Both the position numbers and the translations under genes were made by a program. From assembly GCA_003565775.1 (NCBI GenBank), contig PXAT01000044.1, forward strand, positions 1 through 64,000: a stretch of DNA of 64,000 nt, given 5' to 3'. The notes below the pieces were generated by a model that was not told the origin of the DNA, did no database searches, and saw only the letters and a list, made by a program, of their open reading frames with translations. The stretch comes from Ectothiorhodospiraceae bacterium. GTDB lineage: Bacteria; Pseudomonadota; Gammaproteobacteria; Nitrococcales; Aquisalimonadaceae. Positions 1 to 64,000 of this stretch are shown in pieces; position 1 is the first letter of the stretch; every line of letters starts with the position of its first letter.

Positions 1-3
1 CGT

Positions 4-198
4 CTAGACGAGGCTGATCAGCAGGATCACGAACAGCACCACCAGCGCCATCGGAATCAGGGCGCCGCGCCAGTCCTTTTCCTCCTGCTCCTTCGCCCGC
101 TGCATGGACTGCCGGATCCCCGGCATGAACAACATCACCGCCAGAATGGCGATGCCACCCAGTAGCAGGATTTCCCAGGTCGCCATTTCCGAACCCAT
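4..198 (-). CDS. small two-helix membrane protein, unknown function
   Basis: Short hypothetical protein of 64 residues with two hydrophobic stretches, about residues 7-26 and 46-63. A charged linker rich in K, E and R (about 28-44) lies between them, so it probably forms a helical hairpin in the inner membrane. The start at 198 is preceded by AAGGGAA at suitable spacing on the minus strand. An internal ATG at 186 is possible but has a poorer site. I do not recognise a family. It is divergent from the 283..441 membrane peptide, and the intervening 84 bases must hold both promoters. Confidence 0.55.
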   Translation of the reverse strand: MGSEMATWEILLLGGIAILAVMLFMPGIRQSMQRAKEQEEKDWRGALIPMALVVLFVILLISLV

Positions 199-282
199 GC
201 CTTGTTTCCCTTCGTGTCTGCCGGCGGCGTGACGGGTACGGTAGCCTGACCATGGACAGGACGTCGATATGAGAATGGGGCT

Positions 283-441
283 ATGGACTGGATATACCCG
301 CTGATCCTTGTTGCCGCCGCTCTTGTGGTGTTCTCGGTGCTGACCAGCCTGGTCGCCTTCCGTTTCGGTGCTCCGCTGCTCCTGGTTTTTCTGGCCATTG
401 GCCTGGTTGCCGGCTTTCTGATTGGTGTCATCGCCATCTGA
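283..441 (+). CDS. 52-residue membrane peptide resembling the N-terminus of CPA1 Na+/K+-H+ antiporters
   Basis: A complete short frame from ATG 283 to TGA 439-441. Nearly all of it is hydrophobic and would make two transmembrane helices. The middle, with a FGAPLLLVFLAIG run, strongly resembles the first helices of NhaP2/CvrA-type antiporters, where a 'LG.PLLL.FL.iGml.G' pattern is typical. Nothing antiporter-like follows: the frame stops and the P-II-like gene starts 47 bases later. It may be a real two-helix partner of that P-II protein or the stump of a deleted antiporter. The weak site upstream (GAGAATGGGG) leaves expression uncertain. Confidence 0.5.
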   Translation: MDWIYPLILVAAALVVFSVLTSLVAFRFGAPLLLVFLAIGLVAGFLIGVIAI

Positions 442-488
442 TACGCTTCAGAGGATAGATGTCGCGGATGCCGGAATCCGGAGGAAGG

Positions 489-848
489 ATGAATTTCAAG
501 CTCATCATGGTGTTTGTCGACGAGGGCAAGGCCGAACAGGTGCTGGACAGTGCGCGTCTTGCCGGCGCCACCGGCGCGACCATCATCGGCAATGCCCAGG
601 GGCAGGGGCTGGACCGGCGTTTCGGTCTGTTCGGACTCGAAGTCTTCGGCTTGCGGACCGTCATCATGCTTCTGGTGGAGGCCCGCCGTGCCGCCGCCGT
701 GATGGATGCGATTACCGAGTCCGGGGGACTGGACGAGACGGTCGAGACCGGGGTCGCCCTGGAACTGGACGTCGCGCGGGCCACCGGATTGCGGGAACAT
801 ATCGATCTGCTGCAGCGCGAACATCCGCTTGATTCCGACCCTGGCTGA
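489..848 (+). CDS. P-II family (GlnB/GlnK-like) signalling protein
   Basis: Predicted 119-residue P-II-like regulator. The body begins MNFKLIMVFVDEG, a typical first beta strand. It continues with an AGATGATIIGNAQGQG segment, where P-II proteins have their small-loop glycines, and ends with an ETGVALELDV strand like the GTGI.F.i.V strand of P-II folds. The long T-loop and uridylylation tyrosine of GlnB are not evident, so it is probably a divergent paralogue used with a membrane transporter. The ATG at 489 was preferred to 459 because GGAGG ends four bases upstream and the family alignment starts there. It follows the antiporter-like peptide and may form an operon with it. Confidence 0.8.
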   Translation: MNFKLIMVFVDEGKAEQVLDSARLAGATGATIIGNAQGQGLDRRFGLFGLEVFGLRTVIMLLVEARRAAAVMDAITESGGLDETVETGVALELDVARATGLREHIDLLQREHPLDSDPG

Positions 849-867
849 TCTCGTCCCTGCCTGCGAA

Positions 868-1023
868 AGCCGGCCCAACCCGAAGGGCCCGGCCGGTTTT
901 GGCCCCTGGCGGTGTTGCGCCACCGGCCCGGTAGCTCGGGCTACCGAACCGGCACCGCGCCTTGCCAGATGACCAAAACCGGTCTCGGGCGCAGACGCGG
1001 GAATGAATCAGTGTTTCCTTAAA
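868..1023 (+). repeat. element A, right-hand half only
   Basis: Partial copy of the intergenic repeat described for 4306..4580. It holds the second internal stem-loop (a GGTTTTGGCCCCTGG arm pairing with the later CCAG..GACCAAAACC arm) and the right terminal arm ending GTGTTTCCTTAA. The left arm and first stem-loop are missing. The terminal TTA doubles as the TAA stop of the minus-strand PagL-like gene. The 20 bases between the P-II gene and this copy show nothing else. Confidence 0.85.
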
Positions 1024-1576
1024 GGAATCGCCATTCGATCATCAGTGATGCCACGTCGATCCCGGGGTTGGGCTTTTCCCGGCTGCCGTTGGAGGAATGC
1101 GAGATGCGCGCGATGATGGCGCCGGTGCGCGTCTCGCCGAGCCAGAATCCGAGCCCGGCGTGGGACCGGAACTGGAGGCCGCTACCCCAGGCGTTGCCGT
1201 CCAGCCGGCGCTTGTCGATGACGATCAGGCCGGTGCCCAGTTCGGCAAAGAACGGCCCCTCGTGGCCGAGATCGGTTCGCGCGTAGCCGCGCAGCCCGCC
1301 TTCCCAGATGCCGCTGCCGCCACTGTCGGCGAAATAGCGTCCGACAGAGCCCTCTACATGCAATCGCGTCGCCAGCCCCTGGTCGGCAAACAGTGTGCGC
1401 CAGATCGGCGCCGCGACGTTGATGCGCACCAGGTTGGCGCGGCCGTTCCACTCGCGGCCAAGCTCGAGGCCGGCCCGGATCTCGGTGTCCGCCAAGGCTG
1501 TCGGCGTCAGCGCGAAAAGCAGGCCGAAGATCATCAGGCGCAAAAGGTGCCGCGGCCGCGTTATCCAGTACATCAT
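1019..1576 (-). CDS. pagL: PagL-like lipid A 3-O-deacylase (acyloxyacyl hydrolase family)
   Basis: Outer-membrane beta-barrel enzyme that would remove the 3-O-linked acyl chain from lipid A. A signal peptide ending ALTPTALA precedes a mature protein that starts DTEIRAG and ends in aromatic-terminated strand EWRFL, as porin-like barrels do. The catalytic H-x-S motif appears as HSSN near the C-terminus. The acidic residue that should lie 12 residues after the catalytic Ser is Asp (GID) rather than the Glu of Pseudomonas PagL. The start was set at 1576 (MMYW..) because upstream residues are charged and not signal-like. The stop codon lies inside the end of a repeat element. Divergent from the GNAT/C39 gene. 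Confidence 0.8.
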   Translation of the reverse strand: MMYWITRPRHLLRLMIFGLLFALTPTALADTEIRAGLELGREWNGRANLVRINVAAPIWRTLFADQGLATRLHVEGSVGRYFADSGGSGIWEGGLRGYARTDLGHEGPFFAELGTGLIVIDKRRLDGNAWGSGLQFRSHAGLGFWLGETRTGAIIARISHSSNGSREKPNPGIDVASLMIEWRFL

Positions 1577-1739
1577 TGATTGGTCGATCCCGGCAGAGTG
1601 GTGATCCCGGCGAGCGGGTTGTTTTTGTCGGTTCAGGGCGACTATAACGCCGCCCCGTCGCATCCTTGTCAAGCCGACGGCCCTTGCCGAGCGTGCTGAA
1701 GCGGATGCAGGGAGCGGAGTCGCAGCTTATGATGCGGGC

Positions 1740-2846
1740 ATGATCCGCGCCGCGACCTCCGCCGATATTCCGGCTCTGCACCAGATGGAGCAGCGTTGCT
1801 TTCAGGGCGACCGGATCGGCACCCGCAGCTTCCGCTATCTGATCTCCCGTGCCCACGCCCGGGTGCTGGTCTCCGAGTCGGCCGGCAGCCTGCAGGGTTA
1901 TGTCGTGGTGCTGTTTCGGCGCGGCGTCTCCATGGCTCGGCTCTATTCCATCGCCGTCGACGAAACCGCCCGTGGTCAGGGAGTCGCCGCGCATCTGGTG
2001 GGCGCCGCGGAGCAGGCCGCCCTGGACGAGGGCGTGGTTGAAATGCGACTCGAGGTGCGACAGGACAACACCGCCTCGCAGCAGCTGTTTCGCGGCCTCG
2101 GGTACCGGCCGTTCGGGACCTACGCCCGGTATTACGAGGACGCGGCGGATGCCCTGCGCTATCACCGCTACCTGACGCCGGCGCGGCCGCCGACCCTGGC
2201 TGCCATGCCGTACTACGCGCAGACACTGGACTTCACCTGCGGTCCGGCCTGTCTGATGATGGCCATGAACAGTCTGCAGCCGGGTTGCACCATGGACCGT
2301 CGGCTCGAACTGCGCCTTTGGCGCGAGTCCACCACCGTCTTCATGACCACCGGTCATGGCGGCTGCGGGCCTCATGGACTGGCCCTGGCAGCCCATCGAC
2401 GGGGATTTCCGGTCAGCCTGCTGCTGGCCAGCGAGGGGCCCCTGTTCCTGTCGTCGGTGCGCAGCAGCCGGAAGCGGAGCGTGATGCAACTGGTGCAGGA
2501 GGATTTCATCGAGGAAGCGACCGAGCAGGGCATCGCCCGGACCATAGCGCCGGTGCGGCCGCAGGATCTGGCGGCCGCGCGGGAGCAGGGTACGGTGCCG
2601 CTGGTACTGATCAGTTCTTTCCGCCTTTACGGCGAGAAGTCCCCGCACTGGGTGGTCATGAACGGCATGGACGAGCGCTTCGTCTACCTGATGGACCCGT
2701 TTGTCGACGAGGCGGGTGGCCGCAGCACCACGGACTGCCTGAATATGCCGGTACCTGTCGCGGAATTCGATCGCATGGCCCGCTACGGCCGCAGCGGCGA
2801 GCAGGCCGCCGTGCTGGTTCGTTCACCGGAGCGACTCGATGCCTGA
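1740..2846 (+). CDS. GNAT acetyltransferase fused to C39-like cysteine peptidase
   Basis: A two-domain protein of 368 residues. Residues 1-145 are a RimI-like GNAT domain, with the acetyl-CoA motif DETARGQGVAAHLV and the NTASQQLF..LGY signature. Residues about 155-360 are a papain-like C39/DUF3335 domain, with the catalytic Cys in DFTCGPAC, His in SPHWVVMNG and Asp in LMDPF. This fusion is known next to RimK-like ATP-grasp ligases in proteobacteria and has been proposed, by comparative genomics only, to process and modify peptides. The next gene, which overlaps it by eight bases, is exactly such a ligase. The substrate is unknown. Confidence 0.85.
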   Translation: MIRAATSADIPALHQMEQRCFQGDRIGTRSFRYLISRAHARVLVSESAGSLQGYVVVLFRRGVSMARLYSIAVDETARGQGVAAHLVGAAEQAALDEGVVEMRLEVRQDNTASQQLFRGLGYRPFGTYARYYEDAADALRYHRYLTPARPPTLAAMPYYAQTLDFTCGPACLMMAMNSLQPGCTMDRRLELRLWRESTTVFMTTGHGGCGPHGLALAAHRRGFPVSLLLASEGPLFLSSVRSSRKRSVMQLVQEDFIEEATEQGIARTIAPVRPQDLAAAREQGTVPLVLISSFRLYGEKSPHWVVMNGMDERFVYLMDPFVDEAGGRSTTDCLNMPVPVAEFDRMARYGRSGEQAAVLVRSPERLDA

Positions 2847-4308
2847 CACCTTGATCGTGGTCGAGGACCGTCGCGACTGGAAACCGTATTACGCCAGCGA
2901 GCAGGTGGTGAGTGCCGATGACTATCTGTTCGGCACCAGCCTGGATGCGGTGGCCGGGACCCGCGTCATCAACCTCTGCCGGAGTTACAAGTACCTGTCT
3001 CTGGGCTACTACTGTTCGCTGCTCGCGGAAGCCCGTGGCCACCGCGTCATTCCCACGGTGCGCACGATCAATGATCTGAGTCACCGCGCCATGTACAGCC
3101 TCGAGACCGCCGACCTCGATGCGCTGCTGCAGCGCAAGCTGGATCGGGCCGGGGCGCCGCGGGACGGCCGCTTCACGCTGGACTGCTATTTCGGGCATCA
3201 CCCGGATCCGGCGCTGGCCGAGCTGGCGCAGCAGTTTTTCGAAGTGCTCAATGCGCCGTTGCTGCGCATCGAGTTCCGTCATCAGGGACGCTGGCGCTTG
3301 AGCAGCGTGCGCACGCTGCCACTGCATCGACTGAAGCCGGAGCAGGAGGATGCCTTTGCCGCCGGTCTCGATGCCTTCAGCCGGCATGTCTGGCGGCGGG
3401 CCCGGCCGCGTCGCAGCTACCGTTACGACATTGCGATCCTGCATGATCCGGCGGAAAAGCTGCCGCCATCCAATGCCCAGGCGCTGCGCAAGTTCGTCAA
3501 GGTCGGCAAACAGCTGGGGCTGGATACCGAACTGGTGACGCGGCGGGATTTCGCCCGCCTCGGCGAATACGACGCACTTCTGATCCGTGAGACCACGGCG
3601 ATCTCCGATCACACCTATCGCTTCGCGAAAAAAGCGGAAAGTGAAGGGCTGGTGGTGATGGATGATCCGGATTCCATTCTCCGCTGCACGAACAAGGTGT
3701 ACCTGTCCGAGCTGCTGCGCACCAGCCGTCTGCCGACGCCGGCCAGTCGCATTCTGCATCGCGGCCGGCCGGCCGACCTGCAGGCCGCTGCCGAGGCGCT
3801 CGGTTTTCCGCTGGTGCTGAAGATTCCCGACGGTTCGTTCTCGCGCGGCGTGATTCGGGTCGACCGCGAGGCGGATCTGCTGCCGTCGGCGGCGACTCTG
3901 TTCAAAAGCTCCGATCTGATCGTCGCCCAGGAATATCTCTACACCGAATATGACTGGCGGATCGGGGTGCTCAATCGCAAGCCGATCTTCGCCTGCCAGT
4001 ACTTCATGTCCGAAGGCCACTGGCAGATCGTCGAGCATGGCGCGGGTGGGAGCGTGCGCGAAGGCGGCGCGCGCACCATGGCCGCAGCCGATGCACCACG
4101 TTCCGTGGTGCAACTGGCCGTCAAGGCAGCCAATCTGATCGGTGACGGCCTGTACGGCGTCGATATCAAGCAGGCGCCGGAGCGGCAGGTGGTGATCGAG
4201 GTCAACGACAATCCGAACCTCGATGCCGGCATCGAGGATGCCTACCTCGGCGACGACCTCTACCGGCTGATTCTCGAAGAATTCCTGCGCCGGCTGGATC
4301 GACGTTAG
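2839..4308 (+). CDS. RimK-like ATP-grasp ligase with N-terminal RLAN domain
   Basis: Predicted amide-bond-forming ligase of 489 residues. The first about 150 residues (MPDTLIVVEDRRDWKPYY, then NLCRSYKYLSLGYYCSLLAE) match the RimK-like ATP-grasp N-terminal domain. The C-terminal half is an ATP-grasp fold with KIPDGSFSRGV as the glycine-rich ATP loop, VAQEYLYTEYDWRIGV, and the Mg-binding VIEVNDNPNLDAG. Such enzymes add amino acids, often glutamate, to protein or peptide tails. Translationally coupled to the GNAT/C39 gene. The TAG stop forms the first bases of the following repeat element. Confidence 0.85.
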   Translation: MPDTLIVVEDRRDWKPYYASEQVVSADDYLFGTSLDAVAGTRVINLCRSYKYLSLGYYCSLLAEARGHRVIPTVRTINDLSHRAMYSLETADLDALLQRKLDRAGAPRDGRFTLDCYFGHHPDPALAELAQQFFEVLNAPLLRIEFRHQGRWRLSSVRTLPLHRLKPEQEDAFAAGLDAFSRHVWRRARPRRSYRYDIAILHDPAEKLPPSNAQALRKFVKVGKQLGLDTELVTRRDFARLGEYDALLIRETTAISDHTYRFAKKAESEGLVVMDDPDSILRCTNKVYLSELLRTSRLPTPASRILHRGRPADLQAAAEALGFPLVLKIPDGSFSRGVIRVDREADLLPSAATLFKSSDLIVAQEYLYTEYDWRIGVLNRKPIFACQYFMSEGHWQIVEHGAGGSVREGGARTMAAADAPRSVVQLAVKAANLIGDGLYGVDIKQAPERQVVIEVNDNPNLDAGIEDAYLGDDLYRLILEEFLRRLDRR

Positions 4309-4580
4309 GGAGACGCTGATTTATTCGCACGTTCGCGTTGGCATTGCATTTTTTCGAGGCAAGGCGCGCTGCGCAGCGCCGCAGTCATTCTGCGGTCAAG
4401 CAGCGCAACACGGCATTCGGGGAAAATGCGATGCCAACCCCTTGGGGCTCGGCCGATCTTGGCCCCTGGCGGTGTTGCGTCGCCGACCCGGTAGCTGAGG
4501 CTGCCGAACCGGCACCGCGCCTTGCCAGGCTGCCAAACTCGACTCGAGCGCGAACGCGGGAATAAATCAGCGTCTCCTCA
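4306..4580 (+). repeat. element A, full-length copy (reference), forward
   Basis: Reference copy of a 275 bp intergenic element. Its ends are inverted repeats of about 31 bp (GGAGACGCTGATTTATTC.. and ..GAATAAATCAGCGTCTCC). Between them are two stem-loops. The first runs from GGCATTGCATTTTTTCG to GGGGAAAATGCGATGCC, with the core GCGCTGCGCAGCGC. The second runs from GATCTTGGCCCCTGGCGG to CCTTGCCAGGCTGCCAAACTC. No open frame is conserved between copies, so it is non-coding. It lies immediately after the ATP-grasp gene. Confidence 0.9.
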
Positions 4581-4837
4581 GGGGAAAAACTGGTGTTTTC
4601 CCGTGTTTTCGCCGCCGTGCGCCTCGCCTCGTGAGAAATGCGGACGACGACGCAGTCGTGTGAATCGATCAGTGTTTCCCTAACGGGTATGGAAGTCCTT
4701 GCAGCGGTTCCGGAGCCGGCGTCCGGCCGATCGGCATCGAAGTCACCCGTTGGGCTGCAGTCGGGGAAATGCGAACCGCAACGCAGGCGTGTAAATGGAA
4801 CGCATGACTACAGAATCGGGGTTTTCCTGATGGAGGG
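4581..4837. other. intergenic region with decayed element A ends
   Basis: About 260 bases without a gene. Positions 4615-4683 resemble the short right-hand form of element A: CGCCTCGCCTCGTGAGAAATGCGGACG, then a CAGTGTTTCCCTAA terminus. Positions 4764-4797 again resemble the GGGGAAATGCG..AACGCAGGCG part. They look like older, degraded insertions stacked next to the full copy. No convincing promoter for the transpeptidase gene was seen. Confidence 0.6.
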
Positions 4838-4843
4838 ATGGCC

Positions 4844-6502
4844 ATGGGCCGCAGGATCGCTGGATGGAGTCTGATGGCGCTGCTCGTGCTGCTGCCGTCG
4901 CTGGCGGCTGCCGACCTGCCCGAAGCGCTCCGTGACCGACTCGAGTCGATACCTCCCGATCAGCCCCTGATGGCCGGAGATCATCATGTGCCGGGTCCTG
5001 CTGCGGTGCGCCGTCTCTACGAGGAGCGTCTGTATCAGCCGATCTGGGTGGATGCCGAGGGTGATGTCGCGCGCGCCGACGAACTGCTGGACGTGCTGGC
5101 CGCAGCCGATAGCCACGGTCTGGATCGGGACGATTACGGTAACGGCGAGCTCGAGGCCCTGCTGGCGGCCCTGTCAGAGATCGATGATGCGCTGGCGATG
5201 CAGTTGCAGGTGGATCTGGAACTGCTGCTCAGCGGTGTCTGGATGCAGTACGGCAGTCATGCGCTGATGGGACGACTGAACCCGGAAACCACCGATCCCG
5301 AATGGGGTATCGATCGTCGTGGCGGGGATCTGCCGGCGCTGCTGCAGGCTGCGGACGAGGAAGATCGGCTGGCGGCCGCCCTGCACGAGCTGCTGCCGGC
5401 CGATGCCGGTTATCAGGGGCTGGTGCAGGCCCTGGCGGCCTACCGCGAAATCCGGCAGGCGGGCGGTTTCACGACGTTGCCCGAGGGGCCGACCCTGCGT
5501 CCCGGTGACGAGGGCGAGCGCGTTGCCCTGTTGCGCGAGCGTCTGCAACAGTCCGGCGACCTCGAGGCTGCCGGTGACGGCACGCTCGCGGACCGTTTCG
5601 ATGAGGCGCTGGCGGCCGGGGTGCGTGCCTTCCAGCGGCGTCACGGTCTGGACGAGGATGCCGTGGTCGGCGCCGCCACCCGGACAGCGCTCAATGTCAC
5701 GGCCACCGAGCGTGTCCACCAGATCGCGGTCAACCTGGAACGCTGGCGCTGGATGCCGCGGGATCTGGGCGAGCGGCATGTCCTGGTCAACATCGCCGGT
5801 TACGACATGCGCGTGGTGGATCAGGGCGAGCAGGTCATGCATCAGCGGGTGATCGTAGGGCGGGACTATCGGCAGACGCCGGTTTTCACCGGTCGCATGA
5901 CCTATCTGGTGCTGAATCCGTACTGGGAAGTGCCGAACAGCATTGCGGTCCGCGACATTCTGCCGCAACTCCGCCAGGATTCCGCCTACCTCGACCGGCT
6001 GGGCTTTCAGGTGCTGCGCGGCTGGGGCGCGCAGCAGGAACTGATCGACGGGCACGCCATCGACTGGGCGACGGTGCCGGCGCGCGGCTTTCCCTATCGA
6101 CTGCGCCAGAGCCCCGGGCCGCAGAATGCGCTCGGCCGCATCAAGTTCATGTTCCCGAACCGGCATGCGGTGTACCTGCACGATACGCCCAGTCGGGACC
6201 TGTTCCGGCGGGCCGATCGCGCCTTCAGTTCCGGCTGCATCCGGGTCGAACAGCCGGAGGCCCTGGCCGAACTGCTGCTGGATGATCCGCGCTGGGACCG
6301 GCGCGCGATCGATGCCGCCATCGCGCGGGGCGACGAGCGCACGGTGGTGCTGGCACGACCGGTACCGGTGCACCTGCAGTACATGACCGCCTGGGTGGAT
6401 GCCGAGGGACTGGTGCATCTGCGCCGGGATCTCTACAATCGTGACGCCCGCGTTGTCGACGCGCTGCAGACCCCGCCAGAGCTGTTGTCGGGCGGTTCCT
6501 GA
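4844..6502 (+). CDS. ldtD: L,D-transpeptidase, YcbB/LdtD family
   Basis: Periplasmic enzyme that makes 3-3 cross-links in peptidoglycan, 552 residues. A signal peptide (LMALLVLLPSLAAA) is followed by a helical scaffold region. A peptidoglycan-binding domain lies around residues 210-285 (LRPGDEGERVALLRERL ... AFQRRHGL). A YkuD catalytic domain follows, with NPYWEVP, HDTPSRDLF and the nucleophile in SSGCIRVEQP. The start was placed at ATG 4844 because GGAGGG sits six bases upstream. The ATG at 4838 abuts that site and is less likely. The next gene is a zinc M15-type peptidase, so both act on the same wall peptides. Confidence 0.92.
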   Translation: MGRRIAGWSLMALLVLLPSLAAADLPEALRDRLESIPPDQPLMAGDHHVPGPAAVRRLYEERLYQPIWVDAEGDVARADELLDVLAAADSHGLDRDDYGNGELEALLAALSEIDDALAMQLQVDLELLLSGVWMQYGSHALMGRLNPETTDPEWGIDRRGGDLPALLQAADEEDRLAAALHELLPADAGYQGLVQALAAYREIRQAGGFTTLPEGPTLRPGDEGERVALLRERLQQSGDLEAAGDGTLADRFDEALAAGVRAFQRRHGLDEDAVVGAATRTALNVTATERVHQIAVNLERWRWMPRDLGERHVLVNIAGYDMRVVDQGEQVMHQRVIVGRDYRQTPVFTGRMTYLVLNPYWEVPNSIAVRDILPQLRQDSAYLDRLGFQVLRGWGAQQELIDGHAIDWATVPARGFPYRLRQSPGPQNALGRIKFMFPNRHAVYLHDTPSRDLFRRADRAFSSGCIRVEQPEALAELLLDDPRWDRRAIDAAIARGDERTVVLARPVPVHLQYMTAWVDAEGLVHLRRDLYNRDARVVDALQTPPELLSGGS

Positions 6503-6524
6503 GCCTTGTGCGGAGATTGCGTGC

Positions 6525-7517
6525 TTGCGTTTTCTGCGTCCTGCCCTGTTGTTGATCGCGCTGCTCGCACTGCCCCTCGCAGCTGTCCAGTTGTTGACGG
6601 CGAGCAGCCAGGCGGCGGCAGCACCGGTCTACAGTCCGCAAACGCTGAGCTTCTCGGTCCGTGCCGGCGACGGCCTTATCATCCCGCATCGCATGTTCGC
6701 GCTGTTCCTGATGCCGGGAGAGGCGCTGGAGCTGAACATCTCGCGGGCGCGGGATGCGGATTATCGGGTGCTGGACGACGCGGCCCGCACACTGAGTACC
6801 GGGCGCCATCGCTGGCTTTGGCAGGCGCCGGAAAACCCGGGGCTTTATCCGCTGCGCATCGAGCGTCGCGATTCCGGTGAAGTGATGCAGCTCAATCTGT
6901 TCGTGCTGACGCCACGGCAGCAGAAGCAGGCCGGCGCGTTGAACGGCTATCAGGTGGGTCGTTACCCCAGCGAGCCCTTTCGCGGTCTGTCCGAGTACCA
7001 GCCGCCGGGCGGTTTTGTCGAAATGGACGAAACCCTGGCCAGGGTGCAGGTGGCGCCGCATTTCACCCTCGGGCAGTTTGCCTCGAAGCAGAGTGACGAC
7101 TATCCGAAATACCTGATTCTGGATGAACGCCTGTTGCTGTTGCTGGAGGAGATCCTGTACGCCGTGAATGCCGAGGGGATTCCGGCCAGCACGCTGCAGG
7201 TGCTGAGCGGTTTTCGCACACCCTGGTACAACGCGGCCATAGGCAACGGCGAGCACAGCCGCCATCAGTGGGGTGCGGCAGCCGATATCTATATCGACGA
7301 GCGCCGTCCCCACGGCCGCATGGATGATCTCACCGGTGACGGGCGTAGCGACATGCAGGACGCGCGGCGGCTTGCGGAGATTGTCGAACGGGTCAAGAAC
7401 CGGCAGGGGCCGATGAGTTACGTCGGCGGCGTCGGCCTGTACGGCCCCAGGCCCCATCGCGGCCCGTTCGTGCATGTCGACGTCCGCGGCTACGAAGCGC
7501 GCTGGGAATTCGAGTAG
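6525..7517 (+). CDS. M15-family (DUF882-like) zinc D,D-/L,D-carboxypeptidase
   Basis: Predicted periplasmic peptidase of about 330 residues. The N-terminus is a signal peptide (LLLIALLALPLAA). An N-terminal beta-rich region of unknown role is followed by an M15 catalytic domain beginning FTLGQFAS. It contains the SGFRTPWYN motif, the zinc ligands in SRHQWGAAADIYID and the late HVDVRG histidine. The start is uncertain: no ATG fits, and TTG 6525, with GGAG ten bases upstream, gives a clean signal peptide 22 bases after the transpeptidase stop. Context says it trims peptidoglycan stem peptides alongside LdtD. Confidence 0.8.
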   Translation: MRFLRPALLLIALLALPLAAVQLLTASSQAAAAPVYSPQTLSFSVRAGDGLIIPHRMFALFLMPGEALELNISRARDADYRVLDDAARTLSTGRHRWLWQAPENPGLYPLRIERRDSGEVMQLNLFVLTPRQQKQAGALNGYQVGRYPSEPFRGLSEYQPPGGFVEMDETLARVQVAPHFTLGQFASKQSDDYPKYLILDERLLLLLEEILYAVNAEGIPASTLQVLSGFRTPWYNAAIGNGEHSRHQWGAAADIYIDERRPHGRMDDLTGDGRSDMQDARRLAEIVERVKNRQGPMSYVGGVGLYGPRPHRGPFVHVDVRGYEARWEFE

Positions 7518-7540
7518 CGAAGGAATCGCTGATCCATTCT
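7518..7540. repeat. element A terminal remnant
   Basis: The 23 bases between two convergent genes contain AAGGAATCGCTGATCCATTC, a slightly decayed left end of element A (AAGGAAACGCTGATTTATTC). No internal stem-loop remains. Confidence 0.55.
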
Positions 7541-8338
7541 TCAGCCGCGCATGGCCGGTGTGCAGTGCGGCTGGATTTCCTTGAGCAGGTCATGGAACAG
7601 CTTCGGGCTGCCAGCCACGACATTGCCGTTCCTGATGTAATTCTCGCTGCCTTCGAAGTCGCCGATCATGCCGCCGGCCTCGCGGATGATCAGAGCGCCG
7701 GCCGCCACGTCCCAGGCGTTCAACCCGATTTCCCAGTAGCCATCCAGTCGTCCACTGGCGACATAGGCAAGATCCAGGGCCGCCGACCCGGCGCGACGCA
7801 GATCGCCGGCGCGCATGCAGACCGCCTCGAACATGCCCATGTAGGCCGGCATATGGCGCGGATGGCGGAACGGGAAACCGGTGCCGATCAGACGCCCCTC
7901 GATGCTGCGTCGTGCCGGCATGCGCAGGCGCTTGCCATCGAGCGTGGCGCCGCCCCCGCGGCTGGCGGCGAACAGTTCCTGGCGCACCGGATCATAGATC
8001 ACCCCGACCTCGAGGCGACCCCGGACCTGCAGGGCGATGGACACCGCATAGTGCGGGAAGCCGTGCAGGAAATTGGTGGTCCCGTCCAGTGGATCGATGA
8101 TCCAGACATGATCATTGTCACCCTGGCTACCGCTTTCCTCCCCGAGGAACTGATGATCCGGGTAGGCTTTCTGAATGACACCGATGATTTCCTGCTCGGC
8201 CATCCGGTCGACGTCGCTGACGTAATCGTTGAGCCCCTTCGCTTCAACCCGCAGGCGATCCAGCCGGTCGATATGGCGGGTAATGACATTCCCGGCTGAA
8301 CGGGCCGCCTTGACGGCGATATTGGCCATGGGGTTCAT
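7541..8338 (-). CDS. suhB: inositol-1-monophosphatase SuhB
   Basis: Mg-dependent, Li-sensitive phosphatase of the IMPase family, 265 residues. In enterics it also acts as a transcription antitermination factor. The metal site is visible as LGEESG, then IDPLDGTTNFLHG, and the C-terminal ligand as NAWDVAAGALI. The N-terminus MNPMANIAVKAARSAG matches the enteric start, so 8338 was chosen over upstream codons. Divergent from trmJ, the arrangement seen in enterics and pseudomonads. Confidence 0.93.
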   Translation of the reverse strand: MNPMANIAVKAARSAGNVITRHIDRLDRLRVEAKGLNDYVSDVDRMAEQEIIGVIQKAYPDHQFLGEESGSQGDNDHVWIIDPLDGTTNFLHGFPHYAVSIALQVRGRLEVGVIYDPVRQELFAASRGGGATLDGKRLRMPARRSIEGRLIGTGFPFRHPRHMPAYMGMFEAVCMRAGDLRRAGSAALDLAYVASGRLDGYWEIGLNAWDVAAGALIIREAGGMIGDFEGSENYIRNGNVVAGSPKLFHDLLKEIQPHCTPAMRG

Positions 8339-8491
8339 GCGAGCGAATCCTTGTCGCGGATGATCGAGAGGCCGGGCGTGCCCGGCCGCGGAAGGCGCGC
8401 AAGAATAGCAGGAAGCCCGGCGCCGTGTGAAACCGCGGGGCTTGCCGTACACTGACGGCCGTTTTCTTTCGCACCTCCCGGAATCCTCAAT

Positions 8492-9259
8492 ATGCAGCTG
8501 GACGCGATTCATACAGTCATGGTGGAGCCGCAGCTGGCCGGCAACATCGGCGCGGCAGCGCGAGCCATGAAAACCATGGGCCTGGCGCGGCTGCATCTGG
8601 TGCGTCCGCGGCAGTTTCCGCATGCCGATGCCACGGCCCGTGCAGCCGGCGCCGATGATCTGCTGGAGGCGGCCGGGGTGCATGACACACTGGACCAGGC
8701 GCTGCAGGGCATGGGCTTCGTGGTCGGGCTGTCGGCACGTTCACGCCACCTCTCCTGTCCGGCCGACTATCCGCGACCGGCGATGGAGCGCATCGCGCTT
8801 GAATCGCAACGCCATCCGGTGGCGTTACTGTTCGGTCGCGAGCGTACCGGTCTGACCAATGACGAACTGGACCGCTGCCATCAGGTGATCCATATACCGG
8901 CGGCGCCGGACTACTCCTCGCTGAATGTGGCGGCGGCGGTGCAGGTCATTTGCTACGAATTGCGCTGGCAGATGGTGCAGGGCAGTGATGCGCCCCAGCC
9001 CAGCGAGAGCTGGCCGGTGGCGACCTCCGAACAGATGGAGCAGTTCTACCAGCATCTTGAAAAGGTCCTGCTGCGCATCGATTTCGCTCGCCAGGATAAC
9101 CCCCGCGCGCTGATGCGGCGGCTGCGGGTGCTCTACAATCGGGCACGGCCCGATCACAACGAGATGCAGATCCTGCGCGGTATTCTCGCGCATGTGGAGA
9201 AGGGACTGGACGGCCGGCTGCATTCCGCTGCTGTCGACAGTGACCCGCCCGGCAGCTGA
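8492..9259 (+). CDS. trmJ: tRNA (cytidine/uridine-2'-O-)-methyltransferase TrmJ
   Basis: SPOUT-class methyltransferase that methylates the ribose of nucleotide 32 in several tRNAs, 255 residues. Family features are [24 protein letters not shown] at the start, the [15 protein letters not shown] cofactor-knot strand and [23 protein letters not shown]. The C-terminal extension is typical of TrmJ rather than TrmL. It sits between suhB and cysE as in many gammaproteobacteria. Confidence 0.93.
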
Positions 9260-9303
9260 CGCGGACAGGGGCACCTCGAGGCTTCTTGAGACAGGGAAAG
9301 GGC

Positions 9304-10089
9304 ATGCTGACTCGCCTGAAAGAGGATATTCGCTCGGTCATGGACCGGGATCCGGCGGCGCGCAATGCGTTCGAGGTTCTCACCTGCTATCCGGGCCTGC
9401 ACGCGATTTTCTGGCATCGACTGAATCATCGCCTGTGGCGCTGGGGCCTGCGCTGGCCCGCGCGTTTTCTGTCCACGGTCGCGCGCTGGCTGACCGGTAT
9501 CGAGATTCATCCGGGGGCGCGCATCGGTCGCCGTTTCTTCATCGATCACGGGATGGGCGTGGTGATCGGCGAGACCGCGCTGATCGGCGACGATGTCACC
9601 CTTTATCACGGGGTCACACTCGGTGGCACCAGCCTGGATGGCGGCAAGCGGCATCCGACGCTGGCCAACGACGTGGTGGTCGGTGCCGGTGCCAAGGTGC
9701 TGGGCCCGGTGCAGGTGGCGACCGGCGCACGGATCGGTTCCAACGCGGTGGTCCTGCGGGACGTGCCGGAAGGGGCGACCATGGTCGGTATCCCGGCACG
9801 GGTGGCCGGGCGCCGCGACGACGATGCCCATCGACGTCGCGAGGAAACGGCCCGTCGTCTCGGCTTTGACGCCTATGGTCAGACCGACATGCCCGATCCT
9901 GTGAGCAAGGCGATCAATTCCATGCTGGATCATATTCAGGCCACCGACGAGCGTCTGATCGAGATGTGTCGGGTGATCCGCAAGCTGGGTGGTGAACTGG
10001 AAGACGTGGAGTTGCCGGATATCGCCGGCTGCGACATGGAGAACGGCGGGCGACGGCGCGACGGCCCCGGGGACAAGGACCCGTCCTGA
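9304..10089 (+). CDS. cysE: serine O-acetyltransferase CysE
   Basis: Makes O-acetylserine, the first step of cysteine synthesis, 261 residues. An N-terminal helical part with [25 protein letters not shown] is followed by a left-handed beta helix with hexapeptide repeats ([30 protein letters not shown]) and [19 protein letters not shown]. The start is ATG 9304 behind AGGGAAAGGG. It lies two bases before a cysteine desulfurase, so the cluster couples cysteine supply to Fe-S assembly. This is the shorter, cyst/epsilon-type form. Confidence 0.93.
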
Positions 10090-10090
10090 C

Positions 10091-11278
10091 ATGGCCCGGC
10101 TCTATCTGGACCATGCTGCAACCACCCCGCTGGATCCGGCCGTGCTGGAGGCGATGCTGCCCTGGATGGGGTGTGATACCGGTTTCGGTAATCCCGCGTC
10201 GGTAACCCATGCCTACGGGCGGACCGCGGCCGCGGCGGTCGAACAGGCACGGCGGCAGGTCGCGGATCTTCTGCAGGCGCCGGCCGAAGGCGTGATCTTC
10301 ACCGGCAGTGCCACCGAGGCCATCAACATGGCGGTGCTCGGCAGCATGCGCTTTTCCATGCAGCGCGGCCGCGGCAGCCATCTGGTGACCTGTGCCACCG
10401 AGCACAGCGCCGTGCTGGCGGCCTGCGAGCAGCTTCGGCGCGAGGGCGCCACGATCACGGTACTGCCGGTCGATGCTAACGGGCAGTTATCGTTGGCTGA
10501 CCTGCAGGAGGCGCTGCGCGATGACACGGTGCTGGTCTCGCTGATGCTGGGCAACAACGAAACCGGTGTCTGTCACGATATTGCCGCGGTGGCAGCGCTG
10601 TTGCAGGGGCATCCGGCGCGCCTGCATGTGGATGCGACCCAGGCGGTAGGCAAGGTACCGGTGCACCTGCCCGCCTTGCAGGCCGACCTGTTGTCCCTGT
10701 CCGCGCACAAGTTCCACGGCCCCAAGGGAGTTGGCGCGCTGTGGCGGTGCCCGGAACCGCGCGTGCGGCTGCAGCCCCTGCTGTTCGGCGGTGGTCAGGA
10801 GTCCGGCGAACGGTCCGGAACACAGGCGGTCCATCAGATTGTCGGCCTGGGCGAGGCATGCGGACTGGCTGCGAATGCGCTTCCCGCCGAGATGCAACGC
10901 CTGACAGCGCTGCGTGACCGGCTGGAGGCGGGTCTGCGCGCCACCGGCATTCCGATGGTCTGCAACGGCGCCGGACGGCGCTTGCCACATATCAGCAACC
11001 TGAGTTTTCCGGGGCTGCACGGCGAGGCCCTGCTTGCCGATATCGAACCGGAACTGGCGGTGGCGCTCGGGTCGGCCTGCAGTTCCGCCGATGCGCGGGG
11101 TTCCCATGTGTTGCGTGCCATGGGGCTCGACGAGACGCTTTCATTGTCCGCCTTTCGCTTAAGTGTCGGCCGCCGGACCACGCCTGCCGACATCGACGTT
11201 GCGGTGGCGGTCGTGGCTCGCAGCGCGCAGCGGCTGCTGCGCTTGTCGCCCCTGCAACCGCGAGGGGTGGCGGGGTGA
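10091..11278 (+). CDS. cysteine desulfurase (NifS/IscS-like)
   Basis: PLP enzyme that transfers sulfur from cysteine to Fe-S scaffolds, 395 residues. The N-terminus LYLDHAATTPLDPAVLEAMLPW is diagnostic. The PLP lysine is in SLSAHKFHGPKGVG and the active cysteine in ALGSACSSADARGSHVL. Sequence style is nearer NifS-type desulfurases than enteric IscS. It is preceded by cysE and overlaps the IscU-like gene by four bases (GTGA). iscR, hscB, hscA and fdx, usual in an isc operon, are absent here. Confidence 0.92.
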   Translation: MARLYLDHAATTPLDPAVLEAMLPWMGCDTGFGNPASVTHAYGRTAAAAVEQARRQVADLLQAPAEGVIFTGSATEAINMAVLGSMRFSMQRGRGSHLVTCATEHSAVLAACEQLRREGATITVLPVDANGQLSLADLQEALRDDTVLVSLMLGNNETGVCHDIAAVAALLQGHPARLHVDATQAVGKVPVHLPALQADLLSLSAHKFHGPKGVGALWRCPEPRVRLQPLLFGGGQESGERSGTQAVHQIVGLGEACGLAANALPAEMQRLTALRDRLEAGLRATGIPMVCNGAGRRLPHISNLSFPGLHGEALLADIEPELAVALGSACSSADARGSHVLRAMGLDETLSLSAFRLSVGRRTTPADIDVAVAVVARSAQRLLRLSPLQPRGVAG

Positions 11279-11661
11279 CTGACTGGTCGCCGGCGCTGCT
11301 CCGGCATTTTCGTTCCCCGGTCGGAAGCGGACTTTTGGCCGGCGATTCGACCGAATTCGGCACAGGCGAGGCCGGTGCTGTAAAATCCGGAGTGAGAATC
11401 GTTTATCAGCTGGCCTTGAGCGACGGAGATATCATCGACCGGGTCGGCTGGCTGGCATTCGGGTGTCCGGCCACCATCGCCAGTTGCAGCTGGCTGGCAG
11501 AGAGTCTGGTCGGCCTTTCGGTCGATCGGGCACGGGATCTGACCGGCGGTCAGGTGATGGTGGCGCTGGACATACCGCGGGACCGACGGTCCCGGGTGCT
11601 GGTGGTGGAAGATGCGGTGCGCGGCGCGCTTGATGCCGCGACCACGATGCGGGACACGTGA
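11275..11661 (+). CDS. divergent IscU/NifU-N-like scaffold protein lacking two cluster cysteines
   Basis: 128 residues with the outline of IscU: LLRHFRSPVGSGLL at the start, then a WLAFGCPATIASCSWLAE core like the YGCGSAIASS region. The Cys in FGC corresponds to IscU Cys63. The first cluster ligand, expected in a 'GAPACGD'-like stretch, is replaced by GAVKSGV. The third, expected in 'IHCS', is replaced by RSRVLV. A second Cys in ASCSW is not a standard ligand. It may be a sulfur carrier or regulatory relic rather than a cluster scaffold. The GTG start is fixed by the four-base overlap with the desulfurase. Confidence 0.75.
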   Translation: MTDWSPALLRHFRSPVGSGLLAGDSTEFGTGEAGAVKSGVRIVYQLALSDGDIIDRVGWLAFGCPATIASCSWLAESLVGLSVDRARDLTGGQVMVALDIPRDRRSRVLVVEDAVRGALDAATTMRDT

Positions 11662-11674
11662 AGAGGTGAGGCGA

Positions 11675-11998
11675 ATGAGCATCAACTTGACCGAGAAAGC
11701 GGCATCCTATGTATTGGCGCGGGCGGCCCGCGAAGGGCACCGCAACAGTTTGCGTCTGGGGGTCAAGACCAGCGGCTGTTCCGGGTTCGCCTATACCGTG
11801 GATTATGCCGATGCCGTGGCCGAGAACGACGAGGTGTTCGAACAGCATGGCGTCACCGTGGTCATCGACCGCAAGAGTCTGCCGTTCCTGCAGGGGATGG
11901 AGGTGGATTTCATCCGCGAAGGTCTGAACCAGCGGCTCGATTTCCGCAATCCCAACGTCAAGGATCAGTGCGGTTGCGGCGAGTCCTTCAGCGTCTGA
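11675..11998 (+). CDS. iscA: A-type iron-sulfur carrier protein IscA
   Basis: 107-residue carrier that accepts Fe-S clusters and passes them to apo-proteins. The three conserved cysteines are in TSGCSGFAY and, near the end, QCGCGESF. Spacing and length match the HesB/IscA family. The start is ATG 11675 behind GAGGTGAGG. Last gene of the cysE-desulfurase-scaffold group. A hairpin and then a better terminator follow before ndk. Confidence 0.93.
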
Positions 11999-12100
11999 GG
12001 CGCCGGACGGCGCGTTGCCGTCCGGACCCGCCGGCGTTAGACTCGCGCCCAGCGTCGCCCAGCGCGAGATCCGCAACTGACGACAACCGTATGCCAGGGA

Positions 12101-12134
12101 ATGGCCGCCACATGACTGGCGGCCATTCTGTTTT
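12101..12134 (+). terminator. rho-independent terminator
   Basis: A perfect 10 bp stem, ATGGCCGCCA and TGGCGGCCAT, with a six-base loop is followed by TCTGTTTT. It ends the isc-type operon before ndk. A second GC hairpin (CCGGACGGC/GCCGTCCGG) directly after iscA has no T run. Confidence 0.7.
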
Positions 12135-12177
12135 CGTCCGCAGGGACGGTTCACACACTCAGGGAGCAAACTTTCAC

Positions 12178-12603
12178 ATGGCCGTGCAACGGACTCTTTC
12201 CATCATCAAGCCCGACGGCGTTGCCCAGAACGTGATTGGCGAAATCTACAATCGCTTCGAGAAAGCGGGGCTGAACATCATCGCTGCGCGCATGATGCAG
12301 CTGAGCCAAGCCGACGCCGAAGGCTTTTACGCCGTGCACAAGGAACGCCCCTTCTTCAAGGATCTGGTGGGCTTCATGACCTCCGGTCCGGTCATGGTGC
12401 AGGTCCTCGAAGGCGAGGAGGCGATCCGCAAGAATCGCGAGATCATGGGGGCGACCAACCCCAAGGAAGCAGCGGCCGGCACCCTGCGCCACGATTACGC
12501 CAAATCCATTGATGCCAATGCGGTGCACGGCTCCGACGCCGAAGAGACCGCGCGGCAGGAAATCGCTTACTTCTTCAAGGATCATGAAATCTGTTCCCGT
12601 TGA
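12178..12603 (+). CDS. ndk: nucleoside diphosphate kinase
   Basis: Phosphorylates NDPs to NTPs through a phosphohistidine intermediate, 141 residues, full length. Signature [19 protein letters not shown] at the start and the active-site histidine in [22 protein letters not shown] lies upstream of the ATG. The last 20 bases overlap rlmN, so the two are translationally linked, the standard gammaproteobacterial order. Confidence 0.96.
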
Positions 12604-13714
12604 AGTCGTTGCGGAATCGGCGGTAACGCCGGAACGCATCAATCTGCTCGGGCTCGATCGCCGGGCGCTGGAAGGGTTTTTCGCCGAACTGGGCGAGAAA
12701 CCCTTCCGCGTGTCGCAAATCCTCAAATGGGTGCACGCACGACGCGTGACCCGTTTCGAGGACATGACCGATCTCAGCAAGGCCCTGCGCAACAAGCTGG
12801 CCGAGGTGGCCGAGGTGCGGGTCCCGGAGGCGGTGGTGGATCAGCGGTCGGTGGATGGCACGCGCAAGTGGCTGCTGCAGCTGGACGGCGCCAATTCCGT
12901 GGAAACGGTGCTGATCCCGGAAAAGAATCGCGACACTCTGTGTGTCTCGTCGCAGGTGGGGTGCGCCCTGGAGTGCACGTTCTGCTCGACCGGGGTGCAG
13001 GGTTTCAACCGCAACCTGTCCACCGCCGAAATTGTCGGGCAACTCTGGTACGTGAATCGGGAACTGGCGCGCGAGCAGCCGGATCGGCAGGTGACCAATG
13101 TGGTCTTCATGGGCATGGGCGAGCCTCTGCTGAACTTCCGCAATGTGGTGCCGGCCGCCGAGCTGATGAAGGATGATCATGCCTATGGCCTGTCCAAGCG
13201 GCGGGTGACGTTGAGTACGTCCGGTGTGGTGCCCAATCTGTACAAGCTGGCGCAGGTCACCGACATCAGCCTCGCGGTGTCGCTGCATGCGCCGGACGAC
13301 GCCCTGCGCAACGAACTGGTGCCGATCAATCAGCGGCACCCGCTGGCCGAGCTGATGCAGGCCTGTCGACACTACATCGCAGACAAGCCGCACCGCCGGA
13401 TTACCTGGGAATACGTGATGCTCGACGGCGTCAATGACAGCGACGCGCATGCCCGGCAGCTGGTTCGGCTGCTCGGGGACATACCGTCCAAGGTCAACCT
13501 CATTCCGTTCAACCCCTTTCCCGGGGCGCGTTATCAGTGTTCACCCGCGGAGCGTATTCAGGCGTTCAGTCACATCCTGTCGCGGGCCGGACTCACCAGC
13601 ACGACCCGCAAGACCCGGGGTGACGACATCGACGGTGCCTGCGGCCAGTTGGTGGGCAAGGTCGATGATCGTACCCGGCGGCGCGAGAAACGGGCTGCGG
13701 GTGAGGGCGCATGA
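12584..13714 (+). CDS. rlmN: 23S rRNA/tRNA adenine-C2 methyltransferase RlmN
   Basis: Radical-SAM enzyme that methylates A2503 of 23S rRNA and A37 of some tRNAs, 376 residues. The cluster motif [11 protein letters not shown] (CxxxCxxC) is clear. [10 protein letters not shown] follows, and the second catalytic cysteine lies in the C-terminal DIDGACGQL. The start is ATG 12584, inside the end of ndk. The stop overlaps the start of pilW as ATGA. Confidence 0.95.
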
Positions 13715-14478
13715 ACTGGCGCGGCATCCTGACCGCGGTCGCGGCCGTGATTCTGCTGCAGGCCTGTGCGAGCCAGCCCGAGCAGTATTCCGGGCGGGAT
13801 CTTAATGAAGCCTCGCGCGTGAACACCGAGCTCGGCATCAGCTACATGCAGCAGGGCAGCCTGAATCTGGCGATGGATTCGCTGAAAAAGGCGGTGGAAC
13901 AAGACCGTTCCAATGCTCAGGCGCATGCGGTCCTGGGCGTGCTGCACGAGCGCCTCGAACAGTATGATCGCGCCGAAGCCTCGTTCCGGCGATCGATCCG
14001 CCTGGAGTCGGGCGTCTCCTGGGTGCATAACAACTTCGGCCGTTTCCTCTGCAATCGTGGCAACTACCGCGAGGCACAGGAGCAGTTCAGGCTGGCGATG
14101 CAGGATCCGCTGTACGAGCGGCGCGAGCTGCCGCTGGCAAATGCCGGGGCCTGTGCGCTGCGCGCGGGCAACGATAGCGAAGCGAGTGAATTCCTGCGCC
14201 GCGCGCTGGAGCATTCGCCGAATTTCGCACCCGCCCTGTTCGAAATGGCCCGCTTGCAGTATCGGCAGGAGGATTACAGATCGGCGCGGGATTATTTCGA
14301 CCGCTTCCGCAATGTGTCCGGCATGAATGCCGAGGCCCTGCTGCTGGGAATCCGGATCGAGCATGCCCTGGGCAACCTGGATGATGCCGCCAGCCTGGCG
14401 CTGCGGCTACGCGCCGATTACCCGGACTCCGAAGAGCTGCGTGACTACCGACAGATGGAACGTGATGGAACGCTCTGA
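13711..14478 (+). CDS. pilW: type IV pilus biogenesis lipoprotein PilW/PilF
   Basis: Outer-membrane lipoprotein that helps PilQ secretin assembly, 255 residues. The signal ends at a lipobox LLQAC. TPR units follow from about residue 35 ([25 protein letters not shown] and later [21 protein letters not shown]). Length and position between rlmN and rodZ match PilF/PilW. No other pilus genes occur in the window. Confidence 0.88.
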
Positions 14479-15517
14479 ACATCAGGACAAGAGCTCGCCG
14501 GAGCGGCCGGACCCGATCCCGCCGGGGCGCCAGCTGCGCAAGGTCCGCGAGGCGCGAGGCATGGCCGTGGCCGACGTGGCGGCAACGCTGCGGCTGTCAG
14601 TTGCCACCGTCGACAACCTCGAGCAGGATCGCTACGACCGACTGCCGCCGGACACATTCGTGCGCGGTTATCTGCGCACTTATGCCCGGCTGCTGGAGCT
14701 GGATCCGCAGCCGCTGGTCGATGCCTTTGATCAGGGTAGCGGGGGGCCTTCGCCAAGACCGTTGCGGGCGACCAAGCCGGTCCAGACCTCGCCGGATCTG
14801 AGCATGGGCATGAAATATCTGCTGCCCCTGGCGTTGGCCGGTGGCGTCCTTTTCTTCGCCGGCTCCTGGGGGCTGGATCTCTACCGCGGTCTGGGCCAGC
14901 CCGATGCACCGCAACGGTCTGCCGTCGATGTGATTCAGGAGGTGGACGAGCAACTGGCCGAGTCGCTGGAACCGGAGTCCGGGCCCACCGGGCGATCGGC
15001 CCGGGATGCCGAAGCGCCGGTGACCGATGATCGCCTCGCCAACGTCACCGATCGCGAGACATCGCCTTCACCGGAGTCCGACGCGGCGGACGATGGGGCA
15101 TCGGGCCCCATCGAGCTGCCGACGAGAATCCGGGCCATCGAGGAGGAACTCGCGGCCCGAGCGCAGTCCGCGGTCGACGCGACCGAAGCCGCGGACGCCT
15201 CCACTGCCGGGCAGGAGACGGACACAGTGTCGGGCGAGGCCGCCGACGATGACCAGACCGGATCGGCCGGTTCGGCAAGCGATCTCGTCATGCGGTTCAC
15301 CGGCCCGTCCTGGGTGGAGGTGCGTGACAGCAGCGGCGAGCGGCTGCTCTACGGGCTGATCGACGAGCAGGGCACCCGCCGCCTGCAGGGGTCGCCACCC
15401 TATTCCCTGGTGATCGGCGATGTCGGCCACGTCAGTGTCGAGCTGAACGGAGAGGCTGTCGATCTGGGGGACGTGAGCCCGGGGCGCGTCGCCCGCGTGC
15501 GCGTTCCCGCCGATTAG
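14465..15517 (+). CDS. rodZ: RodZ-like cytoskeletal protein
   Basis: Links MreB to the inner membrane. The 350 residues hold an N-terminal helix-turn-helix ([21 protein letters not shown]), one membrane helix (about 120-137, [17 protein letters not shown]), a long acidic Asp/Glu/Thr/Ala-rich periplasmic linker and a C-terminal DUF4115 domain ([16 protein letters not shown]). The acidic linker would suit a salty periplasm. The start overlaps the end of pilW by 14 bases. ispG, which usually follows rodZ, is missing; hisS comes next. Confidence 0.9.
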
Positions 15518-15603
15518 CGTCGGCACCCCGGCGCTCCCGCTTGCCCGCCGGTAAATCGGGCCGCTTCCCGGCCCGTCTTTCATTGATCAGCAACGGAGTT
15601 ATC

Positions 15604-16899
15604 GTGTCGACCAACATTCGCAGCGTGCGCGGTTTCAGCGACACCCTGCCGCCGCAGACCGCAGTGTGGCAAAAGCTCGAGGGACGCCTGCGCCGCATCC
15701 TCGATGCCTACGGCTATCAGGAGATTCGCCTGCCGCAACTGGAGAAGACCGAGCTCTTTTCCCGTTCCATCGGCGAGGTCACCGATATCGTGGAAAAGGA
15801 GATGTACACCTTTGCCGATCGCAATGGCGATAGCCTGACCCTGCGTCCCGAGGGCACGGCCGGCTGTGTCCGGGCCTGCCTCGAACACGGCCTGTTGCAC
15901 AATCGGCAGCCGCGACTCTGGTACGCCGGTGCGATGTTTCGTCACGAACGTCCGCAGAAGGGCCGCCTGCGTCAGTTTCATCAGATCGGTGCCGAGGTGT
16001 TCGGACTGGATGGCCCGGACATTGATGCCGAGATGATCCTGATGACCGCCAGGATGTTGCGGTCGATCGGGCTCGGTGATGTGGAGTTGCAGATCAATTC
16101 GCTGGGCACCGCGGCAGCGCGTCAGGATTTTCGCGCCGCGCTGATCGAGTATCTGTCCGGTCATCGCGCCCGGCTCGATGCCGACAGCCTGCGCCGGCTC
16201 GAGACCAACCCCCTGCGCATTCTCGATTCCAAGATTCCGGAAACGCAGGCATTGCTGGATGACGCGCCGCGGCTTTCGGATTACCTCGATGACGACTCGC
16301 GGGCGCATTTCGCAGCCCTGTGCGGGCACCTGGATGCCGTGGGGCAGCCCTATGTGATCAACCCGCGCCTGGTGCGCGGACTCGACTACTACGGCCGCAC
16401 GGTTTTCGAGTGGGTCACGACCCGCCTCGGCGCGCAGGGTACGGTCTGCGCCGGGGGGCGTTACGATGGCGTGGTCGAGCAACTGGGCGGCAAACCGACC
16501 CCGGCCGTGGGCTTTGCCATGGGCCTGGAGCGCCTGGTGGCCCTGCTGGAAGAGGACGGAACGGTACCTGAGGCGCCGGAGGCGGATGCCTACCTGGTGC
16601 TGCTCGGCGAGGCCGCCGAGCGCGAGGGTCTGCGTCTGGCCGAGGCGCTGCGACACGACTTGCCCGACTTGCGCCTGCTGATGCATTGTGGCGGCGGCAG
16701 TTTCAAGAGCCAGTTCAAGCGCGCGGACCGCAGCGGTGCTCGCGTCGCACTGGTGCTCGCGGATCAGGAACTGGCCGACGGGACTGTCGGCGTCAAGGAT
16801 CTGCGTTCGCGTGACGGAGGGCAGCAGGCGCTGCCCCGCGATGCCGTGGTCGATTTCCTGGCCCGGCAGCTGAACATGACCAAGCATTCGGAGGGATAG
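15604..16899 (+). CDS. hisS: histidyl-tRNA synthetase
   Basis: Class II synthetase, 431 residues. Family motifs are [13 protein letters not shown], the [11 protein letters not shown] stretch of motif 2's approach, [17 protein letters not shown], and the HisRS-specific [15 protein letters not shown] and [13 protein letters not shown]. The C-terminal anticodon domain is present. The GTG start at 15604 follows a GGAG site and matches the usual N-terminus; an upstream frame extension lacks conserved sequence. Confidence 0.96.
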
Positions 16900-16902
16900 G
16901 CC

Positions 16903-17547
16903 TTGGCGCGTAACGACACCGATGAGGAACAGCTTGATGCCGTGATGGCCTGGCTGAAGGAGAATGGCCGATCCCTGATCGCCGGTGCCGTGCTGGCTGT
17001 TGGCGGCGTGGTCGGCTGGCAGCAGTGGGGTGCCCATCAGGAACGGACGGCCGAATCCGCTTCGGCCGGCTATGTGCAGTTGCTGAATGCCCGCGAGACC
17101 GGCGCCGATTCGGAAACCGTGGCCGGTTACGGCTGGGCGGTGATGGAAGATTACGGTCGCAGTGTCTATGCCACGATGGCCGGTTTGCAGCTCGGCGATC
17201 ATCATGTGCGCGAGGGCGAGCTTGCCGAAGCCGCCGAGGCGCTCCGCTGGGTCGCCGATAACGGGGTCGAATCCGGAATGCGCCATCTGGCGCGCCTGCG
17301 GCTGGCACAGGTATTGATGGCCGCCGGTGATTACGACGATGCGCTGAGCGTGCTCGACGTCAGTGACATGGGTGCCTACCGGTCCCAGTATCTGGAGCGT
17401 CGCGGCGATGTGCTGGCCGCGCTCGGGGAAATCGAGCAGGCCCGTACCGCCTACGGTGACGCGCTGGATGTGCAAGGCATCAGCGATACTCGCCGCAGCC
17501 TGATCCGCCTCAAGCGCAATGACCTGGCCGGGGAGGCCTCCAGCTGA
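16903..17547 (+). CDS. yfgM: YfgM-like SecYEG-associated TPR protein
   Basis: Inner-membrane protein, 214 residues, that in E. coli associates with the Sec translocon and the chaperone PpiD. One membrane helix (about 22-39, SLIAGAVLAVGGVVGWQQW) is followed by TPR-like periplasmic helices. The TTG start lies three bases after the hisS stop, with GAGGGAT upstream. Its stop overlaps the bamB start by one base. Gene order hisS-yfgM-bamB is conserved. Confidence 0.9.
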   Translation: MARNDTDEEQLDAVMAWLKENGRSLIAGAVLAVGGVVGWQQWGAHQERTAESASAGYVQLLNARETGADSETVAGYGWAVMEDYGRSVYATMAGLQLGDHHVREGELAEAAEALRWVADNGVESGMRHLARLRLAQVLMAAGDYDDALSVLDVSDMGAYRSQYLERRGDVLAALGEIEQARTAYGDALDVQGISDTRRSLIRLKRNDLAGEASS

Positions 17548-18698
17548 TGTCGCGTTATCTTTTGATTGCCCTGATGGCAGCCGCTGTGGTGCTGAGCGCC
17601 TGCAGCGGTTCCTCGAAGCGGGTGATGCCGGTTGATGACCTGTCGGATTCCCAGGACGGCGTCAGCGTCACCACGGTCTGGTCCAGCAACGCCGGTCGCG
17701 GCATCAGTTCGTTGGGTGATGCGCTGGATCCGCTGGTGGACGGGGATCGTGTCTACGTGGCGGACAGTCGTGGCGAACTCACCGCCTGGCAGTTGGACTC
17801 CGGCGATCGGGTCTGGCGCAAGCGCCTGAACGAGCCCGTGTCCGGTGGCCCGGCCCTGTCCGACGGCATGCTGGTGGTAGGTACCCGTAACGGTCACGTC
17901 ATCGCCCTGGATCGTGAGAGCGAGCAAGAACTCTGGCGCACCCGCCTTTCCAGCGAAATCGTCTCGGTGCCGGCCATCGGTGACGATGCTGTCGTGGTCA
18001 TCAGCGGTGACGGCCGGCTGGCTGCCCTGTCCCGCGAGTCAGGCACCCGTCGCTGGGTCTATGACCGGAGCATGCCGCCGTTGACACTGCGCGGGACCAG
18101 CAGTCCCAAGCTGCTGGGCTCGACCGCGATTGCCGGCTTGCCAAACGGTCGCCTGGTCGCGGTGAATCTGAATGATGGTAGTCAGGCCTGGGAAGTGAAT
18201 GTCGGTGTCGCCTCGGGCAGTTCCGATCTGGACCGGATGCGGGATATCGATGGCGACCCGGTGATTGCCGGCAGCCAGATCTACGTGGTCGGTTATCAGG
18301 GCCAGGCGATGGCGCTGGACCTGCAGCGCGGTCGCGGCGAGTGGGCGCGGGATCTGTCCTCGTTCTCGGGGCTGGATGTGGACGGCGAACGCGTCTATGT
18401 CACCGAAGACAACGGCCGGGTCTGGGCCCTCGACCGGCGCTCGGGTGCCGCCGTCTGGCGTCAGGACAAGCTTGAGGGCATCCGCGGTACCGCACCGATG
18501 GCAGTGGGTGATTTCGTGGTCGTCGGTGACGAGCGCGGCCGAATTACGGTGCTGGACGCCTCTGACGGCGACATCCTCGCCCGGGTGCGGATCGATCGCA
18601 GCAACGGCATCAGTCGTAACCCGGTGGTTGTCGGCGATGACGTGCTGGTGCTCACCGATGGCGGCCGTCTGCAGCGCCTGAGCTTCTCCCGAAACTAG
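17547..18698 (+). CDS. bamB: outer-membrane assembly lipoprotein BamB
   Basis: Beta-propeller lipoprotein of the BAM complex, 383 residues. The lipobox is LSAC, followed by repeated PQQ-like propeller blades (VYVADSRGELTAWQLDSGDRVWRK and similar), about eight blades. The C-terminus LTDGGRLQRLSF is typical. der, which normally follows, is not here; the sequence passes directly into a composite repeat three bases after the stop. Confidence 0.94.
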   Translation: MSRYLLIALMAAAVVLSACSGSSKRVMPVDDLSDSQDGVSVTTVWSSNAGRGISSLGDALDPLVDGDRVYVADSRGELTAWQLDSGDRVWRKRLNEPVSGGPALSDGMLVVGTRNGHVIALDRESEQELWRTRLSSEIVSVPAIGDDAVVVISGDGRLAALSRESGTRRWVYDRSMPPLTLRGTSSPKLLGSTAIAGLPNGRLVAVNLNDGSQAWEVNVGVASGSSDLDRMRDIDGDPVIAGSQIYVVGYQGQAMALDLQRGRGEWARDLSSFSGLDVDGERVYVTEDNGRVWALDRRSGAAVWRQDKLEGIRGTAPMAVGDFVVVGDERGRITVLDASDGDILARVRIDRSNGISRNPVVVGDDVLVLTDGGRLQRLSFSRN

Positions 18699-18699
18699 T

Positions 18700-19010
18700 C
18701 AAGGAGACGCTGAATTTATTCCAGCGTTTGCGCCCGAGACCGGTTTTGGCCAGTTGGCAAGGGCTTTCGGCTTGGGTGTCGACGTAACCGTGCGGTGTCC
18801 CGCCAGGGTAAGGCATTCCCTCTCCGGGATCGCCGTGAACCCATCCATGGGGCTCATCGGCCGCGTCCCTGCGGCCGACGTCCCTCCGAGGAAATCCCTT
18901 ACCCCGGCACGAACGGCCGTGCCGGATTCCGGCCGGGGTCGAAGCCACGTCACCCGGATGCGACATCCGCCCGCTCGGCATCGAAGCCTGTCGCCTGAAT
19001 CAGTGTTTTC

Positions 19011-19014
<4 letters not shown>
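18700..19014 (-). repeat. composite element: element A ends with inserted module B
   Basis: The left part reads as the reverse complement of the element A right arm: GGAGACGCTGA, then GCGCCCGAGACCGGTTTTGGCC. The centre, about 18777-18990, is a different module B carrying GGGTAAGGCATTCCCTCTCC, ATCGGCCGCGTCCCTGCGGCCGA and GGAAATCCCTTACCCC. The right edge is a degraded terminus, CAGTGTTTTCTTAA. That TTA supplies the stop of the pentapeptide-repeat gene. Module B occurs in the opposite orientation at about 26055-26240. Confidence 0.8.
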
Positions 19015-20553
<1,539 letters not shown>

Positions 20554-20555
20554 AC

Positions 20556-20596
20556 GAGACACTGATTTATTCGCACGTTCGCGTTGAAATCTCCGG
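20556..20596 (+). repeat. element A left-end fragment
   Basis: GAGACACTGATTTATTCGCACGTTCGCGTTG, directly after the adk stop, is the left terminal arm of element A. The copy breaks off where the first stem-loop should begin. Confidence 0.75.
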
Positions 20597-20661
20597 CCGG
20601 TCGCGCGGAACCCTGCGCGGCCGGGCCATGAACCCCTGAATCGGGCGATTGTCCGACAGAC

Positions 20662-22146
20662 ATGAGCAAGCCTGCCTCTCTCTACCCTTATCGCCTCCGG
20701 CTCCGCGCCTTGCGGCTGCCGCATCCCGTTCGCCTTCTGATTCTGCTGGTGCTGTGTTTCGGCCTGGCCTCCAGCCATGCTGCACCGGACGGCGAGCATG
20801 GCGTCCTGCTGCGCGTCGATGGAGCGATCGGTCCTGCCAGCACCGATTACCTCACCCGGGGCTTCGAGCAGGCAGCCAGTCAGGGCGCTTCGGTGATCGT
20901 CGTGGAACTCGATACGCCCGGCGGGCTGGACGCCGCGATGCGGGACATCATTCGCGCCATCATCACCAGCCCGATTCCCGTGGCGATTCATGTCAGCCCG
21001 GGTGGTGCGCGAGCCGCCAGCGCCGGCACCTACATGCTTTATGCCGCGCACGTCGCATCGATGGCGCCGGGTACCAACCTCGGTGCGGCGACGCCAGTGC
21101 AGATGGGCGGCATGCCGGAGTCGCCGGATGAGGAATCTGCCGACAACGACGATGCAGCGGATGACGACGACAATGGCGACAACGGTGACGCCGCCGAGAG
21201 CTCCGATCGTGACGGCAGTACCGCGATGGAGCGCAAGCTGATCAATGATGCAGTGGCCTACATCCGCTCGCTGGCGGAAATGCGGGGCCGCAACGCCGAC
21301 TGGGCCGAGAAGGCGGTGCGCGACGCGGTCAGCATCGGTGCCAGTGAAGCGCTGGAACTGGGGGTCATCGATCATGTGGCCGAGAATGTCGACGATCTCC
21401 TGAGCCAGATGCACGGGCGTGAGGTGAAGGTCTCCACCGGCATGGTGACACTGGAGACTGACGGCCTCGAGATGGTTCGCATCGACCCTGACTGGCGCAA
21501 CGAGTTCCTGGCCATCATTACCAATCCCAATGTGGCTTACATCCTGATGCTGATCGGGATTTACGGCATCATCTTCGAGCTGGCGAATCCGGGGTCCATC
21601 GTTCCCGGTGTGCTTGGCGGCATTTCCCTGCTGGTCGCGCTGTTCGGGTTTCAGGCGCTGCCGATCAACTACGCCGGCGGTGCCCTGATGTTGCTTGGTC
21701 TGGCCTTGATGGTGGCGGAGGCGTTCGCACCGAGTTTCGGGATACTGGGTCTTGGCGGGCTGGTGGCCTTCGCCCTCGGCTCCCTGCTGCTGGTGGATTC
21801 CGGTATCGAGGCCTACGAGATTTCCTTCACCTTGATCATGGCCGTTTCCGTCGCCACCGCGGTCGTGGTCATCGGGATCGCGACCATGGCGGTGCGCGCG
21901 CACCGTCGGCGCGTGGCCTCGGGACGCGAAGAGATCATGCACAGCGCAGCGACGGCCGCATCGGATTTCATCGATGGCCGCGGCAAGGTGCGCCTCGCCG
22001 GCGAGTTGTGGAAGGCGCGCAGTGATGACGGCATCCGGCGTGGTGATCGGGTGCGCGTGACCGCCATGGACGGCCTGGATTTGACGGTGGTACCCGAGGC
22101 CGGCGAGGACGCCGAAGCGGATAGAAGAAAGGGAGAGACGCGTTGA
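20662..22146 (+). CDS. NfeD-type membrane serine protease (ClpP class)
   Basis: 494-residue long-form NfeD/stomatin-operon-partner protease. A signal-like helix leads into a ClpP-fold domain with VVELDTPGGLDAAMR, the catalytic serine in ARAASAGTYML and the lysine in MERKLINDAV. Four to five membrane helices span about 285-405, followed by a C-terminal OB-fold NfeD domain (GRGKVRLAGELWKAR..GDRVRVTAMDGLDLTV). A strikingly acidic insert (about 154-188) separates the catalytic residues. Its usual stomatin partner is not adjacent. The stop overlaps the TTG start of pdxH. Confidence 0.9.
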   Translation: MSKPASLYPYRLRLRALRLPHPVRLLILLVLCFGLASSHAAPDGEHGVLLRVDGAIGPASTDYLTRGFEQAASQGASVIVVELDTPGGLDAAMRDIIRAIITSPIPVAIHVSPGGARAASAGTYMLYAAHVASMAPGTNLGAATPVQMGGMPESPDEESADNDDAADDDDNGDNGDAAESSDRDGSTAMERKLINDAVAYIRSLAEMRGRNADWAEKAVRDAVSIGASEALELGVIDHVAENVDDLLSQMHGREVKVSTGMVTLETDGLEMVRIDPDWRNEFLAIITNPNVAYILMLIGIYGIIFELANPGSIVPGVLGGISLLVALFGFQALPINYAGGALMLLGLALMVAEAFAPSFGILGLGGLVAFALGSLLLVDSGIEAYEISFTLIMAVSVATAVVVIGIATMAVRAHRRRVASGREEIMHSAATAASDFIDGRGKVRLAGELWKARSDDGIRRGDRVRVTAMDGLDLTVVPEAGEDAEADRRKGETR

Positions 22147-22736
22147 CTTACCCCTTGCGAAAGGAAGCGATGGAGCGCTTCATGCGCCTTTTTCAGAGGG
22201 CTGCCGACGAGGGCGTGCCGGAGCACACGGCGATGACGCTGGCGACGGTGCATCCGGACGGACGACCGGCAGCGCGCACGGTGCTGCTGAAGGATGTCGA
22301 TCAGAGGGGCTTCGTGTTCTACACCAATCGGCGCAGTCGCAAGGGCCACGATCTCGCTGCCACGGCCTCGGCGGCGCTGTGTTTTCACTGGCATGCACTG
22401 GCCAGTCAGGTGCTGGTCGAGGGCGATGTCGAGCTTGTTTCCGATGCCGAGGCCGATGCCTACTATGCCTCCCGGCCCCGGCTCAGCCGGCTCGGTGCCT
22501 GGGCGTCGCAGCAGTCCCAGCCGTTACGGGATCGGGAGGAACTGGCCGCGCGGGTGGAAGAATATGACCAGCGTTTTCCGGGCGAGGATATTCCCCGCCC
22601 CCCGCACTGGTCCGGTTACCGGGTGATTCCCCGCTTCATGGAGTTCTGGTATGCCGGCGACGGCCGGCTGCACGAGCGTGAACGCTACGAATTGCCTGCC
22701 GAAGGCCCGGGCAGCCGCTATCTGGTCAACCCCTGA
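22143..22736 (+). CDS. pdxH: pyridoxamine 5'-phosphate oxidase
   Basis: FMN enzyme making pyridoxal phosphate, 197 residues. Signature stretches are RTVLLKDVDQRGFVFYTNRRSRKG, FHWHALASQVLVEG, SRLGAWASQQSQPL and PPHWSGYRVIP. The C-terminus (HERERYELPAEG..RYLVNP) differs from the usual RL.P ending, which may slightly alter the salvage site. TTG start by TTGA overlap with the NfeD gene. The last 11 bases overlap the convergent MFS gene. Confidence 0.92.
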   Translation: MTYPLRKEAMERFMRLFQRAADEGVPEHTAMTLATVHPDGRPAARTVLLKDVDQRGFVFYTNRRSRKGHDLAATASAALCFHWHALASQVLVEGDVELVSDAEADAYYASRPRLSRLGAWASQQSQPLRDREELAARVEEYDQRFPGEDIPRPPHWSGYRVIPRFMEFWYAGDGRLHERERYELPAEGPGSRYLVNP

Positions 22737-23877
22737 ACGGATTGCGCGCGGCGGCCAGCAGCATGGCGGCGCCGAGCAGTAGCAGGGCCGGCAGGCCCCC
22801 CAGGTACTCGGCCAGCAGACCGCCGAGCAAGGGGCCGGCAGCCAGACCGGCGGCAAAACTGAGGTTGAACAGGGCGTAGATCACGGCATAGTCCGGATTG
22901 CCCAGGTTTTCCATGCGCCGCGCCAGGCCCGGCATGGTCGGCGCGAGCAGAACGCCGCAAATCAATCCGATGCCGGCCATGACCGGAAACAGCAGCGCCG
23001 GTGGCAGCAGCGGCAGGCTCATGCTCAGCAGGCCCAATCCGGACAGTCCGAGCCGCAGCAATCGGGCCGATGGAATCGCGTACAGGCGAGCGCCGGCCAA
23101 CGGAGCGGCCAGTGCCAGGCTCAGCGCGAGCAGGCCGAACAGCAGTCCGCTGGTCAATCCGCCACGCCCATGCGCCTGTTCCAGCCAGATGGGCAACACC
23201 GGTTCCAGAAATCCCATTGCCAGAGCGGTTACCGCCACCGCCCCGCAAAACACCTGGCAGACCGGATCCCGCAGCAATTGCAGAAGCGGCAGATGTCGGG
23301 TCGGCATGACGTCCGACGACTTCTGTTGCGGGGAGCGGAGGGTGATGAGCCACAGCCAGACCAGAGGCGCAGAGAGCGCAAGCGCGACAAGAAAGACCGT
23401 CATCGGCCCGAGCAGGCCGAGCAGAGCACCGGCCAGCGGTGGGCCGAGCATCATGCCGAGGGAAAACGCCGTCACCAGCAGGCCCATGTTGCGACCGCGA
23501 CGGATCGGAGACGGCTCGCACGCCATCGTTGCAAGACCGCCGGTCCAGATCAGCCCGGAGGCGGCGCCCTGAAGCAAGCGCGCCAGCAGCAGGAGCATTA
23601 ACTGATCGGCCAGTGGATAGATAGCCAGAGCCAGGACAAGCAGCATGACACCGGCGCCGAGAATCCGTGCCGGAGGACAGCGTTGGCCGAACAGCAGTAG
23701 CGGCAGGACCGCGCCGATCAGTCCGATCGCGTAAATCCCGAAGACCAGCCCGGTGGCTGCCTGATCAATCTGCAGTTGGCGGCCGAATTCCGGCGCCAGC
23801 GGCACCAGCATGGCGTAGGCCAGAGCATCCAGAAAGACCGCCAGCAGAATCAGCGGTGTGGTGGTCGCGGACCTCAA
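22726..23877 (-). CDS. MFS transporter, 12 TM helices
   Basis: Major-facilitator carrier of about 383 residues. It starts TPLILLAVFLDALAYAMLVPLAP, resembling drug/sugar efflux members. Motif A appears as LLLFGQRCPPARILGAG and motif C-like sequence as FSLGMMLGPPLAGALLG, which favours an exporter. The start was set at TTG 23877, which overlaps the stop of the upstream gene as TTGA; the longer frame N-terminus is charged and improbable. Substrate unknown. Confidence 0.82.
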   Translation of the reverse strand: MRSATTTPLILLAVFLDALAYAMLVPLAPEFGRQLQIDQAATGLVFGIYAIGLIGAVLPLLLFGQRCPPARILGAGVMLLVLALAIYPLADQLMLLLLARLLQGAASGLIWTGGLATMACEPSPIRRGRNMGLLVTAFSLGMMLGPPLAGALLGLLGPMTVFLVALALSAPLVWLWLITLRSPQQKSSDVMPTRHLPLLQLLRDPVCQVFCGAVAVTALAMGFLEPVLPIWLEQAHGRGGLTSGLLFGLLALSLALAAPLAGARLYAIPSARLLRLGLSGLGLLSMSLPLLPPALLFPVMAGIGLICGVLLAPTMPGLARRMENLGNPDYAVIYALFNLSFAAGLAAGPLLGGLLAEYLGGLPALLLLGAAMLLAAARNPFRG

Positions 23878-25082
23878 TCCCCTGCAACCCCGGAGGCTTT
23901 GCCATCCTCTGGCAGACCGACGATGTCCTCCCGGTCCAGTTGCAGGCCCAGACGCTCGGCCTGCTGTTGCCACTGTTGCGGCACGCTTTCCACGGCATCG
24001 GGTCGCAACGGATAGTCGTGTTGCGCGAACACCAGCCCGCCATCGGCATCGCGAGCCTCGATCGTGAACAGCACCGGTCCGAGTTCGGGCAGGCTGTACT
24101 GGCGCAGGGTCAGGTCAACGGCCGTGTCCAGCGGGCCATCCAGCAGGCAGTCATGCAGTACCGGCTGTTCCGGCATGAGAGCCGCCATCTGGGCATGGGC
24201 GAAGGCCTGCTGCAGGTCATCATTCAGCAACGGGTCGTTGTCCGTCTGGTCGGGCACATGGCAGACACTGAGTCCGTGTGCGGCGAGCCCGGCCACGTAC
24301 TGACGCTGCCGCCGATGCCACTGCCCGTATTGGGTGATGAGTGCCTCCGGTGTCTGCCCGGACTGGCGTTGTCGCCAGGAGCGATACCGTGCATGACGGG
24401 TATAGGCGACGTTGTGATGCACCAGGAAACAATGTCCCTCGTCCAGCAGGCAGCGCACAGGCTCGGAACGCGGAAACAGTGCGGCATCAATCAGATCCCA
24501 CAGGCCGGTGAAGCCGGCATGGTCCAGCTGTACCCGCATCAGCGCGCAGAGATCATCGAGTGTCGCGTAGAAAAGGTTGTGGGGTCGCAGGCCCGTGCTG
24601 CTCTCGATCACGCGACCTGTCTCCACCGACCCCTGACCTTTCTCCAGCAGCCGCGTCTCGAGTTGCTGTCGCAAGTGGTCCATGGACTGCTCTTCGCCGA
24701 CCACTGCGAAGGGTACGAGCAGGAGCGGGCTACTGCCTGCCGCCGGCGAGGGCTCGAGACCGTTGAGGGGAAACGAATTACCTTGCGCGCCGATGCTCAT
24801 GATCGATGGCTGGAAGCCTCCCTGGGGCATCGCCGAACGATACAGATCGGCCATGGCCTGAAATACGGGAAGCCCGGGGCGGAGCAATTCCGTGCTGTCG
24901 TAAAAACCACCGATGACGACCAGTCCGTACTGTTCCAGACCATCGATCAGACGTTGCAGATCGCGAGCCATGGCATGACCGAGTTTCTCGGCGTTCTCGC
25001 GCTGCAATGGCGGCAATGCATCGGGTGTCTCCCCGGGATTTACTTCAACGGTCAGAACGGCAAAAGCGGCACGCGCGGTCAT
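23874..25082 (-). CDS. uncharacterised 402-residue soluble protein
   Basis: No recognised family. The protein is cytoplasmic-looking, without signal or membrane helix, and rich in Gln, Asp and Glu. Mid-region motifs such as DEGHCFLVHHNVAYTRHARYRSWRQRQ and a repeated HxxR pattern are distinctive. The N-terminal part has LIDGLEQYGLVVIGGFYDSTELLRPGLPVF, suggesting an alpha/beta domain. It is translationally coupled to the downstream MFS gene (TTGA), so it may process or sense what that carrier moves. Confidence 0.7.
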   Translation of the reverse strand: MTARAAFAVLTVEVNPGETPDALPPLQRENAEKLGHAMARDLQRLIDGLEQYGLVVIGGFYDSTELLRPGLPVFQAMADLYRSAMPQGGFQPSIMSIGAQGNSFPLNGLEPSPAAGSSPLLLVPFAVVGEEQSMDHLRQQLETRLLEKGQGSVETGRVIESSTGLRPHNLFYATLDDLCALMRVQLDHAGFTGLWDLIDAALFPRSEPVRCLLDEGHCFLVHHNVAYTRHARYRSWRQRQSGQTPEALITQYGQWHRRQRQYVAGLAAHGLSVCHVPDQTDNDPLLNDDLQQAFAHAQMAALMPEQPVLHDCLLDGPLDTAVDLTLRQYSLPELGPVLFTIEARDADGGLVFAQHDYPLRPDAVESVPQQWQQQAERLGLQLDREDIVGLPEDGKASGVAGD

Positions 25083-25106
25083 CGTTAACTCCGTGGTTCA
25101 GTGTGG

Positions 25107-25382
25107 TTAAGGAAACGCTGACATATTCTCGCGTCTGCGCCCGAGACCGGTTCCGGTCATCTGGCAAGGCGCGGTGCCGGTTCGGTCGTGGTTCTGCCGG
25201 GCCGGCTGCGCAACGCCGCCAGGGGCCAAAACCGGCCGGGCCCTTCGGGTTGGGCCGCATTTTCCCGAATGCTGTGTTGCGCTGCTTGACCGCAGAATGA
25301 CTGCGGCACTGCGCAGCGCGCCTTGCCTCGGAAAAAATGCGGACTCCAACGCAGGCGTGGGAATATGTCAGCGTTTCCTTAA
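25107..25382 (-). repeat. element A, full-length copy, reverse orientation
   Basis: 276 bp copy in the opposite orientation to 4306: the GACCGG..GGCC stem-loop comes first and the GCGCTGCGCAG-type stem-loop second. The edges are TTAAGGAAACGCTGACATATTC and its exact inverse GAATATGTCAGCGTTTCCTTAA. The bases that distinguish this copy from others changed in both arms. It sits in the divergent interval before the H-NS gene. Confidence 0.92.
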
Positions 25383-25569
25383 TGGATTTCGTGTTTCCCC
25401 AGTCGAGCCTTTCAACGTCATTCGGCATGAACGAATCCGATGATGGTCATTGTTTCGGATGGCTTCCCGCGAATACTTGTTACTCTGTCCTGGAATAAAT
25501 TGCGTCTTCTCTTTTCTTGCCTTATTGTTTCCAGCGATTTTGACCGCAATTGAACGTCGAGGAGTAGAC
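25383..25569 (+). promoter_or_regulatory. AT-richer leader of the H-NS family gene
   Basis: About 190 bases of noticeably lower GC than the surroundings, with TTGTTACTCTGTCC and several T-rich tracts (TTTTCTTGCCTTATTGTTTCC). This is typical of autoregulated hns promoters. No precise -35/-10 pair can be assigned. GGAG precedes the start codon by five bases. Confidence 0.4.
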
Positions 25570-25887
25570 ATGGATCTTTCCCGTTACAGTTCCAGCGAGC
25601 TGCAGCAGTTGAAAAAGGATATCGACAAGGAGCTTCGCGATCGCCGCAAGCAGGATGTCAAGGAAGCACAGAAAGAATTGAAGAACCTTGCCGATCGGTT
25701 CGGCCTGACAGTGACGGATCTGGTTGCCGGCGCAGCAGGCAAAGGGCCAGCCGCGCGGAAGTCTCCGGACCGTTATCGCCACCCGGACGATCCGTCCAAG
25801 GGCTGGTCGGGTCGTGGCCGCAAGCCGGCCTGGATAAAGGCCTGGGAAGAAAAGGGCAAGTCCATCGAGGAATTGAAAATTCGCTAA
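25570..25887 (+). CDS. H-NS family nucleoid-associated protein
   Basis: 105-residue DNA-binding silencer of AT-rich DNA. The N-terminal coiled-coil oligomerisation part (MDLSRYSSSELQQLKKDIDKE) is followed by a linker and the C-terminal motif YRHPDDPSKGWSGRGRKPAW. Spacing and size match Bordetella/Xanthomonas-type H-NS (BpH3/XrvA class) rather than the enteric protein. ATG 25570 has GGAG upstream; a longer frame is not conserved-looking. A strong terminator follows. A 48-residue peptide at 48355 resembles its N-terminus. Confidence 0.93.
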   Translation: MDLSRYSSSELQQLKKDIDKELRDRRKQDVKEAQKELKNLADRFGLTVTDLVAGAAGKGPAARKSPDRYRHPDDPSKGWSGRGRKPAWIKAWEEKGKSIEELKIR

Positions 25888-25913
25888 TCGCGCGGCAATT
25901 GCCTCGCTTGAAC

Positions 25914-25951
25914 AAGCCCGGGTTCGCAGTCAGCGAATCCGGGCTTTTTTG
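25914..25951 (+). terminator. rho-independent terminator of the H-NS gene
   Basis: AGCCCGGGTTCGC and GCGAATCCGGGCT form a 13 bp stem around AGTCA, followed by six T residues. Confidence 0.88.
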
Positions 25952-25955
25952 TTGT

Positions 25956-26325
25956 TTAAGGAAATACCCATTGATTCCCGTGCCGGCGCTGGAGTCCGCA
26001 TTTTTTCTGAAGCAAGGCACGTTGCGCGGCGCCGCCGACGGAGAACATGCGCTCCAGGCAGTTGGCTTCGATGCCGAGCGGGCGGCGTATCCTGGTGACG
26101 TGGCCTCGACCCCGGTCCGAATCCGGCACTGCAGTTCGGGCCGGGGTAAGGGATTTCCTCGGAGGGACGCGGCCGTCGAGCGCCCATGGAAGGGTTTACG
26201 GCGATCCCGGAGAGGGAATGCCTTACCCCGGCTGAGCACCACGGAGCGGGGTAGGCAACGCGCCTTGCCCGCTGACCAAAACCGGTCCCGGGCGCAGACG
26301 CGGGAATCAATCAGCGTCTCCTCAA
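25956..26325 (+). repeat. composite element: element A arms enclosing module B
   Basis: 370 bp. The left edge TTAAGGAAATACCC and GGAGTCCGCATTTTTTC belong to the element A left half. The right part, GACCAAAACCGGTCCCGGGC to CAGCGTCTCCTCAAG, is the element A right arm. The middle, about 26055-26240, is module B in the opposite orientation to 18777-18990, with GGGGTAAGGGATTTCC and GAGAGGGAATGCCTTACCCC. It starts just after the H-NS terminator. Its end contains the TGA of the ABC permease gene. Confidence 0.82.
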
Positions 26326-27095
26326 GCACGCAGGCCGATCCCCCGTTTCAGCAGATACAGGGAAATGGCGGTGAGTATCGCAATACTCAGGAGCACCAGT
26401 GCATAGGCCACCCGGATATCGATATCGGAGGCTCCGAGGATGCCGTAGCGAAAGGCATTGACCATGTAAAGCACCGGATTGAAAAGCGACACGATGCGCC
26501 ATGTGTCCGGTAGCAGACTTACCGAGTAGAAGACGCCGCCGAGGTAAGTCAGCGGGGTCAGGATAAAGGTCGGGACAATGGCAACATCATCAAACTTTCG
26601 AGCGAAGACTCCGTTAATGAAGCCACCCAGGGAGAACAGAATGGAGGTGAGCAGAACCACCGAAATGGTAATCGGGATGCTGTGAATCTGAATCTGGGTA
26701 AAAATCAGGGAAACCAGGGTGACGATCAGTCCGACCAGCAATCCACGACCGACGCCGCCGGAAACATAGCCCAGCAGTATCACAACGCTGGGTGCGGGCG
26801 ACACCATCAATTCCTCGATATGACGCTGGAACTTGGCGCTGAAAAAAGACGATGCGACATTCGCATAGGAATTGGTAATCACCGCCAGCATGATGATGCC
26901 CGGCACGATGAAGTCCATGTAGCTGTAGCCATCCATCGGACCAATGCGCGGGCCAATCAGATTGCCGAAAATCACGAAATACAGGGTCATCGTGATCGCC
27001 GGCGGGAACAGCGTCTGCACCCAGATGCGCAGATAGCGGGTGGTTTCCTTGCGCGACAGAGTGAGCAGCGCGATCAGGCATTCTCGCCAGTACAT
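26322..27095 (-). CDS. yadH: ABC-2 type permease, YadH family
   Basis: Six-helix membrane subunit of an ABC exporter, 257 residues. It aligns from memory along its whole length with E. coli YadH: YLRIWVQTLFPPAITMTLYFVIFGNLIG, YANVASSFFSAKFQRHIEEL and DDVAIVPTFILTPLTYLGGVFYS. The N-terminal frame extension is an artefact; MYWREC at 27095 gives a four-base gap to the ATPase stop. The physiological substrate of YadGH is not established. The stop is inside the edge of a composite repeat. Confidence 0.92.
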   Translation of the reverse strand: MYWRECLIALLTLSRKETTRYLRIWVQTLFPPAITMTLYFVIFGNLIGPRIGPMDGYSYMDFIVPGIIMLAVITNSYANVASSFFSAKFQRHIEELMVSPAPSVVILLGYVSGGVGRGLLVGLIVTLVSLIFTQIQIHSIPITISVVLLTSILFSLGGFINGVFARKFDDVAIVPTFILTPLTYLGGVFYSVSLLPDTWRIVSLFNPVLYMVNAFRYGILGASDIDIRVAYALVLLSIAILTAISLYLLKRGIGLRA

Positions 27096-27099
27096 GGGC

Positions 27100-28044
27100 T
27101 CAGTGTCCTGCGTCGCTGGCGGGAGCATCCCGGTGCAGCAGATGGATGAACAGTTCTTCCAGACGGTTGGCCTTGTTCTTGAGGCTGCGAACCTGAATGC
27201 CGTGCGTCGCCAGTGCCTGCACCAACTGCGTGACCGACTGCGCCCGATGCACATCGGCCTCAAGCTGCGTCGGGCCCAGCCGGCGCAGGGCAAAGCCCTC
27301 GACCTGCGGCAGCTCGCCGCGAATGGTCTCCACGTCCAGGATGAAGGAATGGGTATCGAGCCGGTTCAGCAGGGCTTCGGTCGAGGTGTTCTCGACGATA
27401 CGGCCACCGTTGATGATCGCGATATTGCGACACAGGCTCTCCGCTTCTTCCAGATAATGGGTCGTCAGGATGACCGTGACCTCGCTGTTGCGATTCAGTG
27501 CCTGCAGAAAGCGCCACATGGAGCGGCGCAGTTCGATGTCCACGCCTGCGGTCGGCTCGTCGAGAATGAGCAGGCGTGGCTCATGCACCAGCCCGCGCGC
27601 GATCATCAACCGACGTTTCATGCCGCCGGAAAGGGTGCGCGACACGGCATGCCGTTTGTCCCAGAGGTCGAGTTCGCGCAGATACCGCTCGCAACTGATG
27701 CGGGCCCTGCGGCGCGGGATGCCGTAATAGCCGGCCTGGTTGAGCACGATCTGTTCGACCGTTTCGAAGCCGTTGAAATTGACTTCCTGGGGCACGAGGC
27801 CGAGGCGTCGTCGGGCTTCCCACGGCTCGCGTTCGATGTCGTGGCCGAAGATCTCCGCGCTGCCTCCGCTGGGCGTGACCAAGGAGCTGACAATGCCGAT
27901 GGCGGTGGACTTGCCGGCGCCGTTCGGCCCCAGCAGGCCGAAGAAGTCCCCCGGTTCCACACGCAGGTCGATGCCGTGCAGGGCGACCACGCCGCTGGCG
28001 TAGGTCTTGCGTAGATCGCGGAGATTAAGAGCAGGAACTCCCAT
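27100..28044 (-). CDS. yadG: ABC transporter ATPase, YadG family
   Basis: ATP-binding partner of the YadH-like permease, 314 residues. Walker A GPNGAGKST, signature LSGGMKRRLMIARGL, Walker B LLILDEPTAGVD and switch H in LTTHYLEEAE are all intact. A C-terminal extension of about 80 residues is typical of this subfamily. The start was set at 28044 (MGVPALNLRDLRKTYASG). Divergent from the small Gln-rich secreted protein. Confidence 0.93.
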   Translation of the reverse strand: MGVPALNLRDLRKTYASGVVALHGIDLRVEPGDFFGLLGPNGAGKSTAIGIVSSLVTPSGGSAEIFGHDIEREPWEARRRLGLVPQEVNFNGFETVEQIVLNQAGYYGIPRRRARISCERYLRELDLWDKRHAVSRTLSGGMKRRLMIARGLVHEPRLLILDEPTAGVDIELRRSMWRFLQALNRNSEVTVILTTHYLEEAESLCRNIAIINGGRIVENTSTEALLNRLDTHSFILDVETIRGELPQVEGFALRRLGPTQLEADVHRAQSVTQLVQALATHGIQVRSLKNKANRLEELFIHLLHRDAPASDAGH

Positions 28045-28244
28045 GCGCAGGCTGCAAACCGTGGTCGCTGAAACAGCCGGCAATACTACCGCAGGATCCG
28101 TTCGATGACAGGCCGGTTCTGTGCTTTTCGGGCTGCGTTCGTGCGTCAGGAGGCTACGCTTGTCTATGCGTGCGGCCCGGTCGGCGGCTGTTGCCGACGG
28201 AACATGACACCGACCGCAGTGTCACAAGCCCTGCGAGCAGGCAT

Positions 28245-28275
28245 TTGACAAGACAGGGACAGTGCCTGCTATTTT
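28245..28275 (+). promoter_or_regulatory. candidate sigma-70 promoter for 28349
   Basis: TTGACA at 28245-28250 and an extended -10, TGCTATTTT, ending at 28275; the spacer is 18-19 bases. The rest of the 300-base interval (28045-28348) between the divergent genes shows no gene or repeat. Confidence 0.5.
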
Positions 28276-28348
28276 ACGCAGCTCAAATTTACCGACTCAA
28301 CAACAGCTTACACTCGGACGAGTCGCTGATCAGGAGATCAAGCAGCCC

Positions 28349-28888
28349 ATGAAGCAAATTGCCAAGACATGTAAACAGCCGATCATTGCGCTCGCCAGCG
28401 CCATGCTGATCGCGTTTTCCGGCCTCGCCGGCGCGCAGGAAATGGCACCGCCGCAGGGTCAGGGTGGCGGCGAGATGCAGGAAATGCAGCAGCGGCTCTC
28501 TCAGATCCAGCAGCAGGCTTTCGAGAACAATCCGCAGCTGCAGGATCAGGCCGAAGAGCTGGAAAATCTGTTCATCCGCACCATGGAAGACGCAGGCTAT
28601 CAGCCTGAGCAGGGGCTTGATCGCCTCGACGCCATCCAGGCCGACATGCAGGACGAGAACGTCAGCGACGAGCAGCGCCAGGCCATGCTCGAGGAGGCCC
28701 AGGAAATCCAGATGGAACTGCAGGAAGGCCAGCAGGTTGCCATGCAGGATCAGGCCGTGATCGATGCGCAGACGCGCTTCGAGGAAGATCTGATGGACGC
28801 CATGCGTGCCGAAGATCCGCAGACCGACGAGCTGATCAGTCAGTTCGAGGAAATGCAGCAGCAGCAACAGCAGCAGCCGATGCAGTAA
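28349..28888 (+). CDS. secreted Gln/Glu/Met-rich helical protein
   Basis: 179 residues. A signal peptide (IIALASAMLIAFSGLAGA) is followed by an almost entirely helical, low-complexity mature part with abundant E, Q, M and D (for example AMLEEAQEIQMELQEGQQ). It ends in a Gln run and QPMQ. There is no Cys and little aromatic content. I know no family; it looks like a periplasmic coiled-coil or chaperone-like protein (compare Spy/CpxP style only in composition). It has its own promoter and a strong terminator, so it is a single-gene unit. Confidence 0.75.
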   Translation: MKQIAKTCKQPIIALASAMLIAFSGLAGAQEMAPPQGQGGGEMQEMQQRLSQIQQQAFENNPQLQDQAEELENLFIRTMEDAGYQPEQGLDRLDAIQADMQDENVSDEQRQAMLEEAQEIQMELQEGQQVAMQDQAVIDAQTRFEEDLMDAMRAEDPQTDELISQFEEMQQQQQQQPMQ

Positions 28889-28912
28889 GCACCGGTCCTG
28901 CACGTGAATGCT

Positions 28913-28948
28913 GACGGCGGCGCCCGGTCCGGGTGCCGCCGTTTTTTT
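28913..28948 (+). terminator. rho-independent terminator
   Basis: GGCGGCGCCC and GGGTGCCGCC pair around GGTCC, followed by GTTTTTTT. Confidence 0.88.
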
Positions 28949-28962
28949 ATGGCATTCTTGGA

Positions 28963-29051
28963 GGAATGACTGCGGCGCTGCGCAGCGCGCCTTGCCTCGG
29001 GAAAATGCGAACTCCAACGCAGGCGCGCCAAAGACTCAGCGCTTCCCTTGA
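28963..29051 (-). repeat. element A, short fragment in reverse orientation
   Basis: About 90 bp matching the first stem-loop right side and the terminus: GACTGCGGCGCTGCGCAGCG, GCCTTGCCTCGGGAAAATGC, CTCCAACGCAGGCG and CAGCGCTTCCCTTGA. Same orientation as 25107. Confidence 0.8.
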
Positions 29052-29108
29052 AGCGCGGGACCTGCTTGGTCGGCGCGGCCTTTTGTTTGTTACACGGAAC
29101 CCGTTGTC

Positions 29109-29516
29109 ATGGAGTTGACCCTCTCGACCCCCGCCTTGCTGTTTCCGGCCGTATCGCTGCTGTTGCTTGCGTATACGAACCGGTTTCTGGCGCTGGCTGC
29201 CCTGATCCGGGAGTTGCAGGCGCGTTATCGCGAGCATCCTGAGCCGGTGATCAAGGGGCAGATCGACAATCTGCGGCGTCGGGTCAACCTGATCCGCGCC
29301 ATGCAGGAAGCGGGCGTGGCCAGCCTGTTCCTGTGTGTGCTGTGCATGTCCCTGCTGTTCGCGGGTTTCATCCTGTCGGGCAAACTGGTGTTTGCGGTCA
29401 GCCTGTTGCTGCTGATGGTCTCACTGGCGTTGTCGGTCAAGGAAATCCACATCTCGGTGCGTGCTCTCAATCTGCAGCTGCAGGATATCGAGGATGCCCC
29501 GGAGGGCCGTCATTGA
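29109..29516 (+). CDS. DUF2721 family membrane protein
   Basis: 135 residues with three membrane helices: PALLFPAVSLLLLAYTNRFLAL at the start and two more between about 66 and 112. The family opening 'PALLFPA.SLLLLAYTNRF' and the central RRRVNLIRAMQ are recognisable. The function of DUF2721 is unknown. The gene sits between a repeat fragment and a GST gene and seems monocistronic. Confidence 0.88.
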   Translation: MELTLSTPALLFPAVSLLLLAYTNRFLALAALIRELQARYREHPEPVIKGQIDNLRRRVNLIRAMQEAGVASLFLCVLCMSLLFAGFILSGKLVFAVSLLLLMVSLALSVKEIHISVRALNLQLQDIEDAPEGRH

Positions 29517-29562
29517 GAGTTGTCGGTCCTTGCAGGTCCTGCACCCCTGTTGCACACTATTA

Positions 29563-29576
29563 GTCCGAAATCGGAC
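29563..29576. promoter_or_regulatory. perfect palindrome upstream of the GST gene
   Basis: GTCCGAAATCGGAC, six-base arms around AA, lies 18 bases before the GST start codon where a repressor would block transcription. A second short palindrome, GCAGGTCCTGC, lies at 29532. The regulator is unknown; a TetR- or MarR-type protein is plausible. Confidence 0.4.
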
Positions 29577-29594
29577 AAAATAAACGGAGAAGTC

Positions 29595-30584
29595 ATGGGC
29601 GGACGACTGGTCGAAGGCACCTGGTATGCGGAAGGCTATGAACCCGATGCGGACGGACGCTTTGTCCGTCAGTCGTCGCTGTTCCGGGACTGGACCCGGG
29701 ATGCTGCCGGCGAACGCTTCCGGCCGGAAGCGGGGCGCTACCATCTGTACGTGTCGCTGGCCTGCCCCTGGGCTCATCGAACGCTGATCATGCGCAGTCT
29801 GCGCGGACTGCAGGACGCGTTACCGGTGTCGGTGGTGCATCCGGACATGCTCGACGATGGCTGGGAGTTTCGCGAATACCCCGGCAGTTCGGCGGATCCC
29901 GTGCTGGGCGCCCGCTATATGCGTGAAATCTATCAGGCCGCGGATGCGCGCTTCACCGGTCGTGTGACGGTACCGGCGTTGTGGGATACCCGGGAGAAAA
30001 CCATCGTCAACAACGAATCACGCGAGATTCTGCGGATGCTGGATCATGCCTGGCAGGGCGTTGCCCGACGGCCGGCGCCAGATTACGCGCCGGCGGCTTT
30101 GCAGGACAGTATCGAGGCCACCCTGGACGCGATCTACGAACCGGTGAACAACGGCGTATACAAATGCGGGTTCGCTCAATCCCAGGAGGCCTACGAGGAG
30201 GCGGCTGACGAGCTTTTCGCGGCGCTTGCTCACTGGGACGAGGTTCTCGCCGGGCAGCGCTTTCTGTGCGGTGACCAGCTGACCGAGGCGGATATCTGTC
30301 TGTACACCACGTTGATCCGTTTCGACGCGGTCTATGCGGTGCACTTCAAATGCTCGCAGAACCGCATCGTCGATTACCCGCATCTCTGGAACTACCTGCG
30401 TGATCTCTATCAGCGTCCCGGCTTTGGCGATACCACGAACATGGATCACATCCGGCGGCACTACTACGTGAGCCATCCGTTCATCAATCCGACGCAGCAC
30501 ATCGCACGCATGCCGGCGATCGACTTCATGGCGCCGCATGACCGGGACAGGCTACCGGAGCGACGCCGGCAGGGTGCGGCGTGA
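29595..30584 (+). CDS. yqjG: glutathionyl-hydroquinone reductase (Xi-class GST, YqjG/PcpF-like)
   Basis: 329-residue GST that removes glutathione from quinone adducts. The catalytic cysteine is in SLACPWAHRTLIMR. Other family marks are TVPALWDTREKTIVNNESREILRML and the C-terminal ICLYTTLIRFDAVYAVHFKCS and FGDTTNMDHIRRHYY. The start was set at ATG 29595 behind ACGGAGA. A palindrome in the leader suggests control by a stress-sensing repressor. Followed by a full repeat element. Confidence 0.93.
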   Translation: MGGRLVEGTWYAEGYEPDADGRFVRQSSLFRDWTRDAAGERFRPEAGRYHLYVSLACPWAHRTLIMRSLRGLQDALPVSVVHPDMLDDGWEFREYPGSSADPVLGARYMREIYQAADARFTGRVTVPALWDTREKTIVNNESREILRMLDHAWQGVARRPAPDYAPAALQDSIEATLDAIYEPVNNGVYKCGFAQSQEAYEEAADELFAALAHWDEVLAGQRFLCGDQLTEADICLYTTLIRFDAVYAVHFKCSQNRIVDYPHLWNYLRDLYQRPGFGDTTNMDHIRRHYYVSHPFINPTQHIARMPAIDFMAPHDRDRLPERRRQGAA

Positions 30585-30589
30585 TGTCC

Positions 30590-30864
30590 TCAAGGAAACG
30601 CTGATTTATTCGCACGCCTGCGTTGGAGTCCGCATTTTATCCGAGGCAAGGCGGTGCGCAGCGCCGCAGTCATTCTTCGGTCAAGCAGCGCAACGCCGCA
30701 TTCGGGGAAAATGCGGCCTAAGTCGAAGACCCCGGCCGGTTTCGGCCCCTGGCGGTGTTGCGCCACCGGTCCGGTAGCCCCACTACCGGATCGGCACCGC
30801 GCCTTGCCAGCTGACCGGAACCGGTCTCGGGCGCAGGCCTGAGAATACATCAGCGCTTCCTTAA
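30590..30864 (+). repeat. element A, full-length copy, forward
   Basis: 275 bp between convergent genes. Left edge TCAAGGAAACGCTGATTTATTC, right edge GAATACATCAGCGCTTCCTTAA. First stem-loop from GGAGTCCGCATTTTATC to GGGGAAAATGCGG; second from GGCCGGTTTCGGCCCCTGG to CCAGCTGACCGGAACCGG. Internal bases differ from 4306 but pairing is kept. Confidence 0.9.
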
Positions 30865-30883
30865 AGCCCCGGCCGGGCTGCGC

Positions 30884-31063
30884 TCAGTCTTCCGGGAAGT
30901 CCTGATCCAGGTCCCTCAGGATGCTGCGCAGGGCGCGTTGTTCGAGCATTTCCTCGATGGAGCGCCGGGTATTGCGCGGACCCGGATTCATCATCCGTTC
31001 CGCAACCACCTCGTCGTCGACGAAAGTCGAAAAATCGTCGGTGCTATCGATCAGTTCCTGCAT
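30884..31063 (-). CDS. 59-residue acidic protein, PA3496-like
   Basis: Small frame missed by length cut-offs. It starts MQELIDSTDDFSTFVDDE and ends TRRSIEEMLEQRALRSILRDLDQDFPED. A charged C-terminal helix with an RR.IEE.LE..ALR..L pattern resembles the short PA3496 family of pseudomonads, which has been annotated as putative envelope integrity proteins; this assignment is from memory and tentative. GGGAGAG lies upstream of the ATG. It is downstream of xseA on the same strand. Confidence 0.65.
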   Translation of the reverse strand: MQELIDSTDDFSTFVDDEVVAERMMNPGPRNTRRSIEEMLEQRALRSILRDLDQDFPED

Positions 31064-31164
31064 GTCGGGTCTCTCCCGGGGCCGTCCGCGTCATCTATAT
31101 ACAACGGATATCCGACCGGGGGAAGAACCGTTCGTCGGCTGATTTCGGCGGCTCTTCGGCGTGC

Positions 31165-32550
31165 TTATTGCGGCTTGCCACCGTTGCCGTCGACCGCGGT
31201 CGAGCGAACCCGGACCTGAAGCGAGCCGTCAGACAGGCGCACGGTCAGTTGATCGTCCGGTCTCACCATGGTGACACTGCGTATGACCCGGCCGTCGGCG
31301 GTGCTGACAATGGCGTAGCCACGGGCCACGGTGGCCAGCGGGCTGACGTTCTCCAGCGCGCGTGCCGTACCGCCAAGCGTCTGTCGCAGGGCCTCCAGCC
31401 GGGTGCGCTGGGCACGCCGCAGGCGACCGGACAGCGTGGCGACATGCTGGCGACGCTGTCGCAGACCGCGCGCCGGCTGCTGCAGTGCCAACCGCTGGCG
31501 CAGCCGGTCGAGCCGCAGGCGTTGCTGATCCCGGATCCAGGCCATACGCCGTGCCAGTCTGATTTCCAGTCGGTCCAGGCGTTGCGCCCATTCCAGCAGG
31601 CGTCGCCCGGGGTGCTGCCGGCGAAGACGTCCGTGCATGGTTTGCAGGCGATCCTGCAGCGCGGTCAGGTGCCGTTTTTGCCGAGCGCGCAGTCGGTCCT
31701 GGATGGCGCTGAGGCTGCGTAACCATTCCATGCGGTCGGGGCTGAGCAACTCGGCGGCGGCCGACGGTGTCGGGGCACGGACATCGGCCACCAGATCGCA
31801 GATCGTGACATCGGTTTCATGGCCGACCGCGCTGACCACCGGTAGTTGGCAGGCAGCAACCGCCCGCGCGACCGATTCTTCATTAAAGGCCTGCAAGTCC
31901 TCCAGCGAACCACCGCCACGGGTCACCAGGATGACTGCATTGTCGGGGTCCGCGTCAGCAAGCTCGATCATCCGGACCAGGCGGGGTGGGGCTTCGGGGC
32001 CCTGAACCGGGACAGGATAGACGCGGACCGGAATGCCGGGGAACCGGCGTCGCAGAATCTGCAGGACGTCGCGAATGGCGGCCCCGCTGGGCGAGGTAAT
32101 CACCGCAATTCGCCGGGGCAGGGAAGGAAGGGCGCGCTTGCGGGTCGGCTGGAACAGGCCCTCCGCCTCGAGCCGGGCGCGCAGTTCCTCGAATTGCCGT
32201 CGCAGCAGGCCGTCGCCTGCGGGCTCCATGCTCTCCACCAGCAACTGGTAGTCGCCACGCGGCTCGTACAGGCTGACCCGGGCCCGCAGCAGGACCTGCT
32301 GGCCGTTGTCAGGGCGGAAGCGCAGCAGCCCCGCCCGTTGCCGGAACAGGGCACAGCGCACCTGGGCGCGCTGGTCCTTGAGACTGAAATACAGATGGCC
32401 CGAAGCCGGTCGCGCGAGGTTCGAGATTTCGCCCTCGATCCAGAGTAACGGCAGTGCACCATCCAGCAGGCCCCGGACCTCCCGGTTCAACTGGCTGACG
32501 GTCAGGATTGCCCGGGGCTGGCTGTCGGGGTTCGTGACCTGGCCGGTCAT
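31165..32550 (-). CDS. xseA: exodeoxyribonuclease VII large subunit
   Basis: Degrades single-stranded DNA with XseB, 461 residues. The N-terminal OB domain (LTVSQLNREVRGLLDGALPLLWIEGEISNLARPASGHLYFSLKD) and the core motif VITSPSGAAIRDVLQILRRRFP and VTRGGGSLEDLQAFNEE are clear. A long Arg/Gln-rich coiled coil precedes a small C-terminal domain. The start was set at ATG 32550; the upstream frame overlaps the guaB promoter. Divergent from guaB, as usual in gammaproteobacteria. xseB is not in the window. Confidence 0.94.
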   Translation of the reverse strand: MTGQVTNPDSQPRAILTVSQLNREVRGLLDGALPLLWIEGEISNLARPASGHLYFSLKDQRAQVRCALFRQRAGLLRFRPDNGQQVLLRARVSLYEPRGDYQLLVESMEPAGDGLLRRQFEELRARLEAEGLFQPTRKRALPSLPRRIAVITSPSGAAIRDVLQILRRRFPGIPVRVYPVPVQGPEAPPRLVRMIELADADPDNAVILVTRGGGSLEDLQAFNEESVARAVAACQLPVVSAVGHETDVTICDLVADVRAPTPSAAAELLSPDRMEWLRSLSAIQDRLRARQKRHLTALQDRLQTMHGRLRRQHPGRRLLEWAQRLDRLEIRLARRMAWIRDQQRLRLDRLRQRLALQQPARGLRQRRQHVATLSGRLRRAQRTRLEALRQTLGGTARALENVSPLATVARGYAIVSTADGRVIRSVTMVRPDDQLTVRLSDGSLQVRVRSTAVDGNGGKPQ

Positions 32551-32607
32551 GGTCGGCCCCAAGGCATTGCTGATGGTGGATTTTGTTGTGCGGACATCGG
32601 TTTGCGG

Positions 32608-32636
32608 TTTTCCTGCGGTGCTATCGAACCTATAAT
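32608..32636 (+). promoter_or_regulatory. guaB promoter
   Basis: A consensus TATAAT at 32631-32636 lies 46 bases before the guaB start. The -35 is weak (TTTTCC, 17-base spacer). GTTTGCGGTTTTCC upstream could bind a purine regulator, but no PurR box can be asserted. Confidence 0.6.
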
Positions 32637-32682
32637 GGCCGGCTAATCCACGGCCCGCCGGGCCAAGCAAGGTATCACGTAG

Positions 32683-34143
32683 ATGCGCATTGCCCAGGAA
32701 GCCCTGACGTTCGACGATGTTTTACTGCTTCCCGCCTATTCGACCGTCCTGCCGAAGGACGCCAACCTGCGGACCCGCGTCACGCGCGATATCGACCTCA
32801 ACATTCCGCTGGTCTCCGCAGCCATGGATACGGTGACCGAAGCGCGCCTGGCCATCACTCTGGCCGAGCAGGGCGGCATCGGCATCGTGCACAAGAACAT
32901 GGGTCTTGAACAACAGGCGGCGCATGTCTACCGGGTCAAGAAATTCGAGAGCGGCGTGATCAAGGAACCGATCACGGTGAGCCCGACAACCACCATTGCC
33001 GAGGTGCTCAAGCTGACCCGCGCCAACGCCATTTCCGGCGTGCCGGTGGTCGATGGCGAGGAGCTGGTCGGTATCGTCACCAGTCGGGATCTGCGTTTCG
33101 AGACACGTCTGAGCGACCCGGTCAGCGTGGCCATGACCGGCAAGGACCGGCTTGTGACGGTTCGCGAAGGCGCCAGCCGCGAAGAAGTGCAGCAGCTGCT
33201 GCACACCCACCGCATCGAAAAGGTGCTGGTGGTGAATGACGACTTCGCGTTGCGGGGACTGATCACGGTCAAGGATATCCAGAAGGCAGAGGACTACCCC
33301 GACGCCGCCAAGGACGAACACGGACGGCTGCGGGTCGGTGCCGCCGTCGGAACCGGTGGTGATACCGAGGAACGGGTCGATGCACTGGCCCGGGCCGGTG
33401 TCGACGTCATGGTGGTGGATACGGCGCACGGACACTCTCAGGGCGTCCTGGATCGTGTGCGGTGGATCAAGCGCCATTATCCGGATGTGCAGGTGGTCGG
33501 TGGCAATATCGCCACCGGCGAAGCGGCTCTGGCGCTGGTGGAAGCCGGCGCCGACGGGGTCAAGGTCGGCATCGGCCCGGGGTCGATCTGCACCACGCGG
33601 ATTGTCGCCGGCGTCGGTGTGCCGCAGATCACCGCCGTGTCGAACGTGGCGCAGGCCCTGGCGGGTACTGGCGTGCCGGTGATTGCCGATGGCGGTGTGC
33701 GTTTCTCGGGGGACGTGTCCAAGGCGGTAGCCGCCGGGGCCAGTACCGTGATGATCGGCAGCATGTTCGCCGGGACCGAAGAGGCGCCGGGCGAGGTCGA
33801 ACTGTTTCAGGGACGGTCGTACAAATCCTATCGCGGCATGGGGTCTCTCGGTGCCATGGCCCAGGGCTCCAGTGACCGCTACTTCCAGGACAATGTGGAC
33901 GAAGTCGAAAAGCTGGTTCCCGAAGGCATTGAAGGTCGCGTGCCTTACAAGGGGCCGGTCGTGGCCATCGTGCATCAGCTCATCGGTGGTCTGCGCGCCA
34001 GCATGGGGTATGTCGGCTGCCGCAACATGGAGGAAATGCGCACCATTCCGCACTTCGTCCGGGTGACCAATGCCGGTGTCCGCGAGAGCCACGTGCACGA
34101 CGTCACCATCACCAAGGAAGCGCCCAACTACCGGACCGACTGA
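32683..34143 (+). CDS. guaB: inosine-5'-monophosphate dehydrogenase
   Basis: Oxidises IMP to XMP, the committed step to GMP, 486 residues. TIM barrel with inserted CBS pair (about 93-205). The catalytic cysteine is in [20 protein letters not shown], the phosphate site in [14 protein letters not shown] and the flap in [16 protein letters not shown]. guaA follows, but a complete repeat element separates them. A GC hairpin (CCGACCGC/GCGGTCGG) lies just after the stop. Confidence 0.96.
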
Positions 34144-34216
34144 TTGTCGGCGCCGACCGCGACATCGTCGGCGCGGTCGGCGGAACGGGTCGGTTTCGCG
34201 GGCGGCCTGTCTCCGG

Positions 34217-34495
34217 CTAGGGAGACGCTGATTTATTCGCACGTTCGCGTTGGCATTGCATTTTTTTCCGAGGCAAGGCGCGCTGCGCAGCGCCGCAGTG
34301 ACTCTGCGGTCAAGCAGCGCAACACAGCATTCGGGGAAAATGCGATGCCAACCCCTTGGGGCTCGGCCGATTTTGGCCCCTGGCGGTGTTGCGTCACCGG
34401 CCCGGTAGCGACGGCTACCGAACCGGCACCGCGCCTTGCCAGGCTGCCAAAATCGACTCGAGCGCGAGCGCGGGAATAATTCAGCGTCTCCCTAG
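34217..34495 (+). repeat. element A, full-length copy between guaB and guaA, forward
   Basis: 279 bp with CTAG at both edges (CTAGGGAGACGCTGA ... TCAGCGTCTCCCTAG). First stem-loop GGCATTGCATTTTTTTCC to GGGGAAAATGCGATGCC; second GATTTTGGCCCCTGGCGG to CCTTGCCAGGCTGCCAAAATC, the latter arms nearly perfect. Very similar in sequence to 4306 and 56825, so it moved or was copied recently. If transcribed from guaB it would form a large RNA structure ahead of guaA. Confidence 0.93.
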
Positions 34496-34566
34496 GAGCA
34501 GGCCGCCTTCTTGTTTTTACACCGTCGGGCCGCCCCGTGCGGATGCCCGGATAACACTGGATAACC

Positions 34567-36144
34567 ATGGCCGAGAACATTCACGCCGAACGCCTGCTGA
34601 TCCTGGACTTCGGTTCCCAGTACACCCAGCTCATCGCGCGCCGGGTTCGAGAGGCGCGGGTCTATTGCGAGATCTACGCCTGCGATGCCGCGGATGCGGC
34701 GATTCGGGATTTTGCGCCCACGGGGATCATCCTCTCGGGTGGTCCCGAGTCGGTGACATTCGGTGAAACACCCCGGATCCCGGCCCCGGTGCTGGAGCTC
34801 GGCGTGCCGGTGCTGGGTATCTGTTACGGCATGCAGGCCATGGCCGAGCAGCTGGGAGGTACCGTCGAGGCTTCCGAGCAGAAAGAGTTCGGCTACGCCA
34901 GTGTTCGCGCCCGCGGGCATTCTCGCCTGCTGCGCGACATCGAGGATCACACGACGCCGGAAGGCTTCGGCATGCTGGATGTCTGGATGAGTCACGGCGA
35001 TCGGGTCAGCAGCCTGCCGCCGGGTTTCAAGGTTATCGCCAGTTCCGAATCGGCACCGATTGCCGGTATCGGCGATGACGAGCGCGGCTGGTATGGGCTG
35101 CAGTTCCACCCCGAGGTCACGCATACGCTGCAGGGCGCGCGCATTCTGTCGCGCTTCGTGCACGAGATCTGCGGCTGCAGCGGCAGCTGGACCTCGGGCA
35201 ACATCATTGAGGACAGCGTGCAGCGCATCCGTCAGCAGGTCGGCGACGGCCAGGTCCTGCTGGGGCTGTCCGGCGGCGTTGACTCCTCGGTGGTCGCCGC
35301 TCTGCTGCATCGGGCGATCGGCGAACAGCTGGTCTGCGTGTTCGTGGACAACGGTCTGCTGCGCCTGGACGAGGGCGACCAGGTCATGGCCACGTTCGCC
35401 CGCCACATGGGCGTGCGCGTGATCCGGGTCGACGCGGAGGAGCGCTTCATGAGTGCTCTGGCCGGGATCGAGGACCCGGAGGAGAAGCGCAAGATCATCG
35501 GTCGCAACTTCATCGAGGTATTCGACGAGCAGGCGGCTGCGCTGGACGATGTGGAGTGGCTGGCGCAGGGTACGATCTATCCCGATGTCATCGAATCCGC
35601 GGGCGCCGCCACCGGCAAGGCGCATGTGATCAAGTCGCATCACAATGTGGGTGGTCTGCCCGAGACCATGAAACTCAAGCTGATCGAGCCGCTGCGTGAG
35701 CTGTTCAAGGACGAGGTCCGCCAGATCGGACTGGAACTCGGTCTGCCCTCCGAGATGGTCCAGCGCCATCCCTTTCCCGGCCCGGGCCTCGGCGTCAGGA
35801 TTCTCGGCGAGGTGCGAAAGGAATTTGCCGACCCGCTGCGCCGGGCAGATGCCATCTTCATCGAGGAATTGCGCCGACACGAGCTTTACCACCAGGTCAG
35901 CCAGGCATTTGCCGTTTTCCTGCCGGTCAAGTCGGTTGGCGTGACCGGCGACGGTCGGCGCTATGATTTCGTTATCGCCCTGCGCGCCGTCGAAACTGTC
36001 GACTTCATGACCGCGCGCTGGGCAGATCTGCCGTACGCTTTTCTGGATCAGGTATCACGGCGAATCATCAACGAGATCAATACGGTTTCGCGGGTGGTTT
36101 ATGATATTTCCGGCAAGCCGCCCGCCACCATAGAGTGGGAGTAG
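34567..36144 (+). CDS. guaA: GMP synthase (glutamine-hydrolysing)
   Basis: Converts XMP to GMP, 525 residues. Glutaminase domain with nucleophile in [15 protein letters not shown] and His/Glu in [12 protein letters not shown]-pyrophosphatase loop [16 protein letters not shown]; dimerisation domain ending [16 protein letters not shown]. Complete and standard. The leader has little room for a promoter between the repeat and the start, so it is probably read through from guaB. Confidence 0.97.
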
Positions 36145-36150
36145 CACGTC

Positions 36151-36618
36151 ATGGCCGAGAAGGGTCGGGGTCCGGAATCCGGGCAATCCGCGCCAATCAG
36201 TGTGCTGGGGGCCTCGGACGCCATGGAGCTGGTGCTCGAGTTGGCACGGCGTCGCTTTCGCGATCTGAGGCGGGTGCCCACCCGGCGCGAGGCGGCCCGG
36301 CTTTATGACCAGGCGGCGCTCGAGCAGCTCGACTATCTGCTGATGGAGCACTGGGAGGTCCTCGACGCGATCGCAAGGGGGGCGGGCACGCACGAGACGG
36401 TACCCGGCCGGATGGTCTGGCGTGTGCGCAGCGGCGTGCTGGTCGAGCAGCGCCCCGGCGAGGCGCTGGAACGCTGTCTGGATCTGGCCGATGAGCAACT
36501 GCGGCAACCCGATGACGGCCGCGACAGCTCGGCCGCCGACGCGGTCAGTCTCACGCGCCGCTTTCTCGACCGGCATCGGGATGAACTCGACGCGCTCTTC
36601 GGTCGAAGCAACGCCTGA
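36151..36618 (+). CDS. uncharacterised 155-residue protein
   Basis: Soluble, strongly charged, mostly helical protein following guaA by six bases and ending four bases before the tadA start, so all three are probably co-transcribed. It has SDAMELVLELARRRFRDLRRVPTRREAARLYDQAAL, which reads like an Arg-rich helical segment, and an Asp/Glu-rich C-terminus with VSLTRRFLDRHRDELD. I recognise no domain. Confidence 0.65.
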   Translation: MAEKGRGPESGQSAPISVLGASDAMELVLELARRRFRDLRRVPTRREAARLYDQAALEQLDYLLMEHWEVLDAIARGAGTHETVPGRMVWRVRSGVLVEQRPGEALERCLDLADEQLRQPDDGRDSSAADAVSLTRRFLDRHRDELDALFGRSNA

Positions 36619-36622
36619 CTCC

Positions 36623-37093
36623 GTGAACGAGTCTGTCGAATCGGAGGAGGATGCCTGCTGGATGGGCCATGCCCTGGATCTCGCCCGTCGTGCGGGTGAG
36701 GAGGGTGAGGTGCCGGTGGGTGCGCTACTGGTGCGTGACGGGGTCATGGTGGCCGAAGGCTGGAATCGGCCCATCGGGGCCCTGGATCCGTCCGCGCATG
36801 CGGAAATGGTCTGCCTGCGGGAAGCTGCCACCAGGGTCGGTAATTACCGCCTTACCGGCAGCACGCTCTACGTGACTCTGGAACCCTGTGTGATGTGTGT
36901 CGGCGCGCTGGTTCACGCCCGCGTGGCACGCCTCGTCTATGCCGCACCCGAGCCCCGAACAGGGGCCGTCAACAGCCGGTTCCGTCTGCTGGAGCCGGGG
37001 CTGCACAATCACGACGTCACGGTCAGCGCCGGCCTGATGGCGGAGCAGAGCAGCGCTCTGCTGCGCGCGTTTTTTCGCAGCCGCCGTCGGTGA
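36623..37093 (+). CDS. tadA: tRNA-specific adenosine deaminase TadA
   Basis: Deaminates A34 to inosine in tRNA-Arg(ACG), 156 residues. Zinc ligands and proton donor are in PSAHAEMVCLREA and LEPCVMCVGALVHAR. N-terminal helix WMGHALDLARRAGEEGEVPVGALLV is typical. GTG 36623 was chosen because it lies four bases after the previous stop; ATG 36662 (MGHALDL) would also give a functional start. Confidence 0.93.
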   Translation: MNESVESEEDACWMGHALDLARRAGEEGEVPVGALLVRDGVMVAEGWNRPIGALDPSAHAEMVCLREAATRVGNYRLTGSTLYVTLEPCVMCVGALVHARVARLVYAAPEPRTGAVNSRFRLLEPGLHNHDVTVSAGLMAEQSSALLRAFFRSRRR

Positions 37094-37104
37094 GTCGCGG
37101 ACGC

Positions 37105-37160
37105 CGCGCGCCCGGCTCGGAAAGATGCGGACGTCCAGGCGGAGACGGGATGCGGTTCAG
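37105..37160 (-). repeat. degraded element A end
   Basis: CGGCTCGGAAAGATGCGGACG, GGCGGAGACGGGATG and GGTTCAGTAAAG resemble the short right-hand form (GCCTCGGAAAAAATGCGGACTCC ... GTCAGCG). The stop codon of mltF lies at its edge. Confidence 0.4.
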
Positions 37161-38623
37161 TAAAGGGCGTCGCCAATGGGGTCCAGCCGGGGGCCCGGGC
37201 GCGTATCACCGTTAAACGGGACAACCGTCGGCTGCTGTTCCGCCAGGACCTCCGTCGCTCCGCTGTCGGTGATCCGGACCAGCAGGTCATGGAACGAGCG
37301 CACCCTGGACACATAAATCACCGGCTCGCGACCCCGCGCCCGCCCGTAGCGGGTCTGCTCATACCATTGCGGATCGGACAGTAGCGGCAGGGTTTCCTTG
37401 ATGTCCTGCCAGGCGTCCGGATCGCCACCGCGCTGTGCGGTCAGCCGGCGCGCATCCTGAACATGTCCCAGACCAACGTTGTAGGAGGCCAGCGCCAGCC
37501 AGGTGCGCACCGGTTCGTCAATGTCTTCCGGTACGCGGTCGATAAGCTCGCGCAGATAGCGCGCGCCGCCCTCGATGCTCTGTTCCGGGTCCAGTCGATC
37601 GACACCGAGGTCACCGGCCGTGGCAGTGGTCAGCATCATCAGCCCGCGGACACCGGTATGGGACACCGCGGACGGATCCCACAGGGACTCCTGGTAACCG
37701 ATCGCCGCCAGCAGTCGCCAGTCCAGATCGTGGGTTTCGGCAGCGCGCTGAAACATTTCGCGATACGGAGGAAGGCGGCTGGTGACATGGCGCAGGAAGG
37801 TGCGCGAGTTGACGTAATCGAATTCGCCGAGGTAGCCGAGGTGGCGCTCGATCAGCGCATCCAGGCGGCCGTCGGAGGAAATCGACCCGAGGAACGTCTG
37901 AGCCTCGCGGAACAGACTCACATCGCTCTGTTCGAGGAAGCTCCAGCTCAGGCGTCGCGGCTGGCCGAGGGCCAGTCCGGCCTGTAATTCCGGCAGATAG
38001 CGCTGATTGCGTTGCACCGTGCCGCGATCCGCAATGGTGTAATCGAATTCGCCGCGCCACACCAGATACAGCAGATCGCGCACCGGCCGCTCGACCTCCG
38101 TCCAGAAGGGGTCCTGGTCTTCGAATGTGCTACGCAGGGCGGCGCTCTGCGGACTGTGGCGCGGCACGACAAGTCGTCGTCCGAGTTCGGGCAGGGCTCC
38201 GACGTCGGGCGGGTCGGCCGCGTTCTGGCGTCTGACCAGGACCGATTCCACGTCCATGTAGGGGCGGGTGTAACGCAGTCCGGCGCGTCGCTCCCGGGAG
38301 CTGACGATGGCGGTGGCGGCCAGGTCGGCAACGTCGGCGGCCAGCGCCTCATGCGCCATATCCGGTGACGGTACGGCAACGAAGGCCAGTTCCACGCCCA
38401 GGTGGTCCGCGAACAGGGCGAGCAGGTCCTGTTCGAGCTCGACCTCGGCCGCCTGACCGGCGTCCTCGGTCAGCGCGCTCTCGGGCAGGGCAACCCGCAG
38501 CACGCCACGGTCGCGGACCTCGTCCAGCAGAAACGGACGCACCTGCGTGCCGATCTGCAGCAGCAGGAACACGGCCGCAGTCAGCATCAGCGCAGGAACA
38601 ACATGGCGTCGCAGATATCGCAC
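37157..38623 (-). CDS. mltF: membrane-bound lytic murein transglycosylase F
   Basis: 488 residues. An N-terminal anchor or signal (VVPALMLTAAVFLLL) precedes a periplasmic solute-binding-like regulatory domain (about 38-265, RGVLRVALPESALTED) and a C-terminal SLT domain. The catalytic glutamate is in AAIGYQESLWDPSAVSHTGVRGLMML. It cuts glycan strands to release anhydro-muropeptides. Convergent with tadA; its start is 48 bases from the divergent tRNA gene. Confidence 0.93.
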   Translation of the reverse strand: MRYLRRHVVPALMLTAAVFLLLQIGTQVRPFLLDEVRDRGVLRVALPESALTEDAGQAAEVELEQDLLALFADHLGVELAFVAVPSPDMAHEALAADVADLAATAIVSSRERRAGLRYTRPYMDVESVLVRRQNAADPPDVGALPELGRRLVVPRHSPQSAALRSTFEDQDPFWTEVERPVRDLLYLVWRGEFDYTIADRGTVQRNQRYLPELQAGLALGQPRRLSWSFLEQSDVSLFREAQTFLGSISSDGRLDALIERHLGYLGEFDYVNSRTFLRHVTSRLPPYREMFQRAAETHDLDWRLLAAIGYQESLWDPSAVSHTGVRGLMMLTTATAGDLGVDRLDPEQSIEGGARYLRELIDRVPEDIDEPVRTWLALASYNVGLGHVQDARRLTAQRGGDPDAWQDIKETLPLLSDPQWYEQTRYGRARGREPVIYVSRVRSFHDLLVRITDSGATEVLAEQQPTVVPFNGDTRPGPRLDPIGDALY

Positions 38624-38671
38624 GCGGGTCTCTTCGTTAGCGAATCGACTTAAGGTAGACTATGCCGCCTC

Positions 38672-38761
38672 GGAGAGGTGCCAGAGCGGTCGAATGGGCT
38701 CGACTCGAAATCGAGTGGCTCCTAACAGGGCCCGGGGGTTCGAATCCCTCCCTCTCCGCCA
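38672..38761 (+). tRNA. tRNA-Ser (anticodon CGA)
   Basis: 90 bases including the encoded CCA. Acceptor arms GGAGAGG/CCTCTCC, anticodon stem CTCGA/TCGAG with loop CTCGAAA giving anticodon CGA, a long variable arm as expected for a class II tRNA, and T arm GGGGGTTCGAATCCCTC. A TAGACT -10-like box precedes it by about ten bases. Confidence 0.93.
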
Positions 38762-38768
38762 GTACGGC

Positions 38769-38806
38769 CAAAAAAGGGGTGCCCAGCCGGGTACCCCTTT
38801 TTTGTC
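38769..38806 (+). terminator. terminator after tRNA-Ser
   Basis: AAAAAAGGGGTGCCC and GGGTACCCCTTTTTT pair around AGCC; the T run gives release on the plus strand and the A run would do so on the minus strand. Confidence 0.85.
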
Positions 38807-38829
38807 CGTAATAGGGAATAGTGAGGGAG
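38779..38829. repeat. 51 bp direct repeat, copy 1
   Basis: Starts GTGCCCAGCCGGGTACC and ends GGAATAGTGAGGGAG. Identical to 38974-39024, spaced 195 bases. It contains the 3' half of the tRNA terminator. Confidence 0.92.
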
Positions 38830-38973
38830 GGGTTCGAACCCCAGGAATAAACAAGTCGGTTCGATTCCCGAGCGCAGCGAGGGAAGCCGCAGGAGCGCAG
38901 CGACTGCGGCAATCCCGACCCCATCAGTTGTCGCAACAGCAGGGCGAAGCCACGCTGAGAAGATCTGACAACA
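38829..38973. other. tRNA-like scar between the direct repeats
   Basis: Begins with the palindrome GGGGTTCGAACCCC, which carries the tRNA T-loop core, then GGTTCGATTCCCGAGCGCAGCG and GGAGCGCAGCGACTGCGG. No gene can be read. It looks like leftover sequence from a tRNA-targeted integration and excision or from a duplicated and decayed tRNA gene. Confidence 0.5.
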
Positions 38974-39024
38974 GTGCCCAGCCGGGTACCCCTTTTTTGT
39001 CCGTAATAGGGAATAGTGAGGGAG
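38974..39024. repeat. 51 bp direct repeat, copy 2
   Basis: Exact copy of 38779-38829. It lies 15 bases downstream of the convergent metallothionein gene and may serve as its terminator on the minus strand in incomplete form. Confidence 0.92.
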
Positions 39025-39038
39025 TTCCGCTCCGTCTG

Positions 39039-39209
39039 TTACCCCTTCGAACACTGGCAGCCGACATGGCCACAGCCACTGCCCGAGGCATGGCCATTGG
39101 CACAGGCGTCACCGCAGAACAGGCGACCGTCCCGTTCAACGGCCTTTGCCGGGGGGATAACGCAGACGCAGTCGCTGCAGGCACATTTCACGCGATCGAC
39201 TTCAGTCAT
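39039..39209 (-). CDS. smtA: SmtA/BmtA-type bacterial metallothionein
   Basis: 56-residue zinc/cadmium-binding protein, too short for usual gene calling. Nine cysteines occur as CACSDCVC, FCGDAC and GCGHVGCQC, with histidines at about 40 and 48. This is the cysteine layout and length of cyanobacterial SmtA, minus its last histidine. The ATG overlaps the stop of the SmtB-like gene (ATGA), so the pair is an operon. Role: buffering of cytosolic zinc or cadmium. Confidence 0.9.
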   Translation of the reverse strand: MTEVDRVKCACSDCVCVIPPAKAVERDGRLFCGDACANGHASGSGCGHVGCQCSKG

Positions 39210-39514
39210 GGCAGATCTCCGGTCTCTTCGTGGATATGTTCGACCATGTTCCGCAGCATGTCGCGGACATGGTCGTCGCTGACGACGTATTGCACCGAGC
39301 GTCCATCCCTTGTTCCGCGCACCAGGCGGGTCGCGCGAAGCAGGCGGAGGTGATGGCTGATCAGCGATGCCGACGCATCCAGCTTCGTGGCGATAGCGCC
39401 GACGCTCAACGGCTGTTCCATGCAGCTGAGCAGGATGCCGAGTCGGGTCGGATCACCGAGCATGCGAAACATCTCTCCGAGCTCGGTCAACTGGTCAGTG
39501 TCGAGGGTCGTCAT
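39206..39514 (-). CDS. smtB: ArsR/SmtB family metal-sensing repressor
   Basis: 102-residue winged-helix repressor. The recognition helix region is DASASLISHHLRLLRATRLV. The ArsR-type cysteine pair is absent. The C-terminal helix reads SDDHVRDMLRNMVEHIHEE, whose Asp, His, His and Glu match the zinc-binding alpha-5 site of SmtB/CzrA. It should repress its own operon and perhaps the divergent AOR operon, and release DNA on binding zinc. Confidence 0.9.
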   Translation of the reverse strand: MTTLDTDQLTELGEMFRMLGDPTRLGILLSCMEQPLSVGAIATKLDASASLISHHLRLLRATRLVRGTRDGRSVQYVVSDDHVRDMLRNMVEHIHEETGDLP

Positions 39515-39533
39515 GGGTGAAGGTTAACATGTA

Positions 39534-39547
39534 TGAACACCTTTTCA
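39534..39547. promoter_or_regulatory. candidate SmtB operator
   Basis: TGAACACCTTTTCA, an inverted TGAA/TTCA pair of the type bound by ArsR/SmtB repressors, lies 20 bases upstream of the smtB start. The surrounding bases are AT-rich for this genome. Confidence 0.55.
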
Positions 39548-39605
39548 ATTATCCGGTGGCCGCATGCCTCCGGCGGCGCGAAAACAGCCGGATATGTTGC
39601 TTTCC

Positions 39606-39621
39606 CGGTGTCCCGCTTGCA
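39606..39621 (+). promoter_or_regulatory. possible sigma-54 promoter for the AOR operon
   Basis: CGGTGTCCCGCTTGCA has GG and GC ten bases apart and a perfect TTGCA at -12, but a poor -24 box. It lies about 110 bases before the first gene. Weak evidence only; a sigma-70 box (TACTAT) overlaps. Confidence 0.2.
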
Positions 39622-39729
39622 GGTACTATGTTTGGTGTAACGGCTCAGAAGAAGACGCCACGCGCTGAGAACCCAGGGGCCACAAGAGCCCGCGGCCAGC
39701 GCCATGACTCAGATGAAGGAGGAAGTTCC

Positions 39730-40266
39730 ATGCTCAAGGCGCTCAAGCTTGAGCCGGAGAAGTGTACCGGTTGTCTCCAGTGCGAGATGGCCTGTTCCTT
39801 CGAGAATACCGGCGCGTTCAACCCCGCCAAGTCCCGCATCAAGGTCTTCACGTTCCATGATGAAGGCCGCTTCGCCCCGTACACGTGTACCCAGTGTGAC
39901 GAGGCCTGGTGCATGCACGCCTGTCCGGTGGAGGCCATCGTCCTGAACATGGCGACCGGCTCCAAGGACGTGCTGTCCGACGTCTGTGTCGGCTGCAAGG
40001 TCTGCACGATTGCCTGCCCGTTCGGCACCGTCAATTACGAAGCCGACACCGGCAAGGTCGTGAAATGCGATCTCTGCGGCGGCGATCCGTGGTGCTCCAA
40101 GGCGTGCCCGACCGGCGCCATCACCTATGTCTCAGCCGACGAATCCGGCATGGAACGCATGCGTGCATGGGCGCAGCAGGCGCCACGGACCGCAGGCGCA
40201 CAGCCGAACCCGCCGAAGGCCAAGGAAGTGCAGGTGTTCAATATCCCCCAGCAGGGAGGACACTGA
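39730..40266 (+). CDS. aorA: four-cluster ferredoxin subunit of aldehyde oxidoreductase (AorA-like)
   Basis: 178-residue electron-transfer protein. Sixteen cysteines sit in four groups: CTGCLQCEMAC, CTQCDEAWCMHAC, CVGCKVCTIAC and CDLCGGDPWCSKAC, enough for four [4Fe-4S] clusters. In Aromatoleum-type tungsten AORs such a subunit wires the catalytic protein to the FAD subunit and can polymerise into filaments. ATG 39730 lies behind GAAGGAGGAAG; the longer frame is spurious. Followed after one base by the catalytic gene. Confidence 0.88.
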   Translation: MLKALKLEPEKCTGCLQCEMACSFENTGAFNPAKSRIKVFTFHDEGRFAPYTCTQCDEAWCMHACPVEAIVLNMATGSKDVLSDVCVGCKVCTIACPFGTVNYEADTGKVVKCDLCGGDPWCSKACPTGAITYVSADESGMERMRAWAQQAPRTAGAQPNPPKAKEVQVFNIPQQGGH

Positions 40267-40267
40267 C

Positions 40268-42118
40268 ATGTCCTGGACCGGAAAAGTATTGCGCGTCAAC
40301 CTGACCGAAGGAACCTGCAAGCCCGAGCCGTTGAACATGGAGTGGGCACAGCAGTACCTCGGCCAGCGTGGCCTCGCCACCAAGTATCTGGTGGAAGAAA
40401 TCGATCCCAAGGTCGATGCCCTGTCGCCGGAAAACGTGATGATCATGACCACCGGTCCGCTGACCGGCACCATGGCGTCCACCGGCGGCCGCTACTCGGT
40501 CGTGACCAAGAGTCCGCTGACCGGATGTATCGCCTGCTCGAATTCCGGCGGCTTCATCGGTGCCGAGATCAAGGCGGCTGGCTGGGACATGATCATCTAC
40601 GAGGGCAAGTCGCCGAAGCCGGTGTATCTGTACCTCGAGAACGAGACCGCCGAACTGCGTTCCGCGGAGCACCTGTGGGGCAAGTCGGTCTGGGATACCC
40701 ACGAGATGCTGCACAAGGAGAATCAGGATCCCGAACTGAAGATCGCCTGTGTCGGGCGGTCTGCCGAGCAGGGCAATCTGTATTCGGCCATCGTCAACGA
40801 CATGCATCGTGCGGCCGGTCGTTCCGGTGTCGGCACCGTCATGGCCTCGAAGAACCTCAAGGCCCTGGCCTGCCGAGGCACCCGCGGTGTCGGCAACTTC
40901 AAGGACCCGATGCGGTTCCTGCAGGCCACCGAGCAGGGCAAGAAGGTGCTGGCGGAGAACGCCGTTACCGGTCAGGGTCTCCCGACCTACGGCACCCAGG
41001 TGTTGATGAACGTGATCAACGAAATGGGGGCGATGCCCACCCGCAACATGCGGGAAGTCCAGTTCGAGGGCGCTCACAAGATCTCCGGCGAGGCGATGCA
41101 CGAGCCGCGTGAGAGCGACGGGCAGCCCAACCTGAGCACCAATGGTGCATGCTTCGCCTGCACCATCGCCTGTGGCCGGATTTCGACCATCGATCCGCAG
41201 CACTTCTCGATCAAGGACAAGCCGGAATACCACAAGGCGTCCGGGGGGCTTGAGTACGAAGCGGCCTGGGCCCTCGGGTCCAACACCGGCGTGGACGACA
41301 TCGATGCGCTGACTTACGCCCAGTTCCTGTGTAATGAAGACGGCATGGATCCGATTACGCTCGGGGCCACTATCTCCGCGGCGATGGAACTGTACGAAAT
41401 GGGCGCCATCACCACCGCTGATACGGACGGGCTCGAAATCCCGTTCGGCTCCGCGGAAGCGCTGGTCAAGCTGACCGAGCTGACCGCCAAGGGTGAAGGT
41501 TTCGGCAAGGTGCTCGGTCTCGGGTCGCGGCGTCTGTGCGAGAAGTACGGTCATCCGGACATCTCCATGACGGTGAAGAGTCAGGAGTTTCCGGCCTATG
41601 ACCCGCGCGGGATCCAGGGCATGGGCCTGGCCTATGCGACCTCCAACCGGGGTGCCTGTCATCTGCGCGGTTACACTGTCTCGTCCGAGGTTCTCGGGAT
41701 TCCGGAGAAGACCGACCCGCTGACCACCGACGGCAAGGCGGAACTGGTGAAGGCATTCCAGGACGCGACCGCGGCCGTGGACTCGGCCGGACTTTGCGTG
41801 TTCACCACCTTTGCCTGGGGCATGGACGACATCGCTCCGCAGATCGATGCGGCCTGCGAAGGTGACTGGACCACCGAGAAGTTGCTCGAGGTCGGCGAGC
41901 GCATCTGGAACATGGAGCGCGACTTCAACCTCAAGGCGGGCATGACAGCCGCCGACGACACGCTGCCCAAGCGCCTGCGCAAGGATGCGGCCAAGGTCGG
42001 GCCGGCGGAAGGCCGGGTCAACGATCTCGACGTGATGCTGCCGAAGTATTACGAGGTCCGCGGCTGGACCACGTCCGGTGAACTGATGCCTGAAACTCGC
42101 GAGCGGCTGGGGCTGTAA
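40268..42118 (+). CDS. aorB: tungsten-dependent aldehyde:ferredoxin oxidoreductase
   Basis: 616-residue AOR family enzyme oxidising aldehydes to acids, or the reverse with strong reductants. It starts SWTGKVLRVNLTEGTCKPE, the family opening. The proximal [4Fe-4S] cluster ligands are Cys at about 295, 298 and 302 (ACFACTIACG) and about 511 (AGLCVF), the spacing of the Pyrococcus enzyme. The bis-pterin binding region includes GRYSVVTKSPLTG. Tungsten rather than molybdenum is inferred from the family. The neighbours supply the ferredoxin, FAD and MoaD-like parts of an AorABC system. Confidence 0.92.
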   Translation: MSWTGKVLRVNLTEGTCKPEPLNMEWAQQYLGQRGLATKYLVEEIDPKVDALSPENVMIMTTGPLTGTMASTGGRYSVVTKSPLTGCIACSNSGGFIGAEIKAAGWDMIIYEGKSPKPVYLYLENETAELRSAEHLWGKSVWDTHEMLHKENQDPELKIACVGRSAEQGNLYSAIVNDMHRAAGRSGVGTVMASKNLKALACRGTRGVGNFKDPMRFLQATEQGKKVLAENAVTGQGLPTYGTQVLMNVINEMGAMPTRNMREVQFEGAHKISGEAMHEPRESDGQPNLSTNGACFACTIACGRISTIDPQHFSIKDKPEYHKASGGLEYEAAWALGSNTGVDDIDALTYAQFLCNEDGMDPITLGATISAAMELYEMGAITTADTDGLEIPFGSAEALVKLTELTAKGEGFGKVLGLGSRRLCEKYGHPDISMTVKSQEFPAYDPRGIQGMGLAYATSNRGACHLRGYTVSSEVLGIPEKTDPLTTDGKAELVKAFQDATAAVDSAGLCVFTTFAWGMDDIAPQIDAACEGDWTTEKLLEVGERIWNMERDFNLKAGMTAADDTLPKRLRKDAAKVGPAEGRVNDLDVMLPKYYEVRGWTTSGELMPETRERLGL

Positions 42119-42152
42119 CGCCCCACCGCCGCTTTTGCGGAGAGGTTGAATC

Positions 42153-43430
42153 ATGCGACATGTGATCATTGGCGCAGGTCCGGCGGGCGTTGTTGCCGCC
42201 GAGACCCTGCGCAAGCTCGATCCTGACGGAAGCGTGACCATGCTGAGCAGTGAGCCGGAGCCGCCGTATTCGCGGATGGCAATCCCCTACTATCTGGTGG
42301 AACAGGTGGGCGAAGAGGGGACTTGGCTGCGCAAGGGCGATGGTTATTTCGAAAGCAACGGCATTACGGTGCGCAGTGGTGCCCGGGTGAGTAATGTCGA
42401 CACCGAGGCGAAGCAGCTTGGTCTGGAGGGTGGTGACACCATTCCGTACGACAAGCTGTTGATCGCGACGGGGTCGCAGCCGGTCATTCCGCCATTGCCC
42501 GGCGTCGACCGTGAAGGGGTGCATACCTGCTGGACCCTCGAGGATTCACGCCACATCATCAAGCGCGCCACGGAGGGCGCGCGCGTGGTGCTGATCGGTG
42601 CCGGCTTCATCGGCTGCATCATTCTCGAATCGCTGGTCAACCGGAAAACCCGGTTGACCGTCATCGAGCAGCAGAACCGGATGGTTCCGCGGATGATGGA
42701 CGATCGGGCCGGTGGGCTGATCAAGCGCTGGTGTCAGGACAAGGGTGTTACCGTCCACACGTCGACCACTGTCAAGAGCGTGGATGAAGGCAGCGACGGT
42801 CACCCCCTTGCGGTCAGCATGGACAATGGCGAATCGGTGAATGCCGATCTGGTGATTGTCTGTGTCGGCGTCAAGGCCAACACACAGTTTCTGGATGGCT
42901 CCGGCGTCAAGACCGACGAGGGCATCCTGGTCGATCGCTACCTGCAGACCTCGGTTCCCGACGTCTATGCGGCGGGTGACGTGGCCCAGGGGCTGGATTT
43001 CAACACCGGCGAGTACACGGTGCAGGCGATCCAGCCGACGGCGGCCGATCACGGCCGGCTGGCGGCCAACAACATGGCCGGCTACAAGCTCAAGCATCAG
43101 GGCAGCGTCAACATGAACGTGCTCGACACGCTGGGGCTGATCTCCACGTCCTTCGGTTTGTGGATGGGTGTCGAGGGCGGCGATTCCGCCGAGTTGTACG
43201 ACGGCGATCGTTTCCGCTACATCAATCTGCAATTCCAGGGTGATGTACTGGTCGGTGGTAGCAGTCTGGGCATGACAGAGCATGTTGGCGTCATGCGCGG
43301 GCTGATTCAGAGCAAGGTGCGTCTCGGGCACTGGAAGGACAAGCTCAAGAACGACCCGACCCGCATCATGGAAGCCTACATCGCCTGCACCCAGGCCATT
43401 GGCCACAACGCGCGCGTCCTGACCGCCTAG
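42153..43430 (+). CDS. aorC: FAD/NAD-dependent reductase subunit (AorC-like)
   Basis: 425-residue two-dinucleotide-fold flavoprotein. FAD site GAGPAGVVAAETL, NAD site GAGFIGCIILESL and the second FAD motif VYAAGDVAQG are visible. A C-terminal domain of about 100 residues follows. It would pass electrons from AOR to NAD+, as in the Aromatoleum AorABC complex. An AGAGG ribosome site lies upstream, in the 34-base gap after AOR. Confidence 0.9.
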   Translation: MRHVIIGAGPAGVVAAETLRKLDPDGSVTMLSSEPEPPYSRMAIPYYLVEQVGEEGTWLRKGDGYFESNGITVRSGARVSNVDTEAKQLGLEGGDTIPYDKLLIATGSQPVIPPLPGVDREGVHTCWTLEDSRHIIKRATEGARVVLIGAGFIGCIILESLVNRKTRLTVIEQQNRMVPRMMDDRAGGLIKRWCQDKGVTVHTSTTVKSVDEGSDGHPLAVSMDNGESVNADLVIVCVGVKANTQFLDGSGVKTDEGILVDRYLQTSVPDVYAAGDVAQGLDFNTGEYTVQAIQPTAADHGRLAANNMAGYKLKHQGSVNMNVLDTLGLISTSFGLWMGVEGGDSAELYDGDRFRYINLQFQGDVLVGGSSLGMTEHVGVMRGLIQSKVRLGHWKDKLKNDPTRIMEAYIACTQAIGHNARVLTA

Positions 43431-43447
43431 ACGCCGTTCTCCGTCAC

Positions 43448-43485
43448 GCCGGGTCGCGGTCAGCCATGACTGCGACCCGGTTTGT
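43448..43485 (+). terminator. hairpin between the FAD subunit and MoaD-like genes
   Basis: CCGGGTCGCGGTCA and TGACTGCGACCCGG form a 14 bp stem with one mismatch around GCCA, followed by TTTGTTGTG. It may attenuate the two small downstream genes relative to the AOR subunits. Confidence 0.6.
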
Positions 43486-43517
43486 TGTGTATGAACGCTT
43501 TCCCTGGACTCATCATC

Positions 43518-43772
43518 ATGCAGATCCGTATCAAGCTTTATGCCAGCCTCAGTGAGCTGCTGCCCCAGGGCGTCAAGGCGCATGAGGGGTTTCTGCTGGA
43601 CATTGACGATGATCTGACGCCGAATCAGCTGATCGATCAGCTGCATGTGCCGCGCCCGATGGCGCATCTGATTCTTCGCAACGGCGTCTATATCAAACCT
43701 GAGGACCGCGATCGTCCGCTGTTCGAGGACGAAGACGTGTTCGCCGTCTGGCCTCCGGTGGCGGGGGGCTGA
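43518..43772 (+). CDS. MoaD/ThiS-like sulfur carrier
   Basis: 84-residue ubiquitin-fold protein ending VAGG. The terminal Gly-Gly is the site of thiocarboxylate formation. It begins MQIRIKLYASLSELLP, as MoaD proteins do. A paralogue beside AOR is thought to serve tungsto-pterin synthesis specifically. ATG 43518 was preferred over upstream codons because it aligns with the family start. It runs directly into the next gene. Confidence 0.88.
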   Translation: MQIRIKLYASLSELLPQGVKAHEGFLLDIDDDLTPNQLIDQLHVPRPMAHLILRNGVYIKPEDRDRPLFEDEDVFAVWPPVAGG

Positions 43773-44075
43773 ATGGCCGAACAGACCGCGTCCCGGGTGC
43801 ACAAGACCATGGGTCTGGACCATGCCGACTTCTGGCGTGTGGCGCCAGCACTGATGAGCGGTTATTCCTGGGAGAAGGTGTCGCCGACGCTGCTACGCGG
43901 TGAGCGGGACGGTGGTCAGGTCGCGTTGCACCTCGGGCCGGAGACGCGACGCCGGATTGCGATGTTCGAGTTGCCGAATACCGAGCTCACCATCGAGTTC
44001 ACCGGCCTCGACGAGCAGACCCGGCGCGAGTTCATGGAGAACTTCGACCGTCGCTTTCGGCGCGGTGGCGGCTGA
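43773..44075 (+). CDS. unknown 100-residue protein at the end of the AOR operon
   Basis: Starts on the base after the MoaD-like stop, so it is surely co-translated. It has HADFWRVAPALMSGYSWEKV near the start, then beta-like stretches (QVALHLGPETRRRIAMFELP, TELTIEFTGL) and a charged helix with an Arg/Gly tail. No signal peptide, no cysteines. I do not know a family; the position suggests an assembly factor for AOR or its cofactor. Confidence 0.7.
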   Translation: MAEQTASRVHKTMGLDHADFWRVAPALMSGYSWEKVSPTLLRGERDGGQVALHLGPETRRRIAMFELPNTELTIEFTGLDEQTRREFMENFDRRFRRGGG

Positions 44076-44087
44076 CTGCAGCCGGCC

Positions 44088-44981
44088 TCATTCCAGGCTG
44101 GCATTGTCCAGTCGATAGAACAGGCCCATGTCGCTGTCTTCCATCAGTGCGAGTCGGCCCTTGATCACCACGGGGTCGAAACTGAATTCCAGTTTCTGAT
44201 CGGTTTTCACCTCGACCACGCTCTCGGGTCCGCCGGGCAGGCAGAAAAAGCAGCTGGGCGGACTGCGGGTAATAATAAAGTGGGAATGCCGATCCTCGTT
44301 CTCGAGCGGCAACATGAACCCCTGGACTTTGACCTCGCGCCCGTCGAGATCGCGAACCTTGTCGTTGAATACCGGCCGCAACATGCCGTGCTGGCCCTCC
44401 TCGGTGTCGATCCCGCTGAGCAGGCTCCATGGCACGACGCCATCCACCTCGGGCAGTTCCGTCTCGCGCTCCTCCATGTGTTCCATGGAATGACCGTAGG
44501 CCTCGTCGGTGATGTACAGCGTCACCTGGCGGCTGACACCGTCGGCGGTGAAAGTAAGCACGTCATCCCCCGGTAGCACGGGCTTGATCCGCAGGCTGGC
44601 ATCGCCGTCGTCATCGGTGGCGACAATGGTGTCACTGAGTTCATTGCCGATCAGCGAGCTGATCTCGATTTCGGCCGCGGTCAGCGGCTCGCCATCAGCG
44701 GATTCCATGCGCAGGGTCAGGTCGACGAACTCGTCCGATGCTGCGGTAATCCCGGCAACCTCGCCATACTCGCGCAGACGGGTGATGTAGATTCGCAATT
44801 CCGGTTTCTCGGCATCCGCCGGTGTGGCGGCTGGTGTCGCGTCAGCGGGCGTTGTTTCTGCCGTATCCGCCTCGCGTGTTTCCGTGTCCTCACTGCAGGC
44901 GGCAAGCATCAGGGCGAGGACGAGCAGCAGCAGGGGCAAGCCTGCGCGGCGGGTTCGGCGGGAAAGGTGCATAAAGCGCAT
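44088..44981 (-). CDS. periplasmic lipoprotein with DUF3299 domain
   Basis: 297 residues. The signal ends in a lipobox LAAC. An acidic Thr/Ala/Asp linker and an Ig-like region (YITRLREYGEVAG) follow, then a DUF3299 domain with VPWSLLSGID, REVKVQGFMLPLENED and SPPSCFFCLPGGPE, which has two cysteines near the expected metal or redox site. ATG 44972 is an alternative start. It is the third gene of an ABC operon; a similar set is zinc-regulated in Vibrio cholerae (zrg genes, from memory), so a metal role is inferred. Confidence 0.8.
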   Translation of the reverse strand: MRFMHLSRRTRRAGLPLLLLVLALMLAACSEDTETREADTAETTPADATPAATPADAEKPELRIYITRLREYGEVAGITAASDEFVDLTLRMESADGEPLTAAEIEISSLIGNELSDTIVATDDDGDASLRIKPVLPGDDVLTFTADGVSRQVTLYITDEAYGHSMEHMEERETELPEVDGVVPWSLLSGIDTEEGQHGMLRPVFNDKVRDLDGREVKVQGFMLPLENEDRHSHFIITRSPPSCFFCLPGGPESVVEVKTDQKLEFSFDPVVIKGRLALMEDSDMGLFYRLDNASLE

Positions 44982-44983
44982 CC

Positions 44984-46360
44984 CTATGGTTTTGTCAGTG
45001 CCGTTGCGATCGGCGTGCGATAGGCCTGCCAGGCAGGTATCAGCGCCGCCAGAATACCAATGATCAGGACGCCGGCGAAAAGTTGCAGTTCCTGCCAGAG
45101 GAACAGTCGTCCGTCCATCGCCAGCTGGCGACCCTGGCTGAATGCGGCGCCGAGAACGTCCATCGCCAGGTGCCCCAGCAGCAGGCCGAGCAGTGCCCCG
45201 AGGATGCTGATGGTCAGCGATTCAAGCAGCACCTGACCGACCAGTACACGTCGACGCGCACCCAGAGAGCGCATGATCATCAGATCGTAACGCCGTTGCC
45301 GCAATGCATTGTACAGGCCGACGAAAAGGCCCAGCCCCCCGGCCGCGAGCAGGATCCAGCCAAACAGCCGAAGCGCGTCGAGGCCGACGCCGAGCAGTCC
45401 CATCAGTCGAGTGATTTCCTGGGCCGGCGAGGCCGCCTGCAGCCCGTCGCGGGCGTTCACCAGACGCGGCAGCGTCACCGCCGCCAACGGCGATCTGTAT
45501 TGCAGTAACAACGCCGTGATTTCGCCGTCCTCGTGGTGTTCGTGACCGGCGTGATACTCGTCTCCGTCAGTCCCTGCCTCGTGACCATGGTCATGCTCAT
45601 GGGCGTGACGGCGATCATGCCCGTCCTCGTGCCCATGGTCGTTATGCCCGTGATCGTCATGTTCGTGACGATGCGCATGATCATCGTCCGATTGCCGGTC
45701 GATCGCCTCGGTACCCTCTGCTTCCGACGTATGGTCATGGACATGCCAGACGCTCTCGACACTGCCGAGAACCAGGCGGTCGATAACCCGTCCGCGCGGC
45801 GCAAGAATTCCGGCGACGCGATATGGGTGGTCATCGTGTACTTCGCCCTGAACCGGACCGTCTCCGGTGGCAATACCGTGAACACCGTAGAAGGTGTCAC
45901 CGAGTTCCAGTTCGGCGTCGCGCGCCACGGTGGCACCGATCACCACGTCATGCACGCCGTTCCAGAGCTCCCCCTCGGCCAGTTCGGCACCGTAATGATC
46001 GACCAGCGCATGTTCGGTGCCGACGATCCGGAAGCCCCGGTAGCTGTCACCGAGAGCCAGCGGTATCGTCTGCGCCACCAGCGGGTGCTCCTGCAGCCAG
46101 CGCACATCTTCCAGCGGGATGTTGCCGGTGGGCGTGTCGAGGTGAAACACGCCGGACAGGATGATTTGCAGCGGGCTGCCCTTGGCACCGACCACCATGT
46201 CGATGCCGCGGGTTTCCGCGCGGACGCGGTCATCCAGCTGGTGATCAAGCAGCAGCAATGTCGTGATCGTCGCCACGCCCAGGGCGAGCAACAGGATATG
46301 CAGCGCGGAACCCAGTGCGTTCGCACGCAGATAGGCCCAGGTCAGGCTCCAGATGCTCAT
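44984..46360 (-). CDS. FtsX/MacB-type ABC permease with histidine-rich loop
   Basis: 458 residues with four membrane helices: an N-terminal one (SALHILLLALGVATITTLLLL), then three after about residue 320 in the FtsX arrangement. The large periplasmic domain carries an insert of about 70 residues with over 20 histidines interspersed with Asp, Glu and Gly (DDHAHRHEHDDHGHNDHGHE and following). Such loops bind zinc or nickel. Adjacent ATPase and DUF3299 lipoprotein complete a LolDE-like system. Likely a zinc-linked transporter; direction unknown. Confidence 0.87.
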   Translation of the reverse strand: MSIWSLTWAYLRANALGSALHILLLALGVATITTLLLLDHQLDDRVRAETRGIDMVVGAKGSPLQIILSGVFHLDTPTGNIPLEDVRWLQEHPLVAQTIPLALGDSYRGFRIVGTEHALVDHYGAELAEGELWNGVHDVVIGATVARDAELELGDTFYGVHGIATGDGPVQGEVHDDHPYRVAGILAPRGRVIDRLVLGSVESVWHVHDHTSEAEGTEAIDRQSDDDHAHRHEHDDHGHNDHGHEDGHDRRHAHEHDHGHEAGTDGDEYHAGHEHHEDGEITALLLQYRSPLAAVTLPRLVNARDGLQAASPAQEITRLMGLLGVGLDALRLFGWILLAAGGLGLFVGLYNALRQRRYDLMIMRSLGARRRVLVGQVLLESLTISILGALLGLLLGHLAMDVLGAAFSQGRQLAMDGRLFLWQELQLFAGVLIIGILAALIPAWQAYRTPIATALTKP

Positions 46361-47004
46361 GTCGGGACGTCCAGTTGAATCGTTGTCTTGATGTACGACT
46401 TCAGTCGCTGGTCGTGGGTCGCGATCACCAGGCTGGCGCCACAGGCCTGTGCCTGACTCAGCAGCAATTCGATGGTGCGCTCGCAGTTCCGGTCATCGAG
46501 AGCCGCGGTCGGTTCATCGGCAAGTACCAGTTGTGGACTAGTGACTGTGGCCCGGGCAATGGCAACGCGCTGTGCCTGTCCCTGCGACAGCGTGTCCGGT
46601 TTGCGTTGTATCAGGTGATCCACGGCGAGCTCGGTCAGCAGCGTGCGGATCCGGTCCCAGTCAACGGTCTGACCGGCGAGATACTGCGCAAGGGCCAGAT
46701 TGCGACCGACATTGAGCGCCGAGACCAGATGCAGGGTCTGGAATATCAGTCCGACGCAGCGGGCACGCAAGCGGTCACGCTGCGCCTCGCCGAGCTCGTG
46801 CAGCGGTTGTCGATCCAGGCTGACATGGCCGGCGTCGGCGGTCAGCAGGCCGCCCGCCAGCGATAGCATGGTCGTCTTGCCTGAGCCGGACGGTCCCATA
46901 ATCAGGCAATGCTCACCGCGCTGCAGGGTCCAGTCCGGCAGCGTCAGGGTCTGGTTGCCGGAGAAGCGCTGCCTGACGCCGGAAAAACCGAGGAGTTCGC
47001 TCAT
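46357..47004 (-). CDS. ABC ATPase, LolD/MacB family
   Basis: 215-residue ATPase. Walker A GPSGSGKTTM, signature LSQGQAQRVAIARA (S replaced by the variant Q-rich form), Walker B LVLADEPTAALD and switch ATHDQRL are intact. The end overlaps the permease start by four bases. Start MSELLG at 47004; a longer start at 47016 is possible. First gene of the operon; a half Zur-box lies 46 bases upstream. Confidence 0.9.
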   Translation of the reverse strand: MSELLGFSGVRQRFSGNQTLTLPDWTLQRGEHCLIMGPSGSGKTTMLSLAGGLLTADAGHVSLDRQPLHELGEAQRDRLRARCVGLIFQTLHLVSALNVGRNLALAQYLAGQTVDWDRIRTLLTELAVDHLIQRKPDTLSQGQAQRVAIARATVTSPQLVLADEPTAALDDRNCERTIELLLSQAQACGASLVIATHDQRLKSYIKTTIQLDVPT

Positions 47005-47049
47005 GTCGGATCTCACGCCATCACCTGACCGGAAAATCCGGCGAAAAAT

Positions 47050-47078
47050 GAAATGTTATAGGATTGCAGTATTGTCTG
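47050..47078 (-). promoter_or_regulatory. Zur-box-like sequence
   Basis: GAAATGTTATA at 47050-47060 equals one half of the gammaproteobacterial Zur consensus. The other half (GATTGCAGTATTGTC) is poorly matched. It sits upstream of the three-gene ABC operon on the minus strand, where a zinc-responsive repressor would act. Confidence 0.45.
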
Positions 47079-47166
47079 CAGGCTTCCTTGCACCCCGCAA
47101 TAGTGTAACCATGGCACCCTGACAACGGGGACGAAACCGGCGGAAGCGCGTGTTTCTCCGCCTTTC

Positions 47167-47196
47167 TGGAAGTGCTGATAAGTCAGTGCTTCCTTA
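47167..47196. repeat. minimal element A: two ends abutted
   Basis: GGAAGTGCTGA and TCAGTGCTTCCTTAA are separated by four bases, i.e. left and right termini without any interior. It probably results from deletion between the two arms. The rest of the 235-base gap shows only the Zur-like site. Confidence 0.6.
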
Positions 47197-47251
47197 ACGA
47201 TTTGCTGTTCAACAGAGACGCGTCGAGCTCCGTCGGGGGACGCGAAGGGGA

Positions 47252-47458
47252 ATGGAAGCGATGCGTATTCTCGGTGTAGTACTGATCGCCCTGGGGCTTG
47301 TGCTGTTGTTTTTCGGCTACAACGCGAGCGAGTCGGTTGCCGATCAGGTGAGCGAAACGCTGACCGGCCGGTTCACCCAGGAGACCATGAATTACATCAT
47401 CGCCGGCGTGGTTTGTCTCGCAGCCGGAGCCGCGATGCTGGTGTTCGGCCGCCGGTAG
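47252..47458 (+). CDS. DUF3185-like two-helix membrane protein
   Basis: 68 residues: helix 1 MRILGVVLIALGLVLLFFGYN, a short loop with SESVADQVSETLTGRFT, and helix 2 IIAGVVCLAAGAAMLVFG. This is the layout of DUF3185 proteins, small membrane proteins of unknown function. ATG 47252 directly follows AAGGGGA; ATG 47261 (MRIL) aligns better with the family and may be the true start. Confidence 0.75.
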   Translation: MEAMRILGVVLIALGLVLLFFGYNASESVADQVSETLTGRFTQETMNYIIAGVVCLAAGAAMLVFGRR

Positions 47459-47689
47459 CGGCGTCGGGCAGCCATGCGCCAACTCAGCGACAGGCCTGCG
47501 GTCCCGGCCTTGTGACGGGGCGGTCGGTCGAGCACAATCTGGCGAAGCGCGGCTGGATTCCGGCGTGCCGGGCGGCGTGTGCGCGGCCGGATGCGAAAGC
47601 CGGTCGATTCCCGGCCGGTGACACGCTTGCGGCATGCGGAGCTGCGTCGATGCCGACCTTACGCGGGCGACAAAAAAATCATCAAAGCC
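47459..47689. other. intergenic, nothing assigned
   Basis: About 230 bases with CGATTCCCGGCCGG-like short dyads but no repeat element, promoter or frame that I can support. Confidence 0.5.
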
Positions 47690-48121
47690 ATGAATGATCT
47701 GAACAATATTCCTGCCCACTTGCTGCAATTGCTGGTCGATTCCTCCAATGACGGGATCGTTATCGCGGAGCAGGAAGGGGACGACAACGTCCTTATCTAC
47801 GTGAATCCGGCGTTCGAGCGTCTGACCGGCTATGTTGCCGACGAGATTCTCTATCAGGATTGTCGTTTTCTGCAGTTGGGGGATCGCGATCAGGAGGGTC
47901 TGCACGAGATTCGACGGGCGATTCGCGAGGGACGTGCGTCCCGCCAGACCATCCGCAATTATCGCAAGGATGGATCGATGTTCTGGAATGAACTCAGCAT
48001 CACGCCGGTCTACAACGAGGCGGACCAGCTGACGTACTACATCGGAATTCAGAAAGACGTGACCGTGCAGAAGGAGCTCGAACTTCGTCTGCAGGAAATT
48101 GGCAGCGCGGGCCCCGGTTGA
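47690..48121 (+). CDS. short LOV blue-light photoreceptor
   Basis: 143 residues comprising almost only a LOV-type PAS domain: DGIVIAEQEG, VNPAFERLTGY, then DCRFLQ with the photo-adduct cysteine at about residue 58, followed by the flavin-binding NYRKDGSMFWNELSITPVYN and YYIGIQKDVT. Size and layout match stand-alone LOV proteins of Pseudomonas putida (SB1/SB2-LOV). The motif asparagine before Cys is Asp. FMN binding is inferred. No output domain, so it signals by dimerisation. Neighbours give no pathway. Confidence 0.85.
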   Translation: MNDLNNIPAHLLQLLVDSSNDGIVIAEQEGDDNVLIYVNPAFERLTGYVADEILYQDCRFLQLGDRDQEGLHEIRRAIREGRASRQTIRNYRKDGSMFWNELSITPVYNEADQLTYYIGIQKDVTVQKELELRLQEIGSAGPG

Positions 48122-48149
48122 AAAGACGGGCGTCCGCTCCGAGCTCCTG

Positions 48150-48203
48150 CTAGGGAGACACTGGTTATTCGCACGTTCGCGTTGGCACCGCATTTTCCTT
48201 CGT
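48150..48203 (+). repeat. element A left-end fragment
   Basis: CTAGGGAGACACTGG, TTATTCGCACGTTCGCGTTGG and CACCGCATTTTCC match the left arm and the first strand of stem-loop one; the remainder is lost. Confidence 0.8.
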
Positions 48204-48354
48204 GCGCCTGCGCAAGTTCCCGATCATGCGTCGGCGGCGGATTCTCCGTTACCGATTGCCCGCCCGGGCAGCCCCAGCCGTTCCCGGCGAGTAGGCGCAG
48301 GAGCGGCCTCTTCTGACGTGTCGTCTGTCATCGCTTTATTGGGTATTCGAACTG

Positions 48355-48501
48355 ATGGATCTGAAGCAATTCTCTCGCGAGCAGCTGCAGCGCCTGCGCG
48401 ACCAGGTCGAGCAGGAGCTGGAAAACCGGAAAGTGGAAGAGCGTCTGCGCTGGGAGATCCGGCGCCGTGGGCATGACGACAGCAAACTGGACACGCGCTG
48501 A
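48355..48501 (+). CDS. 48-residue H-NS-N-terminus-like micropeptide
   Basis: Complete short frame coding a single charged amphipathic helix. MDLKQFSREQLQRLRDQVEQE parallels the first 21 residues of the window's own H-NS protein (MDLSRYSSSELQQLKKDIDKE), then diverges and stops at HDDSKLDTR without a DNA-binding domain. H-NS truncations of this kind act as dominant-negative partners in other bacteria. The ribosome site is weak, so translation is unproven. Similar tiny single-helix families also exist, so the likeness could be convergent. Confidence 0.5.
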   Translation: MDLKQFSREQLQRLRDQVEQELENRKVEERLRWEIRRRGHDDSKLDTR

Positions 48502-48516
48502 CCGGGAGCCCCGGCT

Positions 48517-48930
48517 CTATTCCCGCGACACGGAAAAGACCAGAGTAAGGCCTAGCCAGGCGGCCGCCGGACTGAGCAGCATGGTCAGCCCGACATAACC
48601 GCCTGCTGCCAGATGGTTTCCCGCATCGAGCATTGCCAGGGTCTCCAGGCTGAATATCGAAAACGTTGTCAGGCCGCCACAAAAGCCCGTGAGCAGCAGG
48701 GGTGTCAGGGATGCTTTGGTGGATGCCCGGGCCCGTGCCAGCAGCCCGGCCAGCAGGCCGATCAACAACGATCCCGAGAGATTTGCCAGCAGTGTCGGCC
48801 AGGGCATCGCGGAGCCCGTCTGCAACAGCGGCCAGTTGGCCATGCTCAGGCGCAAGCCGCCGCCGACGATACTGCCTGCCATGACAGCCAGCAGGTCCCG
48901 TTGTCGGTGATTGATCATCGACTGCCTCAT
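48517..48930 (-). CDS. crcB: CrcB/Fluc fluoride channel, subunit 2
   Basis: 137 residues, four membrane helices. Conserved GGGLRL, TLLANLSGSLLIG with the key Asn, and TGFCGGLTTFSIFSLE. Exports fluoride as a dual-topology dimer. ATG 48930 overlaps the stop of the upstream crcB copy (ATGA), so they are one operon and may form a heterodimer with fixed opposite orientations. Confidence 0.92.
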   Translation of the reverse strand: MRQSMINHRQRDLLAVMAGSIVGGGLRLSMANWPLLQTGSAMPWPTLLANLSGSLLIGLLAGLLARARASTKASLTPLLLTGFCGGLTTFSIFSLETLAMLDAGNHLAAGGYVGLTMLLSPAAAWLGLTLVFSVSRE

Positions 48931-49295
48931 GCCACCAGTCTCCCCGCCGCCAGGCCGATGGCCGCTGCAAACAGGCTGAAACCTAGAGACGCCGCGACAT
49001 TGGTCAAAGCCAGTCCGGAGCGCCCGTCCCAGAACAGTTGGGCTGTCTGCAGACCGAAACTCGAGATGGTCGTGTAGCAGCCGCAGAAGCCGATCACCAG
49101 CGCGAGCACCCAGGCGTGGTGGTCGATGCCGCCGAGTATCAGCCCGGCGAGGAATGCACCGCTGACATTCACCACGAATGTCGGCCACGGAAAAGGGCCG
49201 GGCAGGCGTTGCTGCACCAGTTCCGTTACCAGCTGGCGCGCCAGCCCGCCGGCCGCACAGGCCGCGACGAACGCCATTATCAAACCCGGTGTCAT
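48927..49295 (-). CDS. crcB: CrcB/Fluc fluoride channel, subunit 1
   Basis: 122 residues, four helices. GGLARQLV, TFVVNVSGAFLAG and IGFCGCYTTISSFGLQ are the channel signatures; a Cys replaces Gly in the GFCGG motif. It precedes the second copy by an ATGA overlap. No fluoride riboswitch is evident in the 140-base leader, only a GCCGCC/GGCGGC hairpin. Confidence 0.92.
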   Translation of the reverse strand: MTPGLIMAFVAACAAGGLARQLVTELVQQRLPGPFPWPTFVVNVSGAFLAGLILGGIDHHAWVLALVIGFCGCYTTISSFGLQTAQLFWDGRSGLALTNVAASLGFSLFAAAIGLAAGRLVA

Positions 49296-49437
49296 GCTTG
49301 TTTCTCCTGCCTGTTTTTACCCGTCTATCGAGCCTGTCACGCCGCCTGATAATGGTGCTTGGCGGCACACATTCGGCATGGCATGATTCCGCCGCTTCGC
49401 GCCTAGCCATCCGACCGATCCCTGCCGAGGATTCGAC

Positions 49438-49890
49438 GTGAGTCAGCACACCCTGCGTTATCACCGTGGCCGCCTGGTGTTGCCCCCCGAGCTGCTGGAT
49501 GCCGCGCCGTCGGCCGTCGCCGAATGGCTGTCCTGCGTTCCTGAGGCAGAACGCGGCCGCGCTTTCCGTGCCATGCCGCTGAATCTGGGTGCCGCGGCGT
49601 TTCTGCATCTGCCGCCGACAGACCGCGCGGCGCTGCTTGCCTGTCTGAATCAGGCCAATATCCGCTATCTGACGGGCATCGCACCCGACACGCTGCTCCA
49701 CGAGACGCTGAATCACGCAGATCCGGAGACGAACGCCCGGATCCGGTTGGCCCTGCCGGATTGGCGTTTAAAGCGTATGCAGGACATGGACAGTCAGCTG
49801 ATGACTCGTCAACCCGAGCCGAAACCGCCCGAGACCGGACGCCTGCCCTGGGGATGGTTACGGCGCACGATCGGTCGCGCCCGTGTCTGA
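49438..49890 (+). CDS. helical protein resembling MgtE N-terminal repeats
   Basis: 150 residues. The middle reads as helical repeats (AVAEWLSCVPEAERGRAFRAMP, LGAAAFLHLPPTDRAALLACL), a pattern typical of the cytoplasmic N domain of MgtE magnesium channels, but no membrane part follows. C-terminal PPETGRLPWGWLRRTIG is basic. GTG start. Function not assigned. Confidence 0.6.
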   Translation: MSQHTLRYHRGRLVLPPELLDAAPSAVAEWLSCVPEAERGRAFRAMPLNLGAAAFLHLPPTDRAALLACLNQANIRYLTGIAPDTLLHETLNHADPETNARIRLALPDWRLKRMQDMDSQLMTRQPEPKPPETGRLPWGWLRRTIGRARV

Positions 49891-49933
49891 CCGAGCTGCC
49901 TGGCAGCCGTGCGGTCAGTCTCCGTCAGACAAC

Positions 49934-49965
49934 AACTTGTATTCTATCGATACCGAGTCGATAGT
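49934..49965. promoter_or_regulatory. dyad and promoter region before the PA2779-like gene
   Basis: TATCGA and TCGATA flank TACCGAG in an AT-rich stretch 50 bases before the gene; TTGTATTCTATCG is near it. It may be an operator; the factor is unknown. Confidence 0.3.
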
Positions 49966-50009
49966 CAGAGGGCAACCTTTTAAAAACAACGGCCATGGAG
50001 AAGCTCCTT

Positions 50010-50420
50010 ATGTCCTACCCGATCCGTTTTCGTCGAATTATCGCGCTCATGCTTGCCGGTGTCTTTCTGCTGACCTCGGTGGCGGTGCCCGCAGCGCAGG
50101 CCACCATGATCGATACTCAGAGCTTCGCCGCATCCGAAGAGGTTGAGCAGCAGCGTCAGGAGATTGTCGAGTTCCTCGCGCGTGACGGGGTGCAGGGTCA
50201 GCTGGTCGCCTGGGGCGTTGACCCGGTTGATGCCGAGCAGCGCGTGGCCGGCATGACTCCGGCCGAAGTGCAGGCGACCCACGAGCGCATGAGTGACCTG
50301 CCGGCCGGTGCCGGCGTGGGCAGTGTCGTTGGCGCCGTGGTGCTTGTGTTTCTGATTCTGTTGATCACTGATCTGCTGGGCCTGACCAACGTCTTCCCCT
50401 TCACCAACCCGCAACGTTAA
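50010..50420 (+). CDS. PA2779 family membrane protein
   Basis: 136 residues. A signal-like helix (RIIALMLAGVFLLTSVAVPAAQA) is followed by a helical domain (EVEQQRQEIVEFLARDGVQGQLVAWGVDP.DAEQRVAGM) and a C-terminal helix (VVGAVVLVFLILLITDLLGL). This is the PA2779 layout. Its usual partner, the PA2778 cysteine peptidase, is not adjacent. ATG 50010 has GGAGAAG nine bases upstream, better than ATG 49995. A strong terminator follows. Confidence 0.85.
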   Translation: MSYPIRFRRIIALMLAGVFLLTSVAVPAAQATMIDTQSFAASEEVEQQRQEIVEFLARDGVQGQLVAWGVDPVDAEQRVAGMTPAEVQATHERMSDLPAGAGVGSVVGAVVLVFLILLITDLLGLTNVFPFTNPQR

Positions 50421-50462
50421 ACCACCCGCAGCGGTCTCACGGCCGCATTGCACGGCGAGTTG

Positions 50463-51077
50463 CTAAGACAGGGCCGACGCATTCGCGTCGGCCTTTTTGC
50501 GTACCGGTCGTGTTTGACGGGTGAGCCGGTCGATGATCAGGCCCTGCTGTTCGCTTTGTTCGCAAGGCTCGAAACCGGAAGAGACAAACAGGCGGCGGCT
50601 GCCGGCGTGATCGGTATGCGCCAACCAGGGCATCGCCGGGATCGCGCCAGTCAGGGTCCTGATCAGGTCGCGACCGATGCCGCGACGTTGCCACTCCGGT
50701 GCGACACAGACGGCGAGCACGTAGCCATGGCAGTCCGCCTGCCGCGCATAGATCGGATCCCGCAGGAGCCGTTGCAGTGGTCGCGGCAGCACCAGACAGC
50801 GGATCAGCTGCCGTAAGGACGGGGATGGGCACCGCCGTGCCGTCGGGGAGGGGTAGTCCGCCAGCAGCAGGCCGAGCAACTGTTGCCCCTGCCAGGCGGC
50901 AACAGCGTGGTTGGCAGACATCAGTACGGCGCGCAGCAGGGGGGCGAGATGCCGTTGCTGCTGACTCGGGGTCAGCAGGGCGGGCCAGCCGGGCGCGCCC
51001 TCGTGGGCGCGCACGAGAAGGCCCAATGCGTCGGCGGTCGGCAGATCTTCGGGGTGGCTACTTTGCAGATGTCGCAT
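50463..51077 (-). CDS. GNAT family acetyltransferase
   Basis: 204 residues. Acetyl-CoA motif VCVAPEWQRRGIGRDLIRTL and the late HTDHAGSRRLFVSSGFE are typical. N-terminal half is longer and more divergent than in RimI-type enzymes and has a Pro/Arg-rich patch (LVLPRPLQRLLRDP). Substrate unknown. Follows the lytic transglycosylase on the same strand. Confidence 0.82.
   Translation of the reverse strand: MRHLQSSHPEDLPTADALGLLVRAHEGAPGWPALLTPSQQQRHLAPLLRAVLMSANHAVAAWQGQQLLGLLLADYPSPTARRCPSPSLRQLIRCLVLPRPLQRLLRDPIYARQADCHGYVLAVCVAPEWQRRGIGRDLIRTLTGAIPAMPWLAHTDHAGSRRLFVSSGFEPCEQSEQQGLIIDRLTRQTRPVRKKADANASALS
50472..50497 (+). terminator. rho-independent terminator
   Basis: GGCCGACGC and GCGTCGGCC pair around ATTC, then TTTTT. 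It overlaps the last codons of the convergent GNAT gene. Confidence 0.88.
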
Positions 51078-51092
51078 GACGCATGCGAGCAG

Positions 51093-52310
51093 TCAGGAAC
51101 TATTCCTGTCTGGTGCCTGTTTGCGGAGTTGCTCCAGCAGGACACGGTTCGGATGCCCGTCCGCCGGTATCCCGGCCTGTTGCTGGTAGGCACGAACGGC
51201 GTTGCGGGTCATACGTCCGGCGATGCCGTCCGGGGTTCCGCTGTCATGGCCGAGGTTGTTCAAGCGTGATTGCAGTTCTCGTACCTCGTCCCGCGACATG
51301 GGGTCCTCGGCGGGCGGTTGCCGCAACAGTCCGTCACCGCCGCCGATCTGGTCGGCCAGCAGGCCGACCGACAACGCATAGGCGGTGGACGGGTTCCAGC
51401 GCATGATGATGTGGAAGTTCGGATAGACCAGGAATGCCGGGCCGTGATATCCCGAGGGCAGCAACAATGCAGCCCGAATGTCCGCATCCGGCAGCGGTCC
51501 ACCATCGGCTCGTCGCACACCCAGCTCGGCCCATTCGGCCAGTGATTTCCGGATGTCGATGCCGCTTTCCGGCAGCGGCAAGTCGTCGCTCAGCCGAACC
51601 TCGCGGCCCCAGCGCTGGCCACTGTTCCAGCCCATCGCCCGCAGATAGTTCGCGGCCGAGGCCATCGCATCGGGCAGGCTGTTCCAGAGATCGATTCTGC
51701 CGTCACCGTCGTAGTCGATACCGTGCATCCTGGCCGTGGAGGGCAGGAACTGAGTGTGTCCCATCGCGCCGGCCCAGGAGCCCCGCATCTGTTCCGGGCG
51801 CATCCGGTCCCGGTCGATCAGGCGCAGGGCCTCGACGAACTGCTCCGAAAAGAATGCCGAACGGCGCCGGTCACACGCCAGTGTGGCCAGGGAATCGAGC
51901 ACCCGGAAATCGCCGAAGTAGCCGCCGAAGTTGGTCTCCAGACCCCAGAACGCCACGAGATAGGTGGCCGGGATGCCGAATTCGTTCTGCACCTGCTGGA
52001 GCAATGCATCGTGCTCGTCCAGCAGTTCCCGGCCTCGCCGCACGCGCTGCGTGGTGAGACGGGTTTCCAGATACCGTCCGAACGTCTGCAGGAATTCCGG
52101 TTGCTGGCGGTCCAGTTCGATCACCCGGGCGTTGCGGCTCACGTCCGCCGTCGCCGTGCGGATGGTACTGTCACTGATTCCGGCATCGCTCGCCTCCTGG
52201 GCCAGCCGATCCAGACAGGCCGGGAAATCGACCCCGGCCCAGGCCTGATGAAGCCCGACGCTCAGGATGATCGGCAGAGCAAGGAACAGATGACGGGCGG
52301 AATGGCTCAC
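51093..52310 (-). CDS. MltB-type lytic murein transglycosylase with peptidoglycan-binding domain
   Basis: 405 residues. A signal peptide (LFLALPIILSVGLHQAWA) leads to an SLT_2 catalytic domain with the glutamate in AFWGLETNFGGYFGD and GSWAGAMGHTQFLPST. A C-terminal PG_binding_1 domain (ELQSRLNNLGHDSGTPDGIAGRMTRNAVRAYQQQAGIPADG) anchors it to the wall. No lipobox, so it is a soluble periplasmic form. Confidence 0.92.
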   Translation of the reverse strand: MSHSARHLFLALPIILSVGLHQAWAGVDFPACLDRLAQEASDAGISDSTIRTATADVSRNARVIELDRQQPEFLQTFGRYLETRLTTQRVRRGRELLDEHDALLQQVQNEFGIPATYLVAFWGLETNFGGYFGDFRVLDSLATLACDRRRSAFFSEQFVEALRLIDRDRMRPEQMRGSWAGAMGHTQFLPSTARMHGIDYDGDGRIDLWNSLPDAMASAANYLRAMGWNSGQRWGREVRLSDDLPLPESGIDIRKSLAEWAELGVRRADGGPLPDADIRAALLLPSGYHGPAFLVYPNFHIIMRWNPSTAYALSVGLLADQIGGGDGLLRQPPAEDPMSRDEVRELQSRLNNLGHDSGTPDGIAGRMTRNAVRAYQQQAGIPADGHPNRVLLEQLRKQAPDRNSS

Positions 52311-52376
52311 GGCGTGATCTCCTCGGCGCTCCCGTGGCTGGTGCGCTTATTGCTCCGATTGAATTGCAGTAGACGG

Positions 52377-52401
52377 TCCGGTGATGACGGACGTCACCGG
52401 A
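52377..52401. other. perfect hairpin in a gene-poor interval
   Basis: TCCGGTGA and TCACCGGA around nine bases, between divergent genes (gap 52311-52590). No T run. It could be an operator for either gene. The rest of the gap has no other structure I can name. Confidence 0.35.
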
Positions 52402-52590
52402 TTCCGTGATCTTTGACTGTTTGGCAGGCCGCGACAAGCGTTGTGTCGCAACGCGGCCATCGCGGCCGGCCGGGCTGCGCGATGCAGGCACGCTGCATTG
52501 CGGTGCAGCGTCCGCAGAGAGGCGCCAGTCTGGTGCGGTTCGGGCTGTCGCCCGGGCACCGGCGACCGCCCGTTTCAGAGGTATCAGTCT

Positions 52591-52914
52591 ATGAGCGACA
52601 GCACCCGATTCTCCCTGCGCACGCGAATGAGGGTGGCGCGACTTGCACAATTGATTCGCAAGTACGACCGCGTGCGAACAGAGCTCAACGACGATGCGGC
52701 GCTGGTTGCTTTGCTCCGGCGCGCCGCCGACGATTCGCGGGCCGATGTTCGCCAACGCTTCGAAGAGACCGTCAGTCGAATGGATCCGGACGAGCGGGAC
52801 TGGTTGCAGACGGAGCAGGTGCCGGCGGTCGACGACAGTGTCAACGAGGTTCCTGCGGCGGCCGAGACCGATCAACCGGTGATGATGTATCGCGGCCAGG
52901 TGGTCCGTCGCTGA
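52591..52914 (+). CDS. uncharacterised 107-residue protein
   Basis: Charged, helical protein (RMRVARLAQLIRKYDRVRTELND, then VRQRFEETVSRMDPDERDWLQTEQ) with an acidic tail and the ending VMMYRGQVVRR. The C-terminal 'YRG' pattern is distinctive: small proteins ending in a similar MYRG.. motif occur as DUF4278-like families, but I cannot confirm membership. Start ATG 52591 behind GAGG. Confidence 0.55.
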   Translation: MSDSTRFSLRTRMRVARLAQLIRKYDRVRTELNDDAALVALLRRAADDSRADVRQRFEETVSRMDPDERDWLQTEQVPAVDDSVNEVPAAAETDQPVMMYRGQVVRR

Positions 52915-52979
52915 CGTCGTCTGCTTTCCGGGCCTGCGGCGCGGTCGATGGTCGGCGTGTGTCGATACCCTGCAGCAGC

Positions 52980-53100
52980 CACCCGCCGGCCCCGGGCCCT
53001 TCGCTTCGGACCGCGTCATCCCCTGACGCGGCATTGCGCGCCCCGCCTCGAAAAAATGCGGGCTCCGATGCAGGAGTGCAAACTGACCGGTGTTTCGCGG
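52980..53100 (-). repeat. degraded element A fragment
   Basis: GCGCCCCGCCTCGAAAAAATGC, GGCTCCGATGCAGGAGTG and GACCGGTGTTTCGCGG follow the order of the short right-hand form of element A but with many changes. Oldest-looking copy in the window. Confidence 0.45.
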
Positions 53101-53146
53101 CAACCGCGGAAAGTCTGTAAAAACAAGGCGGGGCGTTGTATTCTCA

Positions 53147-53160
53147 TTGAAATCATTCAA
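53147..53160. promoter_or_regulatory. candidate operator of the Fur-type gene
   Basis: TTGAAATCATTCAA, five-base arms around ATCA, in an AT-rich stretch 33 bases before the start codon. It resembles boxes bound by Fur/Irr/PerR proteins, consistent with autoregulation. Confidence 0.5.
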
Positions 53161-53192
53161 ATATGCGATCGTCACCATAGGAATCGGGAATC

Positions 53193-53633
53193 ATGGCATC
53201 GATCGGCGAGCACGGCGGTGATGACGTCAGGAAGCGCTTGCGGGCGTTGGGCCTGCGTCCGACGCGACAGCGCGTGGCGCTGGCGGAGCTGCTGACGACC
53301 GGCGAACACCGCCATCTGAGTGCCGAGGACGTCTACGCCGAGGCGCGTAATGCGGGCATTCGTCTCGCCTACACCACGGTGTACAACATCCTGCACCAGT
53401 TCACGGCCGCCGGCCTGCTGCGGGAGGTCGTGGTCGAACCCGGACGTACCTGGTTCGACACCAATACCGGCCCCCACCTGCATCTGCTCGATGAGGAGTC
53501 CGGCACCCTGCAGGATTATCCGATCGATCCGAAATCCCTGCATCTGCTGAACGAACTCACGTTGGACGACGATCTGGAAATCGCTGACGTCGACATCATG
53601 GTCCGCGTCCGGCGCAAGCCGGGGCGCGACTGA
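53193..53633 (+). CDS. Fur family regulator, Irr/PerR-like
   Basis: 146 residues. Winged helix with LRPTRQRVALAELL and AYTTVYNILHQFTAAGLL. Metal-site sequences are HRHLSAEDVY and GPHLHLLDEESG. The CxxC zinc pair of Fur and Zur is absent, as in Irr-type members. It probably senses haem, iron or peroxide rather than zinc. Monocistronic; an inverted repeat precedes it. Confidence 0.85.
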   Translation: MASIGEHGGDDVRKRLRALGLRPTRQRVALAELLTTGEHRHLSAEDVYAEARNAGIRLAYTTVYNILHQFTAAGLLREVVVEPGRTWFDTNTGPHLHLLDEESGTLQDYPIDPKSLHLLNELTLDDDLEIADVDIMVRVRRKPGRD

Positions 53634-53743
53634 TCCTTGCCGGGATCTGCCTCTCGTCGTGATCGCGACGCGGCCTGTGGGGCCCCGCCGCCCGGGCATG
53701 CCGGTCGGCGAGCAAGGACGCGTTGGCCCGAGGGAGTCCTGAC

Positions 53744-54301
53744 ATGGAGGTCCTGCTCGCCCTGAGCCGGCGCATGGACAGGCTGAGTGACCGGATCGGC
53801 CGTGTGCTGGCATGGCTCGCCGTGCTTCTGGTTGTGGTCGGCATGATCAATGTCGGTGCACGGTTCCTCGGTGCGCGGTTCGGTCTGCCGCTGGCTGGGA
53901 ACGGACTGCTCGAGTTCCAGACCCTGCTGTTCAATCTGCTGTTCCTGCTCGGCGCAGTCTGGGTCTTGCGACTGGATGCCCATCTCCGGGTGGATGTGCT
54001 GCAGAGTCGCTGCCCGCGGCGCATCCGCGCCTGGCTCGATATTGTCGGTACCGTCTGCCTGCTGCTTCCCTTCTGTCTGTTCGTGTTCTTTTTCAGTCTC
54101 GATTTCGTGCTCCGCTCCTGGGTCCACCTTGAACTCAGCGCGAATCCCGGAGGCCTGCCGCGCTATCCGGTCAAGACTCTCATCCCGCTGACGTTCCTGT
54201 TGCTCGCCCTGCAGGGTCTGAGCGAACTGGTCAAGCGTATCGCCTGGCTGCGTGGCATGACCGAGGCCTGGCCCGACGGCAGCGGCCGCGGGTCACCATG
54301 A
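53744..54301 (+). CDS. TRAP transporter small membrane subunit DctQ
   Basis: 185 residues with four membrane helices (LAWLAVLLVVVGMINVGARF; LLEFQTLLFNLLFLLGAVWVLR with the conserved charged pocket; two more). DctQ family features E..... LLF.LLFLLG are present. GAGGGAG lies upstream. Overlaps the large subunit gene by four bases. Confidence 0.87.
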   Translation: MEVLLALSRRMDRLSDRIGRVLAWLAVLLVVVGMINVGARFLGARFGLPLAGNGLLEFQTLLFNLLFLLGAVWVLRLDAHLRVDVLQSRCPRRIRAWLDIVGTVCLLLPFCLFVFFFSLDFVLRSWVHLELSANPGGLPRYPVKTLIPLTFLLLALQGLSELVKRIAWLRGMTEAWPDGSGRGSP

Positions 54302-55653
54302 ATCTCTGGCCGCTCGCCATGCTGCCGGTGCTGCTGTTGCTCATGCTCAGCGGTTATCCGGCGGCCTTCGCGCTCGGCGCCACGGCCGTGCTGTTCGCGG
54401 TGCTGGCCAGCGACCTGCTTCCGGAAATCGGGATTCTGCTGCCCTGGGAACCGGTGTTCCGGGCTGCCGAAATGCATGTTCTGCCGCAACGTCTGTATGG
54501 CTCGGTGATGGAGAATTACACCCTCGTCGCGGTGCCGTTCTTTGTCTTCATGGGCGTGATGCTGGAGCGCTCCGGATTGGCAGAGGATCTGCTGCGCACG
54601 ATGGGCGAACTGTTCGGCCACCTGCGTGGTGGTCTGGCGCTATCGGTGGTGCTGGTGGGCGTCTTGCTCGGTGCGTCCACCGGCGTCGTCGGCGCTTCGG
54701 TCGTGACCATGGCAGTGCTGGCCCTGCCGGTGATGCTGCAGGGCGGCTACTGCCCGCGACTCTGTGCCGGCACGATTGCCGCCAGCGGCACCCTGGGCCA
54801 GATCATCCCGCCCAGTCTGGTACTGATCATCCTCGGCGATCAGATGGGCGTGAATGTGGGCCAGTTATTCATTGCCGCGCTGGTGCCCGGCTTGTTGCTG
54901 GCCGTCCTCTACATGGTCTGGATCGCCTGGATCGCGTGGCGCTACCCGCAGCGCGCACCGTCCATGACCCTGCCGGACGCGCGACCGTCTCTGCGGGTGT
55001 GGACCGTTCTGCGCACGCTGATTCCGCCGCTGTTGCTGATGCTGATGGTGCTCGGCAGCATTCTGGCCGGCATCGCCAGCCCCACCGAAGCGGGCGCGGT
55101 GGGGGCGCTTGGCGCCACACTGCTGGCGCTGACCAACGGACGACTCACCGTCGATACGTTGCGTCAGGCGGGTGCCTCCACGGTGCGGCTGAGCAGTATC
55201 GTGTTCATGGTGCTGGTGGGCGCCATTGCCTTCGCCACGGTGTTTGCCGCGCTGGGCGGGCAGGCGCTGGTGACCGGGACCCTGTCCGATCTGCCGGGCG
55301 GCGCCTGGACTTTCGTCCTGCTGTTGATGGTGACGGTGTTCCTGCTCGGCTTCTTTTTCGATTTCATCGAAATCAGCTTCATTGTCGTGCCGCTGGTGAT
55401 TCCGGCGGCCCTGGCGCTGGGCGTCGATCCGCTGTGGCTGGCAATCCTGATCGCCCTCAACCTGCAGGCCTCGTTTCTCACTCCGCCGCTGGGGTTTTCG
55501 CTGTTCTACCTGCGCAGTGCCGCCGGTGATCGACTGTCCACGCTCGATATCTGGCGTGGCGTGCTTCCCTTCATTGTTCTGCAGGTTCTGCTGATCGCGC
55601 TGGTGATGCTGTTCCCCGAGCTGGTTTTATGGCTACCACAAAAGCTTGGCTGA
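54298..55653 (+). CDS. TRAP transporter large permease subunit DctM
   Basis: 451 residues, about 12 helices. Family motifs are GYPAAFALGATAVLF, YTLVAVPFFVFMGVMLERSGLA, ASTGVVGASVVTMAVLALPVML, ASGTLGQIIPPSLVLIILGD and GFFFDFIEISFIVVPLVIPAALALGVD. Na+-coupled uptake of an organic acid together with the convergent binding protein. Complete. Confidence 0.92.
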   Translation: MNLWPLAMLPVLLLLMLSGYPAAFALGATAVLFAVLASDLLPEIGILLPWEPVFRAAEMHVLPQRLYGSVMENYTLVAVPFFVFMGVMLERSGLAEDLLRTMGELFGHLRGGLALSVVLVGVLLGASTGVVGASVVTMAVLALPVMLQGGYCPRLCAGTIAASGTLGQIIPPSLVLIILGDQMGVNVGQLFIAALVPGLLLAVLYMVWIAWIAWRYPQRAPSMTLPDARPSLRVWTVLRTLIPPLLLMLMVLGSILAGIASPTEAGAVGALGATLLALTNGRLTVDTLRQAGASTVRLSSIVFMVLVGAIAFATVFAALGGQALVTGTLSDLPGGAWTFVLLLMVTVFLLGFFFDFIEISFIVVPLVIPAALALGVDPLWLAILIALNLQASFLTPPLGFSLFYLRSAAGDRLSTLDIWRGVLPFIVLQVLLIALVMLFPELVLWLPQKLG

Positions 55654-55675
55654 ACGGGGGTGACGGGGAATGGCC

Positions 55676-56779
55676 TCACCCCGCATCCGATGCATCGAGT
55701 CTGCTGGCGCGTTGCAGTCTATAGCGGTCGTACGGGATGCGGGTCTCCCGGTCCCAGTGGTCCATGCGCTCGCCGAAGGCCTGCCAGTCGGCGTGGATCT
55801 CGCGATACAGGGCGCTGCGTTTGCTGTCTTCCGCATGCACGGTTGCTGCGGCGTCGGCAAAGGCATCCAGTACCGATTCGGGAAACCGGCGGATGCTCAC
55901 GTCCGGGTCGTCCTGCAGGGCCTGGAGTGCCGGCGGGTTGAGTGCCTGGTAGCGCGCGGTCATCCAGGCATCCGCCTCGCAGCACAGCGCCGGGATGGCC
56001 GCCTGCAGGAAATGCGGCAGTTCCCGCAGCAGTCGTCGGTTGAAATAGAAGCCGAGCATTGCGCTCGGTTCCGCCCAGCTGGGCAGGTACAGATACCGCG
56101 ACACGCGATGCATGCCGAGGATGCGATCATCATGGGGGCCGACCCATTCGGCGGCATCAAGCAGCCCGCGGGACATGGCGGTGTAGACCTCGCCGGCCGG
56201 CAGTTGCTGAATGGTGACCCCGGTCCTGGCCATGACCCGGCCGCCATGACCGGGAAACCGCATGCGCAGCCCGCGCAGATCCGATGTACGTTCGATTTCA
56301 CGGTTGAACCAGCCGCCGGTCTGCGGTCCGGTGTTACCGCCGGGGTAGGCGACCAGACCATCCCGGGCGTTCAGCAGGTCCCAGAAGGCCTGGCCGTTGC
56401 CGTATCGCATCCAGGCGTTCTGCTGGTGCAGACCGAGGCCGAAGGGCAGGGCGGTGAAGAAGCCGTGAGCCGGTGATTTGCCGATCTGGTAATAGGGCGC
56501 TGTATGGCCGATGGCATAGGCGCCGGAGGCGATCGCGTCGTAGACCTCGAGCGCGCCGACGCGGGCGCCGGCCGGATGCACCCTGCATTGCACCTGACCT
56601 TCGCTGACCGCTTCCAGCCGGCGGGCGAAGTACTGCGCGGTGCCGAACAGGTTGTCGAGAGCGGCCGGCCAGGCGGTGATCAGGTCAAGCCGGATGGCGG
56701 GGCGGCTTGCTGCTCGCAGCGGAAGGGATGCCGCCAGAGGCGCCGCCGCAGCGGCTGACAGGAGATGACGACGTTTCAT
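55676..56779 (-). CDS. TRAP transporter solute-binding protein, TakP-like
   Basis: 367 residues. A twin-arginine-like signal (MKRRHLLSAAAAAPLAASL) is followed by a DctP-family domain: DLITAWPAALDNLFGTAQYFARRLE, SGAYAIGHTAPYY, GNTGPQTGGWFNREI, LRMRFPGHGGRVMARTGV and SRGLLDAAEWVGPHDD. The FPGHGG.V and DA.EWVGP.DD stretches are those of TakP-type 2-oxoacid binders. Convergent with dctQM rather than co-directional, which is unusual. Confidence 0.9.
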   Translation of the reverse strand: MKRRHLLSAAAAAPLAASLPLRAASRPAIRLDLITAWPAALDNLFGTAQYFARRLEAVSEGQVQCRVHPAGARVGALEVYDAIASGAYAIGHTAPYYQIGKSPAHGFFTALPFGLGLHQQNAWMRYGNGQAFWDLLNARDGLVAYPGGNTGPQTGGWFNREIERTSDLRGLRMRFPGHGGRVMARTGVTIQQLPAGEVYTAMSRGLLDAAEWVGPHDDRILGMHRVSRYLYLPSWAEPSAMLGFYFNRRLLRELPHFLQAAIPALCCEADAWMTARYQALNPPALQALQDDPDVSIRRFPESVLDAFADAAATVHAEDSKRSALYREIHADWQAFGERMDHWDRETRIPYDRYRLQRASRLDASDAG

Positions 56780-56792
56780 GAAAGACTCCCCT

Positions 56793-56828
56793 GGCGCAGA
56801 CGCAAGAATAAATTCAGTGTCTTCCTAG
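56793..56828 (+). repeat. solo right end of element A
   Basis: GCGCAGACGCAAGAATAAATTCAGTGTCTTCCTAG. Its CTAG is shared with the left edge of the next full copy, so two elements are joined head to tail at one CTAG. Confidence 0.75.
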
Positions 56829-57102
56829 GGAGACACTGATCTATCCGCACGGTCGCGTTGGCATCACATTTTTTCCGAGGCAAGGCGCGCTGCGCAGTGC
56901 CGCAGTCACTCTGCGGTCAAGCAGCGCAACACCGCAGTCGGGGAAAATGCGATGCCAACCCCTTGGGGCTCGGCCGATTTTGGCCCCTGGCGGTGTTGCG
57001 TCGACGGCCCGGTAGCGACGGCTACCGAACCGGCACCGCGCCTTGCCAGGCTGCCAAAATCGACTCGAGCGCGAACGCGGGAATAAATCAGTGTCTCCCT
57101 AG
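56825..57102 (+). repeat. element A, full-length copy, forward
   Basis: 278 bp with CTAG at both edges. Left CTAGGGAGACACTGATC, right ATCAGTGTCTCCCTAG: the A in ACACT pairs with the T in AGTGT, whereas most copies have ACGCT/AGCGT. Interior nearly identical to 34217. Its last bases are the TAG stop of the dehydrogenase gene on the minus strand. Confidence 0.93.
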
Positions 57103-58529
57103 GCCGAGGCCGTTTTCGTCTCCTGCGCGCCATTGGAACTCTGCTCGTTCAACTGGCGCTGGGCATCCTGCAGTGCCGTCCGCAGTCCTTCCTCGATTAC
57201 CGGATGGTAGAACGGCATGGCCAGCATGTCGGTGATCCGCAACTGCTGCTGATGCGCCCAGGCCAGCAGGTGTGCCAGGTGCTCGGCGCGCGGTCCGACC
57301 ATCTCGGCTCCGAGAAATCGGCCGGTTGCGGCATCGGCGTAGACATGCAGGAGCCCGCGGTTCTGAGCCATGACACGGCTGCGGCCCTGACCGCCGAAGT
57401 CCACGGCCCCGATCACGATATCGTGTCCCTCCAGCTCTTTTCGGGTACGACCGATCAGGGCAATCTGCGGGTCACTGAACACGACATTGATCATCGAGCG
57501 TCGTTTGCCGGGCCGGATGTTTTCCGGATGAGCGGCGTTGGCGCCGGCGATCCGGCCCTCATCCGAGGCCTCGTGCAGCAGTTGCAGGTCGTCGCTGGCA
57601 TCGCCGGCGATGAAGATACCGCTGTCGCCGCACTGCATGGTGTTACGGTCGAAGGTCGGAACGCCGTTCTCGTCCAGTGCCAGGCCGGTATTCTCGAGCG
57701 CCAGTCGGTCCACGTTGGGGATGCGTCCGGTGGCCGCCACCAGACAGTCGAAGCGTTCCTCCTGCACGTCGCCGTCACCATCGGCGAAGCGCACGATGAC
57801 CCGATCACCATCGCGGCTGATCGACTCCACGCTGGCGGGTGTGCTGAGCGGAAACTCCGCGGCGAAGATGTTTCTCGCGCTATCCTGCAGCGCCGGATCG
57901 GTCAGCGGACCGACGCGGCCGCTGCGGCCGAAAAGGCGTATGCGTACGCCCAGTCGGTGCAGTGCCTGACCCAGCTCCAGCCCGATGACGCCGGGCCCGA
58001 ACACGGCAGCGGATTCCGGTAGATCCTGCCATGAGAAGATGTCGTCGTTGACCACAACCCGGTCGCCCGCGGGCTCGAACAGCGCCGGCAGCTGGGGCCG
58101 TGAGCCGGTGGCAATGACGATGGCCCGGGCCTCGACCCGGATATCGTCGCCGACCTGCAGGGTATGCGGATCGAGGAAGCGGGCGCAGCCGTGGATCCGA
58201 TCCTCGGCCGGGATCGCTTCGGTGGATTCAACGACGAAACCGACAAAGCGATCGCGTTCGCTGCGCACGCGCTTCATCACGGCTCGGCCGTCGATGCGCA
58301 CGGGGTCGGCATGAACACCGAACAGGGAAGCCTCGCGGGCGTGATGGGCCGCTTCGGCTGCGGCGATCAGCAGCTTGCTCGGCATGCAGCCGACCCGGGC
58401 ACAGGTGGTGCCATACGCGCCACCCTCGATCAGGACGACATTCTCCTTCTCCTGTCGGGCTGCGCGGTAGGCGGACAGCCCCGCGGAACCGGCGCCTATG
58501 ACGGCGACATCAACCTGGCGTGTGTTCAT
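57099..58529 (-). CDS. dihydrolipoamide-dehydrogenase-like flavoprotein
   Basis: 476 residues. FAD site VIGAGSAGLSAYRAARQE, redox-active disulfide in TTCARVGCMPSK, NAD site FGPGVIGLELGQALHRLG and FIAGDASDD. The C-terminus has AMPFYHPVIEEGLRTAL in place of the canonical HAHPTLSE, keeping the catalytic His-Pro and Glu. It is not beside 2-oxoacid dehydrogenase genes; the upstream neighbour is a peroxiredoxin/glutaredoxin hybrid, so a role in reducing a thiol antioxidant is plausible. Start ATG 58529 (MNTRQVDVAVIG). Confidence 0.88.
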   Translation of the reverse strand: MNTRQVDVAVIGAGSAGLSAYRAARQEKENVVLIEGGAYGTTCARVGCMPSKLLIAAAEAAHHAREASLFGVHADPVRIDGRAVMKRVRSERDRFVGFVVESTEAIPAEDRIHGCARFLDPHTLQVGDDIRVEARAIVIATGSRPQLPALFEPAGDRVVVNDDIFSWQDLPESAAVFGPGVIGLELGQALHRLGVRIRLFGRSGRVGPLTDPALQDSARNIFAAEFPLSTPASVESISRDGDRVIVRFADGDGDVQEERFDCLVAATGRIPNVDRLALENTGLALDENGVPTFDRNTMQCGDSGIFIAGDASDDLQLLHEASDEGRIAGANAAHPENIRPGKRRSMINVVFSDPQIALIGRTRKELEGHDIVIGAVDFGGQGRSRVMAQNRGLLHVYADAATGRFLGAEMVGPRAEHLAHLLAWAHQQQLRITDMLAMPFYHPVIEEGLRTALQDAQRQLNEQSSNGAQETKTASA

Positions 58530-58563
58530 GCAACGATCTCCGGTAGCGGTATGCGAAATCCGG

Positions 58564-59307
58564 CTAGGCGGCACTGGCCCGGGCAAGATAGGCTTCCAGG
58601 GCATCGGCGGTGCCGATCAGGCGGCCGTCCATGAATACCTGCGGCACGCTGCCGGAGCCGGCGATGCCACGCAAGCCGCGCGACGTGATGCCGTTGCCCA
58701 GTTCAACCTCCTCGAAGCCGATACCATGCCTGTCGAGCAGCGCCCGGGCGCGGTCGCAATGCGGGCAGCCGGCCCGGGTGATGATGGTCACCGGATCCGG
58801 GGCGACGGCATCCCGATTGATGTAATGCAACATGGTCTCGGCATCGGACACGTAGAACGGATCGCCCGGCTCCTGCGGCTCGATGAACATCTTTTCGATG
58901 ATGCCGTCGCGGACCAGCATCGAATAGCGCCAGGAACGCTTGCCGAAACCCAGTTCGCCCTTGTCCACCAGCATGCCCATAGCTTCACTGAATTCGCCGT
59001 TCCCGTCCGGAATCAGGCGGATATGCTCGGCATGCTGCTGCATGCCCCACTCGCGCATGACAAAGGCATCGTTCACCGCCAGGCAGACGATCTCGTCGAC
59101 GCCATTGGCCTTGAAGACCGGTGCCAACTCGTTGTACCGCGGCAGGTGACTGCTCGAGCAGGTGGGGGTGTAGGCGCCCGGCACGGCGAACAGGATCACG
59201 GTTTTGCCGCGGAAGAGGTCGTTGCTGGTCACGTCCTGCCAGTCATTGTCAGTACGCGTGCGGAATGTCACATTCGGGACACGCTGCCCTTCACGGTTCT
59301 CGAGCAT
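58564..59307 (-). CDS. peroxiredoxin-glutaredoxin hybrid (hyPrx5)
   Basis: 247 residues. N-terminal Prx5-type domain with the peroxidatic cysteine in AVPGAYTPTCSSSHLP; C-terminal glutaredoxin domain with AGCPHCDRARALLD and GSVPQVFMDGRLIG. Reduces peroxides with glutathione; known from Haemophilus and purple bacteria. Followed on the same strand by the lipoamide-dehydrogenase-like gene 34 bases away, suggesting one antioxidant operon. Confidence 0.94.
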   Translation of the reverse strand: MLENREGQRVPNVTFRTRTDNDWQDVTSNDLFRGKTVILFAVPGAYTPTCSSSHLPRYNELAPVFKANGVDEIVCLAVNDAFVMREWGMQQHAEHIRLIPDGNGEFSEAMGMLVDKGELGFGKRSWRYSMLVRDGIIEKMFIEPQEPGDPFYVSDAETMLHYINRDAVAPDPVTIITRAGCPHCDRARALLDRHGIGFEEVELGNGITSRGLRGIAGSGSVPQVFMDGRLIGTADALEAYLARASAA

Positions 59308-59464
59308 GGATTCGACTCCGGTCGATCAGATTTGCTGTGGAGGATACATGCAGACGCATAAGTTTTGCATAATCAATGAGTGCGATGACATAAACCGTTA
59401 TCGATTGATCTCAGCCACCGAGATTGCCAATTCGTGATCAAGATCCGCCCGGAACATTGCTGAC
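59308..59464 (-). promoter_or_regulatory. AT-rich divergent promoter region
   Basis: 157 bases with low GC. On the minus strand there are GATTATGCAAAACTTATGC and ATCGATAACGGTTTATG, the latter vaguely like an OxyR half site. No exact promoter is assigned. Confidence 0.35.
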
Positions 59465-60292
59465 GTGTCCGCTCTCGGCCCGAGACAGATTGAGCCTGAT
59501 GCCTGGCGCGGCTGGATTCGCGAGGCGTTCCTGATCCTGCGGCGGCGGCCGTTGCTGTTCCTTGGCTGGTCTCTGGCCCTGCTGGGCATGAGCTGGATTG
59601 CCCAGCAAAGCGACTGGGTCTGGTTTCGCACCGCGGCATTGCTGTTTCTGGGGCCGCTGGGCCTGGCCGTGTTCATTCGGCTGGCGCTGTACGCCGATTA
59701 TAGCCGGCGCGGGCACTGGACCGAATTCCTGCCCGATAATCGCGACTGCATGATGGCGCTGGGGCTGGCCGCAATCCTGTTCGCGCTAAGCGGTTTTCTG
59801 TCAGCCGGCTTCGCGCCGGCGATTGCGAGTTTCGAGCGACTGGTCACCGATCTTGGCGTTTACCGCGCGATTCTGCCGGAGGGGGTTGCAGCACCGCCAC
59901 CACTTGCCTATGCGAGGCTGGGGCCGTTCTTCGTGCTCGGCGGTCTGCTCGGTCTGGGCGTGCTGGCGGCTCTCGGCATCCTGCTCGCCTTCGGTCAGTG
60001 GTTTCTGTTACCCATGCTGGTGCTGCATCGTGCACCCCTGCCACCGTCCATGCTGGCAAGCCTGCAGGCCTATCCGCTGAACCCTGTGCCGTTGAGCGGC
60101 CTGATCGGAGTACTGTTGCTGGCGATGGCGTTGCTCCTGCTCAGTCTCGGCTGGCTCATCCCGCTGCTGCAGCCCTTTTTCGGCGCCCTGTTGTATGCCT
60201 CGTACCGGGACGTCTTTCTCGGTCGCGCCGAGAGCGAGACCGAAACCGAACGGCCGATGGACGAGGAAATGGTAGCGCCGCCTTCGCAATGA
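59465..60292 (+). CDS. polytopic membrane protein of unknown function
   Basis: 275 residues, about six helices (PLLFLGWSLALLGMSWIA; FRTAALLFLGPLGLAVFIRLALYA; LGLAAILFALSGFLSAG; GPFFVLGGLLGLGVLAALGILLAF; IGVLLLAMALLLLSLGWLIPLLQ), with a short acidic C-tail. The layout resembles BPSS1780-type or YciC-like membrane proteins but I cannot name it. GTG start. Divergent from the peroxiredoxin gene. Confidence 0.7.
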   Translation: MSALGPRQIEPDAWRGWIREAFLILRRRPLLFLGWSLALLGMSWIAQQSDWVWFRTAALLFLGPLGLAVFIRLALYADYSRRGHWTEFLPDNRDCMMALGLAAILFALSGFLSAGFAPAIASFERLVTDLGVYRAILPEGVAAPPPLAYARLGPFFVLGGLLGLGVLAALGILLAFGQWFLLPMLVLHRAPLPPSMLASLQAYPLNPVPLSGLIGVLLLAMALLLLSLGWLIPLLQPFFGALLYASYRDVFLGRAESETETERPMDEEMVAPPSQ

Positions 60293-60299
60293 TACCGAG

Positions 60300-60425
60300 G
60301 CAACGCGGACTTAGGGTTTCGTTCGCTTCGCGAACACACCCTAGATGTCGGCGGCCGCATCCCTGCGGGCGACGTCCCTCCGCTCGGCATCGAAGCCCGA
60401 AACGCGCCTAAACGGTAGTCGATCA
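60300..60425. repeat. element related to module B
   Basis: TCGGCGGCCGCATCCCTGCG and GACGTCCCTCCGCTCGGCATCGAAGCC match two blocks of module B at 18860 and 18980. A hairpin TAGGGT..GTTCGC..GCGAAC..ACCCTA precedes. The outer ends TTAGG and CCTAA are inverted. It lies between convergent genes and may act as a bidirectional terminator. Confidence 0.6.
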
Positions 60426-60437
60426 GAGCGTCCGGAA

Positions 60438-62321
<1,884 letters not shown>

Positions 62322-62323
62322 GA

Positions 62324-62533
62324 TCAGTAATGCGGGGGCGGTGGTTCGGGCGCGTCACTGCCGGCGCCACCGGCAGTCAGGTCCATGTCCCGCAGGCGCA
62401 GCTGCAGTCGCTGCTGTTCGCGCTGCAGCGCCTCGATCTGCCGGTCCCGCTCGAGCAGAACCCGGGTGATCTCGTCCAGTCCCGACTCCAGGTGGGTCAG
62501 GCGGATTTCCAGTTCGGTGACTCGTTCTTCCAT
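62324..62533 (-). CDS. slyX: SlyX protein
   Basis: 69 residues forming a single coiled coil (ELEIRLTHLESGLDEITRVLLERD, then QREQQRLQLRLRDM) with the family ending PPPPHY. Function unknown. It starts one base after the YheS stop. Confidence 0.92.
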   Translation of the reverse strand: MEERVTELEIRLTHLESGLDEITRVLLERDRQIEALQREQQRLQLRLRDMDLTAGGAGSDAPEPPPPHY

Positions 62534-62534
62534 C

Positions 62535-64000
62535 TCAGTCCGCGTTCTCTGCCGTTTCCAGTTGCTGCATGCCGCTCATCCAGTCCTCTTCGACCTGCTC
62601 GAGGCGGCGTGTGATCTGACCCTGCTGTTGCAGCAGATCCTGCAGCTCGTCACTGCGCCCGGCATCATACAGCTCCGGATCGGCCAGTTGTGCATTGAGT
62701 GCGTCCTGCTGTTCGCTCAGGGTCTGCTGTTCCCGCTCCAGTTGCTCGACCCGCTTGCGCAGGGGCGCCAGTTCCTTGCGCCGCTGCGCGCTGCGCTGGC
62801 GGCGCAGCTTGCGCTCGTCCGCTGATTCAGCGTCGGTTTCGGGCTTCGTCGCGAGGTCCTCGCCAGATGCCCGGCGGGAATCCGCCAGCCAGCGGGCATA
62901 GTCGTCGAGATCGCCGTCGAAGTCCTGCAGCCGACCGTCGCTGACCAGAAACAGCCGGTCCGTGGTGGTGCGCAGCAGGTGCCGGTCATGCGCGATCACC
63001 ACCATGGCACCGGCGAAATCCTGCAGCGCGACACTCAGGGCCTGGCGCATGTCCAGGTCCAGATGGTTGGTGGGTTCGTCCAGCAGCAGCAGATTCGGCC
63101 GCTGATACACCAGCATGGCCAGCACCAGGCGGGCCTTTTCGCCGCCGGAGAATGGTTCGCAGGGCACTGTCGCCATCTCGCCCGGGAAACCGTAACCCCC
63201 GAGGTAGTCACGCAGATCCTGCTCCTGGGCGCGCGGGGCGAGGCGCTGCAGGTGCAGCAGCGGGCTCGCTTTCGGGTCCAGCTGTTCCAGCTGATGCTGG
63301 GCGAAATAGCCCAGATGCAGATGCTGCGCCGGCGTGCGCTCGCCGGCGAGCAGCGTCTGGTCACCGGCCAGCAGTCGCAGCAGGGTGGACTTGCCTGCAC
63401 CGTTGCGGCCGAGCAGACCGATCCGGTCGCCGGGCCGCAGTTCCAGGCGCAGACCGGACAGCAGCGCCTTGCCGTCGTAACCGACCGCGGCGTCGCGCAG
63501 CTTCAACAGCGGTGTCGGCAGGGCGTCGGGCTGACGGAAGCCGAAGCGAAACGGTGTGTCGACATGCGCCGCAGCGATGGTCTCCATGCGTTCCAGCGCC
63601 TTCAGCCGGCTCTGGGCCTGACGGGCCTTGGTCGCCTGCGCACGAAACCGGCGCACGTAATCCTGCATGTGCGCGATTTCCTGCTGCTGCTTCTCGTAGG
63701 CCGACTGCTGCTGACGCAGTCGTGCCGCCCGCTGCCGCTCGAAGTCGCTGTAATTGCCGCTGTAGTCCTCCATCCGCTGCTGTTCCAGATGCAGAATCCG
63801 CTGACAGACGGCGTCCAGCACGTCCCGGTCGTGGGAGATCAGCAACAGCGTGCCCGGGTAGCGCCGCAGCCAGTCCTGCAGCCAGAGCACCGCATCCAGA
63901 TCCAGGTGATTGGTCGGTTCGTCGAGCAGCAGGATGTCCGAGCGGCACATCAGGGCGCGACCGAGGTTGAGGCGCATGCGCCAGCCGCCCGAGAAATCCG
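62535..64000 (-). CDS. yheS: ABC-F ATPase YheS, N-terminal part beyond window
   Basis: Partial gene: the reading frame stays open to the window edge and reads FSGGWRMRLNLGRALM, the signature of the first ATPase domain. The visible part has the first Walker B LLLDEPTNHLDLDAVLWL, linker, complete second domain (GRNGAGKSTLLRLLAG, FSGGEKARLVLAML, LLLDEPTNHLDLDMRQAL) and a C-terminal coiled coil. YheS family by length and DLDMRQAL. First Walker A lies outside. Confidence 0.93.
   Translation of the reverse strand, partial: DFSGGWRMRLNLGRALMCRSDILLLDEPTNHLDLDAVLWLQDWLRRYPGTLLLISHDRDVLDAVCQRILHLEQQRMEDYSGNYSDFERQRAARLRQQQSAYEKQQQEIAHMQDYVRRFRAQATKARQAQSRLKALERMETIAAAHVDTPFRFGFRQPDALPTPLLKLRDAAVGYDGKALLSGLRLELRPGDRIGLLGRNGAGKSTLLRLLAGDQTLLAGERTPAQHLHLGYFAQHQLEQLDPKASPLLHLQRLAPRAQEQDLRDYLGGYGFPGEMATVPCEPFSGGEKARLVLAMLVYQRPNLLLLDEPTNHLDLDMRQALSVALQDFAGAMVVIAHDRHLLRTTTDRLFLVSDGRLQDFDGDLDDYARWLADSRRASGEDLATKPETDAESADERKLRRQRSAQRRKELAPLRKRVEQLEREQQTLSEQQDALNAQLADPELYDAGRSDELQDLLQQQGQITRRLEQVEEDWMSGMQQLETAENAD

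Follow-up and report, generated by a model that had tools for sequence, protein, structure and literature searches.

The isc genes of the window, by which the whole 64,000-nucleotide stretch of DNA analysed is meant, are an iscS-type desulfurase gene, a gene for an IscU homologue and iscA only, followed by ndk and rlmN (Table 1). The desulfurase and the IscU homologue are called here IscS' and IscU'. The start of iscU' at 11275 lies in a GTGA overlap with the desulfurase stop codon at 11276-11278, as the sequence-only reading of this DNA had described. The gene directly upstream of iscS', which we take to be cysE from its sequence and neighbourhood, is separated from iscS' by one base, which leaves no space for iscR.

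Table 1. Genes of the isc region and the remaining ligand codon, in positions of the window.
Feature	Coordinates	Strand	Description and supporting match
trmJ-type methylase, flank	8492..9259	+	Pfam SpoU_methylase 6.9e-30; flank common to canonical isc loci
cysE (presumed name), serine acetyltransferase-like (hexapeptide)	9304..10089	+	directly upstream of iscS'; Pfam Hexapep 1.8e-11
iscS', group I cysteine desulfurase	10091..11278	+	395 aa, partner of IscU'; Aminotran_5 1.5e-67; IscS model NF010611 407 bits, below cut-off 548
iscU'	11275..11661	+	GTG start, 128 aa, GTGA overlap with iscS'; IscU homologue without C37, D39, H105 and C106
C64 codon (IscU C63)	11464..11466	+	sole cluster cysteine remaining
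iscA, A-type carrier	11675..11998	+	three cysteines intact; Fe-S_biosyn 2.3e-22; IscA model 133.5 bits vs cut-off 150.6
ndk, flank	12178..12603	+	Pfam NDK 6.6e-58
rlmN, flank marking the ancestral isc locus	12584..13714	+	Pfam RlmN_N 3.3e-26; flank common to canonical isc loci

IscU' matches the Pfam NifU_N model with an E-value of 3.6e-13 (50 bits, cut-off 22) and its homology is domain-wide; IscU chains of the PDB are matched at about 1e-10. The best NCBIfam model is TIGR01999 (iscU), on which IscU' scores 55.5 bits, below the equivalog cut-off of 192.4, and on which the canonical IscU of a gammaproteobacterial relative (G288) scores 221 bits. On the SufU model TIGR01994 the protein reaches 18.1 bits, for a cut-off of 92.5, and it keeps one of the three metal cysteines. 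Alignment with E. coli-type IscU, whose numbering is used here for the ligands C37, D39, C63, H105 and C106, places S38, V40, S106 and R107 of IscU' at the positions of C37, D39, H105 and C106, respectively, while C63 is retained as C64. The sequence-only reading, which had seen the first and third cluster cysteines (CGD and HCS) replaced and the central one aligned, was thus right about them, and D39 and H105 are gone as well. The LPPVK motif is also absent. An AlphaFold2 model built from five sequences has a mean pLDDT of 88.9, and its nearest solved structures are the ISCU chains of desulfurase complexes (5wkp, 8pk8 and 3lvl; TM about 0.9, Z 20-21), with a TM of 0.89-0.91 against 3lvl_A.

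In the class, canonical isc loci have the order suhB, trmJ, cysE, iscS, iscU, iscA, then about 3.6-4.9 kb, then rlmN, pilF, rodZ and hisS. Six canonical regions were compared, of which three have the rlmN flank and could be measured (L168, L169 and L171), one has the upstream flank only (L172) and two have none of the isc-locus flanks (L170 and L173). HscB is encoded inside the gap between iscA and rlmN in two of the three measured loci (G049 and G121). In five reduced loci, that of the window among them, the gap is 0.5-0.7 kb, and cysE almost abuts iscS in the reduced loci where both were measured, so that the room for iscR, hscBA, fdx and iscX has been lost. The gene ndk was excluded from this comparison, and in the set of 30 loci described below its matches mark only the place of the ndk gene. 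As the flanks are the same, the gap has shrunk and cysE nearly abuts iscS, the locus of the window is the ancestral isc locus (trmJ-cysE to rlmN) stripped to iscS-iscU'-iscA. The sequence-only reading had taken the cluster to be complete apart from IscU', which is not borne out, since it is a reduced isc locus in an organism with SUF. In one locus with partial ligand loss outside the order (L114, contig G268:C37), about 3.5 kb of other genes lie between iscA and rlmN, although the genome has no HscB.

A protein search found iscU' in 30 of 40 genomes, the source genome included; the weakest matches scored low, and for every match the ligandless copy itself was read. In all 30 loci iscU' has this desulfurase on one side and this iscA on the other; most of them also have cysE upstream and ndk-rlmN downstream, and some stop at a contig end or lack one flank. 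Among named relatives, Methylonatrum kenyense and three Ectothiorhodospiraceae assemblies have the gene. When the order was searched more widely with a profile, iscU' was found in 41 of 54 genomes; the 13 exceptions comprise the whole of family f5 (12 genomes) and one genome that is 74% complete, and outside f5 it is therefore present in 41 of 42. Ligand positions were read in 34 of the 41 genomes, and C37, D39, H105 and C106 are missing in all 34 sequences. The reading frame is intact in every locus read, and the neighbouring iscA retains its three cysteines in 30/30 order loci. A sequencing error, which the sequence-only reading had named as a possible refutation, or a frameshift is ruled out as the cause of the ligand loss, because the orthologues share the loss of all four residues in intact frames. 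Among plasmid sequences, 24 records match IscU', all below 60% identity, and the five that were listed are ordinary IscU or NifU proteins. Ten of the f5 genomes (G019, G022, G025, G027, G029, G031, G033, G035, G037 and G039) were searched for desulfurases; seven have only SufS-like matches and the other three have an IscS-type gene away from the isc locus. SufS may carry all desulfurase duties in the f5 genomes without an IscS-type gene.

Neither HscB nor frataxin was found in any of the 40 genomes, the source genome included, with E. coli as a positive control in both searches. SufB/D is present in 39 of the 40, the exception being 78% complete. The source genome was also examined for a canonical IscU or a SUF system, as the sequence-only reading had proposed: SUF is present, with a true SufU beside SufS (TIGR01994, 110.4 bits, cut-off 92.5), which is the second NifU_N protein of the genome, and a canonical IscU was not found elsewhere in it. 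That ISC and SUF are mutually exclusive in Gammaproteobacteria is already in print (PMC10631705).

Similar losses occur outside the order. A class-wide search gave a best 30 loci from 369 genomes, three of them from the order; among the other 27, all five ligands are present in 24, all but C63 are lost in G079 and G288, and only C37 and D39 are lost in G268. Family f182 is in a half-way state, with C37 and D39 absent in three genomes and C106 also absent in one of these. On the desulfurase tree, which was built without the partial or very divergent desulfurase pieces of L019 and L020, the ligandless group needs three changes, and a topology that unites every full and partial loser in a single clade is rejected (p-AU 0.003), with the limits that this group was named after a first tree had been seen and that the desulfurase of L099 is a long branch. 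Judged from these alignments and this tree, loss of IscU ligands recurs in other gammaproteobacteria and has more than one origin. SufB/D is present in all 11 genomes outside the order whose IscU ligands are fully or partly lost. HscB is missing from all six of them that have no gene fusion, and three canonical controls all have HscB, with no SufB/D match in two and a SufB/D fragment in one.

In five of nine genomes of another order, IscS' and IscU' are fused in frame; the pair of the window consists of separate genes. The fused frame has no inner stop in the four genomes of genus g225 (G288, G423, G424 and G425, 4/4) and in G422. The fusion of G288 has 534 residues, of which the desulfurase extends to about 385 and NifU_N covers 403-522. 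A cysteine stands at the place of C63 in four of the five fused genomes and is lost in G422. The g225 fusions have no adjoining iscA, and the unit of three genes is therefore variable. HscB and a canonical IscS-IscU pair are encoded elsewhere in four of the fused genomes, and G424, which is 82% complete, has no HscB match. The four loci concerned (L119 in contig G288:C11, L155 in G422, L157 in G425 and L158 in G423) thus belong to genomes with three desulfurase systems, which are SUF, the fused ligandless IscS'-IscU' and, elsewhere in the genome, a canonical IscS-IscU-HscB set. Among the order loci with separate genes, the start of iscU', taken from the nearest possible start codon, lies at most 11 bases from the iscS stop in 26 of 30, and in none of eight canonical loci, where the distance is 13-60 bases.

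The remaining cysteine brings in the reading in which IscU' is a one-cysteine persulfide carrier, similar to SufE or SufU, with C64 taking sulfur from IscS' and passing it on. The cysteine is kept in the window, in 17 of the 34 order sequences and in most of the fusions; f182 keeps C63, H105 and either C106 or a serine in its place, as expected if the sulfur-accepting side of the protein outlasts the cluster side; and the SufE-like CsdE is weakly similar in fold to the IscU' model (Z 8.4). However, the other 17 order sequences and the fusion of G422 have lost this cysteine and retain the gene, and no further cysteine column reaches half of the 34 sequences. As C63 is lost in half of the order sequences, the sulfur-acceptor role suggested by the sequence-only reading is unlikely to be general, although proteins that still have C64, such as that of the window, may act in this way; as an explanation of IscU', the persulfide carrier is an unlikely one.

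Purifying selection acts on iscU'. Its NG86 dN/dS, computed for nine close pairs of the order, four of the fused lineage and one of f182, is 0.10-0.35 in these 14 pairs, well under 1, and it exceeds that of the desulfurase in 11 of the 14 and that of iscA wherever iscA was measured. P65 and W73 are nearly fixed new residues at positions where canonical IscU has others, and E112, D113 and A114 are invariant in a 30-row alignment of IscU'. The idea that iscU' is a dying relic, drifting while the isc genes are being lost in the presence of SUF, agrees with the vanished space for iscR, hscBA, fdx and iscX, with the faster divergence of iscU' than of iscA and, in 11 of the 14 pairs, than of iscS' and with its absence from all of f5. 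This is quite improbable, because frames are intact, dN/dS is low, the gene is present in every order genome outside f5 except an incomplete one, new residues are near-fixed and relatives have fused it to the desulfurase. The claim of the sequence-only reading that iscU' is kept for a reason is therefore supported by its identical place in 30/30 loci, by its dN/dS and by the fusion in five relatives.

The features of the partner are as follows, with the partial or very divergent desulfurase pieces of L019, L020 and L026 left out of the residue counts. IscS' retains H104, K206 and C328 in 30/30 sequences. W45, which in E. coli IscS is important for TusA and ThiI (PMC2854127), is found in 0/30 IscS', in 0/6 sequences of f142 and in 0/5 of the partial losers together with G079, and in 16/16 canonical IscS. 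Most IscS' sequences of the order retain the IscU-docking end (SPLW), with W387 in 23/30; in the IscS' of the window, W387 and the last part of the IscU-docking helix are missing, and in the four g225 fusions the SPLW end is lost and a linker follows. On the side of IscU', the positions that PMC2854127 lists as contacts with IscS in the E. coli complex are more conserved in the order than the rest (permutation p 0.003), despite the lost ligand role; this may partly reflect the fold and not docking, since the former ligand C63 and residues next to it are among these positions. In that source, reversing the charge of K103 disrupts the E. coli complex and the N-terminal helix of IscU is required for IscS binding. 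The place of K103 is occupied by R or K in 8 of 19 IscU' sequences of f1-f3 and in 4 of 15 of f4, and the N-terminal helix is missing from most f4 proteins.

The same presumed surface and the same partner would also suit a decoy or brake, in which IscU' would sit at the IscU site of IscS' and divert sulfur from cluster assembly, and four fused genomes do have a canonical IscS-IscU-HscB set as well as the fusion. This role is very improbable, because the source genome offers no canonical IscU as a competitor and its SUF system includes a separate desulfurase, encoded beside SufU.

Binding of a cluster or metal by IscU' through other residues is scarcely credible: in part of f4 (6/34) a cysteine stands at the D39 place and position 44 commonly carries a further one, but among Cys, His, Asp and Glu columns only E112 and D113, which lie in the C-terminal helix and are common to canonical IscU, are kept in all 34 sequences, and HscB is absent. 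The six sequences, all from f4, belong to loci L023, L025, L027, L029, L031 and L146, and their cysteines possibly serve a new local function in these small-genome relatives.

The preferred explanation, to which a probability of about 0.6 is given, is that iscU' is the IscU of the old isc locus, retained after SUF took over, as a non-scaffold, cluster-free and dedicated subunit of its desulfurase. SUF would have taken over cluster assembly and freed IscU from the scaffold role, and IscU would have stayed as the partner of its desulfurase, in places as part of the same polypeptide. The ligand loss beside an intact iscA, the constant locus, the purifying selection, the presence of SUF without HscB and frataxin, the conserved contact positions, the residues kept and lost in IscS', the fusions, the closeness of the model to ISCU chains of desulfurase complexes and the desulfurase matches of f5 speak for this explanation; the loss of W387 from the IscS' of the window, the variable K103 place, the missing helix in f4 and the g225 fusions without a neighbouring iscA speak against it. 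IscU' is predicted to dock on the IscS' surface used by canonical IscU, near the mobile cysteine loop, where it may tune, shield or direct the persulfide of IscS'. The loss from IscS' of W45, a residue for docking of TusA and ThiI, makes IscS' and IscU' together resemble a closed and dedicated desulfurase unit. Among the roles suggested in the sequence-only reading, that of a desulfurase partner or activator fits best; of that reading as a whole, the retention stands, the complete desulfurase-IscA cluster does not and a general sulfur-acceptor role is weak.

A wider and more tentative proposal, given slightly less than an even chance, is that in gammaproteobacteria relying on SUF, IscU has repeatedly and independently become a dedicated subunit, free of ligands, of a desulfurase that derives from IscS and has lost TusA/ThiI docking, forming a distinct class of complex, in places one fused polypeptide, that feeds a sulfur acceptor. 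A literature search, which reached few subscription papers, brought up neither a ligandless IscU nor an IscS-IscU fusion. A lineage-wide, selected and ligand-free IscU that accompanies a desulfurase separates in nature the effect of IscU on the desulfurase from cluster assembly, and what IscU binding alone does to IscS becomes testable. Genomes that seem to have iscSUA may have no working ISC scaffold.

Among known systems, IscU' shares with IscU, the Fe-S scaffold of ISC (TIGR01999; PDB 3LVL and 1Q48), the fold, the gene order with iscS and iscA and the place between cysE and rlmN, but it has none of C37, D39, H105, C106 and LPPVK, scores 55.5 bits against a cut-off of 192.4, and stands in a genome without HscB and frataxin. 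SufU, a zinc-dependent sulfur transferase whose fold descends from that of IscU, is likewise related to IscU and acts together with a desulfurase, not as a scaffold; however, SufU retains its cysteines, IscU' reaches 18.1 bits of the required 92.5 on its model, and the genome has a separate true SufU. SufE and CsdE, which act via one essential cysteine, are cluster-free desulfurase partners with a related fold (CsdE, Z 8.4), whereas IscU' often lacks any cysteine at the old ligand sites, C64 being present in 17/34 sequences, that of the window included. ISD11-ACP, which are accessory subunits of mitochondrial NFS1, are unrelated to IscU' in fold and origin, but resemble it in being a non-catalytic desulfurase subunit, the role proposed here for IscU'.
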